A stretch of 64,000 nucleotides of DNA from Melampsora larici-populina 98AG31. Taxonomy: Eukaryota > Basidiomycota > Pucciniomycetes > Pucciniales > Melampsoraceae. Where the stretch lies: the NCBI RefSeq assembly GCF_000204055.1, contig NW_006768797.1, positions 691,380-755,379 on the forward strand, read 5' to 3'. This document shows, piece by piece, positions 1-64,000 of the stretch (position 1 is the stretch's first letter; every line of letters begins with the position of its first letter). The translations under genes were made by a program, and so were the position numbers. The notes under the pieces are model-generated. The model was given only the letters and a program-made list of their open reading frames with translations, was not told the origin of the DNA and searched no databases.

Positions 1-1440
1 TGATGAAATTATAAAACACGCCTTATGGGGTGGCTAGCAGCCCATAAAAGACACTAAGAACAAAAAAACCAAACACAGTAAAACAACCTAATAAACCAGA
101 ACCACTAGAGTACTAAATAATGAACCTTAACAAAATAAAAGACAACTACTGCTACACTCCTTCTTTCTATCCCCTCTGTTTTTTTTAAAAAAATAAAAAT
201 AAAATGGAATAAAACACAAAGAATAAAAAATAAAATTGTTGCTCTTTCTGAAAAAAATAAACATAACAAACAAACAACAACATCAAATACCTCATGAGTA
301 ACCATAATAGGGACCAAGAGGGTGTGTGGGCGCAAAATATATCACTAGAGAAAAGGATAATCAAAGAGAAATTGATTGTGAATGCTATGGGAATGAAATA
401 CAGATGAAATTTGGAAAGGTGGTAAACAGCCATGACATCATGGCTATGAATCTAGAGATATAGACAAGTGTACAACCCATTAGTATAATTACACACCATG
501 TTTAGAGACCCAAATTACATCACATTCCTATCTGTTAATAATCAATTACCAACAACTAATACTTAATTACATACAAATAAACACACATAATCATCAATTA
601 CATGAATAGTGCACAAACTGTTCATTTCTATCTCATCATGATTTTGTATTCAGTTATCCTTTTCTACTTAGTCTGTTTTCTATTTTTTCCCTTTCTACAT
701 GATATTTTAAAAGATATACATCATTCAAACAAACCCATTACACACAGATCAAATTGGAAGTTGACCCTGTGTGATTTTTTATGATAATCTTTCTAATAAC
801 CACATGTAGCCTTAGTTCAAGCAACTAAGTTGGATTGGGAACCCCACTTAGCAGCTGTTCATATGAAGCCAATCTTCTTGGTTTCTTGGCACATGATGGC
901 TGCCAAGAAGGAAAATTTAGGGTTCTTGTGCTAAAAGGAAGGGTTGTTATAGAAAGAATTACACGGATGAATCAGGGTTCTACGGGAATAAAGATCATCA
1001 CATATGCAGATCTTATTGTATCAATCAAAAGTGATCATCTACCGCTCAATGATTAGTTGTTCAAAGGAGCTGCTCACACTAACCTACTTGTTGCATTTGT
1101 CTTATTTTACTGTGCACTTGATTCTTGTTCTGACAGGTATATAAACCCCTGCTTCTGTCTTTTTTTATTTTATTCTTCATCCTTTACAATAACAAATCAA
1201 GTTTACATAGCTTTACCAATCAACCAATCTGTTCATATCAACCTTCAAAAGCCCTTACAAGTACTCTTTGAGCCCTTTTAAAGTTAGTAGCCACAGATCT
1301 GGTTCATCATTGCTATTTCTCTCTTTTATTACTATTGTCAGGCACTGTCCTACTATGTAAAACATATGTGATCAACCTGTAACATTTATCACTGTAAACA
1401 TTATATATTATCCCCAACTAAGATTGGAAAAATGGTTAAA
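1..1440. other. AT-rich intergenic DNA
   Basis: I see no gene here. Reading frames in this stretch are short, AT-biased and lack recognisable domains. Bases about 17-36 resemble, in inverted orientation, a short stretch near 45400-45420 (shared core GCTAGCCACCCC), which suggests the remnant of one repeat family cut by the left edge. Nothing else is supported. Confidence 0.5.
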
Positions 1441-1918
1441 ATTGTAGTTTTTTTTTGAAAAGACATATCACTGCACACCTGAGCCATAGCATCCACACTA
1501 CATATGGGCAGCAGGATGAGAAAATTAGGAGCTATCATGTACATACAGAGCCACCCAGCTTTTGGCTCATCTTAATAAGTATATCATATGTAACACCTTC
1601 TGTAATTTTTTCCACCTTGTCAAAAACATTCCAAAAAATTGACTACATACACTGACTCAGAGTTTTGGTGTAATTCAATTGGCTAAACTCAGGTAACACC
1701 CATTCTGTTGCTGTTGAATGGCTTTCTGAGTATTGCCTGAGTAGCTATGAAGGTATATGTAGTCAATTTTTGAGACAAATTTGTCAAACTGGAAAAAGTT
1801 ACATGATGTACCACATGTGATTTACTTATTCAGATGACTAGGGAACTGAGCAAACCTCTATGTACAAGATAGCTAACAATTTAGTCAGCTTGTTGCACAT
1901 ATGTAGTGTGGGTGTTAT

Positions 1919-2426
1919 CAAGGCCGCCACAGATACGGTACCGGTATCGTATCGGCGATACCAGTACCGTAGCCGGCTGCACGATACCACATATTTGACT
2001 TTTGGGTATCGTATACGGCTCCGGATACGATACCCAGAACCGTATCGTCTCTAACGATACCATTCCAAGGTATGTGGGGTACCGTATTGCACAAAACAGA
2101 GCAATACGGTACGGCATCGTATTGAAGCCAAAATCCGGTGAATTAAAAGCCCAAATCGGCTTTGAATGATCCAAAGCAGGGAGATTTGGATTGGAAAGGG
2201 GATAGATGACTTACCAATCAGTCCGGATACTGCAACAACGGGGTATCCGGTATCGTATCGGAGGCTGAGTACGATACTAAATACCGTACTCTGATCGGCG
2301 ATACCGCCAGAAATCATCTTGGGTATCGTAGCCGTAGCCCGGCTACGATACTCAGGGTACAATACCCAAGTGACCGGATACGGTGCCACACGATACCGAT
2401 ACTAGTATCGTATCTGTGGCGGCCTT
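1919..2426. mobile_element. hAT-like MITE packed with GTATCG/CGATAC motifs
   Basis: The ends are inverted repeats beginning CAAGGCCGCCACAGATAC, flanked by the 8-bp direct repeat GGTGTTAT at 1911-1918 and 2427-2434. An 8-bp duplication is the hAT signature. The end base is ambiguous: a 7-bp duplication with a one-base-longer repeat also fits. The interior holds about seventeen copies of the hexamer GTATCG or its complement CGATAC, many in the outer thirds, so much of the element can fold on itself. It encodes nothing convincing. It sits in the right arm of the older fold-back element. Confidence 0.8.
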
Positions 2427-2474
2427 GGTGTTATGGCTCAGGTGTGCAGTGATAGATGTTTTTATGACAAACTA

Positions 2475-2678
2475 CAGCTGTTTCAAGAAAGATTGACAAC
2501 TTTTTCTTGAAGAAAGTCGTCTCTGCAGTGGGTAAATACTGAGAAAAAACTTGATTATAGGTTTAATATTTTCTGTATTCCTTCAATTAGCGTAGAGACA
2601 AAACCAAGTGAGAGAAAAAACCCAGGTTTTGCACGTTGACAAGATTTTTAAAAGAATCAATTTTTGTTGAAACAGCTG
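2475..2678. mobile_element. TA-flanked MITE with CAGCTGTTTC ends
   Basis: The element is 204 bp with terminal inverted repeats starting CAGCTGTTTCAA, between TA dinucleotides at 2473-2474 and 2679-2680. TA duplication is the signature of Tc1/mariner-type transposases. It lies at the outer end of the fold-back element; rejoining across it restores that element's terminal CTACAAT. A second member of the family is at 11115-11403. Confidence 0.75.
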
Positions 2679-2720
2679 TACAATAATAATCATTTTCCCA
2701 TTCACACTTGGGGATAATTA

Positions 2721-3091
2721 CAGTACTCAAAGTTGTCTATACTTTGCTGTACATAAGTGGCTCTCAAACCTTACCCAGTTTCAAAAAACCCGGTTGCCCC
2801 AGTTGAATTTTTGGCTGGGAGCTGTCAACAAATGTCAACTTGATACACAAAGTTACTGCCAAAAAACAACTGGGTCAACTGGGTTTTTTGAAAACCGGGG
2901 CAGGTTTGAGAGCCACTATAGTTTCTTTTTCTTTTTCACAACTACACACAGCCAGGAAAAACTATGTTTCTGGCTCAGAAGTACATATTTTTTAGCTTTG
3001 AACAAAAGACATACTTTTTCTGGGTTGTGTCTAGCTTCAAAAAAACAAAAAAAAACTATACATGGCAAAGTATACACAACTTTGAGTACTG
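2721..3091. mobile_element. TA-flanked hairpin MITE with CAGTACTCAAAG ends, itself interrupted
   Basis: Ends begin CAGTACTCAAAGTTGT and are flanked by TA at 2719-2720 and 3092-3093, as for Tc1/mariner-derived MITEs. The left arm is interrupted by a 162-bp element at 2756-2917. With that insert and one ATA copy removed, the two arms pair for about 65 bp, through TATACTTTGC and on into ATAGTTT. The uninterrupted element would be about 206-209 bp. It has no coding capacity. Confidence 0.8.
2756..2917. mobile_element. 162-bp MITE with a 3-bp (ATA) target duplication
   Basis: Terminal inverted repeats begin AGTGGCTCTCAAACCT, and ATA stands at 2753-2755 and 2918-2920. A 3-bp duplication fits the PIF/Harbinger superfamily, which has an autonomous member in this window, but the end sequences differ from that element. 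It is inserted in the left arm of the TA-flanked MITE 2721-3091. Confidence 0.7.
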
Positions 3092-3521
3092 TAAATGTAT
3101 AATGCTTACTGTGTATATATCACCTATTACATGGTAGTTTCCTTGCTCAATATGCTTCCTTATTGACAATGTAGGTCATGTTTTCTTTTTGACTTTGTTA
3201 ATACTTTAACTGCTGAAGTTCTAGATTTTTGAACTTTTCAGTTGATCATGATCTCAAATATGTATTATAGTTTTTGTAATTTTACACTAGCACAAAGTTT
3301 AACTTGGGCTTAAAAGGTATTCATGGATGGAGATTGGCTTACATTTGGGATCTTATAAGAACCCAGGCCTGATTTATGTAGTGGGAGCATCCACTATGGT
3401 TGTGTTACCAACATGATTTAGCATTGGTTTAATGCTAAAGGACAGACAGGTCCACTATGGACCCGCTTTAGACCTGCGATCCCTACAACCACATCAAATC
3501 TTGCTCCCTGTGTGGTTACTA

Positions 3522-3676
3522 AGGGTGCATTCACTTAAAGGAATTTCTGGACAGAAATTGCATTCTGTAAATTTTAAAATGCAAAAAATCAACTATACTC
3601 CACCAAACCAGGACTTTATATTTTGCAGACTAATATTTGAATTTCTGAACAGAAATTGCCTAAGTGAACACACCCT
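3522..3676. mobile_element. Probable 155-bp MITE (AGGGTGNNTTCACTTA ends)
   Basis: An inverted repeat starts AGGGTGCATTCACTTA on the left and AGGGTGTGTTCACTTA on the right, with a second paired block AATTTCTGNACAGAAATT just inside each end. I see no clean target duplication (flanks CTA and ATT), so the copy is diverged or its ends are slightly misplaced. Confidence 0.55.
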
Positions 3677-4693
3677 ATTAGTTGCTGACCCCACATGGAA
3701 GAGGTATCTGCTGCTTTCACCTCGAATGTGCTCCACAATGGTTTGTTTTGCAAAAGCTTCACAGCTCCATCAAGTTTGATTGATTGATCAAAATTTGATG
3801 AACATAAGTGCCAGTGGTGACCATAAGTTGGTGACCCAATTTTTATAAATTGCTCACCAACACGTTAGTTACCCACACACTGACTTTTTGATGTCAGATG
3901 ATTTGTTAAAGTTAAGTGAGTTGTTGTTTAAGATTGGGGCTTAGATAGACATATGATAAATTTCAATTCAATCATCAAAACTCATTTGAAACATCCATTT
4001 TTGATTTTTTTAGTCTTCCATTTTTTTTGATGATTAGATATGATATATACAATTTATACAAATCACATGGTATAGTGTTGTATGTAATCTTGTCGATCGG
4101 TGTAAAGTTGCCAATATTTTATGGAAAAGAACATTGACTGACATCCACTTTAAATCATCGGTGTTAAGATAAGAATACAAGATCAAGTCGGTCGGTTGAG
4201 AAGAAGATTGGTTTAAAATGCTTATGAAACTTTCTTTGAAGTTGAATGTTCTTGTGATGTTGATGAAATGCTTGATTAATTATTGGTCTCGGTCGGTAAT
4301 GAGAGAAATGGTCATGTATGTAGCGCCAAAAGAAGAAGTTAAAATATACAAACCAATTGATTATATATTTTTAAAAGATCATGAAGGAAATTCTTTTGAT
4401 TAAGTAAGTATGATGAGATGAAAGAAGTTTTAGAGTGTCAAGTTGAATTATCCAAGGAAATTGAAGGTTCTACTTCTTATGTAGTTTTCTTGATTTCGAA
4501 TTTTATTCTTCGAGTCAGTGAATTTAATACTCAAGACTGAACACAATACAGTAACACAACATTTCTCATTAGAATTTCACATTCAGTATTTGGTTTTCAC
4601 TTTATCAAAGTCTCTTTTCTTTTCTTTTCTTCAATCCATCCAACCCATCCATAGCCATCCATCCATCCCATCAAACCATCAATTCCTCATCCG
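3677..4693. promoter_or_regulatory. Upstream region of the MAPKKK gene
   Basis: There is no gene here. The last 150 bases are rich in CCATCC and pyrimidine runs, as often seen in fungal promoter and 5'-leader DNA just ahead of the first exon. No specific operator is claimed. Confidence 0.35.
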
Positions 4694-7600
4694 ATGTCTG
4701 GTTTCGAAGTCACCAGTCGAACTCAGACTCACAAGCAATCTCAACCAACAACATCCAATCTATCAATTTACTCAGTTTAGTAATCTTTCTTTTTCATTTT
4801 CTTTTCTCTCTTCAATCACTCATCAAACTCATCAATCTTCTCTTTCAGTCATCTAATTCAATCACTTCACCTTCACTTCATGCATTGCCTAGTCCTCCTC
4901 TTCATCGTTCCTCAATCATCTCCACCGATTCATCAAGACATTCTGATTCAATCGATCCAAGACCTCCTAGGATTCCTTCGGGTTCTCAAGTCTTAGTCAC
5001 TCGTGATAGCGATGCTGCTTACTTTGTTGACTTATCAGCTTCTTCATCTCCTGCTGCAATCAAAGAACGGATCTATGCAAAACTTGGAATCTATGATGAT
5101 GAACATGCTACTTGTCGAATCTCGAGATCTAGAGCTGGTCAACCGATTGGTTTACCATTAGACGATTGGCAACTTTGGGATCTTTGTATGAGGTCTAATC
5201 AAGATTCAGATCCACCAATGCTCATCGTCATCTCTTCGACTCTTCCGATCACTACCAGTTCTCCTTTCACACCTCATTCAGCTCATTCATCTCAAACATT
5301 ACCTCCTACTTCAGCTCATCGTACTGCCATTCATTCACCTCACTCTCCAGAATCAATCACTCATCCGAAATATGACACTTATACTTCTTCTCCTGGCAGA
5401 GAATCTCCTGAATTCGGTAATAGCCTTCGTTCTAATCGCTCACGCTGGCCACATTCAAATTCATCTCAATCCATTCCTAATCAGCCTTCACTAGCACCTC
5501 ACTCTCACTTACCTTCCCATACCTCCCCTCGCTCTCCTGCCTTCAATGATGAACGTCAAGCCTCTGCCCTTATGGCTATCACTTCCTCAAACACACCTTT
5601 TGAGATCCCTAGTTACCTTCTTCCTCGTCAAGGCAAGGGCCCTTCGACCGAACACCTAGAAAATCGGATCTCCCCCCGTACATCTGCAGGTCACAATTCT
5701 AGGACTGAAGCCAACTCTAGAACTCATGCTCTGCATGATCGTCGACCATCAGAACCTGCCCCTCCTCATATTCTGTCTCCCTCTCAGTTCGCCGATGGCC
5801 GTCCTGACTCTCGAGTAGCTGATCCTTCACGGTCTCGTCTTCCAAACGATCATATACCCTCTTCATCTAGTCGACGTGATATGCAAGCAGCCAAAAGTAT
5901 GGACGATTTACGTCATCACCATGATCATCCACATTGGGCACTACCTGGTGCTACTCATCCACCTCTACCAGGTACCGAAAGACCTCCTAGTTCTAATGCT
6001 ACGATTTCTGGTCGAGCACCTGCTCCATTACGCATACCACGCAGTAACAATCATTCAGGCCAGAGCAGTGAGCTTATCACCCAGCGTTCCCTACAACTTT
6101 TGCCTCAAACTTCATCCTCTCGAGCTGGACCCAGTCACCCGAATTTAGCTCCTACTGTGGCGTTTCCCCAACCTACTCCCCTAAGGGGACGTGCACCTGG
6201 TACACCGGGTTATGGAGTTCGACCTAGTTCCTCATCTGGATATGCGAGAGCTGAACTCAGAGGTCAGACCGTCTCATCGGCTCGTCAACAAGCTCTCCAC
6301 GGCTTTGTACAACACCCGCAACCTCCTCGTACAGCAGTACCGCTCTCGAATGATCATCGCTACTTGGAGCCTGTAAGGAATCCACATTGGTCGTCTGAAA
6401 CCACCCCGAGTCGAGCTACTCATTCCTTGGGTCAGTTACTCCATTGTTTTGTACGCAATCTTGAAACGAAGATGTCCCTATCTTCCTAGCTGCTTGTCGA
6501 TGCTTTTGCTAACCTGCTAACCTATCAATGAATTGCGTGATCTCCAATCCTTAACCAACGAATAGAACGTCCCATGCAAGCTCCTCTTGCCACCCAAGCT
6601 CATATTCAACAGGCTGTAAGTCATTCAGCTCTTCAGTGTCGACCAGGTGATGTACTACAGGATTCATTCCAACAAGGAGAGCACCGTCGAGAACGTGTTC
6701 GTGAACTTGAACCTGAGACCGACCAAGCTGGTGTCAGGCGTACTAGACCCAATCCCACCCCGAACTCAAGTATGAGTGCTTCTCTACCACCTCGCATTCG
6801 ACCTGTCAGCCGTGCATTGAACGCTTACAGCCTTCCACCTCGTCAACCATCTTCCCCAGCACTGATTAATAGCAGTCAGCGTCTAGATGATGTAGCCCCA
6901 GCTACTCAACGAACGGGCGAAGATTTTTCTTTAACGCCTGGACGAGGAGCTTTACGAAGGCCACCACATCAACACAAGAGTGCGAGCAAGGCTAGTTCTG
7001 TACGATCTTCTGATTCGTCCCTTCACTCACCTCTGTCTTCACGATTGGTCACAGAGGAATTTGGTGAGCGAGGTTATTATCATTCACCTCGGCATGGTCT
7101 CGATAGGAAGTCCCATACACGACGACCTAATTCGGCCCGTAGCTCACCTAGTAGTGACTGTATAAGCCCAGCAACTGAAGTCAGCTTATTATCTTCAACA
7201 GCCGGTCAAAAGGCACGATTCGAAGACTCATCATCATCATCGTTGAAAGATCTTGGACTTGGCACTCCCGAAGATCATTCGTCTTCTCAACTCGCATATA
7301 TCTCAGGAGATCTTGAATCACCATCAGGTCCACTCATCTTGACTCCCACTCTGCTGCCACAACGTTCAAAAGAAAACTCACTTCGTCAATCGGGTCAAGA
7401 CGGTGGGTATGGAGACGAAGGTGTTTCGACAGTACGTGCAGATGAGCTCTCGAAAGATCTAGCAGCCAGATTCGACCAATTGCAAACGGAATCAAGCATG
7501 GTCACTCGACCATCGATAAGTGATACGACAGCTACTCGAAGCCCGACCTCGACATCTATTTCTAATGGTACATGGCGTACGAGTGTCTCTTCAAATCCAA

Positions 7601-9862
7601 CCACTGTTCACTCTAGTGGTCCGGAACTTTTCAAAAATCAGAATCCTTTTGGAATCATTGAGGATGATGGAGATGATGAGTTGGTGGGAACATTTGTAAC
7701 ACCAATGAAACCTTCAATCATAACCACAACAGCTCCTTTATCTACCGGTAAACCCAAGTTGACCTTAAAGACTGATACGGCTGATGAACGTCCTGTACGC
7801 CCACCTCGATTGGCTCCACCCACCAATATCAATCAGCATCATTCCTCTAGCACAAGTACGAGTAGTCTGATGATCCCAAGTGCGACTAAACGCGATGGAG
7901 ATCGGAGGACTTCGTTCACTGGCGATGATTGGGCAGTTAGACCAGCAGTTGATGAAGTTTATGAACATTTAGAAGAATTCTTCCCACATCATGATCTAGA
8001 TAAACCTATTGATATTGGACCATTACCTCCATGTTCACCTATCAGTCCAACCCCATCACCATCACCACAACCTTCAAGATTGAATGGTAGAGCTCGTTCG
8101 ATCAGAGTGGTAGCGCAAGAAAAGAAAAAGCTATTGAAGAGAGGTGGACCGATGAGTTCGAATGCATTGAGTGCTGGTGATATCAGTAGTGCTGTTGGAA
8201 ATGGATCTCAGAGTGCTTTATTAAGAAGGAAGAGTACAAAGCTATGGGGTGCTAGGATTGAGGAAGTCGTGCCTGGTTCTATGAATTTATCGATCCCTGC
8301 TTCGATTGATGAAACTCATTCTGCTGATCGATATGAAGATCCGGACAATTGTTTGTGTTTTCTTGACTGTTTTCATCTTGAAAGACTGAACTTTTGTGCT
8401 AAATGAATTTCCTTTGGATTCTTAGTTTCGTTCAAATGGGTGAAGGGTGAACTGATCGGGAAAGGAAGTTTCGGTCAAGTATATCTGTGAGTTTCTTCGA
8501 TTATCTCTGTGGCAGGAATGTAGTTGATACTTAAATATAAATGACTCTTCCTTTTCCAAAGAGCACTGAATGCTACAAATGGTGAGATGTTAGCAGTGAA
8601 ACAAGTCGAATTACCAAAGACAAGAAGTGATCGAGATGATGAAAGACAAAAGAGTGTAGTTGCAGCACTTAAATCTGAAATTCATTTGATGAGAGATCTG
8701 GAACATCCTAACATTGTTCAATACCTTGGTTAGATCGTTTATTCTGCTCCTTTCTTTTATGATTCTTAGACTAATCTTTTGATTTTGGTGTCACAAAACA
8801 GGTTTTGAGGAAACGACAGTCTATTTGAGTATTTTCTTAGAGTATATTCCTGGTGGATCTATCGGACGTTGTTTGAGAAGACATGGTGCATTTGAATTGA
8901 ATGTGATCAAATCTTTTACTTCACAAGTTCTTGAAGGATTGAAATATTTACACAGTCTTCATATCTTACATCGGGTAAGATTTTTTTAAAAAATTAATTA
9001 AATCAATCAATTCCAAGTAACTCATCTCAATTTCTTTTATATGATTTTGTTTATTGATCTTGAAATAGGATTTAAAAGCTGATAATTTATTGGTAGATTT
9101 AAATGGAAATTGTAAAATCTCGGATTTTGGTATTTCCAAAAAATCAGATAACATTTATCAAGATAATACACAAATGTCATTACAAGGTTCGATTTTTTGG
9201 ATGGCACCTGAAGTCGTACATAATCCTGGAAAGAAAGGGTATAGTGCCAAAGTAGATATTTGGTCGCTGGGTTGTGTTGTTTTGGAAATGTTTGCTGGTC
9301 GAAGACCTTGGAGTGATGAAGAAGCTATCCAAGCTATGTTTAAGGTTTGTGGTTTTTTCTTTTCTTTGGGGGGGTTCGGTTGGTGATCATATGATGAAAG
9401 TTGATTGATGATGTTTTTCCAATGGGCGATATGGTTGAAATTTTTGAATAGTTGGGAGCTGAAAGACTTAGACCACCTGTACCTGATGATGTGAAATTGG
9501 GTAGAATGTCGGATCATTTCTTAGCTCAATGTTTTATCGTGTATGTCTCAAACGGGTTTTTTTTTCGAAGAATCTTGATGTTCTTGCGAATCATTCATAA
9601 TTGATGGAGTTTTTTTTTTGAATTATTTTTTTATTGGGTGGTTGGTTTTCTTAGGGATCCTGAATTAAGACCTACGGCTGATAGGTTAACTGATCATAGG
9701 TTTTTAGAATTAGATGATAAGACTTGGAGGTTTGAACATTCTGAATTATATAGGTTTGTCTTCTACTTTGTTTTGTTTTGTTGATCATTGGAACTTTGAA
9801 TTTAACTTGAATTTTTTTTCTGGATTAGGTCTATCAGAATGCCTGGTTTATCTGCCGGTTAA
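4694..9862 (+). CDS. BCK1: MAP kinase kinase kinase, Bck1 type (cell-wall integrity)
   Basis: This is the entry kinase of the cell-wall integrity cascade, phosphorylating a MAPKK downstream of Pkc1. Model exons are 4694-4774, 4849-6430, 6566-8350, 8426-8486, 8562-8728, 8802-8974, 9069-9344, 9452-9540, 9655-9753 and 9829-9862, giving 1448 aa, close to yeast Bck1. The C-terminal kinase domain (from about residue 1150) shows GKGSFGQVYL, the lysine in AVKQ, HRDLKADN, DFGISKK and WMAPEVV. Residues about 65-145 look like a ubiquitin-like fold (RA/PB1-like, inference). The middle is long, Ser/Pro-rich and probably disordered. The frame is open upstream of 4849 without an ATG, so exon 1 is a guess (donor GTTTAG); all later junctions close in frame. 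Confidence 0.9.
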
Positions 9863-11112
9863 AGAAAAGAAAAATGTTAACATATACATAGTAGATATGA
9901 TGGTTTTTTTTCTTCTGAGCTGAATTGATTTTTTTTTGGTTTTTGCATGGTTTGAATTTTGGTTGGTGTGTTTCTGATGATTGAGGTTTGAATATCAATG
10001 TGAATATGTTTTTTGTTTTCTTTAGCACAAAATCTTTTCATTACCAAAAAATTCCTATCATTTTCTTTTTTTCTTTCATTTTTTCTTTCTTTGATTTTAA
10101 CTTTTTTTTAGCAAGTGTGATTTTTTTTAGTAATGGCAAAAAAAGGGAAAAGTAATAATTTTTTTTCTTTTGCTTAGGTTAGGTATTTTTTTTTTTTGGA
10201 AAACGCATTGTTCACAATTCTTTTGCTGTGATATTATAAAACATATACATACATATACATCTATATATACTTTCTTTTTTGTCTTTGTGTAGATGATTTT
10301 TTTTTCTTTTTGATATATGGTTTATGAAAATGCATTTTTTTTACATTTTGTTTTTTTCTTTCTTGTAAGTAGTACAAAGTGAAAAAGTTTATAAACAAAG
10401 AAAATAAAGTTGAGATGATAATTATAAAAGAAAGAAGGAATTTTTTGATTGGAATTTTTCTGCTGAAGTTGGTTTGATGAATGTTTAGGAGTTGAAGGTG
10501 TTTTTGATTCAACGTACTTGGACCTTTGATCATTTTGGTCTTATGAGGATTTAGTTTACAAAGAGATCTTTACTGTGTGGCTAGATCATCTTCAAGGTCT
10601 TGAGTTTTGTCCTTTTGAATAAACTTCATTTAAGAGAGGTGATTTTGTACATTTGCTTTCATTTAATTGATCAGCACTGTGACTTATTGGAATCAAAAAA
10701 TTCATGTGATCATTGAGATTTGAATCTGAGAGAACTCTGTGGATTTATGCCTCTTTTGAAGGAAGAAGATCAGGCCAATTTTTAGGTGGGCTTGAAGGCG
10801 GCCTGAAGCTTGGCTGTTGTATCATGGTTGCCAAGCATCTGCTACATGTCAGTGGAATTCAGCTAGTGTTGGCATGCAGACTTTCTGTGAAGTATGAGAA
10901 TGTATAAGTGTTTTGGAACACCCTAAGCACCTGCAAAAATCTGATAATAGTGCTTTGAGTGAGATGGAACAAAGGATCTTACTTCCTCTATCAGTATTGG
11001 GAAAGGTGCTGATCTACAACAGTAGAAAAGATATCAAGCAAAGAAAAGAAAAGGGAATTATAAGTCAAGTGAATATAAGAATGAAATCTTATATCTAATG
11101 AGGAAAGAAAAT
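9863..11112. other. T-rich spacer downstream of the MAPKKK gene
   Basis: Bases 9863-10450 are dominated by long T and A runs. The rest is AT-rich and poor in CpG. No gene, RNA or clear repeat is supported. Confidence 0.5.
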
Positions 11113-11114
11113 TA

Positions 11115-11403
11115 CAGCTGTCTCAAAAATAAATCTGGCTGTCATTGTTTTTTTTTCATATCTGTGGTTTTCAATCTGGTAGGAAAAGCACAGAAATGGC
11201 TGATGACACAGCCCAAGGTTGATTCACATTGCTTGCTCAAAGCCAGCTTCAACCCTTGATGCCAACACTTGAACTGGCTTGAGCTTGCATGAACTCCATT
11301 TTGGATCCCAATTGGGATAAATAACCTGGCACGCCAATTGACCATGGATATGAAAAATGATAATCAAAAACAACAGCATCAACATTTATTTCCAAAACAG
11401 CTG
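11115..11403. mobile_element. TA-flanked MITE, second CAGCTGT-family copy
   Basis: Inverted repeats start CAGCTGTCTCAAAAATAAAT on the left and CAGCTGTTTTGGAAATAAAT on the right, flanked by TA at 11113-11114 and 11404-11405. The terminal CAGCTGT matches the element at 2475-2678, while the interior differs. It is non-coding and probably mobilised by a Tc1/mariner-type transposase elsewhere in the genome (inference). Confidence 0.75.
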
Positions 11404-11405
11404 TA

Positions 11406-12735
11406 GTACAAAAATTAGACAAGTATATATAAGTGTGAATGAAAATTAATCAAATTGATTGGAGTAAAGTATTTCCATATGGTTAAACTGTATCTCCAAT
11501 CATCATGCCACATTTTGTCAATCCTATCTTTTAATCTTTTTATGTACTCATTTATTTTCTAACCTCTTAAAATCAATTTTTCAATTGAACACCAACAAAG
11601 TATGGTCTGCTGGCAGAGGTTATACCAGGCCATCATTTGAATTCTACAGACCATCCATCAAGGGTCAAGTGATTCAATTTTTTAATTAGGAGTTTGTTGA
11701 TTGAGAAGGAGCAAGACACTCAGCAATATCATTTGTATATGGGCAAGAGGACAGTCAAATCAATTTAATTGCTTAACAATACATCAAATATTTGTAATTA
11801 GAATTAGATGAAGGGGATAATTGGGATAAGGCAAAATTTGACCAGATTCTTGTGCACTGATAGCAGGTTTTCAACTCTTGAATCTGTTTGAGTGTGAGTG
11901 CTATGCTAGAAGATGTCACTTGTGTAACAATTTGCCAATCACATTGTGTATGGTGTCTCAAATGGATAAATGAATAATTTTGAGACAAGGACATGACAAA
12001 ATGTAAAAAAACTGGTTTTAGTACTGCAAACACCAGAAAATGGGTGCCTGGTCTCTAAGGGGTAGATGAAATTGGTCAAAACAATAATAAGTTTGATGCT
12101 TACAGGTGGTGGACTTTAATTGGGCTTAGCCAATTCAACCTTGATAGTCTCATCTGATGGCAAGGTGAAGGTGTTATTCTTATCTTTGATTAGTGATCAA
12201 AAGATCTTTGTACCATATAGCCAAAAATTGCATGGCCCTCTTCAAAAATTGCGTCATAGAAAATTGATTTGATGTGTAAACTTTGTATGAGGATTACCAT
12301 GATTGGTGATGGGGTTGAAAGATCTTAAATGGTAAAGACTTGCCATGCTGTGTATCTTTTCCCTTGCACTTGTCAATGTTCAAGTTTGTCTATTTTTAAA
12401 TTGAGGGGCTGGTGCCACCCTAATGATCTGTCGTCATTGGACAAGTCGGTCCATTCTCTCTCTGCAGGCATTACTTTTGCTCCTTCAAAAATTATGCAAA
12501 GGGACCAGAAGCAAGAAAATTGGCTGGATGAGATTGATTTTCCAAGTATGTGCAAGTCTTTCATTACAAAATTGTTCTTGATTAAATCTAAAGTTGTATC
12601 CTGTCAAGTCCATATGAAACCAGTTTCTAGTGCTGTTTGTATGCAAGAAGTGTGAAGTAGTGAGGTAGACTATTTGGTGGTTAAGATTGTGGGTAGGAAA
12701 AAGGGCTGAACATTAAACACAAGACAGGTGTATGT
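11406..12735. other. AT-rich, CpG-poor spacer
   Basis: I see no gene, RNA or complete mobile element between the MITE and the Harbinger element. Short open frames here have no domain and no splice context. Confidence 0.45.
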
Positions 12736-13194
12736 ATTAGGGCGGTTCAAGTAGACATTTTACAACATTTTTTTAAGTTTTACGTTCCGTCCGGGAACCT
12801 TAAAATTTGTCTTTATTTATAAGTCAGTGATTCACCTTAAGAGGTGGTTCACTGTTTTGCGGTCACCTAAGTCGCTTTAAAATTCATAAAATTTTGCTCT
12901 ACAAATCAAATGAAAACAGGGCAACACAACCCCAAAAAAAAACTCCGTGGTACCTTTCTTTATTTTCTTGGCCCTGGATATATATTTTTTTGGGTTCTTT
13001 TTTTTCTTCACCTCTTTCATTAACAAACTCAGTCGAGCAAAAAAAAACCCGCAACCGCCAAAACCAAGTCTTTCAACGGTGTATACCCACATCATCGCAA
13101 AATTTCTCAATCTGGACCACCGGCTTCCTGCATCAAGACGTCTCCTCCAGTCACCCCGCGTCTGCAACTGATCACGCAAGTTTATAGTTCCTTT

Positions 13195-13515
13195 CAGGAC
13201 TCTGATCACCAAGCAATCACTGGCTTCAAACAACTTCAGGACTCTGATCACCAGGTATTCACTGGCTTTGAACAACGCATGAAGCGCGCGCGTGGGTCAG
13301 TCCATGTGACTTCAGGTCTTTCATCCACATATCAAATCATACTCGCGATTGCATACTACTTAAGCCTGCTACCTCAAGTGAGTCACCTTTCCATTTTGTT
13401 TGACTAAATATCATTTTGTTTTCATTTCAGGTTGAATATCAACATCTTCAATTTTCTCTCGAAATATCATTCGGTTTTCATTTCAGGTTGAATATCAACA
13501 TCTTCAAATTTCTCT
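13195..13515. repeat. Short tandem duplications in the Harbinger 5' region
   Basis: Two tandem pairs precede the Myb-like gene. One of about 47 bp carries GACTCTGATCACCA (13195-13290). One of about 55 bp carries TTTCAGGTTGAATATCAACA (about 13412-13515). They may be leader or promoter duplications; no function is evident. Confidence 0.6.
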
Positions 13516-13581
13516 CGTTCGCTATTGCTATCTTCTCCATCGCTCTATCATACCGCTTGTGCTATCATTTGGATCTTTGGA

Positions 13582-15455
13582 ATGGCGCCTCAATCACAAC
13601 AGTCAGCCCAGGTGCGCGGTGATGCATTCCTATTGAACAATCTGTCCCACGGCCTACTGTCTGACCCTGCCTTGATTTGTAGGGCACTCGTCGAACTTGT
13701 CGCACCAAGGCCCAGATTGAAGAGGACCTTCTGGCTGCTGGAGTACCCACTGGCTCAAAACCGACCCCAGCTGCTGTAAGGCGATCTCGAATGGCGGCGA
13801 CGGAACGAGATCGTATGGCTTCTGCGAACGCGGGCACGAAGTCGACTAGGGATAGCCCAACCTTGGACCACGTGGACTATCAAACAATCATAACTTACCT
13901 TTCCAAGCCGCACATTCGAAACGCCCTGTTCGGTGGTGGTAGCCACACCAGAGTTTCTGGCCAGCCGATGAATCCCAGATCGCTTTTGAATCCGCTCGCC
14001 ATCAAGCTCAATAACAACTACAACATCAGGCACAATACCACGGTGATGCAATTGAATGGCCGCATCCTCTACCAGCGACTCAAACGGTACAAATCCAAGT
14101 ACGCCTCCGCCAGAGCTTTCAGTATCAAGACTGGCAGTGGCCTCTCTGCCAAAAATGTTGCCGACGGAATTCATATGATGGAAGATTTGCTAGAGTCCAT
14201 GTGCCCATGTTACAAAGATATGGATGCACTATTCCATGATAAAGGGAATGTGACTCCGTTTGGCATCCTCGACAGCGGCGTCGGGCCGAACTCTTCGGAC
14301 AAGGACAACAGCGATCACGGTGATGTCCCAGCAAACGCGGTGGGTGCCAAACATGTATCTGATGGGGAAACTACCGATGGTCACGACCATTCGGCAGTTT
14401 CCCCGCGCCAAGGTCGACACATCGGACCTGGTAAGTTTAATATGTTTCAAATGAAAACTCACTATGAGTCTGACCCAAAACTAAACATTTTGATACATTT
14501 TTACCCAGCTGCGCTGAATGACAAACATGTGAACCACCCTCTTGTCAACCGCATGTCAGGCGATGAAAGCGAAGGCTCCCACGCGGCCGATTTGGCCACT
14601 TCAACTGCGAAATCTAATCCCCTCAACAAACACTACCGTTCCTTGCTCAATGAAGAAATCAGCCTCAGTTCTCCACCTCCCACCCCGAAAGAACCAACCA
14701 ACGCAAAAGAAACAAACGAGGCCTTCAACGTGATCAAGCCTGTCAAAGCTTCCAAACTGCCCGTTCGCCGAGTCTCCAAACCTTATGATTGCAAGCTGGC
14801 TCAACTTACCCCTGAAGAACTCGCCTTGGACGCAAGTTCTGAAGACGAAGGTTCGATGGCTGTCGAGGCCATCAATGTGATCAAGCCTGTCAAAGCGTCC
14901 AAACTACCTTTTCGCCGAACCTCTGGCCCAGGCCGAGTGTCCAAACCTTATGATCGCAAGCTGGCTAAACTTACACCTGAAGAACTCGCTTTGGACGCAA
15001 GCTCGGAAGACAAAGCTTCGATGGCTGTAACACCCGCTACGCAATCGCGCGGAGGATCTCGCGCGACTCTTTCACGTCGCGCTCTGAACCCTTTACCTTC
15101 CATCAACCCATCGACTGTCCATAGCAAGGAAAACAAGCATTCACTCGCGCACGCTTTGAAAGAAGGGAACAATGCAAAGATCCAAATGCTTACCGAAGCT
15201 AATGAGTGGCGCCAGCGATTCGAATCCAATCGAATGCGAGCAGATTCGGAGGCACGCACATCTGCCTTGAGCTGGGATAAGGAGAGATATTTCCTTGATC
15301 GTCAAGAGCAGCGCGACGCCGAAGCACGTCAATTGGCCAAAGAAGTTCAAAAGGAGCGTAGCACGTTTTGTCAACGTTTGGTCATGGAAGGCAAAACACC
15401 TGAGGAGCTTGAGGCTTACATCCGCCTGATATACCCAGAGAGTGAAGCAGCTTAG
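13582..15455 (+). CDS. Harbinger Myb/SANT-like DNA-binding protein
   Basis: In PIF/Harbinger elements this second protein binds the transposon ends and helps bring the transposase into the nucleus. Exons are 13582-13611 and 13683-15455 (600 aa). A further in-frame 78-nt intron, 14431-14508, is likely: GTAAGT donor, CTAAAC branch and CAG acceptor. The N-terminal half holds a conserved block with TVMQLNGRILYQRLKRYK and an MEDLLESMCPCYKDMDALF-type segment. The middle carries two tandem copies of a roughly 50-residue unit with IKPVKASKLP and LTPEELALDASSED. The C-terminus is charged and probably coiled coil. The assignment rests on context and overall resemblance to rust transposon proteins; the first donor, GTGCGC, is unusual. 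Confidence 0.8.
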
Positions 15456-15649
15456 TTGTAATTTGGTTGGATGCTCATTCGAAATTCTTCGGCGAAGTAT
15501 CTTATCTGTATTGCTTGACTTGTTGTCATTTCCGTTCTCTGTCCTTTTTCTCTCTATATTGTGTATTATCTTGATCGCAATGGCTCGAATCCCTTCTCTC
15601 TGTATTGTGTTCTCTGTATCGTGTACCTGGTCTTTCACTTTCTTCTCTT

Positions 15650-15860
15650 TCTATGAAATTTGACCTCGCGAAGTTTACCTGAACTTGGTTGTTGTTCAGC
15701 CTTTGGTGATATCTATGAAATTTGACCTCACGAAGTTTCTAAAAGCCTCTCTCGGAACTTGGTTGTTGTTCAGCGTTAGGTGATTTCTATGAAATTTTAC
15801 CTCGCGAAGTTTCTAAAAGCCTCTCTCGGACTAATTACCTATCTTTGAGATGAATTTGCT
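15650..15860. repeat. Three tandem copies of a 62-74-bp unit
   Basis: Units starting TCTATGAAATTT begin at about 15650, 15712 and 15786 and share CTCGCGAAGTTT and CTTGGTTGTTGTTCAGC. They lie in the 3' region between the two convergent Harbinger genes. No function is evident. Confidence 0.7.
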
Positions 15861-16170
15861 GAGGATCTACATGCCTCACTCGGAAAAAGTACCTTTCTAA
15901 GTACCTTTCTTTGAGATTGATTTCCTGAGCCATGTTATTATGGGAAGAATATGGCGAGAACAACTTTTTTCATTATCATCTTTGAGACCCACAAAGCAAG
16001 AAAGAACAGAGACAACAACCACAAACGCAGAGAAAGACAACAACTTCATACAGCATGAGGACCAAGAAACAAAACCACGCTACACACACACGGAGAAACG
16101 CGAAGTTACAAATAATGGAGATATGACACAAAAAAAAAAGATTCGAAGTGAGGAGTAAATCACGCAGAGC

Positions 16171-17505
16171 TCAAGATACAATCGGAAGGCCCCCAGATTC
16201 CCAATTGTAGGCCACTGCATAGTCTCGCACTTCCTCACGCTTGGCCCTCCCTTGCTCAATGACCGCAGGATCCGCAGTTGAACCACCTTGGAAACGACCG
16301 GCTTCACCAGGTTCGGGCAGAAGTAATTCCCCATCGTCTTCTTGCCAAGTATTGCCAAGATCCGCCAGCATATTATGTAAGATAATGCAGGCGCGGACCC
16401 ATTTGAGGAGATGTTCCATATCCTCACGACGATTCAAAGAAAGCCTTAAACCTTGCAGCGAGGCCCAACAAGATTTGAGGATCCCAATACAATGCTCATT
16501 GCGCACGCGTGCTTTGGCCACACACCAATTGAAGTCCTTATTCCTGTTGACTTTGGCAGCCTGGCCCTTATACGATGGCACCACGGTTTCGGATGGCACG
16601 TAAGCAGAATCCGCAACGATGTATTCTCCTGGCAAACCAAGCAAAAACAATCAGACAATGATCATGAGAATGCAAATGGAAAAACCACGTGGAAACATAC
16701 CTCGATCAAAATATCGCTCCGGGTGAATGGCTATCTCCGTTTTAGAATAAACGGTGCTGTCACAGCAAGACCCAGGCCACCCAGCGTATGCATACGTAAT
16801 CCTCCGGTCACAGTCACAAATGATCTGCACGTTGATTGAGTAACGATGCTTTCTGTCAAAAAAGACCTCACCGTCTCGGCCAGGCCGCTGGAAAAGAGGT
16901 ACTGTCGTTCCGTCCACAAATCCCACACAACCTGGGAATCCGTCACGCGCCAGCACAGTTGAGATTGCCTTGCGCCTATTCGAATTTGGCCAACTGAGAT
17001 AGTGTCCTCCTACTTCTAGAATAGCGTGAATAACCCGGCGGGTACAATTGATCACTGAGCCATGAGCCACTTTGTAGTTCCGAGCGAAACGTCCCACAGA
17101 CGCACCGTTCCCATTACTGCCGAGTCTCTCCAAAGTGATGGCCAGTTGCTTCTCAACCGGAGGCTGAGGATTGTTGCTTGAATAGATGAATACAGGGTTG
17201 TCTTTGATCAAATCGAGCAGCGCTTGAAACCCTTCTGGGGTGGTTCGCATTGCCTGACGAAAATCAGTCCTTCGCGAGCGTAGCATATCGCGTAAGTCGA
17301 AGGGCGTGGCCAGAGGTGCCCTTATACGGTGAGTCAGATAATGTCTTGATGTGACATGAGCAAGCAAATCGCCCCATTGATCTTCTTGAGCAAAGAGCTG
17401 ATTGTACAAATGAGCCATTTCGGGAAACTCGCTGAACAGATGGTCACCTTCTGTTGGGTTGTTGGGATCGGGGCTTTCTCCTGGGAATCTTGGGTCCGAA
17501 TCCAT
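16171..17505 (-). CDS. PIF/Harbinger DDE transposase (HARBI1-like)
   Basis: This enzyme cuts the element out and inserts it at a 3-bp target. On the minus strand the exons are 17505-16701 and 16628-16171, joined by a 72-nt intron with GTATGT and CAG ends, giving 420 aa. Catalytic blocks are visible: FVDGT (first Asp), GWPGSCCDSTVYS with EYIVADSAY (second Asp region), and RVRNEHCIGILK (Glu). The HTH-like N-terminal half contains ITLERLGSNGNGASVGRFA. Translation could start further upstream at 17622, but MDSDPRFPGE at 17505 is the more natural start. No stop or frameshift interrupts it, so it may be active. Confidence 0.93.
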
Positions 17506-17970
17506 TTGGGCAGACACACAAAGGTGAGTCAGGTCTCGTAATACAGAGACCCTTTCGGAAATGCAGGGCATATTTGGGTAAGAGGTTATTTGAGGATGAG
17601 GATTGTGTTGGTATGTTGGCAAATGAGATAGAAGAGGAATGCAAAAGAAGGAATGAAATGGGGCAATTTGGTGGAACTATTTCCCTGACTTATCTCGTCA
17701 AAAGCTAATAAAATGAATTCCATTTCAATCACATGAAATGAAAGATGTTCGAGCGAAGAAAAAAAGATGCTTGACCTAGGAAAACCCTCAGGGGAAACCA
17801 AAAAAAAGACCATTTCAAAAAGGTGGACCTGATTTTAGGTTGCTTTAAAACCACTTTTTACAGCGTTTGTGAACAAGCGGACAAGAAATTTAAGGTGCGA
17901 ACGACGTTAAAAATCAGTTCGGGACTTGGCGCCGCAAGTGATCGCGGTTTGCTACTTGAACCGCCCTATT

Positions 17971-18941
17971 TAAAACAACACTGCTTTAATTTTGAATAAG
18001 AACTGCTTTTGATGAGAAGTGATTTACATCATTGTGCAAACAATGCAAAACAAAAAGTATAATGTGATTGGAGTAAAACCAGACCAAAAGTGCAAAAAGA
18101 AGCACTGGAAATTACTGAGCCCCATTGTTTACCATGACCACATGAAAAAAGGATTTGACCAAAGACCAAAAGCATTGCCACCTATTGCAGTCCAAATTTA
18201 AGTTACCATGATACAGTGTGTTTTTTCATAAAATCCAACAATAAGACATCTTCATTGATCTTTTTATTCTGAAAAGTTTGTCTAGTCAATAAAACCAACT
18301 TCTTTGTATTTCAAATCAACAATGAAACCAAATTTTTATGGTGATCTGAGCAAATCAATCCAAAACGTAGAGTGTCATGATTATAATTTATATGCAAATG
18401 AGAAAACAAGTGAGAACTTGCACATCTTTTGTTTTCTTTTTGCCCAAGGCTTAGAAGTCTGTGAGTGCCAAACTACCACACCCTTCTCAATAGCCTCATT
18501 CCAATCTTTGTGTGTGGGAGACAAACATTTCAACACAGAGGCCTTTTGATGAGATTTGTCAGCCATGGAATTTGACAAGCTTCGACTGCATCTCATGGGT
18601 TGCGGGCTCGGGGCTGAAACCGGTGTTCATCCAGGTCCCAGTGACCGGCGAACTCAAGTCCATCCTGCTCCAAGCTTGCGTGTTGATATACACCACAGGG
18701 GTGTTTTGCCCACCTGCAGGCGGTCCATCCAGGCCACCGGGAGACGGTCTGCCCTTCTGCAAAGGTAGGCGGTCTCCAGGTGGCCCTCACGCGCGACGTC
18801 GGGCAGGCACCTGCTGGGCTCGCCGGTAGGCTGGCTTGCTTGCGCCCGCTGGCGGGCTGTGATCTGCCTTCCGTCCATCAAAAAAGCAGTTGTACACAGT
18901 ATGTACATTAAGGACAGAACCATGTCGTAGTCCTCAAGCAG
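17971..18941. other. Spacer between the Harbinger and CACTA elements, with a GC-rich patch
   Basis: The first 600 bases are AT-rich without a gene. From about 18600 to 18870 the composition turns GC- and CpG-rich (CAGGCGGTCCATCCAGGCC, GTCTCCAGGTGGCCCTC). A related patch is found on the other side of the CACTA element at about 30380-30540, which also carries GGTGGCCCTCA. These look like parts of a GC-rich repeat family. I would not annotate the open frames that overlap it. Confidence 0.45.
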
Positions 18942-18944
18942 ATA

Positions 18945-19254
18945 CACTACACGCAAAGTGCTGACGCCGCGGGGCCGGTCTTTTGAAAACTCCCGCGGGG
19001 TCAGCTGACCCCTTGTACGATATGGATCTGGGGTCAGCTGACGCCAATCACTGCTCACCTACATATATACACATCACTCACGATCGATTCTTCCAACGAT
19101 TCCTTCAAGACGAGATCAACATCGCTTTCAACCAATCATCGAACTGTCCATATACCAGCAAGGTGATCAACGCTGACCGGATTCAGTGCTCTGATCACCT
19201 TGTGGCCATTGAGATAATCACAACCGGATTTGTGACCTCATTGTCTTGGTTGAA
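18945..19254 (+). repeat. Left terminal inverted repeat of the CACTA element
   Basis: About 310 bp match the right end with only a few mismatches. It contains the perfect 16-bp palindrome GGGGTCAGCTGACCCC, a second related site (GGGGTCAGCTGACGCC) and a CATATATACACATC segment that resembles a TATA-type promoter. The palindromes are candidate transposase-binding sites (inference). Confidence 0.9.
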
Positions 19255-20363
19255 GACTCTTTGCCTCTTCGATTTACAACGCTCGAATCGACTCATGCCT
19301 GTGACAGTGTACCCGTCAACATCTGAATTACCATCGCGCCTTGGACACTTTCAGCACAAGTTCATACAGCACCGACTTCTTTTCAGATTTACAAACTATA
19401 CATCTTTTTGTACAAATCTTTAGCTACCAATCTTTAGCTCGTTTTTCAGGATCGGGATCAATTGAAATGACCACATCCACGATCTAACCCCTTTACATTG
19501 AATGTCATCCTGTAAACCGTTGACAAGATCCAAGATTAATCAAAATTCAGAAATCAGCTTTGTTTCATCAAACCCAAAACATAAACCTGATTGGAAAGTA
19601 GCTGTTTGGCCTGTGTGTTGTCGGCCTCTGAGCTACGAACCAGTGGGTCATAAGGCCTTCTATCAGTCAGTTAGGTGTTCCCTAGCTTTGGTCAAACATT
19701 GATATTAATTAAAATTTCACCCAAAGATTCAAAAGACCCTGGAATGCGACTTCATCTTCTGAACAGTTACACTATCGTGGATGTCTCAGCTCTCATCAAC
19801 CTTCTATCCTTGAGGACCCTTGTCAACAACATATACGAAGGCAAACGATTGCTCCAAACTTGTCAGTTCCCTGACTGGAATCACAAGAATTCACCACTCG
19901 ACCTACATACTTTGACCTTCTTCATGACCAAGTTAGGAAGTTTCAAAATTTCAAACCTCTGGGTCAGGAATCTCCCCAAAGGATTTCTCAAAATCATTCG
20001 TTCTGACATGTATCCAACATTGGTATGAGGGAATTGAGACCCTTGCAAAATGCTCATGATTGGTGAGTAATATTCTGATAGTTCCGATTTCTTCCACATC
20101 TGCCATCCCACTTGCTTAAAAGCTGAGTTTGTGTCTATTGCTCGCTCTATCTCCTGAACCACCCCTTTCAATCCGCTCGCTTGATTTCACATTCATTTTC
20201 CAATTCATTTGCTCTTTCCATTAGCCTGCTTTACTCTTTTCGTCAAAACCTTAATACAAACTCTTTGATAAATCCTTAATATCTTCTCTTGATCAAAACA
20301 TTATCAATCAATTGTTTTGCTTGTCTTGCTGCGTCTCTTTGTCATAACATAAATTTCATCGCA

Positions 20364-22340
20364 ATGGATCTCAAACAACTTGCTTCAACTGTAGCCTTTC
20401 AGATGGAACAGATCGCCATCCTTCAGGACGAATTGAAGAAGAAAGAAGAGATTCAAGATGACTTGGTCAAGCGGCTTGAGTCTATGAGCGTATACCACGA
20501 AGATCTCCATCAAACCCCCAAATCAAAGAACGGCTCAAAAGGAATGATCAAGAGCACCCAATCCAACAGTGGACCAAAAACGTCACCTTTGAAAAATCGA
20601 CCGGGGTCACAGTCTTCTAAGCCGAAAGGCCAAACATCTGCCAAAAAGAACAAAACCCCTGAAAAACCAAAAAAGCCCAAGTCGACCTCTTCAAAGCCAG
20701 TTTCTACTCCGGCAACTCCTTCTCCCAAGAAAAACAAGAACCAAATGATCATGAAGGAAACACCTGAGGGTTTCAAAACCACCAAGGTATATCTTATCTG
20801 TGTTTCAAGGATGCTGCCCTTTTGCTTCATCTCGATTTGCTAGAAGCATGAACTGACCCTGTGTTCTTGATATGTATCAGGAAGCCTTGTACTGTTTTAT
20901 AAAGGTCATGTGGGGGATGGTCGAAGCTGGTGCTGTACCACCACCACCGTCTGTCGACAATATCAGAGAGTTCACTTCCGCCTTTTCAAGCAGTGACGAA
21001 ATCCAGCACGTTATGAACAGCAGCGCGGCTCGCAAACTTGTTCCTCAACACGAAGTCCTCACTCTCACAGGCATCAAGTCTGGCCGCAGGAAGATGGGAA
21101 GGCACATCATCAACATCAAAGAGTTCTTTATCAGCATCACCCAATCATCCCTTGCCAAACTTGGTATTCGAGCATGGGGTCCTAACCTTTTGGAACCAAT
21201 TGACTCCTTATGGAACGAGGCTTGCCGGATGAGTGCGCTCATGATTTTCAGGAGAGTGGCTATTGGTGGAGCTTTTGATTACATGAACATCAATAGGACT
21301 TATGTACAGAATTTTGGGCTGCTTGAGGGTGCTTATAATCACTACGTTCACTATGTGATGTCAGCAAAGTACAAGAAGGAGGCAAAAGAAGAAGGGAAGA
21401 ATGTGAAAGACGAGGAGAAAAAGGTCATACAAAGAAGCCGCCAACGTGTAATGTTTCTTTGATCTTCTCCCATGCTTCTTTTTTCCTTCAACTGGTATTC
21501 AAAGCTCTTGACTGATGTTGTGTTTCGTGGATTCAGCTGCGTGATGCTAGGGTTAAATTTGCCACCAATCAAGGCTTCAAACAAAGGTACCTTGACCTCA
21601 TTTCTCCCATCGATGCCCACAGCGATGACAAGTACAGCGAGAAGCACAACTGTCACATTGTCAAAACCCTCGAGTACCGTAGCAACAACGCAAATGCTTT
21701 CTTCGTGCGCCTGACTCAAGAGATGGAAAAGAACAATCGGCTAGAAGGAAAGCGCCCTCAAGGTCGGATCAGGCGTCGTCCCAAAATTGCCGTCATGTCT
21801 ACAATTGGCCGCCCGCCAAAGAACATGCCAATCGACTTCTATAACCCCTCCTGGTTCAATGAACTCACCGATGCTCAAAAAACCAAGGTTGCAGATGCGT
21901 ATTGTGTTGCCCTCCTCCCGAATGCCAAGTTGAGCTTTTGTGCTGTCTCAGGTGCTGATGAGAAGCTTGGTGACAAAGCTTTCAATGCAAAGTTTTGGGA
22001 TCAAATTACCGGTTTTTACAATCTGAGTCATGTGATTGGTTCCGAAGAAGACAACGAAGATGATGAAGATGACGACAATGAGGACAGTGACTACGATGAT
22101 GACATTGATCTGGAGGATACTAGTGGTGAAGACGATGACGACGAGCAGGACAACAACAAAGATGATGATGGCTTTGTAGCTGCCGATGATGGGGTGGATG
22201 GAAAGTTTGATGATGACGAGTTTGATGATGGTGCTGGTGACAAACATGATGAAGACGGTGATGCTCAAATGTGGGAGGAAGAGGATGCTGCTCGCGAGGC
22301 CAGACAAGACGAAGACAATTATTGGAATCAGTGGCAATGA
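20364..22340 (+). CDS. CACTA accessory protein with basic N-terminal and acidic C-terminal regions
   Basis: Exons 20364-20786, 20881-21447 and 21537-22340 give 597 aa with all junctions in frame. The start MDLKQLAST leads into a short coiled coil (about residues 1-45). A Lys/Pro/Ser-rich linker follows, then a folded central region (about 145-420) with GIRAWGPNLLEPIDSLWNEA and IGRPPKNMPIDFYNPSWF. The last 110 residues are almost all Asp and Glu, ending EDNYWNQWQ. I cannot name a family. By position it corresponds to the second gene of CACTA elements (TnpA role: end binding), which is inference from context. Confidence 0.8.
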
Positions 22341-22534
22341 TAGTGCGCACCATCCTGTTCAGTCCTGTTGGTAAGTATCCACAATCGTCAATGGCAGTGA
22401 GTTTGGTATGCTCACAAAACTTCCTGCTCCTGTTTGACATCTAGCTAGTCTCAAGTAGCACTTTTGAAGCATTCGTGGCTGGGGGGAAATGGATGTGGCG
22501 GGTTTGGTAATCCTGTGAAAAATTGCTTTCTAGC

Positions 22535-22815
22535 TTAATGAAAAAATCGAAAAAAATGCGCTCAACTTTACACCTTCTTAACGGTCATTACTGGTCATCG
22601 GTTTTCCTTTTTATCACTCCTTCTGTGGGCTCTTCTGAATGATAAAATCCAAAAAAATCTGCTCGACTTTACGCTTTCTAAACAGTCTTTACTGGTCATC
22701 TGTTTTCCTTTTTATTCTTCTTTTGGCTCTTCTCAATGATAAAATCCAAAAAAATGTGCTCGACTTTACATTGTCAGCACGGTCTTTACTGGTCATCTGT
22801 TTTCCTTCTGCCTGG
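22535..22815. repeat. Three direct repeats of about 95-100 bp
   Basis: Units contain AATCCAAAAAAAT, CTCGACTTTAC and a nearly constant ACTGGTCATCTGTTTTCCTT. They stand head to tail without spacers just after the accessory gene. They could be transposase-binding repeats or simple duplications in the 3' region. Confidence 0.7.
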
Positions 22816-23283
22816 TTGATTTTGTTTGAGATCTGTCTCTGACTCAATTTTGTACCTACCAAATTATGTGTTCCTCTTATCATTTCTTGACGGTCGTTAC
22901 AGTATTGAAAATTTGATGTTTGTGGTTTCTTGGAAACTTGTGTCTGAGGGTCGCGCATTAAGTGCTGAGGCCCCTGAAAAATAAGTCCTGAGGAGTTGCC
23001 ACCGCTTTACATATGCCCTTGGTTGACAACAGAGGTTGTGTGTGACTTGGCGAGTCATTTGCCTTGTATAATAATCAGAGTTCACAAAAGAGGTGGGCTA
23101 CTTAATGCGAGCCGCTGGACATATCTGTACTTGGACAGAAGACCTCCCATAGCACTCTATAATGAATACTCGAAGGGTTACAAATCCTCATCACCATCAT
23201 CAATCATCCAAGAATCTATCATCGAAAATCAAGAAGGAATCTGTCCTCATGGTCCTTCTTGACCAAAACTCCTTAGCTTTTAG

Positions 23284-24429
23284 GGTTGGAAAGAATGTGA
23301 TTCAAATCGAAAATATCATGTCAATTGTCATTCTTCAGTTTCAATCATCAATCATTCATCTTCTTCAACTGATCCTAATCTCATTCACAATCCAGCTATC
23401 ATCTCAAAGCCAATTCAAAACACTTCTAATTCCAATTCGACTTCATCTCCTCAATCCAATCAATCTCATCCTACTCATTCAACTCTCGATCTTCATCACT
23501 CCAACTCTTCAAATCATCAACAAGACAAACTGAATCGCAACTCAAGTCTCTCTCATCCTACTCCATCTCAAGCTTTTCTCAATCTCAATTTGACTTCTGC
23601 CTCATCTTCAATCACAACAAATCGTGATCAGGATCCTGCCGATTCCTCAACCCAATCCGATTTCCTAGAAACTCCATTACCTTTGTCTACATCCGATCAA
23701 GAAAATCTCGATCACTGTGATCCATACACTGGAACTGGTACAGATCAAGATCCACTCAACACACTCTCATCTCGTACCAACTATGCATCTTTTGATTGTT
23801 CAGCTTCGATTCATCAATCATCGAAATCATCTAAATCAGCTTCTTCTATTCTAAACGAGAAGAAAGATAAATATATGCTCACACCTTGTCGAGCTCCCAA
23901 TCAATCTAAGAAGAATAAATCAAATCGATCATCTACTCATCCAACTCATTCAGATTCAAACTTTGTGATCTTTGAACTTGGTGATGAGATTGAAATCGAT
24001 CATGTCGTATTGGCTAATTATGAATTCTTTAGTTCAATGTATAAGCTCATCAGAATCACTGTTTCTAATAGTGGACTGGGAGGTGCTGGTGGGATTAAAT
24101 GGGTAGAGGTGGGACGATTCAAAACTAGGAATGTAAGAGGAATTCAGGTTAGTCAAATTCAATCTCTATCTTGGTATTGATAGATGGTTTGAAACAATTC
24201 ATCTTCTTAGGTATTTCCAATTAAACATCTCAAGGGATTTTACAGATATGTTCGCTTAGATTTCTTGTCCCATTATGGTTCCAAATATTTTTGTCCTCTC
24301 TCCTTGGTGAGAATCTATGGTCTCACTCAGATTGATGCGTATGGTCGTGATGAAGAACTCGAAAGAAGAAGGCAATTGGAACTTAAAGAATTTGAAGATG
24401 ATTTACAAGATCATGAGAAAACATGCTAA
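23284..24429 (+). pseudogene. Captured host gene fragment: SUN domain of the Slp1/SUCO family
   Basis: Slp1/SUCO proteins are ER/nuclear-envelope membrane proteins with a lumenal SUN-like domain, involved in membrane-protein folding and stability. Exons 23284-24147 and 24211-24429 encode a low-complexity Ser/Asn/Thr-rich region and then a full SUN domain: NYASFDCSASI, KDKYMLTPC, VVLANYEFFSSMY, LSHYGSKYFCPLSLVRIYG. The fragment starts after an in-frame TAG at 23281, with CTTTTAG as a possible acceptor, and has no convincing start or signal peptide. It stops about 25 residues after the domain, before the coiled coil and membrane segment of real family members. It lies wholly inside the CACTA element, so transposon capture is the best explanation. 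The frame and the intron are intact, so it may be expressed. Confidence 0.85.
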
Positions 24430-24558
24430 ACAAAAAAAGGTTGGAATGGTTTTACAATGATGTTTTTTTTCTTGTTTTGGAACAAGTTTTATATTAAGAG
24501 TTGTTAGTTTCCATAACAAATGTGATATGAGTTGTACAAGTAACCAAAAACAAATGCC

Positions 24559-24778
24559 CGTGGTCAGTTTCCCCAGAGCGTTCAAATGAAAACCCACATC
24601 CCAATTTACAAATGAGTATGGCGATGGTTCGGGTCAAGAATGCCCAAAACAAAGTGGGAAAATTTTGGAGTCGTCAGTTTACCCTGAGCCTTCAAACAAA
24701 CAGCTCTCTCCAGACTTCCACAAGAGTATGTCGATGGTTGTGTCAAGAATGACCAACCCAAAGTGGGTTGGTTTTTTG
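24559..24778. repeat. Two imperfect direct repeats of about 107 bp
   Basis: Both units run from GTCAGTTT through TTCAAA and GTATG.CGATGGTT to GTCAAGAATG and AAAGTGGG. They lie between the SUN fragment and the next gene of the CACTA element. No function is evident. Confidence 0.65.
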
Positions 24779-25109
24779 TTTTGCTCAGCATATGTACGGG
24801 TGATGGATGTATTATGTGAACATGGGTAGGGTCCATTCCTCCCAATCAATGTGTGTGGAATTGGTCCGACCAATACTTTTTGTTTCAAAAAAAAACACTG
24901 AACTTCATTTGAGCGAAATGGGTTATATAAACCAGCGTATTCCAACGGGCTTCATGAGCACCCCTCAGGAGCCCCTTTCTTTCTTTCCTGTGCTTACCCA
25001 AACCACAATTAACCTAGTCGGTCTCTTTTATCTAACCTCCATTGTGGTCAGAAAGCTCACTATTTTGATTTCTTGTTCTTTTGTTTCCAAAGATTACCCA
25101 AACTCAGAA

Positions 25110-25895
25110 ATGCAACTTGACATTGCTCATCGACTACCCATGCGTTGGAGCAGTATATTTTGGATTGGAAATGAGGTTAGTCAAGAGTCTATATGTATGT
25201 GAGTATCAGCTGACATGATATGTTTAGGTGGGCATACCCAGTTGTTCTCGTGTAGCTCGAAGGTATTTCCAATCCAACGCGATATACCACCATCAAAGAG
25301 GCCTTGCGCACACCAAGTTACTAATTGCAGAGGAGGTGCCCAAGCCCCTACTGAAACCGATGCGAGCTTACCGACTTGAAGGGCCCATCATTACAGGGTT
25401 GGAACGTCAAGAATCAGTGTTGTTGGTCAACCCAGATCACACAATCGCTTTTGATGAAGCTCAAATCCGTTGCTATGAACTGGCTAATAAGGTCTCTGTC
25501 ACCGGTGTTGGTCGCATCATCAACACAGCCCGCATTGGAGGTCCACACAATGAATTCTACGGGGAGATGGTGACTGTTCTGCATAGAGATTGGGATCCAA
25601 CTGTACGTGGGGTTCTGCTTTGTATATTTCAGGGTTGTCTACTAACCCTCAATTCAATAGACCTTGCGCTGGGTCGAATTTATTGCTACCTATCAATGTG
25701 ATTTGCATATAGTGGTTTGGCTTGACATGGATGTCCTGAAAGTTGGGAATGTCGTCCAATTCAGTGGCAACATCATAGGGACTTCTGCAAACGTGTGGGT
25801 GGTCAAGGTGAGTTATTCATGAGCATACCAGTGTCTCATATATTGACACAGTGACTTTGTAGGTCACCAACATTTTGCCCTTTGGGTCTCCTTGA
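25110..25895 (+). CDS. Small unknown CACTA-encoded protein
   Basis: Exons 25110-25175, 25228-25602, 25661-25807 and 25863-25895 are all in frame, and a good CTAAC branch site precedes exon 3, giving about 206 aa. Segments include LLVNPDHTIAFDE, GVGRIINTARIGGPHNEFYG and DMDVLKVGNVVQFSGNIIG; the last resembles a strand-rich OB-like motif (inference). An upstream in-frame ATG at 24952 would add a hydrophobic N-terminus, so the start is uncertain. I do not recognise the family. It could be a third transposon gene or another captured host piece. Confidence 0.6.
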
Positions 25896-26436
25896 CCACA
25901 AAAGAAGACCACCTTGCTATCACTACATTTACATTTTCTTGGTCTTTCCACTTTATAAATCTTCAACTTTTGTTTCCTAGTAATTTTTTTAGGCCCTTTA
26001 ATGTATGAGTCCCTTATTATTTTTCTGCCTTTGCAAATGATTCAATTTTTTACCTTTCTCACAGTCGCTTCCCCAATTGTATACCCAGATGTGACCTGAT
26101 GTGAATTGAGCCAATTTTTCAACCTTTTTGAATCCACAATCTAAATGCACTTTACCCTCTGTAAAAACTGTTGCAGGTTTTTTATCGGCAACTCCCCAGA
26201 AAGTTTTTAGAGGGAAGCATTCATAGAACAACAATCACCCAATCCACTCCCTTTTCTTCAACAAACATTCCATTCAAGCTCACTAGCCAAGGTTTCAAGC
26301 ATTCACTATTCTCCTCACTTCGGCCGCTTGAATGTCAGTAGAAACAGAAATTTGATTTTCATCACAGGAACATCACATTTGAGAAACAACGATTTTTCAG
26401 ACATAACATAACACATATGAACTGCACATCACTCGA

Positions 26437-29318
26437 TCACAACTCTAGTGTAAGACACTCAGACACAATGTTTTCTTTCACATTAACAAGAACTGAGGGC
26501 CCTTCATAGCCAAACGACCATGCTGCCAGTATCCGGTAAGATTGGGTTGCAGTGACTGAGCCAGCTGGAATGAACCTGTGTAATCGGATATCTTTCAATT
26601 GGACCAAGCCCATCCTCTTCAATACCACATCTAATGCCTGATTTTCAATTACCTCTATTCTGCGGACACACACCAAAGAATCTTCCTCATCTTCTAGCCG
26701 TACCTTCAAGCAGTGAGTCACTATACCCCATGTGCGGACACCATTTAACATATATTCCACCAATTTATTTCCTTCATTCTTATTAAACTTGACTCCACCT
26801 ATGCCTTCCATTGATTGCACTTCAGTTGCAGATGGCGTTAAGACTTTTGCCCCTTCAGCATTTTCCAAAACACGATAATCAGTCCATGCCGCATTCTTCT
26901 GTTGATAGTATTCTAAAAGTGCCATATATGTGTGATCATCCATTTCAAAGAGACCACCATCAGCCTTTTTTGAGATGTTTCGAGGAGGTGAACTTTTTCG
27001 ATACAGTTTTTGCACTTGACAGAATCGATTCATCAAAGACTTTGCTGTTTCCTCTAGCGAACCCACCCATTAGCAAATGTCAGCTTCATTGATCAGTTGT
27101 ATTTCCTAGTCCACTTCTGGTAATGGTCAATAAACTTACCCATTTTTCCATTTGTGTGCATCTTCTGCAGCATCCCGATTAACCTCTCTCCTGGAAACTC
27201 AGAGACGCTTAGCAAAGGACCATACCATTTCATTTGAGCCAGTGTGTGTAAAGCATAATGATGATTTGGGACGATGTTGATGTCGTCAGAGATACCCGCC
27301 GATGTAGAAGTGTATTGTTCATAAATTTCCCCAAATCTTTTGCTATCAGATGCAGTTACTTTCCTAGCCTCAATGAGATGAGTACACTCCACCAACGCCA
27401 CAAAATTCTCCAGGATCAAGTAGTTCAAAGGTTCGCTGTCACCACTTGAAAACTTTTGATAGTCACCAATAAAGACATCCAATGCAGCGAGTGGTAAGTG
27501 AGTGGCAAATAGCGAGTGCCACTCACTTGCCTTCAACTTTCCATTTGCTTTTGTGCCAAGTCCATTAGGCACACGAGTAGTTCCATGTGGAACAACCACC
27601 TGCCGCAAGTTTTTCAAGATCTTCTGCATAATCTGTTCGGATAACCATCCAGGTCCACTTGGTTGTTTGTTTTCGGTTTCGATGTCGACAGGTTGCATGT
27701 CGACGCTATCATCCAAGTTGTTCTCAAATACCCACCGATATCTAAAGTGGTGTTGTAGGACACCCTCAAACCAATTGTGCATTACCCCTAATCCCACACT
27801 CTTCACCGGATCCCAGTACTCGAGTCGGTTAAGTTCTGACCACCGCACACCAGTTGCTTTACGTGCATCGTCTTGCGCCGTAAGAGTTTTGCATTCCTTC
27901 CAGTGATGAGCAGCATTTAATACAGACCTTCGATCTCGTAGTCGACCTATCATCATCAACCCCCTCTCTGTATTGAGACAGTTACACCATATACAAAACA
28001 TCTTGCCTGCATGAGATGTAAAGCCTGCCACTTTATGAGTTGCCACGCTATCACCAATCAGGCATCCCAGCCGCACCGTTACCTTCCGACCTTTTGGATA
28101 TTTTGGAGTGGGGACTGACAATCCTTTGTCAAGCTGGATTAATTCATCGACTAGAGGGGTGAGGATATGTGTGATTGTAGTCATACTTGGCTGTCCGGGT
28201 GCTGGGACTACACCTGAAAGGAAGGTATGTTCAGGTTTCTGACGCATTTTGGGTGGTAGATTCATGCAATTTAAGGCCACGATTCCGATCGAAAGTTGGC
28301 GACCGGAGATTTTGTTGCCCAGTGGATTGAACCAGTCGATGAACAGGCTGAAAGCCAGATTCAGAGGTGGTGGGCTTCCTTTACGAGAGTTGGAAGGTGA
28401 ATGTGTACTTTTTGGAAAGAGTTTTTTCCATCCCGGTGACTGTTGATAGTCCACAACTTCGTCAATCGGAAAAGATTGTACTTTCTTCCCCCAATCATCG
28501 ATAGAATCCTCAACCGTGTCTAGGGAAAGGAACCACTTGATCCAATCCTTCATTGGATGAACGACAAAAACTGAATGAGGTCTCTTCAGTCGTGGCATTC
28601 TAGCGCTTTGAATCTTCTGTGATGATACTTTTTCGATGACTGGTAATTGAACAAGTTTTGGTGAAACAAACAGCTCAGTTGCACAGAGCTTGGTTGTTTT
28701 TCGTTCTCGGTAGCCGCATTCCGGTGGACCATATTCGATATCGTACAAAGAGTAACATTTTCGGCAACATGCATAACAGTCGATTACAGGATTGAGGTCC
28801 ATTCGCTTGGTGATGGATCGCACATTGTTGAGAATGTCTTCATCCAAGTTCACTTTAGTCCGACTTTGTGCAACCATTTGAGCAATAGAAACAATATAAT
28901 CTCTCGCGATCCTACAATTTGATTGACTGAGCCCACACACAAGGTATAACCATGCCAAAAAGTACATTAAGAACCCTAAAAAACATCCAACGTGAGTGTC
29001 TAATCCCGCTTTTGGTTAATTGAGATGTGGTAGCTTACCGATGATATTTTGAGGACTGATCTCTGATGAATGGTCGCTTTCATCACTAGAACTGTCTTGA
29101 TTGGTGTTTGGTTGTGTAGTGGTCTGAGTGGAAGGCGACGAGACAAAGAGCTCAGGAAACATGGCTTGAATTGTAGCTTCTTCGGATTCATCTGCTCTTT
29201 GAGCCCAGTGCTTCTGTCGAGTGCTGACGTGTACCAGCTGGCCATTGACAGCCTTGCCAGTATCGTCTATTCGAGTGCATGTGATACACTTAGGACATTC
29301 ACAAATAACCAGTCGCAT
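26437..29318 (-). CDS. TNP2-type CACTA transposase
   Basis: This is the transposase expected to cut at the CACTA ends. Minus-strand exons 29318-29039, 28975-27140 and 27053-26437 join in frame to 910 aa. The N-terminus has a Cys pair block (CECPKCITC) and another Cys cluster (CYACCRKCYSLYD). The TNP2 core is clear: FNPLGNKISGRQLSIG, NLPPKMRQKPEHTFLSGVVP, GDSVATHKVAGFTSHAG with FCIWC, and GVMHNWFEGVLQHHFRY. FPGERLIGMLQKMHTNGKM is followed, across the last intron, by EETAKSLMNRFCQVQ, as in relatives. No stop or frameshift is present. It runs opposite to the other genes of the element. Confidence 0.93.
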
Positions 29319-29790
29319 CTCGAGATTGAGTGATTGGTATTGAAAGGGTCTAGATTTGATGCACCAAGGAGGTTATGCTATGATTGCACGATTTTTCTTC
29401 AAGGAAATAGGTATATAAGAGGTCTAGTGAAATTGAGTCAAGTTTGATAAAATTCGATAAGCGGAGTCAAGTTCGATAAAGTTCGATAAGGGGAGTCAAA
29501 TTCAATAAGAAGTATGTGAGACGTTTGGTATTTTGTGCGTTGGTAGAATGTTGAGTGTGTTAAATGATGATGATCCAATTTGTTAGATGATTTAGATCAA
29601 GCTACAAAGTAGTAAAGAGTAATGGTGTGAATGTTTGAAATTGAACAAGACATTCATCTAACAAGAAACTTACAATGTCTATCTTGTGATATGAGTTTTT
29701 AAAAAATTCGAAGCGAAGGTTGTCGAAGAATAGAGATGTGAAACAGAGGGTCCAAAGATGTTGAGTCGAAATCGATTGTAGTCGGTCCAG

Positions 29791-30125
29791 TTCAACCAGG
29801 ACAATGAGGTCACAAATCCGGTTGTGATTATCTCAATGGCCACAAGGTGATCAGAGCACTGAATCCGGTCAGCGTTGATCACCTTGCTGGTATATGGACA
29901 GTTTGATGATCGGTTGAAAGCGATGTTGATCTCGTCTTGAAGGAATCGTTGGAAGAATCGATCGTGAGTGATGTGTATATATGTAGGTGAGCAGTGATTG
30001 GCGTCAGCTGACCCCAGATCCATATTGTACAAGGGGTCAGCTGACCCCGCGGGAGTTTTCAAAAGACCGGCCCCGCGGCGTCGCCGCGACCCCGCGGCCC
30101 CGGCGTCAGCACTTTGCGTGTAGTG
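29791..30125 (-). repeat. Right terminal inverted repeat of the CACTA element
   Basis: It matches the left repeat almost base for base but carries an extra 25-bp GC-rich segment near the end (around 30075-30105, of the type GGCCGCGGGGTCGCGGCG). It contains the same GGGGTCAGCTGACCCC palindrome. The terminus CGTGTAGTG is followed by the ATA duplication. Confidence 0.9.
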
Positions 30126-30128
30126 ATA

Positions 30129-30904
30129 CTTCAGAATCTTCATGAAGGATTTGTTACTTCGTATAATTATATACAAAAACAAGCGACTCCGAGTTCAAAC
30201 CTGAGCCAGGATCATCACGAAAGACACCAATCATATCGTGATATTGGTTTCACGAGTGATTAGCGACTCTTGATGTCCTCCAGACTCGAACTTGACAATG
30301 ATATCACGTAAAAACTACACTTGGCAACCTTCTTTCCAGGTCATTGATCGTTTTTTTTGCAAAGGTTTGACAAAATTAGCAGGCAGACAGGCCGCCACCG
30401 CGTATTTGGTCTGACGATGGCCCAGAGGCCGACTACGGCCTCGATTTCTCTTGTCCATCTTCAGGCGGTCAGCGGGCCGCCGATCGATGGCCTGCCAGCC
30501 GGTCTACAGGTGGCCCTCAGGAATGACCATTCTCAGACTAAGAAAGGCCATTTCTAGACTCAAAGCCCCTCCGTGGTGTAGAATGATTGATGGCCTGTTC
30601 ACACATGAACCACCGACTCGAAACCCTTCGCTATGCCATCCTGTAAGTCGTATTGATCATCAAATCAGGATTCGAGGGAGATTCACATGTACGGCGCAGT
30701 GCAATTTATGTACTGTGCTGTTAAATCAAGTGTTTGAAGTTCGACCATGCTTGAGGTCCCCGTTCCCCACCATGCTTTTAGACCCCAAATCTTCATCATC
30801 TTACCATGATCTGAATCCTGACCTTCTTATTGAAACCGTAAAATTAACTCGGTCTCATCGGCATTCAGTTGAGCGAACTTCCGAGGATTCCTTTCCCTCA
30901 CTCG
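30129..30904. other. Spacer with a GC-rich patch upstream of the transporter gene
   Basis: Bases about 30380-30540 form a GC-rich patch (GGCCTGCCAGCCGGTCTACA) related in style to the one at 18600-18870. From 30771 an open frame starts with ATG and codes a Ser/Asp/Glu-rich segment that would make a natural N-terminus for the transporter, but it falls out of frame at about 30946. Confidence 0.45.
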
Positions 30905-33325
30905 ATGAAAACGCGGATCACATGCCACTGGTGTCAACGGACGAATGAGGATCATGAATCAAAGGAGCCAGAGTCACAGCCTCTCGGAGTTTTGAAGATT
31001 CAGGCTGCAAGCAAAAATTTGACTCGTTGGCAATTAGGCTGGATGTACTGCTTTTTTGGCCTTCTGGCTTGGTCGCTATCATTAGGTGAGTTACTTCAGA
31101 CATAAAAATATCTTTTGGAGATTTTGGATCAGAACTTCGCTAAGTTGTCAAAAAATCTCAGACCAATATACCGCATCCACATACCTCGCCGAGGCTACAG
31201 CTACTTCTTTCAAAGCTCATAGTGTTCTGGCCGCCATCAATACGATCAAAGCGGTTGCTCAGGCTATCTCACAGCCTCCGATTGCAAAACTTAGCGATCT
31301 AGTGGGTAGAGTCGAAACCTACGTTCTCTGTGTCTGTCTTTATGGAATCGGTGAGCACTCAGGCAAAAGAGACCAAACATCGATCGCTCTCACTTTGGCT
31401 CTTCTTCATGAGCAGTTTATTTGAACTGACTTTCACTCCAGGATATGTGATGGTGGCTACTTCCCAAAGTATCTTTTTATACGCTTTTGGTACGGCGACC
31501 AACATCCTTGGGATCACCGGGCTCTACCTTTTACAGGAAATCGTGATTGGTGATGTATCTTCGCTGCGGAATAGGTTGTTCTGGAGTATATTCCCTTCGG
31601 TCAGTACGCTAGGCCACATTATCAAAGACACTTGACATAAATCAAGATGTGCATATCGTCGAGCAACGCCTGGTACGATTCACTGACTCTGTAACCTATC
31701 TCTTTCCAGGTGCCTGGCTCGATCAATGTCTGGTTGGGTGGTAATTTAGCAGAAACCATGCTTGATCGAAGTACTTGGAGGTGGGGAGTAGGCATGTTCG
31801 CAATTATGACGCCCATACTCTCCCTCCCAATCATATGCTCCCTTGGTTATACTCAGTATCGTACCCGACATGAGACTAGAGCAGCACGCTCCGTTAGCTT
31901 GCCCGGCTCATTTCTTGATAAAGTTCGACATTGGATCATATTGATCGATGGCATCGGTATACTCCTCCTCTTAGCCGGGTCCGGATGTATCTTGATAAAT
32001 ATTACAATTGCAAACGCATATGGTTCAACCTGGGGATCCGGTTCGCATCTTATTTTCATATGGCCTTGGCTGTGCTCTGGGCTGTCGCATGATTTGGGGC
32101 TGACGTGATCTTCCCACCAGCACATTCCATCATCCTTTTCATCGTCGGCGCATGTTCATCGATCGGATTCGTATTTTGGGAGATCTACGGGGCTGAGAAG
32201 CCTTTGCTACCATTATATCTAATGACGAACCGAACGGTAATGATTGGAATGTTATTAGCGATAGCACATCCAGCTGCTGGGAGTATCGCTAGCGATTACT
32301 TTTACACCTTCCTGGTTGTTGCAGCTAAGTATGTGGCTTTTTCTGCGTGAAGTTTGAAGCAATCTCAGCTGATGTCATTCGTTCGATGCATGTGTGTAAT
32401 TTGCAGTCAATCGGTCTTGAGTGCTACTAGGATATCTGGCTTATCTACCTTCATTTCAATCTTCTCCTGTCTATTTGCTGGTGCGGTGGTGAGCAGGCTA
32501 AGAAGGATTAAATGGATCATTATAGTAAGCCATGTATCATCTTGACTTCTCTGCTTACCAGAATTCACTATTGACATAGGTGTGTGATATTTATTAGATC
32601 GGCGCAATTTGTGATACACTTGGGCTCGGCTTGATGATACGGTACCGTGGATCTGAAAATTCGCTTTTCGAGCTGGTTTTACCACAGCTCTTTCGAGGAT
32701 TTGCAGAGGGTTTAGTCGGGTTTCCAGTACAGGCCTTGATTCAGGTCAGTCTAAGAGATATATCTGCTCTGGAGGCCGAGCAAGCAAGTTGACTTTTTCG
32801 GATCGATTAGTCCATGACTGCTCATGAGCATCTTGCTTCGATAACCGCGATCTACCTCACAATCTTCTACCTTTCTGGTGGTATTGGTGCTGCGATAGGT
32901 GGCGGGATTTGGGTCAACATGGTACCTAAAAAACTCCACGCTTATATACAAGATCAAGATACGGTCAACTCGGCGTACGGTGATCCTTTTAGTTTCGCTC
33001 AAGCTCACGCGCCCGATAGTCCTGAGAGACTTGCGGTAGGAAGAGCGTACACTGAGACGCAGGCAAGTCCTTTAGCTATCAATTCACCTACTGTCTTTCA
33101 TAGCAGATTGAATATACAACAAAGGCTGATGTCTGAGGTCTTGCCTTTGTGTTCAAATGATAGAAGGTAATTTTGACGGTGGCTACCGCTATCGCAGGCA
33201 TCAGTATCATTCTTGCTTGCTTTTTAGATGATCCACAAATGCCAGATTTACAAAGTCGACCAGAAGCAGAATTGATGAAGATGGATGACGGATCAAAATC
33301 AGATGATCAGATTGAAGATCTTTGA
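30905..33325 (+). CDS. MFS siderophore-iron transporter (SIT/ARN family)
   Basis: These plasma-membrane or endosomal permeases import ferric siderophores. Exons 30905-31085, 31162-31350, 31442-31599, 31710-32040, 32121-32328, 32407-32524, 32598-32744, 32811-33062 and 33167-33325 join in frame to 580 aa. Family blocks are visible: AKLSDLVGRVE, LYLLQEIVIGDVSSLRNR, FPSVPGSINVWLGG, and the C-terminal YLSGGIGAAIGGGIW, with about 12-14 hydrophobic segments. Intron 8 has a GC donor in a perfect context (CAG|GCAAGT). The N-terminus is odd: a better start at 30771 reads until about 30946 and returns to the transporter frame if one base is removed. The gene may therefore start at 30905 or carry a one-base lesion or sequence error. 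Confidence 0.85.
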
Positions 33326-34511
33326 TTTGAACTGTATTGAAATAAATGGTTCAATACAGTTTTTTCTCTTTTTTTGGTTCAGCAGTTCAATTTTTTCTTG
33401 TAAGAACATTACAAAGTGTAAGACAAAGATGACCAATTGATGATTGGAAAGTATGATGACAACTCTATCTTTTTGCATTGGGTGGAAAGTAATGTTTGTG
33501 TTGTATACTTTCTACTGAATACCCTTTTGAAAAGGACAGCGTATTTGTAATTTTTGAGTTGTTGATAGGAGATACTCTAGTGTAGATTTAGGGTGAAAAG
33601 TGTGGAAAATCAAAAAAGAACCATGGGTACCCCATGAGGAAATGCGATAAGTCGCAAGTCGCTCCTCTGCAGGCTCCAAAGGACGCCCCCTGTTTGAGGA
33701 GGGCCTTAGTGAAGTTAGCAGTCTACCTGGGTTGTTTGTCTAGTTCACACTGTTTCTTCTTGAGTTTATGAGAGGATGTTTGACTAAACAAAAGGGGTTT
33801 GCCATGATATGCTTGGAGGCGTCAACCATGTAAGTATGGCTGTAAAAGACACAAAAGTGAACAGAACCCCAATGAAATATACGTGTTCATGCAATGTGAT
33901 TACAGAGAAAACATCTATGTGTTAACTTCATGCAAAATGATAGATCAGCGAAAGTATGAGCATGGGTCAAGGTTTCACATCCTCCATTTGCTTTAGAACA
34001 AGATCACAACAAAGCCCTTCAAAAATCTAGCTTTGAGTTGGAGTTATGGCCATTGTGGGGTCTTCAAGGAATCTGCAAATAGTTGACAGGTTTAATGTCA
34101 AAGCCCCAAAACAAAAATCTTACATCTTTTAACAACCTAGTTCCCAAAACAATACATTGAAACTTGAAGGGTAAAAGATTGATAACACTGTTTGAAGATT
34201 CATAAATTCAAAGAAGTATGTAAGATTCTCTTTGGTGTGTCAAGGCAACAGCTTGTCAATTGGAAATTAAGAAATCACCCGGAATGAACCCAGACAATAA
34301 AATTTGACTTGGCAATCAACTGAACCAAGCTTTTAGTATGTATGCTCTTATGAAACTCATTCCATCCATAGCTTTTACAACGATTTGTTCCAAAATGAAC
34401 AGCTGAGATCAAAAGGTTGGTATCATGATTCATATTGACATCCTAGAGTCTAGGTTCATGGGCCAATTACTGAGAAGACAAACACCATTTCTATGTATCA
34501 TTTGCTTTTCA
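33326..34511. other. Intergenic DNA downstream of the transporter
   Basis: The sequence is AT-rich. A small CG-containing block at about 33640-33700 (GATAAGTCGCAAGTCGC) stands out, but I cann't assign it. No gene is supported. Confidence 0.4.
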
Positions 34512-34573
34512 ATGACAACAAGCACGCATGACTTTCCTTTTCTAGCTCAAAGGGAGTCAGTGCGCCATTGTCA
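34512..34573. repeat. Hairpin repeat downstream of tRNA-Glu, copy A
   Basis: The arms TGACAACAAGCACGCATGAC and the complement of the right part (TGACAATGGCGCACTGAC) pair around a loop containing CTAGCTC, with CTTTCCTTT facing AAAGGGAG. The same kind of hairpin lies near the second tRNA-Glu at 57864-57942, and the right flank (ACAGACA) is shared. Confidence 0.6.
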
Positions 34574-34931
34574 ACATGCGACTACCATACAGACACAGGG
34601 GAAAAGTCTTGTTCAGTGATGTGAAGTAATTTAGATGAATTCCAAGTTGCAGATATATTTCCAGTGAAATGGCTTTCTTTCATCCATAGGCACCAGTTAG
34701 ATTGGAGCATCTTGATTGATCTGAGTAGACAGTCTTGGCATGTTAAGTGGCAACCAGCCAAGAATCCTGACGAAATGGGACATCAAAGTTTGTCTACTGG
34801 CTATTGGATTGATGAAGCACCCAATCATCATTGATCACCCCCAAAAAGAAGGCCAAGAAGGGCCAAGGACAGTGATTTGGATGAAGTGTTGAGTGCAGAT
34901 GACGAAGAGCGCAGAAAGCGGCAAAAGTATC

Positions 34932-35014
34932 TTCCCCGTACGGGAATCGAACCCGTCTCTACCGCGCGCTTCACAAGTGAAAGGCGGCCATACTAGCCGA
35001 TATACTAACGAGGA
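34932..35014 (-). tRNA. tRNA-Glu (UUC), with an 11-nt intron
   Basis: On the minus strand the cloverleaf closes. Acceptor TCCTCGT pairs with ACGGGGA, the T arm is ACGGG-TTCGATT-CCCGT, and the anticodon stem GCCGC pairs with GCGGT when 11 nt after position 37 are treated as an intron. The loop then reads CTTTCAC, giving anticodon TTC. A TTTT pol III stop follows a few bases downstream (ATACTTTTGC). The body resembles the Glu/Asp tRNA group. The isotype depends on the intron placement. Confidence 0.82.
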
Positions 35015-35101
35015 CATGTCGAAAATCGTTTTGTGCTTATATAACCGGAGACGGTGATGACGTTAAGTGCTCATCCGGATAAGGAAGACTCATTTGTTTG
35101 C

Positions 35102-37180
35102 TCATATTTTCAATTTGTATTCACGAGCAAGCCACGCGACCATGATAACAACAGCCAGGTAAGCTTCCAAGAGAAGTAGCGAGATTCGAGCATCCGTCAC
35201 AAAGACCGTCTCTATCGAAACATTCACCAGTCCTGTCAAAAGATTGGCCTACGACAATGGATTGACATTCGTTCAGTCCACAAGATAAACCAAACAGTTC
35301 ACAGCTTGACTCACACCTAAGAATACTGCTAGACTATTTCTATTTACCGCCTCGTACGTTTTGGGTAGCGAACCTCCGAGGAGTTCGTACCCAAGCAACA
35401 AGAAAACATTCATGGCAGCTACCCATGCACAATACGCACCGTTGGCCTATTCAATATTCCTCACACATGGTCAGCTCAGACCCAATGATTAAGTAACACG
35501 ATCATGAATGGAAGAAGAGGTACTGACCGTCCTTCGACAAGGTCGTCCAAGTAAGAAAACAAGCGTCCACCAAACGATACCCCAGCTGGCCAAGACTGTG
35601 GCCCGTTTGCCTGCCCGAGTCTCAGTTCGACCTTTCTTGAGGTAATCAGGATGGGGTGGGAGGACATAGCAGCCGCTGTCAAGACCAAGAAGGTATATGA
35701 CCCCATACCCTGCGGTACCGATTGAAATCGATCAGACTAATTGCCCCTAGAGAAAGCCGGAGGTTAAGATGACGGACCGGCAAGACTGGAAATTCCTTCG
35801 CGGTTAGCTGAGATCAATCCATGACGGGGCGCGTCTGAGAGCACGTAGTTTTCCACACCAGCATAACTTAACATCAATTGATGAACTATGGCCGAAGTTT
35901 TGAAAACAATGCAGTGAGCTATTGAAAGATTCAAACATCATCGAGCAGTTGACTCACATATACCCAAGAGTAAGCCAAGAGATGCGAAACCAAGACGGCT
36001 GATTGCCATGAGTCTATGAGCGGCCACACCTACCATTGGGAGTATAGCAAGTGTGAAAAAGAAATTCCAATGAACACCATATTCGGTTACATGTTCCTAA
36101 GGATATCAGAAGCGTACAAAACGTGAGATTCCGCGGAATTTGTTGCAGATGATATTTAGAAAGTCTTACTGGGTAGTCCACTCCTTTCACTAATATTGTC
36201 CTGATTAATCCGAGCAAGACGAGCGGCACCGTTTTACGGACACCGTTCCAAACTTCTACCCAAAATGACTGCTGAGTAGGGGTGCCTTTAAGCACTGGAA
36301 GCGCACCGACGATTCCAAGTGAAAAAACAAAGGAACCGACACCGAGATCCATCTGGAAAAATGGAATGGACAACCAGCATCAGACGGTCATAATTGGTGT
36401 TTTCTTGATCAATCAATGATTATTAAACATGAAAAGAAAAGGACGAACGGACAAGAGAAACCCCAGTGTGTTCAGTCTTACCAAATTTTCTAGGAAAGAC
36501 TGGAAAATCGACGGCTAGGATTGACAGGACGGTAAGCAACATCATTTGGGCTCGGTATAGGGTCACAAATTCTTGGTGAAATTTTATCTCTGGTTTTTTC
36601 GAAGACATGAGATTTACAGTGTCATCTGTCTTTGAAGATTCAGATGGCTTGAGAGGATGGCGATGATGCAGAAGAGTTTCTGAGAGATGTTGTGACTGAT
36701 TGAAATTAAGATCCTTGTGAGTATAGTCTGAAGCACTTGGGGTGGATGGTGGAGTTGATGACTTGGCCTTTCGAGCATCGTAGGCAGCAGAAGAGGCCTT
36801 GGGACGGGACTGAGGTAGACCGACTGGTGAACGGATGGGGGCGAACGAGACCGACCAAGAGAGAAGGGCGAGGGCGACATTGAAGGTCCACAGATAGTCA
36901 GAAAAGATGGTGATAGCCAGTAAGAGGGGCGTGGTAAGCATAAAGAACTCGGTAAGCAGGATAGTCAATTGAGGAGTTTGTCGAGATGTGAGACGGCCGT
37001 TGACCAAAGACCAAATGAAGTAAGTAAACTGAAGTGAAGAACCAAGTTAGAATCGAATTGAGTTTGAATTGAGAATTAGAATCAACTCACCAAAGCGGTA
37101 ATGGCTATTGCTAAAACATCGAGCATAGAACAACCTTGACCACCCGATACGAAATTTTCTTTAGTCGATTTATATTCCAT
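35102..37180 (-). CDS. GWT1: Gwt1, GPI-anchor inositol acyltransferase
   Basis: Gwt1/PIG-W acylates the inositol of the GPI precursor in the ER membrane; it is the target of manogepix-type antifungals. Minus-strand exons 37180-37091, 37028-36453, 36352-36170, 36096-35958, 35885-35778, 35709-35528, 35446-35315 and 35248-35102 close in frame to 518 aa. Signature blocks are [54 protein letters not shown] and [15 protein letters not shown], with many membrane segments. Residues about 100-150 form a hydrophilic loop rich in Ser and Lys. Two donors are GTCCGT, a rare form. The gene is divergent from the E2 gene at 37690. Confidence 0.93.
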
Positions 37181-37689
37181 GTTCCGAGTCAAAAATGATG
37201 AGAACTTCTGAACTCAAACACTGGACTTGAAAGCTGACAGGTTGATCAGTGAAAACCAGATCGATTTCCAAAGATCACGTGACTCGCATATATGTAGCTT
37301 ACATATGACTGGTAGTGTACGGTATGGAGAAAAAGAGAGCCAAGACATAGGCATTGGCTTGAAGAAGTCCCTTTGATGTTCTCATAGCAAGCAACAGCAA
37401 CAGCCACCCTTGAACTTCGTTAGACTTTGTATGTGTCTGTGAGATCAGTTTGATGAAAGAAGAAGAATGGCACCAAAGTGATGTGATATATCAGTTCAAG
37501 GTGTTGTACAGATACCCTTTTTGAAAAAAGATCAAGTTTCATGAAATTACATAAATACATAGGGTTCTTCACACTTTGAAGTTTGCTTCATCCCAGATTC
37601 ATCTCTCTTACATACTTTACCTTTTTGAATTCATCTTCATCAACTTCAATCATATCTAATAACCTTGAGATCCCAAGTGACTGTGCACC
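37181..37689. promoter_or_regulatory. Shared divergent promoter of GWT1 and the UBA-E2 gene
   Basis: Only 509 bp separate the two start codons, which point away from each other, so both promoters must lie here. CT-rich stretches (CATCCCAGATTCATCTCTC) precede the + strand gene. No specific factor site is claimed. Confidence 0.55.
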
Positions 37690-40600
37690 ATGGATCCCAA
37701 TTTGATTACTCAATTGATGGAAATGGGTGCTAGTCGAAGCGCTGCAATCTCTGCCTTGAGAGCTTCTAAGGGCGATGTCAACGAGGCTGCCATCGTCGTC
37801 TTCGATCCCTTACATGCCGAGGCTACCTTTTCTGACGCAGACTCTCAATTAATTATCGATGGACCTACTGGATCTACATCAAAGCTACCTAAAGTTAACG
37901 ATGAAGACGCGCAGGACGATGAAATGACTTCTATTGAAGCAGAATCAGATGATGGCGGGATACATGAAGAAATCGATTTCTTCGAGGACGATGTGGAGGA
38001 AGTTGGAGCCGATCCATTTGCTCAAATATCTTTTCAAAAGGATCGTAAAGAAATCATGTTGGAGATTGAAGAAACTCCCGAGAAGGTTGAACTCAACATT
38101 AATCAAGTCAGGGAACCTGCGATCATCATGCCTCAAAGTCAATGGATGAAAGGTTGTGCTGAAGGGAATGAGCAATCGGTTCGTGAAATAATTGACTTTT
38201 CCGTTTCATTACTCTTTCACTAATCTACTTCTTTGATCGCCTCTACTATCGTTTTAGTTTTTGTTTCAAATCTATAGTCGCTTGACCGATACCGAATGTT
38301 CTTGTGTGGCTGACAAATGTAATGGGATCATACAACGTCAAAGGACAGACTTCTTTGCTATCCCTGTATGTGTTCATAATTATATCATCCGACGAAGCAA
38401 TCCATCTTGATGGTCATGATTCTAGAACACCTTTGCCCTCTATATCCAACATTTAGAGCAAGTGGTCCAAGCCAAGTGTCCGGACTGTGGCCGTGTGATT
38501 TGTCTAGCCTGCTCGGATGAAGTCACAGCCCCGTCTTCTTCAAAGGAACCTTCACTCGCAGGGGACACGTCCGCCGCTTTGCTTCATTGTCCGGATCTTC
38601 AAGCTGTCATCCTGGGAGTTGGTCTATCCCTCGTTGAAAAGATGTATTATGTCACGCCTCAACCAGAGTCATTGCCATCTCCTGAGATGAGACCATCAAA
38701 AAAGACCAAGTTGGACACTCCACCAATCAATGAAAATGATTCGAGCGAAAACGAGTCCTTGGAAATTACACATCATGGTCATGCTCGTGGCGTTAGATCT
38801 GGTCCCAAAGGGGTGGGCTATGGAGGAGCCTCTTATGGGTCTGATGATGTGCGTTCTTACCTCTGATTTGATGAGGTCACTTCGAGGCTGAGCTTAATAA
38901 CGCTAATCATCCTGTACCTTAGCAATCTGGTCAACAAGCAGCCTCTCTCATGCAAAAGATGCAGGATCAGTCACTTGCCTCTCTACTCGCGTCCATCCGA
39001 GTTTTCATGCCAAATCGATCAAGGAAGGGACCATTCCGATCATCTGATCACATGCCATCCATCGCTACCGCCATTCATATCCGACGAAGATTCAACCCCA
39101 TTGCCAGTGATCTTTTGAAGAACGACTCGCTCAGTGACATGAGTGATCGTAGAGTCCTCTATGAGGAGTTCTTGGAGTGGCTGTTGATTGTGTCAGCGCA
39201 TGAGAATCTAGGATCAATCATGGGACAGGTATGTCAAAAAGATGAAAGGATGCACCTGGACAATAATACCGTTTCTGATCTAGTGATCATAATGCCACTG
39301 CACAATTGCTAGCCAATCATGCGCGAGACTTCATCAAGATACCTTCCGGCGACAGCTAATTCCACAGGACAAGGTACCCGCGAGAAAGAGATTACTTATG
39401 AAGGTTCCGCAGGGCCGCGTGAATTACTTGAAAACTTGTCTCGCCAAGTCAAAGCGGCCCGACATGCCATGAGACATCCGGAATCGGAATCTCAACTTAA
39501 GAAGGCTCCATCACTATATCATCTTAGCAGAGACAAAGAAGATAAGGAGGTGGAGAAGTTGGAATCCTTTTGGTATGTTACATTCACTGCGTAGGTGTCG
39601 GAACGTCAGCCTTGCTTTAACTGATCATGAGCGGACCACTTCTCTTCCCCTCCCCGCAGCGAGCGGTTTGAAAAAGCTGTAGCTTCGATCGATTTATCGC
39701 TTGAGTCAAACAATAATCATCATGTCATCGAAGCCATCAAAAGTCTGAATCGCATGCATGTGCCGGTCTCCAATGATTTATCGTCGGTTTCACTAGAAAT
39801 TCTACAAACACGATATGTGAAATGGGCTGAGAGTGTCAAATACGAAGTTGAGTTCGATCATCAAAGTGACCTGGCATGACTTTCATTGACGCATTCAATG
39901 TGACCCATTTTCTTGATAGTATTACGACTTTGAAGTTCCGAGTCCTCCAGAGGAAGCTCCTGTAGATGGAGTAACAAGACCTACAGAATCCGTTCCTTCT
40001 CTTAGCTCGAATGCGCCAAAGTATTTGCATGCATATGCAAGAGAAATTCAAAATACATTCTCATACCCAGCCCGGAACACTGCCATCGCTAGAGAGGTTC
40101 GTCTATTGATGTGATATCATGTGATCAAGAGGACTGATCTGTCACTATCTTTTTAGCATTCTACTCTTATAGGTGCGCTTCCAATCTCTTGGGATTCGAG
40201 TGTCTTCCTTCGAGTTGACGAAAGCAGGTGGGTTTCCGATTTCTATGATATGGTACATCTATACTCATGCCACATATCCTCTTGTGATCAGACCGGATGT
40301 CATCAAGGTATTGATCACAGGACCAGAAGGCACGCCGTACTCGAACGGATGTTTCATCTTTGACATCTTCTTGAACAGCAATTATAACCAAAGCCCTCCA
40401 AATGTGAAGACTATGACCACCAAAGGAGGTAGATATCGATTAAATCCTAATCTTTATGGAGATGGGAAGGTTTGCTTATCGCTATTGGGCACTTGGCAAG
40501 GACCTGGATGGATTGGCGGTAAAAGTACTTTGTTACAGGTGACTAACGATCTTTGATCGACTACTTTTGTTCTTCTCGTATGTGTCCTACACAATTTATC

Positions 40601-41112
40601 AGACGCTCATATGATTGACTGTCTGGCTCCCTGAAAGGTCATCATCTCCATCCAATCCATGATCTTATGCCAAGAGGTAAGAAATTGATACCTATGAAAT
40701 TCGATTGCATTATCACTATCTGACCTTCTTTCCCTTGTAGCCGTACTTGAACGAACCAGGCTGGAGTAAAATGTCTGGTACCCCTGAATCAAAGGCGTAC
40801 AATCTGAATGTACGAAGAATGGTAGTAGATGATGCAATGATTGGATCGATCAAGAATCCCAATCCAGCCTTTGCAGATGTGATCAAGACGCATTTCAGAT
40901 TGAAATCTCAAGTGATTAAGGATCAACTAGATCAATGGTTACAAGAAGATGACGGTCAAGCTTTAAGGCCTGATAATCCAGGAGGCGCGGTAGGTCAAGC
41001 TAAAGTTGGGAACGGTCAAGACTCTATGTTAGCAAGAAATGTAGAGGAACTGAAACGACTACTGGACGAATTAGCGATTGAACCCGAGATTGAGAATCAA
41101 GAAAGTGGTTAG
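37690..41112 (+). CDS. UBA-domain ubiquitin-conjugating enzyme, BIRC6-like E2
   Basis: Exons 37690-38178, 38258-38365, 38426-38848, 38923-39228, 39313-39572, 39660-39846, 39920-40096, 40157-40227, 40292-40538, 40638-40676 and 40741-41112 close in frame to 892 aa. Residues 1-40 form a UBA domain (ITQLMEMGASRSAAISALRA) that should bind ubiquitin. A Cys-rich patch lies in the middle (CSCVADKCNGII, CPDCGRVICLAC). The C-terminal UBC domain has KVLITGPEGTPYSNGCF, NPNLYGDGKVCLSLL with the catalytic Cys at about residue 735, and EPYLNEPGW. The UBC sequence is closest to the giant E2/E3 BIRC6 (BRUCE) type, in a much shorter protein without a BIR domain. Substrates are unknown. Confidence 0.9.
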
Positions 41113-42079
41113 GAGGAGTCTTCTCTTCTGAAAGACAAAGGTCAACTGGCCATTGTCTAGGATGATATAGTATGATTTATAAAAAAAATATTCAATGTAT
41201 GACCTGAAGAAAAGCATAGAATGATATAAGTGCTATCATGTATAAGTCTGTGGTATCTTCATAATCGTTAGGCTGACACTCACCACATTTGACGTTCACA
41301 GATTTGACTTTTAGATGTAAAATGCTGTTTTGTGAACTTGAATTCACTTTTACTTACTGATTTGATGGCTGGAAAAAAACATATAGTTCAACTACTTGAT
41401 ATATACAAAATGCTTGTAAATATAGACTTTCTTCTCTAGTAATAGTATGATGATATGTGATTGGTATATATAGATTATCTTGTGAAAAACTTGAGGTGAT
41501 CCCAAATTCCCAATCACAGTCTTGTAAATTGATTGTAGGATATGTCTGTTGTGCACACTGCCAACATAGCCTTGGGTTGAGAGACCCAAGGTGTCATTGG
41601 AGGCAAATCCTTGGACAAACTGTACCCAAGGTTTTTATCTGAGGTATTCTTCTGCACTAAAAATCAATTTGAATCAAAACCTTGAGAAGCAAGAGGTTTG
41701 GAATCTGAGAATACCCTGAATTTTTCAATCCGAGGTAAATATCTTGTTGAAGGCAGCACTTGGCAAACCTCAATGGTGACATGATTTAAAAAAATGAGGT
41801 CTCTATGGACATTGGACCGGGTCAAGCAGGATGGTGAGCAGGGTATGGTGTTTGGCCTCCTCTGATACCAAGTACTTGACCAGCTTGTCTTCAGTGCAAC
41901 ACACAACTGCAAGCACCATGATCAGTCTGGTGAGTCTTCAAAACCTTTTGAAGGGCCCAGAGTACAGGAAGGACAAGTTGCTTGGTGCTTCCATTTTATT
42001 GGAATATCTGTGTTGAGGTTTCAAGCATCTTGAGAATAGCCATCATATGCTCTCACAACAGCTGGATGCAGAGTTGATT
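41113..42079. other. Intergenic DNA
   Basis: AT-rich sequence with low CpG. I see no gene or complete element. Confidence 0.4.
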
Positions 42080-42081
42080 TA

Positions 42082-42232
42082 TGGGATACAAACTAGAAAC
42101 CCAGAACTTGTCCAAGTTTCCCAACTCATATGTTTTGGCTGTAGTTAGGAAACTGGAAAACCAGGCAAACCAAAAACTACAGCCAAAAAGTCTGAGTTGG
42201 GAAACTCATCCAGGTTTCTGATTTGTATCCCA
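42082..42232. mobile_element. 151-bp hairpin MITE, TA-flanked
   Basis: Arms of about 70 bp begin TGGGATACAAA and include TTTCCCAACTCA and TTTTGGCTGTAGTT in both copies. TA lies at 42080-42081 and 42233-42234; because the flanks read TTA and TAA, a 3-bp class is not excluded. It is non-coding. Confidence 0.7.
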
Positions 42233-42234
42233 TA

Positions 42235-43190
42235 ATTGTACACAAGCTAAAGAAGGGATACATGGTGCCAAAACAACACAAGAAGACAAGGGTATAGAAG
42301 AAAACAAGGTGACCTGGGATGTTGAAGCAGCTGGGGTAACAAGACGGGTGTAGGGAGATCCTGGAAGGGATTTGGGTGGATGTTGAGGCATGATCTGACC
42401 AAGATATTTGACAGGCCTAATGATTTGATTCAAAGACATAAGGAAGGAAGAAATGATGCAATGGAAATAAGGAAGCAGGGTATGATACAATCAGAACTCA
42501 CAACTTGGGAAAGAGTCAAGGGAAAGAGTTGAGGGAGAAATGGAAGAGCTTGTCAAAGTTATAAGAAACAGGTTTCTCACCTGATGTCAAACTCTCATAA
42601 GCTCCTCCATCTCAGAATTAACCCATTTCAACACCTGTAGCAATAACTCAATGTAGACACCTGAAGATTGTTGAGCCATGATTTGCTTGATAGATTGAAT
42701 GGAGGCTAAAGAAGCCACACTTCTAGGGCAAGTTTTGTACAATGGCCATATTGATAGGTGGATTGGGTGTGAGAAAAAAAAAAAGTTGAGGGAGCGGTGG
42801 ACAAGCTTGATTGATAAGGAATCTGGTTGGTGGTGGTAACCTAAGTGGTATATTTTTATGATCTCACAGATTGTGGTGGATTTCTTGTTTGGCTGAGTAT
42901 ACGGTGAGTGTACTCATCAAAACAAGGTGTGTAGTGAAAAAGGGTAGGTGAGTATTTGGCGCAGAGAGAGGGCACACTTGAGTACTGTGTAATCATTTTA
43001 AACTTGCAAGTGAGTTCTCCAATGTGGAGTACAACTCACACAGTCCATATTGGGAGTACATGTACTTGGGACCAAAACCCGTGCTAAGTTAGTATGAGTT
43101 GAGTATGCCCATATTCACTGCTGCATCTCTAGATACACCACTCCAGTTGAAATTCATTGGTGTTCAACCAACCTAACTAACACTGTGTCT
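42235..43190. other. Intergenic DNA between two MITEs
   Basis: CpG-poor, with TTGAGTACTG at about 42979-42988, a partial match to the CAGTACTCAA end of the MITE at 2721, but no second end that I could find. No gene is supported. Confidence 0.35.
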
Positions 43191-43492
43191 GTATCCTTGT
43201 AGCACATTCCTTGAAGTTGTAGCATCTCGACGTGCACACACCAAAGACTTTTGATACATACTTGAAAGATCCTTTAAAGAGGTCTCCACAATAGGTATGC
43301 CTTCCCTTTGTCAACTGGGGTGTTGACACACAGTTGACCACAACTGCTGACAAAGAATCCCACAAATCCTTGAGTCAAATGATCATTCACAAAGGGAACT
43401 CAACACCAACTCAGTCTAAAGCCTGCCAAAAGATTTTCTGTTTTTTTTTTCAAAACTCTCCGTGTGTGCATGTTGATGTGCTACAAGGATAC
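43191..43492. mobile_element. Probable 302-bp MITE (GTATCCTTGTAGCACAT ends)
   Basis: The left end GTATCCTTGTAGCACAT is matched in inverse at the right end (ATGTGCTACAAGGATAC), with further pairing of GTGCACACAC inside. I could not see a clear target duplication, so the superfamily is open. Confidence 0.6.
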
Positions 43493-43499
43493 CAACATG

Positions 43500-43549
43500 G
43501 TGTAAGTCCCTCTTGGCAAGTAAGCCTGCAAGAGTGGGACTTATTACAC
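43500..43549. repeat. Small inverted repeat
   Basis: GTGTAAGTCCCTCTTG pairs with CAAGAGTGGGACTTATTACAC around a short loop, directly after the MITE. It could be a separate tiny fold-back remnant. Confidence 0.5.
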
Positions 43550-44732
43550 AAAATTTGGCACAGGAGCTGGAAAATTTTGGTTGAAGCTTCTTTCCAACCA
43601 TCATATCTCAATATGTTACAAACAAATATCCTGTTGCACTAAGAAAAGTTTTGCTTGTCTACTTCTTCTACACACTTCAAATTCTTGCAATTCAATTAGG
43701 AAGTTAAGCAAAAGCCTTGAAAAAAAGATAGTTCTGTAACATTCCAGACTGCATGCTGTGAGCCACTGACAGATTGGTCAAACATCTGTGAGTTTCTCAA
43801 AAGTTTGAAGCATATTGCATCTGCAGCAATAGACAAAAACCAAAAATGAATTATATGAGCATGTGTAGAAGAAGCAGATGATCAAGACTTTTCTTTGTAC
43901 AAGTGCTTGCAGACTAGATACAACACATCAGTTGGGACTGGCAGAGTAAACATGTTGTATTTTTTCTGTGCACTTGTACCAGAGGATATTTACTTGTAAG
44001 GTAAGGAGATATAGCGGGTGGAGAATGTCTTCAGCCAAGATTTTCTGGCTCCTGCACCAAATTTCTTGGATAAGGTATAAGTTGCTCTCTTGTAGACTTG
44101 ATAGCTAAGAGGGACTTAGTCAGGCTAGTGTTCAACAGTACTTGGCTGAATCAGCTTGGGAATTGGGAATGAAACAGATGCCCAAAGGGACAACAGTGTC
44201 TGGATAGTTCCATTTAAATCAGAATGAGCCAGGAAGCCAAAGGACCCAGTACCAGAGTAGAAGGTCTGGGTCTAATGGGAGTATCTCAAAACTTTTGGAG
44301 TGATCAGGAAGGAATTTGAAATTTCTTCCCAAAGGAAAAACTCATCATCCCATCTTCACAACACATCAGAACAAAAATTCAAGGTACATAATAGATTTAG
44401 AGCTAAATCATTCTTTTTCCTCCCACCCGCCCCTTCACCCTGCCCCACAGAGAGCCTACCTGGTTAGCTGACCCAGGGCCCATGGCCCCCCAACAACTAC
44501 ATAAATTAGGACTAGTACTGATCAAACATAGTAAAAATAACTAAGTAGAATCTCTTCAGGAAAAGTATAAAATGACATTGCAGGAAAGACATAAAACATA
44601 GGAGAAAAGGAAAACATAGATAATGTAAGAGAGTAATACGCTGGAGATAACAAGAAGGAAAAGTGAGACTTGAAAAGACTGAACGTGTAGATGATTTAAA
44701 TGGAGTACATCAAGTGTGTAGGCAAAAGGCTA
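43550..44732. other. Intergenic DNA ahead of tRNA-Val
   Basis: No gene is seen. A C-rich run (CCACCCGCCCCTTCACCC) lies near 44425-44445. Confidence 0.35.
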
Positions 44733-44811
44733 TGATCCCAGAGGGGATCGAACCCTCGACATACTGCGCTCCAGATGTAAAGCAGGCATTCTACCACTGA
44801 ATTATGGAACC
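44733..44811 (-). tRNA. tRNA-Val (UAC), with a 7-nt intron
   Basis: On the minus strand, acceptor GGTTCCA pairs with TGGGATC followed by A. The D arm is ATTC-AGTGGTA-GAAT and the T arm GAGGG-TTCGATC-CCCTC. With CTGGAGC removed as an intron, the anticodon stem CCTGC/GCAGT closes (one mismatch) and the loop is TTTACAT, anticodon TAC. TTTT follows within about ten bases. The isotype rests on the intron placement. Confidence 0.8.
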
Positions 44812-46834
44812 GATGAGTATTTTCGTATCCTACGATACTTCAGCATGGATGAGAACATCGTTTTTTTTAGGTGTAGGTAACTTGCTTATTTACTGATTGG
44901 AATATCGGGAAATAGGGACTTCGAGTTTTGGATGTTTAGTAATTGTCGGGTCCGGGTTTGAATTGTTATTTTACCTTTGGAAAAATGACATCATTCCTGT
45001 TTACCATCGAAATTCCATCCATTACTCGTTGACCACTTTTTATCAAGTTTCCTTTTTCCTCATTATATCGTCAAACTACAATCTTCAACAGCAAGTATTT
45101 TTTGAAAAAAGACCCACCCTTCCCACCCTGGGAGATTATCTGGGTAAAATTAATTTCGTATTAGTTCTAAAAAGTAATGTTATCTAAGAAAACAATATAA
45201 AAAACTTTTTCATTTTTTACAATTTTTTATTTCTAAGGTTTGTAGTGTTATACAGATAAATATATGTTTGACACTTAATTCTAGAATGTACATCATAAAA
45301 TAGTTATTTTAACTGTTTTTTATTGTGATTTTTTATCTTTCTCTAGCTTATGAGTAGTTTTTGTTTTGTTTTTTATATTGTATTATTATTGTGGACCGCT
45401 AGCCACCCCGTAGGGTGTTGTTTGGTTTTAGGACATGATAATTTATACAAAGTTTATGCCTAGCGTCTTTTAGCGTGTCAGTTTCATCTATCCGTAAGTC
45501 TTGACGATATTTCCTGTAGTGAAGGAGTCTTGTGGGACACTGCACCATTTTTCTGGGCTTCTTTAGGGCTATGGTACTGGGTAGGTACAACGATAGCTGT
45601 CATACATTCTTCAACACGGGAAAGAAGACAAGTTTGAGATTTGGAGGTGAGATTTCAGATGAGCCGGTCAAAAGGAAAATTATCCACAACAGAGCAAGTT
45701 TCAGAGGAGATATATTTATACTGTGGTAAAGAGATCAAGTTTGAAAGTTTTATCAGCCTATGGATTATGATCACTCGGCTTAACGCGCATTTCACTTTGA
45801 CAACCATTTTGTGGTTTTCACAACAGAAATTAAGCATTTATAGGATGAGTGTCTTGGCTGTTGAATAATTGACCAAAATACCAATGAGTATCAACATCTA
45901 TGGTGGTGAGCAAGATAACATGATTAAATTACCATGGAATAATCAATTATTGCACCAATGATCAAAACATGGTAAGCAGATCACTCAATTATAAAATTGA
46001 TGGCAGTGAAATGAAAATATTGATTTGTAAAGGTCTGGTCCGAGGTGTATGGAATCAAGCAGAGGAATTAGAGTGGAACTGGAAAGAGAAGGTTGGATAA
46101 GTCAGAATCATTGTCTTTCGAGAAGGGAAAGGGAATCTGTCTTATGGGGCGTCAGGTGTAGGTCTTTGCACAATTCTCACTGATGGGACGTCTCCTGATG
46201 ATACATCCAAGCCTATTTATGATGGTTACTGCCTGGCTCAATGCCAGAGAATCCAATCTGTGAACTTATACAAAGTGAAGGCCTTTTGCATATGCCCCAT
46301 TGGCATAAGTTTTAGTCCACACCTCGACCTCCTTGATCTGGCCATGGCTGGCCATCCTACGACGACATCATCCCGGTCCAATTATATTAATATTGATGTC
46401 AACTCTTGAATAGCAAGATGAGAAAGCACAACTTGTTTCGTGGTCATATTGTGGTACTGAGACTAAACCCTAGCCCTGAATCGTTGAGTAGAAGAAAAGA
46501 TTGTGATGGTAGAGACAAGCGTGAATAAAATATGAGAAAGGTTAGAAGAAAAGTCAGATAGACAGTGAGATTGTCAAAAAATCATCAACAAGACAACTGT
46601 TCGAATAAAGGTGCCAGAGTATTTTTAAGCAGCTTTCCAAAGGCATCGTTCACCAATGGAAATTTAGAGTATCTAGAGTGTTTAGGGTCGCGTGTCTAGA
46701 GGAATGACATATGTCAACTTTGATTCATGCCTCAAGCTTCAAAATAGATACGTTTCAGTTTGGATGACTCAACTTGTTGAAGGAGGTAGCATAGCATATT
46801 GTTTTCCTCTACGTTTCGAAGGTCGGTCAAGCTC
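44812..46834. other. Long spacer downstream of the peroxidase gene
   Basis: AT-rich up to about 45400, then mixed. The block GACCGCTAGCCACCCCGTAGGG (45396-45417) resembles the extreme left of the window in inverse. Short open frames do not look coding. Bases about 46100-46700 have higher GC but show no domain in any frame. Confidence 0.4.
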
Positions 46835-48840
46835 TCACTCCAATGTCCCAAAGAACCGTTGTTTCTTCCAAAGGGCATCTACGAAATAAAAGCTCAGTGA
46901 GAACTTGATCGCGGAAAAGATGTCCTTTCAACCGTCTTTTGATGAAAGCTAGATTAGACTTACAGGATCTGATCTCAGGGTATATGATGAATGTCATATT
47001 TTAGTCACTGGCTTCTTATCAACCTTTTCAAGTCTGTTAATGAATGCAATGACTTACATGCAAGGAAAGTGTCTTTCAAGCTCAAGAATTGCTCGGCCAA
47101 CTGTATGAGAGTTCAAGTTAGATTATCTTTCTTATGGCACATCAGCTCTTTCAGCGCATGGCCAGTGATAACTCACTGTTAAGGGCGTTGCACGACGATA
47201 CCAGTGACCATCCGGACTAGGTGGTAGCTTCCCATTACCGCGCGAAAAACTACCATCGGGGTTCTCAATGATACCAAAAAAGATTTCAATGTCTTTCACA
47301 TGAGGTGGGGATGGATTACCGTGTACATCGGCCGAGGCCAAGGCATAGGCAAGGAAAGACTCCGATGTGTGTACGAGCCTGAATATGAGCAGAGTAGCAA
47401 ACGATGCTTCATTAGTGTTGCTCAAGAGTTTAAGATGAAATGACTAACTGTTCTCCTAGAGCCTTGATGAGATGAAATGAGTGCGCAACAAGCGTCAATT
47501 GGTCTTGGCTCAAGCTTCCGGCTTGTTAAATGCTCACCCATTCACACTCAGGATTCGTGTCACGACAGGTAGTGTACTAGATTCATGACAAAATTGCGAG
47601 TCTGTCAGATTAGATAATTATTAAGCGTATCTTCAAGAATGAGGTTGTTACCTGCATGTATCTTGCTTCTCCGACGAATTCTCTGGTCATCAGTCCATTG
47701 TAGCGCTTAACTAGATTGAAGGAGATGTGAGAACTTTCGAAGATGCACGATCAAGGAATTAAAATACACGGACAAGCCAGATTTCTAAACTTCTTCCAGT
47801 AGTTGCTATCAAAATGATCTGAGTCACCATGCTCGAAATAACGATCAGGACGCGAAAGAGATCCGTCAATTTCAAATTTGTTGTGTGCCAATGACGAAAA
47901 GAGTCCAGGAGCCGTTCCAAACAGTCCGCTTAATGGTCCATCGGTTCGCGAGTCTGTTTTACCAATTGACATCTTCAATCTATGATTCAAAAATATTATC
48001 AATTCATTCTTGATGGAGGCTAAGAGGCCAGAAAATCTCACGTTGTGATATCGACGGCAGCTCTTACTCCAAGCATCGTGATACCTATGGCAAGGTCGGG
48101 AGCCAATCCTAGCATTTCTTGCTGTGCATAAATCAGTTCAACAACATTGGTGATACCATCTCGAGAGATCTTCAATAAGTATGATTTTCGGAAGGATTAA
48201 TGTGTGAGTTTCCGCTCCTCAGAGACTTTTGGGCAAGGAGACACTTACATAACCGTAGTTCGCCATAATATTGAGACCGGGGCAACCACCTATCAAGAGG
48301 GCCCATGAGTCTGACACTACTTTGGCATACTGATTGAGATCAGAGAACTTCAAGTTTACCTCTGATATCATTAGGACCAGGTGCCTAGATCGCGTGTTCG
48401 AAAACAACGAATATCGATCAATCAAAGTCTACACTTGCAGCGCGTGGAAAGCTGACTGACTTTGAAAGGATGGTCATCGTCTGGAATTCGCTTTCGTCCA
48501 ATAGAGACTACGGGTCCCAAATCGAGGCTGGCTACAATTATAAGGGCATGTGATCAGTCGCTTTGTAGTAGTCCACGCGTTAACCCAGGGAAATCCAAAA
48601 GCTTACTTGGTAACAAGCCAATCACATCTCCCAAGTCCAAAAGTCCACGAGCTTTTAGGTTCTCGAGGCTAGCAGCTGATATGTTAGAGGCAACCGAGTT
48701 GAACCCTCGTTCCAGATACTGATTGAAGAAATCAATGGCTTCGGAATTCCTTATCAGATCTTGACAAAGAATGGACGTACGTGGCGAGGAAATGCCTGTG
48801 AGTATTGAAAGAGTGAGAATATAAGTAATAATGATAACAT
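46835..48840 (-). CDS. Secreted heme-thiolate peroxidase (chloroperoxidase/UPO family)
   Basis: Enzymes of this family use a Cys-ligated heme and hydrogen peroxide for halogenation or oxygen transfer. Minus-strand exons 48840-48781, 48718-48607, 48531-48461, 48384-48360, 48289-48249, 48169-48042, 47979-47774, 47710-47652, 47601-47567, 47378-47177, 47100-47058 and 46878-46835 close in frame to 341 aa. The first exon is a clear signal peptide ending SQA. HPFKAPGPNDIRG leads into GCPGLNIMANYGYISRDG with the heme Cys at about residue 92 (usual motif PCP, here GCP). HNKFEIDGSLSRPDRYF is the usual EHD/EGD segment, here EID. The 3' exons are less certain than the first eight. Confidence 0.8.
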
Positions 48841-49708
48841 TTCGTCAACAAGATAAATGGTTCTTGATCAAAATTGTTGGGAAAGATCAGGTAAAGCAGA
48901 TGATATAACAGAAGGCGAATCGGAAGGCGTTAGATATTCACTTTCGAGCATCATCGTAGCTATTCTGAACAACGATTAGGAAGAGCCTTGCACATGAGCG
49001 CAGACCTTTTGAGAGCTTTGACTGGGTAAAAATTCACTGTAAATGCTCGCAATCTGTCATACCAGAGTCTCAAGAAATTGAAATAAATCCTCTTCAGAAC
49101 ATATCAATCGTTAAAGACAACTTTATTTTTGTTGGTAAACTTTCACCTTGGTCTGTTAAGAAAGAAGTGCCAAATGGGGGATGTCCAGTAATCATATCAT
49201 TGGAGACCTCATAGGGTCACACTCCGTGATGAGGACTGATTAGCAAACTTTGATCCAACCTATCTAAATGGTTGTTTGGTGACATTATGCTACGAAGCAT
49301 GAGTTGTCATAGACTTGTTCACAGACCGATATGATGATAAAGCACACATGGTATAGAAAATGATTCACCATAGACTACAATTTTGTGGGATGAGAGAAGC
49401 CGTTGATTGCAATGGTTGTAAAGGTTGGAGATATGTTGTGTACATACAGGACATCGAAGTGAAGAAATTGAGAAATTGACAGACAGAGAGAGTGCCACGT
49501 CGCAATCCGAAGCCAACAACTCAAAAATCATGGTCACCACCACTTTCATCGATCATCAACTCATCAAACCTCACTCGATCTTATCCTCAACACTTTCGAA
49601 AACTCATCAGAACTCAACCTAATCGACTTTGACTTCTAGGCTGGCTAGATCACCTTCACCTTCATTTGCTGGACGTCTAAACTTTGAATTTAACTGCAGT
49701 CGATTCCA
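48841..49708. promoter_or_regulatory. Divergent intergenic region between peroxidase and HUT1 genes
   Basis: 868 bp separate two divergent start codons, so promoters of both genes lie here. No specific site is recognised. Confidence 0.45.
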
Positions 49709-51085
49709 ATGACATTCGTCAGGCTTATCATTTGTGCTCTTGGTATCTATGCGAGTTGTCAGTCATCTCTTTTGACTTGCAATTCCTTACAAACCCTTCA
49801 TAATTAAATCTGATGATTCGCCTTCCTTTGACTTTTACCGATCAATAACGCGAGGCATGCGTTTGATCAGTCATTTCATGGGCTTTGATTCAAGAGAGAC
49901 GTGAGTTGAAGGATTCGCCTTGTGATCTGATGTTTTGCTCAGGAAGCGGTCATCATGGTGTCCCGTATATTGATGATACTGACACATCATTTATTCTCTC
50001 TGTTGGTTTGCCCAGTCTCAACCACGCCTTACCACGATCCGTCTGGGGGAAAACCAAAGTACTTCAAATCCGTGGTCTTTCTCAACACCGTTCAGAGTGC
50101 ATTCAGTGCGACCGCCGCCCTCGTTTATCTCATTTCTCGGAAAAAGGCATCACAATCCTTGTTGCAAGTGATCGGCTTGGGTGGATCACCCAACTCAGCC
50201 AAGTCCAAAGGAAAAGCTAAAGAAGGCACCAATCCATCATCTGCGAAGAGTAGCAACCCGATTTCACTCCTTTACCGTTGTCTGCAATGTGCTGTATTAC
50301 ACTCTATCGGATCACCATTCGGCTATGCGTCTCTCAAGCACATCGACTATCCTACCATGATTCTCGGAAAGTCGTGTAAATTGGTACCTGTCATGCTCAT
50401 GAATATTGTGCTATATCGTCGTCGATTCCCGGCTCATAAATATATCGTTGTCGGTTTGGTGACGACTGGCATTAGCATGTTCATGCTCTTTGCTGATCAC
50501 GGTTCAAAAGCTAAAAAAGGCGCTCAACAGAGTAGTTTATTTGGATTATTCCTTCTGTTAATCAATTTGTTGATTGACGGCGCAACCAATTCCACTCAAG
50601 ACGAAATCTTCAGTCGATTCACAATCACTGGCTCTCAACTCATGTTTATCATGAATGTTCTCTCCACCCTCATCACTCTTGCTGCTCTTGTTGTTCCAAT
50701 TCCACCTCAGCTCTCTCAGCTCATGGGATCGAAACCTTCGAATGGCAACGAATTCTCAACCGCCCTTGAGTTCATCAAGACATACCCGAGCGTGCTGAAG
50801 GATATTTTACTTTTTTCAACGGCTGGCGCGATTGGGCAATTATTCATCTTTGAAACCCTTTCGCATTTTGGTTCCTTAACTCTCGTCACAATCACCGTCA
50901 CTCGAAAGTTATTCACCATGTTATTGAGTGTAGTCGTCTTCAATCATCAATTAACGTTCGGTCAATGGGCCGGAGTCGGCGTCGTCTTTTGCGGAATAGG
51001 ACTTGAGGCTGTTGTAAAGATGGGACATGGAAAAGCCAAGGCAGTTGTGAATGAGCAAGAAAAATCTAAAATAAAAGACTTATAA
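49709..51085 (+). CDS. HUT1: UAA-family nucleotide-sugar transporter, HUT1-like
   Basis: HUT1/SLC35B1 proteins sit in the ER/Golgi membrane and exchange nucleotides or UDP-sugars. Exons 49709-49757, 49871-49900 and 50016-51085 join in frame to 382 aa. The start reads MTFVRLIICALGIYAS, exon 2 gives FISWALIQER, and exon 3 continues STTPYHDPSGGKPKYF. Family features are FLNTVQSAFSA, HIDYPTMILGKSCKLVPVM, LLINLLIDGATNSTQDEI, FETLSHFGSLTLVTITVTRK and a Lys-rich tail (KSKIKDL) that could act as an ER-retrieval signal. About ten membrane segments are visible. Confidence 0.92.
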
Positions 51086-51590
51086 AAGAGATCGTATGTC
51101 GAGTGACACTTGTAAGACTGCCTCACACCATCCGATCTATGGATACATAGAACTACACCTTTGTCTTTTATTCAATCAAGTAGGAAATATAGAGTTTTGC
51201 GCCCAGTTTATCCATCTACTGTTGATGAGTGGTTCTTCATGGCTGAAAGACGGCTGGGCAAGAGTCTCTGCTGATCATGCCTTGTCCTCATCGGAGCCTG
51301 CACTCCCTTTGATGTTACAGAGAATGTGTCACATTGGTCAAACTATGCCACTGACAGCTGCAAGCATTTGATGATATGATCACATTCAGCTTGTTATGAC
51401 GAAGAGACACAGATGTCATAGGGACAACCGTTTTTCAGATCCGGTTTTTGTTGCAGGGGGAGGAACATCCCGACAAAACTGATCCGTACCGATCGGGCAG
51501 GTCCCTCGGGCTGATGTGCTTGCGGTTCGCTCTACATCCACTCTTGAAGTTCGTCTTGATCTTCCTTTAGGCCTTCGTGATCGTCTCGGC
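51086..51590. other. Spacer downstream of HUT1
   Basis: 3' region of HUT1 with no recognisable gene. A GC-rich palindromic stretch (GATCCGTACCGATCGGGCAG) lies at about 51480-51500. Confidence 0.35.
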
Positions 51591-51833
51591 ATGATGAACT
51601 TCGTTTCCTCGTGCGCAAAGCGGTCGAAGTTATGTACTGCCAGAACATCTCACCGCATAACGGCTGTACCCAAGAGAGCGTCCAGTGGTGGCCAAATGAA
51701 CGGTGATGTCAACCAAAATTCAGTCAACAAGCAATTGTCCGCCAGAGTAGCCAAGGTCGATGGTGATGACAAGAAGGCTCGATTGTCTGCTAGGTCAGCA
51801 GGTAGAGCCACTTGGAATTTGAGTGCACTATAA
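51591..51833 (+). CDS. Possible small protein (80 aa) with a mitochondrial-like N-terminus
   Basis: From MMNFVSSCAKRSK the first 35 residues are rich in Ser, Thr, Arg and Lys with no acidic residue, like a mitochondrial presequence. The rest is hydrophilic and basic (VDGDDKKARLSARSAGRA). I do not recognise it. It is short and ends 64 bases before the Nudix start, so it may instead be leader sequence or chance. Confidence 0.3.
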   Translation: MMNFVSSCAKRSKLCTARTSHRITAVPKRASSGGQMNGDVNQNSVNKQLSARVAKVDGDDKKARLSARSAGRATWNLSAL

Positions 51834-51897
51834 CATCATGCTCTTACCCAATCGATATCCCCTGTGACATTTGTTTGAAGCAGCATGCAGACGGAGG

Positions 51898-53310
51898 ATG
51901 AGAAAACCAAGACTGACGTACTATCTTTCTCTCGCCGTTTGTCGGCTCATCATATCTTGGACGTTCGGGCCTATTAGCCTTATTATCATCAAGCCATTGA
52001 AAGAGTTGACGAAGGATGGATTCAACTACCACACGCTCTTGTTGGAGCGAAACTCCACCAAAGGTTCTTTTCTGTCGGCGCATGTGTTCCCAGGTATTTT
52101 TTTGATTTCTTCGTTCTCAACGCATATTGAATTTGTGGTTGACGGAAAAATGGTTGACACTCCCAGGAGGAAATATTGAAAAAGACGACTCCACGATGGA
52201 AACGTCGATTGATCCAAATCGTAGCGTCATTCGTTCATTGAAAACATGCGCAATACGAGAAACTTTCGAGGAATGTGGCATCCTGGTCGGCACAACGGTG
52301 GTGGACCATGATAAAAGCACTCTAACCAACTCGATCATATCCGACTGGCGTCAACGAGTCAGTCAACTTTATGCTAGGACATCCTTTACACGGTTGTTCT
52401 CTGACTGTGGTTGCCTATCAGATTCTGTATGGATCGGAATCCTTTTCGAATTTCGTCAAGATGATCAAGAAGGAGTTTGGTCGCGATCTGAAGTTGGACG
52501 CATTAACGCATCATGCAAATTATCTCACTCCTCTCGCATTGCCCATGGTCAGCCACTCCCCTTTTGACCTCATCAAACTGTAGTTCCATGACTTGAAATG
52601 AGGTACAAGCATAAAGTGTGGAGGACTGCTCAACTCTTTCTCTTTTTTGCGTCAGGTAGCGATGGGACACGCACTTTTTCATGTATATTTGTCCACCTGA
52701 TTCTACAAGCTCAGATACCAATTCCGAGGCAATAGGTATCGAGCAAGCCAATGTGGATGGACTTGAGACAGTTTCGATGCGATGGTTAACCCCTTTAGAA
52801 GGTATCAAGCTGGCAACGTCCTCGTCCACCACCGATCCGGAGCATCAAGGATTAAGGCTTGCACCTCCACAATTTTATCTTCTTGCAGAGTTATGCTCAA
52901 AATTAGATTACAATTCAATCTTCAATCAGGATAATATTCCTACAAGGGTGGATGAGAGTTGCAATGTTGATGGAATGGTAGGGAGCACACGTCGAATAAT
53001 CGAATTTATTCCGGAGATGATCAAGCCTCAATCTCAGAATTCCAATGAAAATAGTATGAGTATCAAAGCGATTTCCTTTCAATTAGTCTTACCTGGCGAT
53101 CCTCAACATTCAAGCACAAATAAAATCATCAAGAATTCACCACATTTGACAAATCAGACAAATGGATTCAAACACAGAGTTTACATTCGTCCTCCAACCC
53201 GGTCGCCATCAAAGTCTAGTTTTTTTATTCCAATTGGTATTGAACGGATTGGGATGGAGAATATCTTGGGAAAGGGGTGGGAAGATGTTGTGATTGGTGA
53301 AGTAGATTAA
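51898..53310 (+). CDS. Nudix hydrolase, NUDT19-like
   Basis: Nudix enzymes cleave nucleoside-diphosphate-linked substrates; NUDT19 relatives act on CoA-type substrates, often in peroxisomes. Exons 51898-52093, 52167-52357, 52422-52547 and 52660-53310 close in frame to 387 aa. Landmarks are LSAHVFPGGNIEKDD followed by AIRETFEECGIL (a Nudix box with a long internal insert), NFVKMIKKEFGRDL, HHANYLTPLALP and RWDTHFFMYICPP. The C-terminal part is long and variable; it does not end in an obvious SKL-type peroxisome signal. The substrate is unknown. An upstream exon cannot be excluded. Confidence 0.88.
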
Positions 53311-54488
53311 GCAACCAAGAGTTCTCAAGATCTAATCATGGACCACGTATCATCAGTCTCACGAGAAGAGAGCAAATCTGTTGTTTCCTTACCTCTCTAT
53401 TTGATCATTCAACATTTCACACTAGTTGGAACTGCCTTACTTTTCTTTTGGGCCTTGTGTTCTCAATGCAATAACCCTCTTCTTCGGCCCGAAAGAGATG
53501 AGCACAGTCTAATTCCTGAATCTGCATGTGCTCTCTCCATCATTCACCATTCGCGTGCCGCCATTATGAACTCGACTCTTCCTTGTATGGCGTCCAAAAG
53601 TCTTCACTTTATTCAACAATTAGATTTTTTGTAGAGGAATGTTTCTAAAAAATATCACCATCACCCGACCTTGTAAGATATATAGCTTTACTCATCTTCA
53701 TTCATGTAAACCTCGGATTCCCACATCCATGTTTTTGCGGTTGGAATCCCCATGAAAATCTCCATAGGTATCCCCAAAATTTTCTTTGATGTGTGAGTAG
53801 GTGTAAGCCATGTTTGACCCCGAAAATTCGTTCAATAAATTTAAGGCGATTCTAATTGTGAAATTACCATCTGTGCATGAAGCAAGGCTTCATTAAAATA
53901 GACGACACGTGCAGCATCAGGGCAGGTTATTTGGGACAATCACCCATTGTTTTTCGAGGAATCGAAATTAATCAACTGAATTTAATGAAGTTCTCTCTGA
54001 TAGGTCCAGGACATCCCTTTTTGGATTAGTGTCAGATTGGACGAACTTGGCTTTAAGCGTGATGGACAAGGATTATGATCTTCCATCTCTTGGATGGCGC
54101 GTCACCAGCGCGATCAAAGAGCAGATTGAGTCCGCGGTGACACAGAAGTATGCCTATATGGGTAGTGTAGATATGCTTATAAGCTGCTCGTTTGCCCATT
54201 TGCCATGGCTGTAATGTTCTGTAAGCTGTCATGCACATGTTACAGGTTTATGAATTGTCAGTTGTGCCTGGAATTTTGAAAAACTTCTGACCAGTGTTTG
54301 GATTTCAGTTGAGTTGGTGGTTATTCTGATTCGATGAGCAGTAGCACAAAACCTCATCAACCATCCTCAGCATACAAATCACTTTAAACCATTTTCTCTT
54401 CTAACTTGACTTCCTCATCTTGAAACTTGGAAACCAGATCAGCTTTACCAATCAAAACCTTTTATTATCTCTCGTCCCAATAATCTCA
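53311..54488. other. Spacer between Nudix and USP genes
   Basis: No supported gene. The last 130 bases contain CT-rich leader-like sequence (CTTCTAACTTGACTTCC) just before the USP start. Confidence 0.4.
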
Positions 54489-57032
54489 ATGGCTGCCGTT
54501 GCCTCATTACCACCCTCTCACTTTCCTCGCACCCTCTCTCAACCGAGAGCTCTCCACTCATCCAATGTAGATGAAAGAACCGACCTGGGCGAAGGTACTT
54601 CTTTCAATCAAAAGTCACTCAATGCGGTCACACTTCTTTCGAATGGGTTTCCATCTGCTTTACTACCAACAGAAGAAATTCCAGGAGACGATCAAATCGA
54701 CGTCAACTCAAATCACACTTCAACCAGAGAGCAACTTCTTCAACCTCGAAATTCAGCTCACGCATCCTTGAAATCTCGAGGACAGCTTTGGCGGGATGCG
54801 TTGAAAACCCCAATCGAGTTCACGGCTGGTCGAAGACTGACGACTGGAAATGAAATACCTTACGAGCCAATCAACAGACCCATTCTTCCTGGCCAAGGCA
54901 GAGGCGTGCTGATAACCGCCATTGGTCCTCCTACATCTGAGGACGATGAGGACGAGGGTCCCTCGGACACGCCGCCGTTGGCTAAATCCCTCCCTTCGGC
55001 TTCGAGCCAACATCCGGCAGCCAGCGCATCTTCTGATCCCTCCGCTTCCACCGCACCAGCTAAATCAAGCAGTAAATTGCGAGGCCAGTTGGGTTCTGTT
55101 TCCAAGGCGAGCCTGAGTGTTACCAAACCCATTGCCACCATCTGGCCTAAACTGCAACGTATGGGACCTGGCTTTCGTAACGCTGGCAATACCTGCTTCC
55201 TGAATGCTACACTGCAAGCATTGGTTTACACCCCTGCCCTGGCTGTTGGTCTCTTAGATAGACAAGAGCATACTCGTGATTCATGTGAGTATGCCTTCAT
55301 ATGCCTTCAGAAGTTTTTAATGTACTCGACAGGCAGGCCATAAGCGTTTTCCTGGACGCTGAAACTTGCTCTTATACTCACAGGTCGATTGTCGCATATT
55401 AAGAACTTTTGCGCTCTTTGTAGTATGCGCAACCTTATCAGCATGTGCCTTGAACCGAACAAAACTGCGAGAGTCATCGAACCAACACCCATCACTAACT
55501 CTTTGACGAGTGAGCGTTTCTAGTAGATCCCACAAGAAGCCTCCCCCAAAGCCCGCTGACCATGGATACCTGATGTTTTATGAGCAGAAATCGCACCACG
55601 CATGAGAGGCGGTCGGCAAGAGGATGCTCACGAGTTTCTAAGATTGTTAATCGAAGCTATGCAGAATGGAGCCCTCGGTGGCCAAGAAGCGTGAATACTC
55701 TATTCCATACAAAAGTCTCCCTGTAACACTCCGTTGATGCTCTGTGTTATATCCAGCCAAGCGAAACAAAAAGACAAGGAGGCAACTTTCATCCACAGAA
55801 TGTTTGCTGGAAAGTTTCGATCACGAGTCACTTGTCAGCACTGTGAAGGCACCAGCGATACGTTCGATACCTTTCTCGATCTGAGGTAAGCCAGATTCAT
55901 GGTGAGCAAAAGACTTGCCTGCTGAATTCGTTCTACTTTTAGTCTGGACATCGGCGAAGCCAACAACGTTCCTAATGCGTTGAGGAAGCTGCGTAAGCTC
56001 GATCTTTTGAAAGGAGCGAATCAATACAAATGCGAAAAGTAAGCCACACAGTAGTATCACATCTTCTGTCTCATCTTTTCGCTTCGCCGAAACCCGTGTA
56101 GCTTATTTCTGCTGTCCATCCTTCACAGATGCAAACGACTGCGGGATGCCAAAAAGGAACTGTCGGTCCATGAGGCTCCTCCCATTCTCACGCTGCATAT
56201 CAAAAGGTTCAATTTTAGGGGTAAAAAGATCAACAAGCGGATACAATTCAGCGACTCGCTGGACCTGAACGCAGCTATGGACAAAGATGCACCTCACACT
56301 CGATACAACTTGTACGCTGTCGTGTGTCATCAGGGTCCCAGTAACACCAGTGGGCATTATTACTCCTACATTAAGACGTCGGATAGACAGTGGTACAGAG
56401 CGGACGACTGCTCGATTGACCGCGTCGACCGTGGTCAGGTGTTTCGCAACGATGAAGCGTATATATTTTTCTACTCGCGTGACCCGGAGGATTTCCTGGA
56501 CGCTGCGATCCATCAGGATCGCCGTTCGGCTACTGCCCACTCGGAATCCAGTTTACGGAAACGGAAGAATAGCCAGGCACCGCTCGATTCCTCTCAGACA
56601 GCATTGGACGGAAGCGAACAACAATCGAATGAAGGGACCAATCAGTTGTCCAAGAGACCAAAGCTGATTGATCTGCCAAACTTCAAAAAGAACGCCCAAC
56701 CCAAGATAATCGGGCCCATGCTTCCTCCCGCTCGGTCGGAGCAACCGACGAACTCCAACCCCCAGGGAACGTTGGAGAACGCTTCACCCCAGCATTCAAA
56801 TTCGATGGCTGACATCACCGCCTCCACCATCGAACCGACTGAGGACCTCGGCGAGATCGTCCCGCGCCCAAGCACAGGATCATCGGGTGGGGGTGCGAAG
56901 GGAAATGGTCAGCATCAACGTAACAAACCAAAACACCGAGTGCTGATCAATGGTAATAACCATCATCGGCAAACCACCCATCATCGGCTCAACTCAGTGT
57001 CTAACTTGCAACCCAAGATCATACGAGGCTGA
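54489..57032 (+). CDS. Ubiquitin-specific protease, USP36/Ubp10-like
   Basis: It removes ubiquitin from proteins; USP36-type enzymes act in the nucleolus and on chromatin. Exons 54489-55284, 55384-55509, 55588-55690, 55757-55885, 55943-56038 and 56129-57032 join in frame to 717 aa. The catalytic Cys box is NAGNTCFLNATLQAL (Cys about residue 236), followed by GGRQEDAHEFLR. The zinc-binding pairs are in VTCQHCEG and YKCEKCKR. The His box is SGHYYSYIK (His about 493), with WYRADD after it. The N-terminal 200 residues are disordered and Ser/Pro-rich. The C-terminal 180 residues are basic (RKRKNSQ, KRPKLID), consistent with nuclear localisation. Confidence 0.92.
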
Positions 57033-57712
57033 TTAATTGAAAATTGTTGTTCTTGCGACTCATCGTTGTTACCCTTCATGCTTGACTAATTAGCTTTCTC
57101 CTTGGCTTCTTTGAGTGCTTCTAGATTCTACAGCTTCGCCTTATATTTGTTCGTTTCCCTAAAAGACCAGCTCATTTGACCAAATAGTAATGAAACGATC
57201 CGCTTTATATTTCTACGCGTTCCCATGAGATCACATCTTTTATATCGAGCATGACCAAAAGTTCGAATACCTCCTTGGTCTCACATTTTGCTTGTCCGTG
57301 CTTCAGATAAACTCGTCAATTGATCAGAGCGATTACCAGCTCCATTTCGTTTCATCGGACCTGCAGTACTTCGTAGTTTGCAACATCTGTTTGTCGTATA
57401 CATGTTCCCACCGGAGTCGGAAATACCCTGCGGGCGATAACGTGCTCATCCTCATCAACGTGTCTTAAAAAAATGATATATAGCGACTCTATTCCTGCAA
57501 CTCGTGAGCAGCATCCTCGGTTCCATACACACATCTTTCCACCCCTCCTATCCATTTGCCAACCTTCGATTTATGGTTTCAATACTACATTAAGTTTGTC
57601 TCTTAGCAAATTTGTTCTCATTTTTTTTTGATTGTTCAAACTAAAGTGATTTTGGTCACATCATACGCTTCCCCCTTCTTTCAAAAGCCCATATTACCCG
57701 TGTCCGATACAG
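57033..57712. other. Spacer between the USP gene and tRNA-Glu
   Basis: No gene is seen in either strand; CpG content is normal here. Confidence 0.4.
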
Positions 57713-57795
57713 TCCGTGTTAGTATATCGGCTAGTATGACCGCCTTTCATTGTGCAAGCGCGCGGTAGAGACGGGTTCGATTCCCGTACGCGGAA
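57713..57795 (+). tRNA. tRNA-Glu (UUC), second copy, with an 11-nt intron
   Basis: The same fold as the copy at 34932-35014: acceptor TCCGTGT with ACGCGGA, T arm ACGGG-TTCGATT-CCCGT, and anticodon stem ACCGC/GCGGT once 11 nt are removed after position 37, anticodon TTC. The intron differs in sequence from copy A (TTGTGCAAGCG here). A TTTTT pol III stop follows (AAGCTTTTTGC). Confidence 0.82.
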
Positions 57796-57863
57796 GCTTT
57801 TTGCTGACTGGCGGAGCAGTCTTGACTCTTCGGGTTTCTCCGCTATCACCGTGTCCGGGTAGT

Positions 57864-57942
57864 GTTTGCTTGTCGACAAGTGCGCACGACTTCCCTTTCT
57901 GCCTCAAAGGGAGTTGGTGTGCACTCGTCGACTAGCAAAGCC
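57864..57942. repeat. Hairpin repeat downstream of tRNA-Glu, copy B
   Basis: Arms GCTTGTCGACAAGTGCGCAC and the complement of GTGTGCACTCGTCGACTAGC pair, with CTTCCCTTT facing AAAGGGAG around a CTGCCTC loop. It begins about 70 bases after the tRNA. Copy A at 34512-34573 shares the stem core, the loop style and the ACAGACA flank. Confidence 0.65.
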
Positions 57943-57960
57943 TACACAGACATGGTGTAT

Positions 57961-60900
57961 ATAGAAGAGCAATGCAAAGGGCACATGATAACCTTGCCAT
58001 ATCTGCCACCTCTTGTGTACCCAAGCAATGCTTAGAACTCAGCATAATCTACCTTGGTGTGATGGATTTTTCATAACACTATGGTAGACTGTTGCAAGTA
58101 CTTACCATGTTGTACTGTTATGGTCACAGACAACCATATTCAAGGGTTTGATTTGGTACAGTGGGACCGTTACACACCATACCACACTTAAGAAAAAGAG
58201 TGGTGAAAGGATTTCAACAAGAGGCAAGAAGCTGTAGATCAATCTGCACTCTGCAATAGCAATAAGGTCAAATTTTATTGTGTTGCATAGCAATTGCAGT
58301 ATTGCCCATACCACCTGCCCAGAGCTGAGGAGCCCTATGTCACCAGGAGTTTTGGTCTCACCACTGAGGGGAGCAAGGTGTTTTGAATAAAAGATAGAGG
58401 GGTAGATATCATGTATTATCAAGAAACTTCTGGAAGCCATGCCCATCATGGAGAGCTCAATGCACTGAAGGATTTTTTTACCTCCATATTGCAGAGTGCA
58501 GGCTCTGCTATATATAGCAGGGCAATTGTGGTATCTCTACAAGTGGGCTCATTGTCTTTCTGACAGCAGGGAAGGGTTTGGTTCTGTGGTCTTTCTGACT
58601 ATCCAAATTTTGAACTGTACAGGCCTAATGATGTAACAAAGAAACTACAAGTGATGTGGCATAAGATCCTACATAGTCAACTCTGAAACTGTGAAATGTG
58701 TCAAACCTTTTGGCCGAGTTTCCTGCCAACACATCATAACAGAACTTGAATGCAGGTGAGTCTTTGATAAATCAAGGAGCTTAGGTTCTCCCAAGAGCTA
58801 ATAAAATTGAAAGCTGGCAGGTCAAAACCTTTTGATAAAGAGAGTGCAGATGAATGTGTCAAACTTTTCAACTGAATTCCCATCATAACAGAAGGCAGGT
58901 GAGTCTTTGATAAATCAAGGAGCTTATATTCTCCTGAGAGCTAAGAAAAGTGAAAGCTGGCAGGTCAAAACCTATTGATAAAGAGAGTGCAGATTGAGTG
59001 AGAAAAGAAGTAGGAAAATTTGCCTGCACTTCTTCTCTTGTCCTGCCACTCTCCATATAAATTTGCACCCCCTTACATGTCAATTCATGTGGGATCACAA
59101 GTTTTGTAATTTTAGGCACACCAGGGGGCTCCTTTTGGGCTTTTCAAAGGTGCACCCCTGGTGGGGGTGTGGAATGCTCCCTCAGGGCATATAAAAATCA
59201 AATAAAGGTTCAAAGAATGCAAATTTAGAGGCACCAAAGCTGTTTATAGTGTGTATTTATTTATGATGTCTACTTCAATGGTTGCCTTGAATGTAGATAC
59301 AGCATCTAAATGTCAAAAAGGTACAACGTAACCACATGGATTTTTCCTGGTGCTTGAGTCTGCAAATTTGTTTATTGGTCCTCCAACTACAGCATGTGTT
59401 CCACCTTTTCATACTACCTTTCAAGTTGAAAAGTCTTCCACTTTGTTTGGTCCATCCACCCTAACATTTTCTTTTCATCTTGATGTCCTTTTATTCCTTT
59501 GTTTCCTCTCTGTCCATTGATGCACATACAGTGCAATTTATCCAAAGTTGATTTGCATTTGGTGAATAGAATTTCTTTGATTGTGTCTATCAATGAGTTT
59601 ATTCATCTCATTCCTCTTCAAGGTTGTGTTACCCATCTTTATGTCAAAGCAATATGATTCATATGTAGCACACATATGTTCATTCAATTTTCCTTTGAAT
59701 TGTCTTATATTTTTTGCTTTTTGCTCTCACCAATCATGCTTTTCAAAAAGCACCTGATTTTAAGTCCTGTATAACATCCTGCTTTTCAATTCCATCCTCC
59801 TTTGTTTGTCTACTTGATTTCAATCTCCGTATAGCAGCTATCCTGCTCTTAAATCATGTTGTCATTTGATTGTTCATTTTTATTCAAAGCACTTCAGTTC
59901 AAGCTCAGTATGAAATGTGACCTTTGCTAAGAATTGTCTCACTCCCCAATGCATCTTACCCCTCCTCAACTTCAATAACCCAATTTGACTCTACCCTGCT
60001 TGCTTTTATACCTTGCTCACATATACCCCATCAATCTCTACAGAAATTCTCCTTTCCTTTCCAACATTATCCAACTTTTTCAAAAAACTGTCATCTTTGC
60101 TTCTCTTTATCTTTTCAAATTTAACTGGAAATGTCTATCACCAACTCTTCCAATACAAAGATTAAGAATAGAATTTTGCATCTTGCATGTTTCAGGTCCA
60201 ATGCATGTTTATAAGATTGTTGGTCTTAACAGTTATTGCATTTGAATTTCTATGAAGTGTACCTTGGTGTGCAATGGATGAGATGAGATGATGTAACAAA
60301 CATAATTGTGGTTAATTAAGGAAGTACTGGGCAGGCCAAAGAGAGTGTGCTCTGGGTGGACAATTGTTTTTATAGTGAAAGGAGAGGTTTATCACACATC
60401 ACCTGAATAGTGCAACAATTGGGCATGGTAGCAGTACAAGAAGAACATAATGAAGTTGTGTAAAACAAACTTGCAGGCCCCCTGTTGCGGCATGCCTGCC
60501 TGTTTGTAGTTCATCACAAAAAAGTTCTGAAATTGGGTATGGTGGTGTGGTCATGAGCTTTTCCTGTCAATGGACAAATGGAAATATTTCCATTGGTTTC
60601 CATGCACAGATATTGACAAGCCCCCCAGAGTTGATCTTTCTGTCAATGTGTGGTGTATCTTGTTTGGATGAGTACATTGAGTTTGTGTCAAGGTGGTTTA
60701 TAGGAAGCCACCTTGCTTTACCTTGCAAATTAAGAATATTACATGATAGGACACGCCAACCCCCAATCTGGCCTGAGCTGATCACACTCCCCCAGGGAGC
60801 ACCCTCATGGGGGTGCACTCTCACGCCACACTCACCATGTGAATTTCAATGGTGCTTGAGTATCTCCTGCAACTTACACAAACAGATTGAAATGTACTGA

Positions 60901-61650
60901 TGTGTAACATTGCAGGATTGTGAAACACTTTCAGTATCCCAATTGCACACATGATGAAATTTTGAGTGTATTAGATAATAATATGAAGTGAATAGACCTA
61001 GCAAAGACAAAGAATGTAGGCATCAGTCTTGAGTGCCATCACAATGTTCCAGTCTGTCTATGCATTTTTAAGCCAAAAGGCTTATTTGAGAGCTACAAAG
61101 TAAGCAGGCATCTATAGTGATTGAACATGGCATCTTTTCTTGGGCTGGTTTCTATATGTGGAAGTGGGTTACAATATTGAATGTCAATCAGGATATCAAT
61201 GGGGCATGTAGTGATTGCTTCATAATATATGTGTAGCCCATCTTCCTTCATCAGTAATAAAATAGTTTATTTACTTCTTTAAAATACAGTCAATCAAGAT
61301 TCTGTTGACAACCATTTTTGATAGCAATACAGGCTATGTTATGACCATAACATTTTATTTGTACTTGGACAGCTCAGTGTTTTCACCACCACCACCATCC
61401 CATCTCATTGTTCAATACTCACACTCTCCACTTTAATCTATTCCATTTACTCTATATCCATTAGTACATCTTGCAATCATGTTCATCAAGTATACTATAG
61501 TGCTCAAATTCAAGTTATAGCCCTCAATGGATTTTTAGCCTGACAGACAATTCACTACACAAAATATAATATTTTCTAAGCAGAAAATATAAATACTGAC
61601 ATGCAAAATATTGAGCAGTCAGGAGGAGAGAGAAAGATACAAAAAAATAT
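57961..61650. other. Extremely CpG-depleted spacer
   Basis: I count only seven CG dinucleotides in about 3.7 kb, while TG and CA are abundant. No gene is supported. Reading frames of 60-120 codons exist but lack domains and start context. The pattern is that of old repeat DNA worn down by deamination of methylated CpG. Confidence 0.75.
58698..58996. repeat. Two imperfect tandem copies of about 140-160 bp
   Basis: Both units contain GTGTCAAAC, GCAGGTGAGTCTTTGATAAA, GAGCTAA and GAAAGCTGGCAGGTCAAAAC, ending TTGATAAAGAGAGTGCAGAT. The first begins at about 58698 and the second at about 58857. Confidence 0.75.
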
Positions 61651-61659
61651 GCATATTGT

Positions 61660-61880
61660 TCCCATCAACGCCTGAAACGTCCAGCTGCAAAAAGCAGCAG
61701 CGGGGTGGCAGCGGGGCGGTCCGCCCCGCTGCCGCTCCAGAAATTTTGGGGTAGGGGGCCTACCCAATCCACCTTTGCTGCCTCTGTCAAAATCTGCTTG
61801 GGGCGGAGCGCAGAAAGAGCGCAGCGGCGCCAAAGTTCCGCTTTGACACCTGCACAGAGCACCTTGCAGCGATCCTGCAG
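61660..61880. repeat. GC- and CpG-rich island with a perfect palindrome
   Basis: An abrupt GC-rich patch follows the CpG-poor spacer. At 61707-61733, GGCAGCGGGGCGG and CCGCCCCGCTGCC pair perfectly around one T. Other paired blocks include GCAAAAAGC and GGCGCC. It resembles the GC patches at 18600-18870 and 30380-30540 in texture. It may be a recently arrived repeat. Confidence 0.6.
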
Positions 61881-62437
61881 TCTGATATCTCAAGCCAATA
61901 AAATAACAACAACACACAGGGATCATATGACCATATCAGACTAGATCCGACTGAATCTCACCTCCCTCCACCATCAAACAACCCAAACGCTGACCTGATT
62001 CCTCTCAATCAACCCTAATACCCTTCCTTCCATCAACAAACAACCCCAAAAACCTTTGGAATGCGACACGATCATCTTCTATCAATCACGATCATTGACA
62101 CGCACCCCATCTAATCGATTCTAAAGCTTGAGTTTGTCATGTTTGGTGTGTCAAAGCCCTTTTTCCAGCTCATTTCCTCATCTTCGTATCCAAAAGACAC
62201 AAGAAGTTTTTTTTTCAACTCCTTTTGTGTGTGCCAGGCAACAATGACTGAATCTTCAGTGAACACAACATACTCTCAGGCCCTTTCGATCTATATAAGG
62301 TCAGCCTTCCTCTCTTTTGTTCCCGTTTTTCCCTCAACAAAACCGTCAATTAAATATTTCCCCAAAGATAATCAACTGACACATTTGTCCCTTCCTTTCC
62401 GTTTGAATTATTCTTACAACCCTTTGATTTCATTAAA
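61881..62437. promoter_or_regulatory. Leader region of the hAT element remnant
   Basis: No gene. Contains CTATATAAGG at about 62290-62299, a TATA-like box roughly 140 bases before the transposase ATG. The left end of the hAT element was not found. Confidence 0.35.
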
Positions 62438-64000
62438 ATGGCAAATTCCGTATCTAGTCTTGCTCCACCTTCATCGCATAATGGCCCTACCCTACGCCCA
62501 CAAAGCCCCAGTAGTCCCAAGCCAGGATTCGTTGTTCAGTCCCCAGATTCACGTGTTTCTCTACACCGCCCTTCCAGCAATAGCGATCTAGATTTAAATG
62601 GTCATGATATAGATACCCCATATGTTCCTGACCAATATGCCACCGAGTCTGATTTTGAATCAGTTGTAGAAATAACTCAATTTGAAGATTTTTTGAAGAT
62701 GTTACCGAAGAAAAAAAAAGAAAACTCAGCCTTTAAAGCCAAAGCCTCGTACCAAAGGTCGTCCAAGAGGCTCTGGTGCATCTGTTAACTTACCTCGAGC
62801 GCCTATCAAGAAGCGTAAGAAAGCTGCTGTACCTGTAAGTGCGTTTTCATAATTTGGTCTTCATGCTTACACTGACACCTCATCTTCAAAACATCCCGAT
62901 AATTCTAGGTTGGAATACCAGACGGCATTGATATTAACCAAGACTCTGACATCGAGGTCATTGAGACTGAAGGAGTCGGGCGTGGTCGACTCGCGGCCTT
63001 ATTACAGTTCTTTTGTCCTCCTGTCCACATCAAAAAGGAGGTTAGTCTTTTCACTTATTCATTTGTCTCCTCCGTTTTTCTTCTTTTTTTGCTCACTTTT
63101 TAATATCCTTCTTTCATTTCTTCTTTTCTTTCGATTCCTTTTTCTCCTCCCTTTCTTTTTAGACCGGAAATGATCCCCAAGGATACAGATGCCGTTGGTG
63201 TGACGGACTATTTGCCCATGGCTATCGCTCTTATCACAACCTTTATGCTCACCGGGACGGTGGTAAGGGCCGATCTCCTTGCCCCCACCGAGCTCGAGCC
63301 ATCAATGCAGGCTGTGTTCTTCCACCCACCTGGGCTCAAGAACAAGCAGCAATCGCGGCAGCCTCGAACGAATCCAATGGTCAAATGACCCTTGACTCAT
63401 TCCTATCATCAGCCACTTTCAGTGTTGACTTGTGCAACACTGTCTTGGTGATGTGGATCCTCAAACACGCTCTCCCGTTTAACCAATTCTATGATGTTCC
63501 CCTCCGTGCCGCTTTTAAACTTGCCAATTGACGTGCTGAACTTAGAACTCCTACTTGGGCTGCTGGTGTCGCCAAGCAACTGTACTTTAGCTGGAGCTCG
63601 GCTGCAATCAACTTGGTATTGGTAAGTCAATAAAATCGATTCTTTCTTCAATTGTTTTCGTGATCTAACCGATTTTTATAACAGAACAACAAGGGCAAGT
63701 TTTCCCTGGTCCACGATGTTTGGACTACCAAGGGTAATCGGTACGCCTTTATCGGTGTTTCAGCAAATTATATCGACGATCAGTGGAACTATCAAACAAT
63801 TCACCTCACCTTGAAATTAGTTGCTTGGAACAAGTATGGATATCTGTTGGCACAACCGGTGGCACGCTTTTTGATAGCAAACGATCTTCACAGAAAGATA
63901 AGTTCTGTCTTTCCATCATTGATTCACACTTCAATATCGTTCAACTTTGCTAATTTTTTCAATTTTTGTTTGATTACATGTTAGGTCAGACTACTGACTC
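62438..64000 (+). pseudogene. hAT-superfamily transposase with BED-type zinc finger, decayed and cut by the window edge
   Basis: Pieces at 62438-62834, 62909-63040, 63163-63621, 63685-63901 and 63985-64000 join with good splice sites. A finger-like motif YRCRWC...HNLYAH is followed by hAT-type blocks (VPLRAAFKLAN, FSLVHDVWTTKGNRYAFIGVSAN, QTTDS). Two lesions are visible. The frame changes at the run of nine A at 62711-62719, after which a clean KR-rich sequence appears in another frame. An in-frame TGA stands at 63529-63531. The C-terminal half lies beyond the window. As it stands it should not give a full transposase. Confidence 0.75.

Follow-up and report, generated by a model that had tools for sequence, protein, structure and literature searches.

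A partial SLP1 gene with its intron inside a CACTA/EnSpm transposon of the rust fungus Melampsora larici-populina

How does a piece of a host SUN-domain gene come to lie between the genes of a transposon, and does it still do anything there? This question is raised by a locus in a window of 64,000 nucleotides, the whole stretch of DNA that was analysed (positions 691380-755379 of contig C33 in genome G000, whose assembly comprises 98.3 Mb in 243 contigs). Our answer is that an autonomous-looking rust CACTA/EnSpm element very probably took up an unspliced part of the SLP1 gene and then moved, and that the fragment is now a decaying passenger. Positions are those of the window unless a contig or locus is named.

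A single CACTA/EnSpm insertion and its own genes

The limits of the element and of its target are as follows.

18945-30125: CACTA/EnSpm (CMC-type) transposon, 11,181 bp, delimited by inverted repeats, ends, ATA duplication and uninterrupted target copies
18942-18944: target-site duplication ATA, left copy
30126-30128: target-site duplication ATA, right copy
18945-19254, plus strand: left terminal inverted repeat, 310 bp
29791-30125, minus strand: right terminal inverted repeat, 335 bp
18689-18944: left part of the target, a repeat of about 0.7 kb; 7 other copies, 97-99% identical
30126-30581: right part of the target repeat; other copies mostly 97-99% identical, one piece 95%

Over their whole alignment the two terminal inverted repeats differ by four substitutions and one 25-nt indel. 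Complementarity is 99% between the arms 18963-19254 and 29791-30082, and 96% between 18945-18972 and 30098-30125, the outermost ones. The element begins with CACTACACGC and ends with GCGTGTAGTG, ATA flanking each end; it thus has both the 5'-CAC..GTG-3' ends and the 3-bp duplication by which a passage of PMC12730594 defines CACTA/EnSpm elements.

The element landed in one copy of a dispersed repeat, about 0.7 kb long; at the insertion point, seven further copies are uninterrupted. At these 7 other genomic places both target parts stand side by side. The matches of the two flanks share exactly 3 bases in six of them; at the remaining place they meet without overlap, since each match ends two bases early. 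Farther right, two of the seven copies are shortened or gapped. The flanks joined with a single ATA aligned without gaps to each of three fetched copies (372, 365 and 361 bp, 97.5-98.1% identity). Since seven other copies of the repeat lack the interruption, both CACTA ends belong to one element, and 18945-30125 is a single insertion whose pre-insertion target is known. The earlier note had considered that the two ends might come from separate elements flanking an ordinary gene; the ATA duplication and the uninterrupted target copies rule this out, and its claim that the SUN fragment sits between transposon genes and inside the CACTA ends was correct.

No second copy of the element was found at the DNA level in searches of the genome with the inverted repeats and with internal parts. 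Elsewhere the inverted repeats matched only by about 100 inner bases (77-90%, 8 places), and internal parts only in short pieces. To the left of the element lies a PIF/Harbinger-type DDE_Tnp_4 transposase frame (16651-17676, minus strand; PF13359, E 3e-11), and at 30850-33170 (plus strand) are open stretches that, by eye only, resemble an intron-broken membrane transporter gene.

Within the element we recognised, apart from the SUN fragment, three genes.

26437-29372, minus strand: transposase gene; the main open stretch is 27093-29015 (640 aa), with further open stretches on its flanks at 26437-27069 and 29016-29372
20280-22340, plus strand: tnpA-like gene; open stretches 20280-20843, 20857-21462 and 21516-22340; acidic C-terminus
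25110-25895, plus strand: ORF X, the second spacer gene; about 200 aa in three exons, open through two introns on inspection

The main transposase stretch contains no internal stop and matches PF02992, Transposase_21 (E 7.4e-8, 32.3 bits against a cut-off of 28.6). In an alignment of five sequences, four of them relatives, the D, D, C(2)C, H(3-4)H and E positions, assigned by eye, are conserved in it, with motifs including CIWC and HHYALH. The relation to Transposase_21/tnp2 and the placing of C(2)C and H(3-4)H between the second D and the E are those given for CMC transposases in a passage of PMC12730594. The flanking stretches are 27-39% identical to related elements. At least 100 stretches in the genome encode protein relatives of the transposase, the nearest at about 53% amino acid identity among the 69 of 398 candidates that were scored. 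Outside the genome, a sequence designated P0121 reaches 84% (all 105 hits examined), and the nearest named sequences are from rust fungi.

The gene at 20280-22340 gave no family match; it is called tnpA-like after plant CACTA elements. In three related elements, frames next to the transposase share 46-49% identity with its middle stretch and 37-40% with its last; its first stretch finds a 31% match in one of the three. This gene and the transposase gene are convergent, and the 4.1-kb spacer between them holds the SLP1 piece and ORF X. Judged by these reading frames, the element is apparently autonomous and should be able to move itself.

ORF X is possibly a second acquired gene. Its relatives (23-48% amino acid identity) number about 40 in other parts of the genome, and all of these lie more than 10 kb from any of the transposase matches listed. 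Its main exon has no Pfam match at E 0.1, and a search of the three related elements that were read found no match to it.

The SLP1 fragment and its native counterpart

The captured stretch has the following parts.

23195-24414, plus strand: captured SLP1 fragment, 1.22 kb; part of exon 1, the intron and the 5' part of exon 2
24148-24210, plus strand: intron kept in the fragment, 63 bp, GT...AG, with 3 differences from the native intron
23260-23262, plus strand: premature TGA in the captured SLP1 frame
23281-23283, plus strand: premature TAG in the captured SLP1 frame

The earlier note had proposed a search of the same genome for the full-length SLP1 gene. One near-complete SLP1 gene was found, on contig C61 (locus L030), with a three-exon model of 1022 aa. 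The fragment matches the minus strand of this locus at 1168 of 1232 aligned positions, or 94.8% with the intron included, and 61 substitutions separate the two over 1220 colinear bases, an identity far above chance. The native intron sits at the same place as that of the fragment. The native model has a hydrophobic start, a central SUN domain and a late hydrophobic segment, signal and anchor being judged by eye against yeast Slp1, which has its signal sequence at residues 1-21 and its membrane segment at 541-560 (PMC3516490, in part). The C-terminus of the model is uncertain, because its stop adjoins a run of unread bases and because a relative, P0001, is longer (1264 aa). Among the best 120 of 715 protein hits, the best relative of the native protein is 78% identical, and the nearest named SLP1s are those of the rusts Austropuccinia, Puccinia and Cronartium.

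Homology with the native gene opens about 59 codons into exon 1 and stops near native residue 446, ahead of the late, anchor-like hydrophobic segment identified by eye. The mid-protein SUN domain that marks Slp1/SUCO proteins is present, damaged at invariant sites: the exon 1 frame alone matches PF07738 (E 1.2e-8, 35.5 bits against a cut-off of 22), and the stretch spanning both exons scores 64 bits (E 8.9e-16). The signal sequence and the C-terminal membrane segment of such proteins are missing, both ends of the native gene lying outside the captured stretch. The Slp1/SUCO SUN domain with an intact intron, cut off on both sides, that the earlier note had described is therefore real. Its start at 23284 has to be moved to about 23195, and the open frame that it reported runs, once the intron is spliced out, only from 23284 to the fragment's end; the frame opens there because the TGA and the TAG stand directly upstream in the homologous frame, so that it is closed on that side.

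In a DNA search of the genome the captured sequence occurred at two places only, the CACTA element and native SLP1. A search for the SUN family gave 24 matches in the genome, and tblastn of the fragment against 24 sequences (23 fetched loci and the window) hit the window and the native locus only. A protein database search with the fragment returned 72 hits, none near-identical over its length; native SLP1 is itself absent from the protein databases (best 78%), and the missing near-identical hit therefore says nothing about expression or spread. No solved structure lies near the Slp1 SUN domain by sequence (2 hits, best E 0.55, an unrelated enzyme). Twenty further strong SUN-domain matches (L009-L028) appear by eye to be Sad1-like proteins with a C-terminal SUN domain; several form near-identical pairs and others are apparently diverged paralogues, which would make an expanded SUN family in this rust.

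Several of the fetched SUN-gene loci have a second version that agrees with the first over kilobases, at about 90-99.8% identity; an assembly containing parts of both nuclear haplotypes would be expected to show such pairs. The end of a short contig (L038, 508-2232) carries a 3' part of SLP1 that is 89.8% identical to the native locus over 1219 aligned positions and then 99.6% over 505. It is possibly a second haplotype, and suggests that divergent haplotypes exist; the contig stops before the captured region.

Do other members of this transposon family carry the cargo, as the earlier note had asked? The comparison covers three related elements, on contigs C36, C46 and C24. That on C36 (778591-785094, 6,504 bp) has a spacer of about 350 bp and no clear target duplication; that on C46 (345529-352027, 6,499 bp) has a TTA duplication and a spacer of about 490 bp. 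Both ends of each were located, and the SLP1 fragment is absent from both spacers. These short, cargo-free spacers rule out a cargo common to the family; within this genome, at least, not all members carry the fragment, which is present at two places only. The C24 element, whose ends were not located, has a spacer of 2.0 kb in which no host gene was found: this spacer matches only two places (C5 and C55, 77%), both beside transposase relatives. At C46:343501-343857 (L029, 4801-5157) lies a SUN match whose frame is interrupted by two TAG codons. This pseudogene is about 1.7 kb outside the C46 element, which rules out a second SUN-bearing CACTA there.

These observations fit the history that we consider very probable. 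The CACTA element would have gained an unspliced part-copy of host SLP1 in the spacer between its tnpA-like and transposase genes. Since the intron is kept, the capture would have passed through DNA, and the copying probably took place while a break or gap within the element was being repaired. Later the element would have moved with its cargo into its present site, a copy of the 0.7-kb repeat. If rates are alike, the capture would be older than this insertion, because the target copies differ mostly by 1-3% and the fragment from the native gene by 5%; being captured before the present insertion, the fragment would already have travelled. As there is only one copy of the element, we infer transposition with the cargo rather than see it.

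Decay of the fragment and possible roles

Since its capture, the fragment would have mutated without constraint at the protein level. By the NG86 method, 24.5 synonymous and 33.5 non-synonymous differences separate it from the native gene (Ks 0.100, Ka 0.038); the values are Ka 0.016 and Ks 0.088 in the SUN part, and Ka 0.061 and Ks 0.112 in the N-terminal part. Native and fragment differ at 31 amino acid positions, the two stops counted. With P0001, the 78% relative, as outgroup, 21 of these changes are new in the fragment, 3 in the native gene and 7 unclear. Four residues invariant in all 7 SLP1s compared are altered in the fragment (R267Q, C322G, E402K and R422G). Six SLP1s (P0001 and five of rusts, named or of this genome) share 111 invariant SUN positions, 5 of which are changed in the fragment; of all 187 SUN positions, 7 are changed. 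The changes strike invariant SUN residues as often as chance predicts. Important sites are not avoided, which is what a sequence under no protein constraint should show. RIP is ruled out as the cause of the decay, with 33 transitions, 28 transversions and no excess of C-to-T changes.

Two aspects of this divergence call for some caution. First, in a rough model, the Ks of 0.10 exceeds the neutral expectation for descent from a direct ancestor of today's native allele (one-sided P 0.03). Second, substitutions that change amino acids are scarcer in the SUN than in the N-terminal part (7 of about 33, P 0.0009); the contrast has P 0.008 when the unclear changes are assigned to the fragment and P 0.11 for the 21 polarised changes only. 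Part of the divergence may therefore predate the capture, or constraint may have held for a time. The donor may already have been unlike the C61 allele, either a divergent allele or the gene of a close species, and such an allele would explain both the Ks excess and the contrast.

The excess also bears on whether the element and its cargo came from a closely related rust, with the SLP1 of that other species as donor. Such an origin would agree with the element having no second DNA-level copy, and with a nearest in-genome transposase (about 53%, among those scored) that is more distant than the outside sequence P0121 (84%). However, the fragment is nearer to SLP1 of its own genome (92% amino acid identity) than to P0001 (78%; native SLP1 and P0001 share 82%), and the donor therefore belongs to the same or a very near species. 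Moreover, pairs of loci in this assembly differ by several percent, the 3' end of SLP1 on L038 among them, which could account for the Ks excess. We regard an origin in another rust as unlikely.

Could the fragment act through RNA? Read-through from the two convergent genes between which it lies would putatively yield dsRNA, and small RNAs from it would act on native SLP1. Of 1200 21-mers in the fragment, 474 are identical to the native locus, the intron included, the longest identical run being 98 bp, and Piwi-domain matches over the cut-off are present at 3 genome loci (C50, C27 and C65). Against this, the fragment bears no sign of selection and exists as a single genomic copy. We consider a silencing source improbable, and a shade more so the full proposal that the convergent arrangement turns the captured fragment into dsRNA whose small RNAs would tune SLP1, the gene of an ER membrane protein, in the fungus.

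A functional SUN protein, dominant-negative as the earlier note had suggested or otherwise, is very hard to reconcile with the fragment, even though its frame stays open past 23284 and its SUN signal is still detected. Two stops stand upstream, and the first in-frame ATG past them is at 23875; a product begun there would lack the native start and have a length of about 160 aa. The signal-bearing start of the native protein was not captured, and there is therefore no obvious route into the ER lumen. The stops, the late ATG and the invariant SUN residues hit at the rate of chance together make a dominant-negative protein unlikely, and the fragment probably has no protein function. Least credible of all is an ordinary second SLP1 gene between two unrelated CACTA ends: its position alone would suggest one, but the inverted repeats match, the ATA is duplicated, the target is uninterrupted in other copies of the repeat, and the fragment is truncated on both sides. 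The fragment most likely does nothing, and is a passenger of the CACTA element.

Comparison with known systems

Among the open-access papers listed, none was seen to describe a captured SLP1 or a Pack-CACTA element in a rust. A rust transposon catalogue includes CACTA elements (PMC12210899, in part), and in the portion of the fungal paper PMC10853768 consulted the term Pack-CACTA occurs in the reference list only. The cases of host-gene capture by CACTA elements that we found, in papers seen in part, are from plants, and the fungal captures that we found are of histone H3 by hAT elements. At the present rust locus, a single genome contains the native gene, the uninterrupted target and the cargo-free sister elements together, and the case shows that in fungi, too, a CACTA element that bears a transposase can harbour host DNA in unspliced form. 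Furthermore, the spacer between the two convergent genes offers a fixed spot at which to search other elements for cargo. The locus would gain in importance if the fragment did yield small RNAs.

The earlier note had called the locus a Pack-CACTA capture. What stands is that a fragment of host SLP1 was taken up by a CACTA element: as in the Pack-CACTA and other Pack-TYPE elements of plants (PMC8903248, in part), a host coding-gene fragment lies between CACTA inverted repeats. However, Pack-TYPE elements are described in the same passages as non-autonomous, without functional transposase, whereas here the tnpA-like and transposase frames are kept, the latter with a predicted main stretch of 640 aa free of internal stops; moreover, the host is a fungus and the element has one copy. 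The strict label does not fit, because an open transposase frame is kept. The soybean CACTA element Tgm-Express1 (PMC1947982, in part) likewise carries fragments of host genes, with both exons and introns preserved. It holds five of them, sits in a gene and is spliced into its transcripts, whereas the present element holds one recognised fragment and sits in a repeat.

Among fungi, the ascomycete hAT elements with histone H3 (PMC3538342 and PMC6710886, both in part) are also transposase-bearing DNA transposons with a captured housekeeping-type gene, and their longer form is called likely autonomous (PMC3538342). They belong to another superfamily and have many copies, unlike this single-copy CACTA element, and the hAT capture of PMC6710886 is intron-less and RIP-damaged, whereas here the intron is kept and no RIP signature is seen. 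The rust EnSpm elements with TET/JBP genes (PMC12730594, in part) share the CAC..GTG ends, the 3-bp duplications and the presence of an extra gene. However, TET/JBP is there thought to be an accessory gene that aids the transposon, whereas the SLP1 piece is a broken fragment of a host gene.
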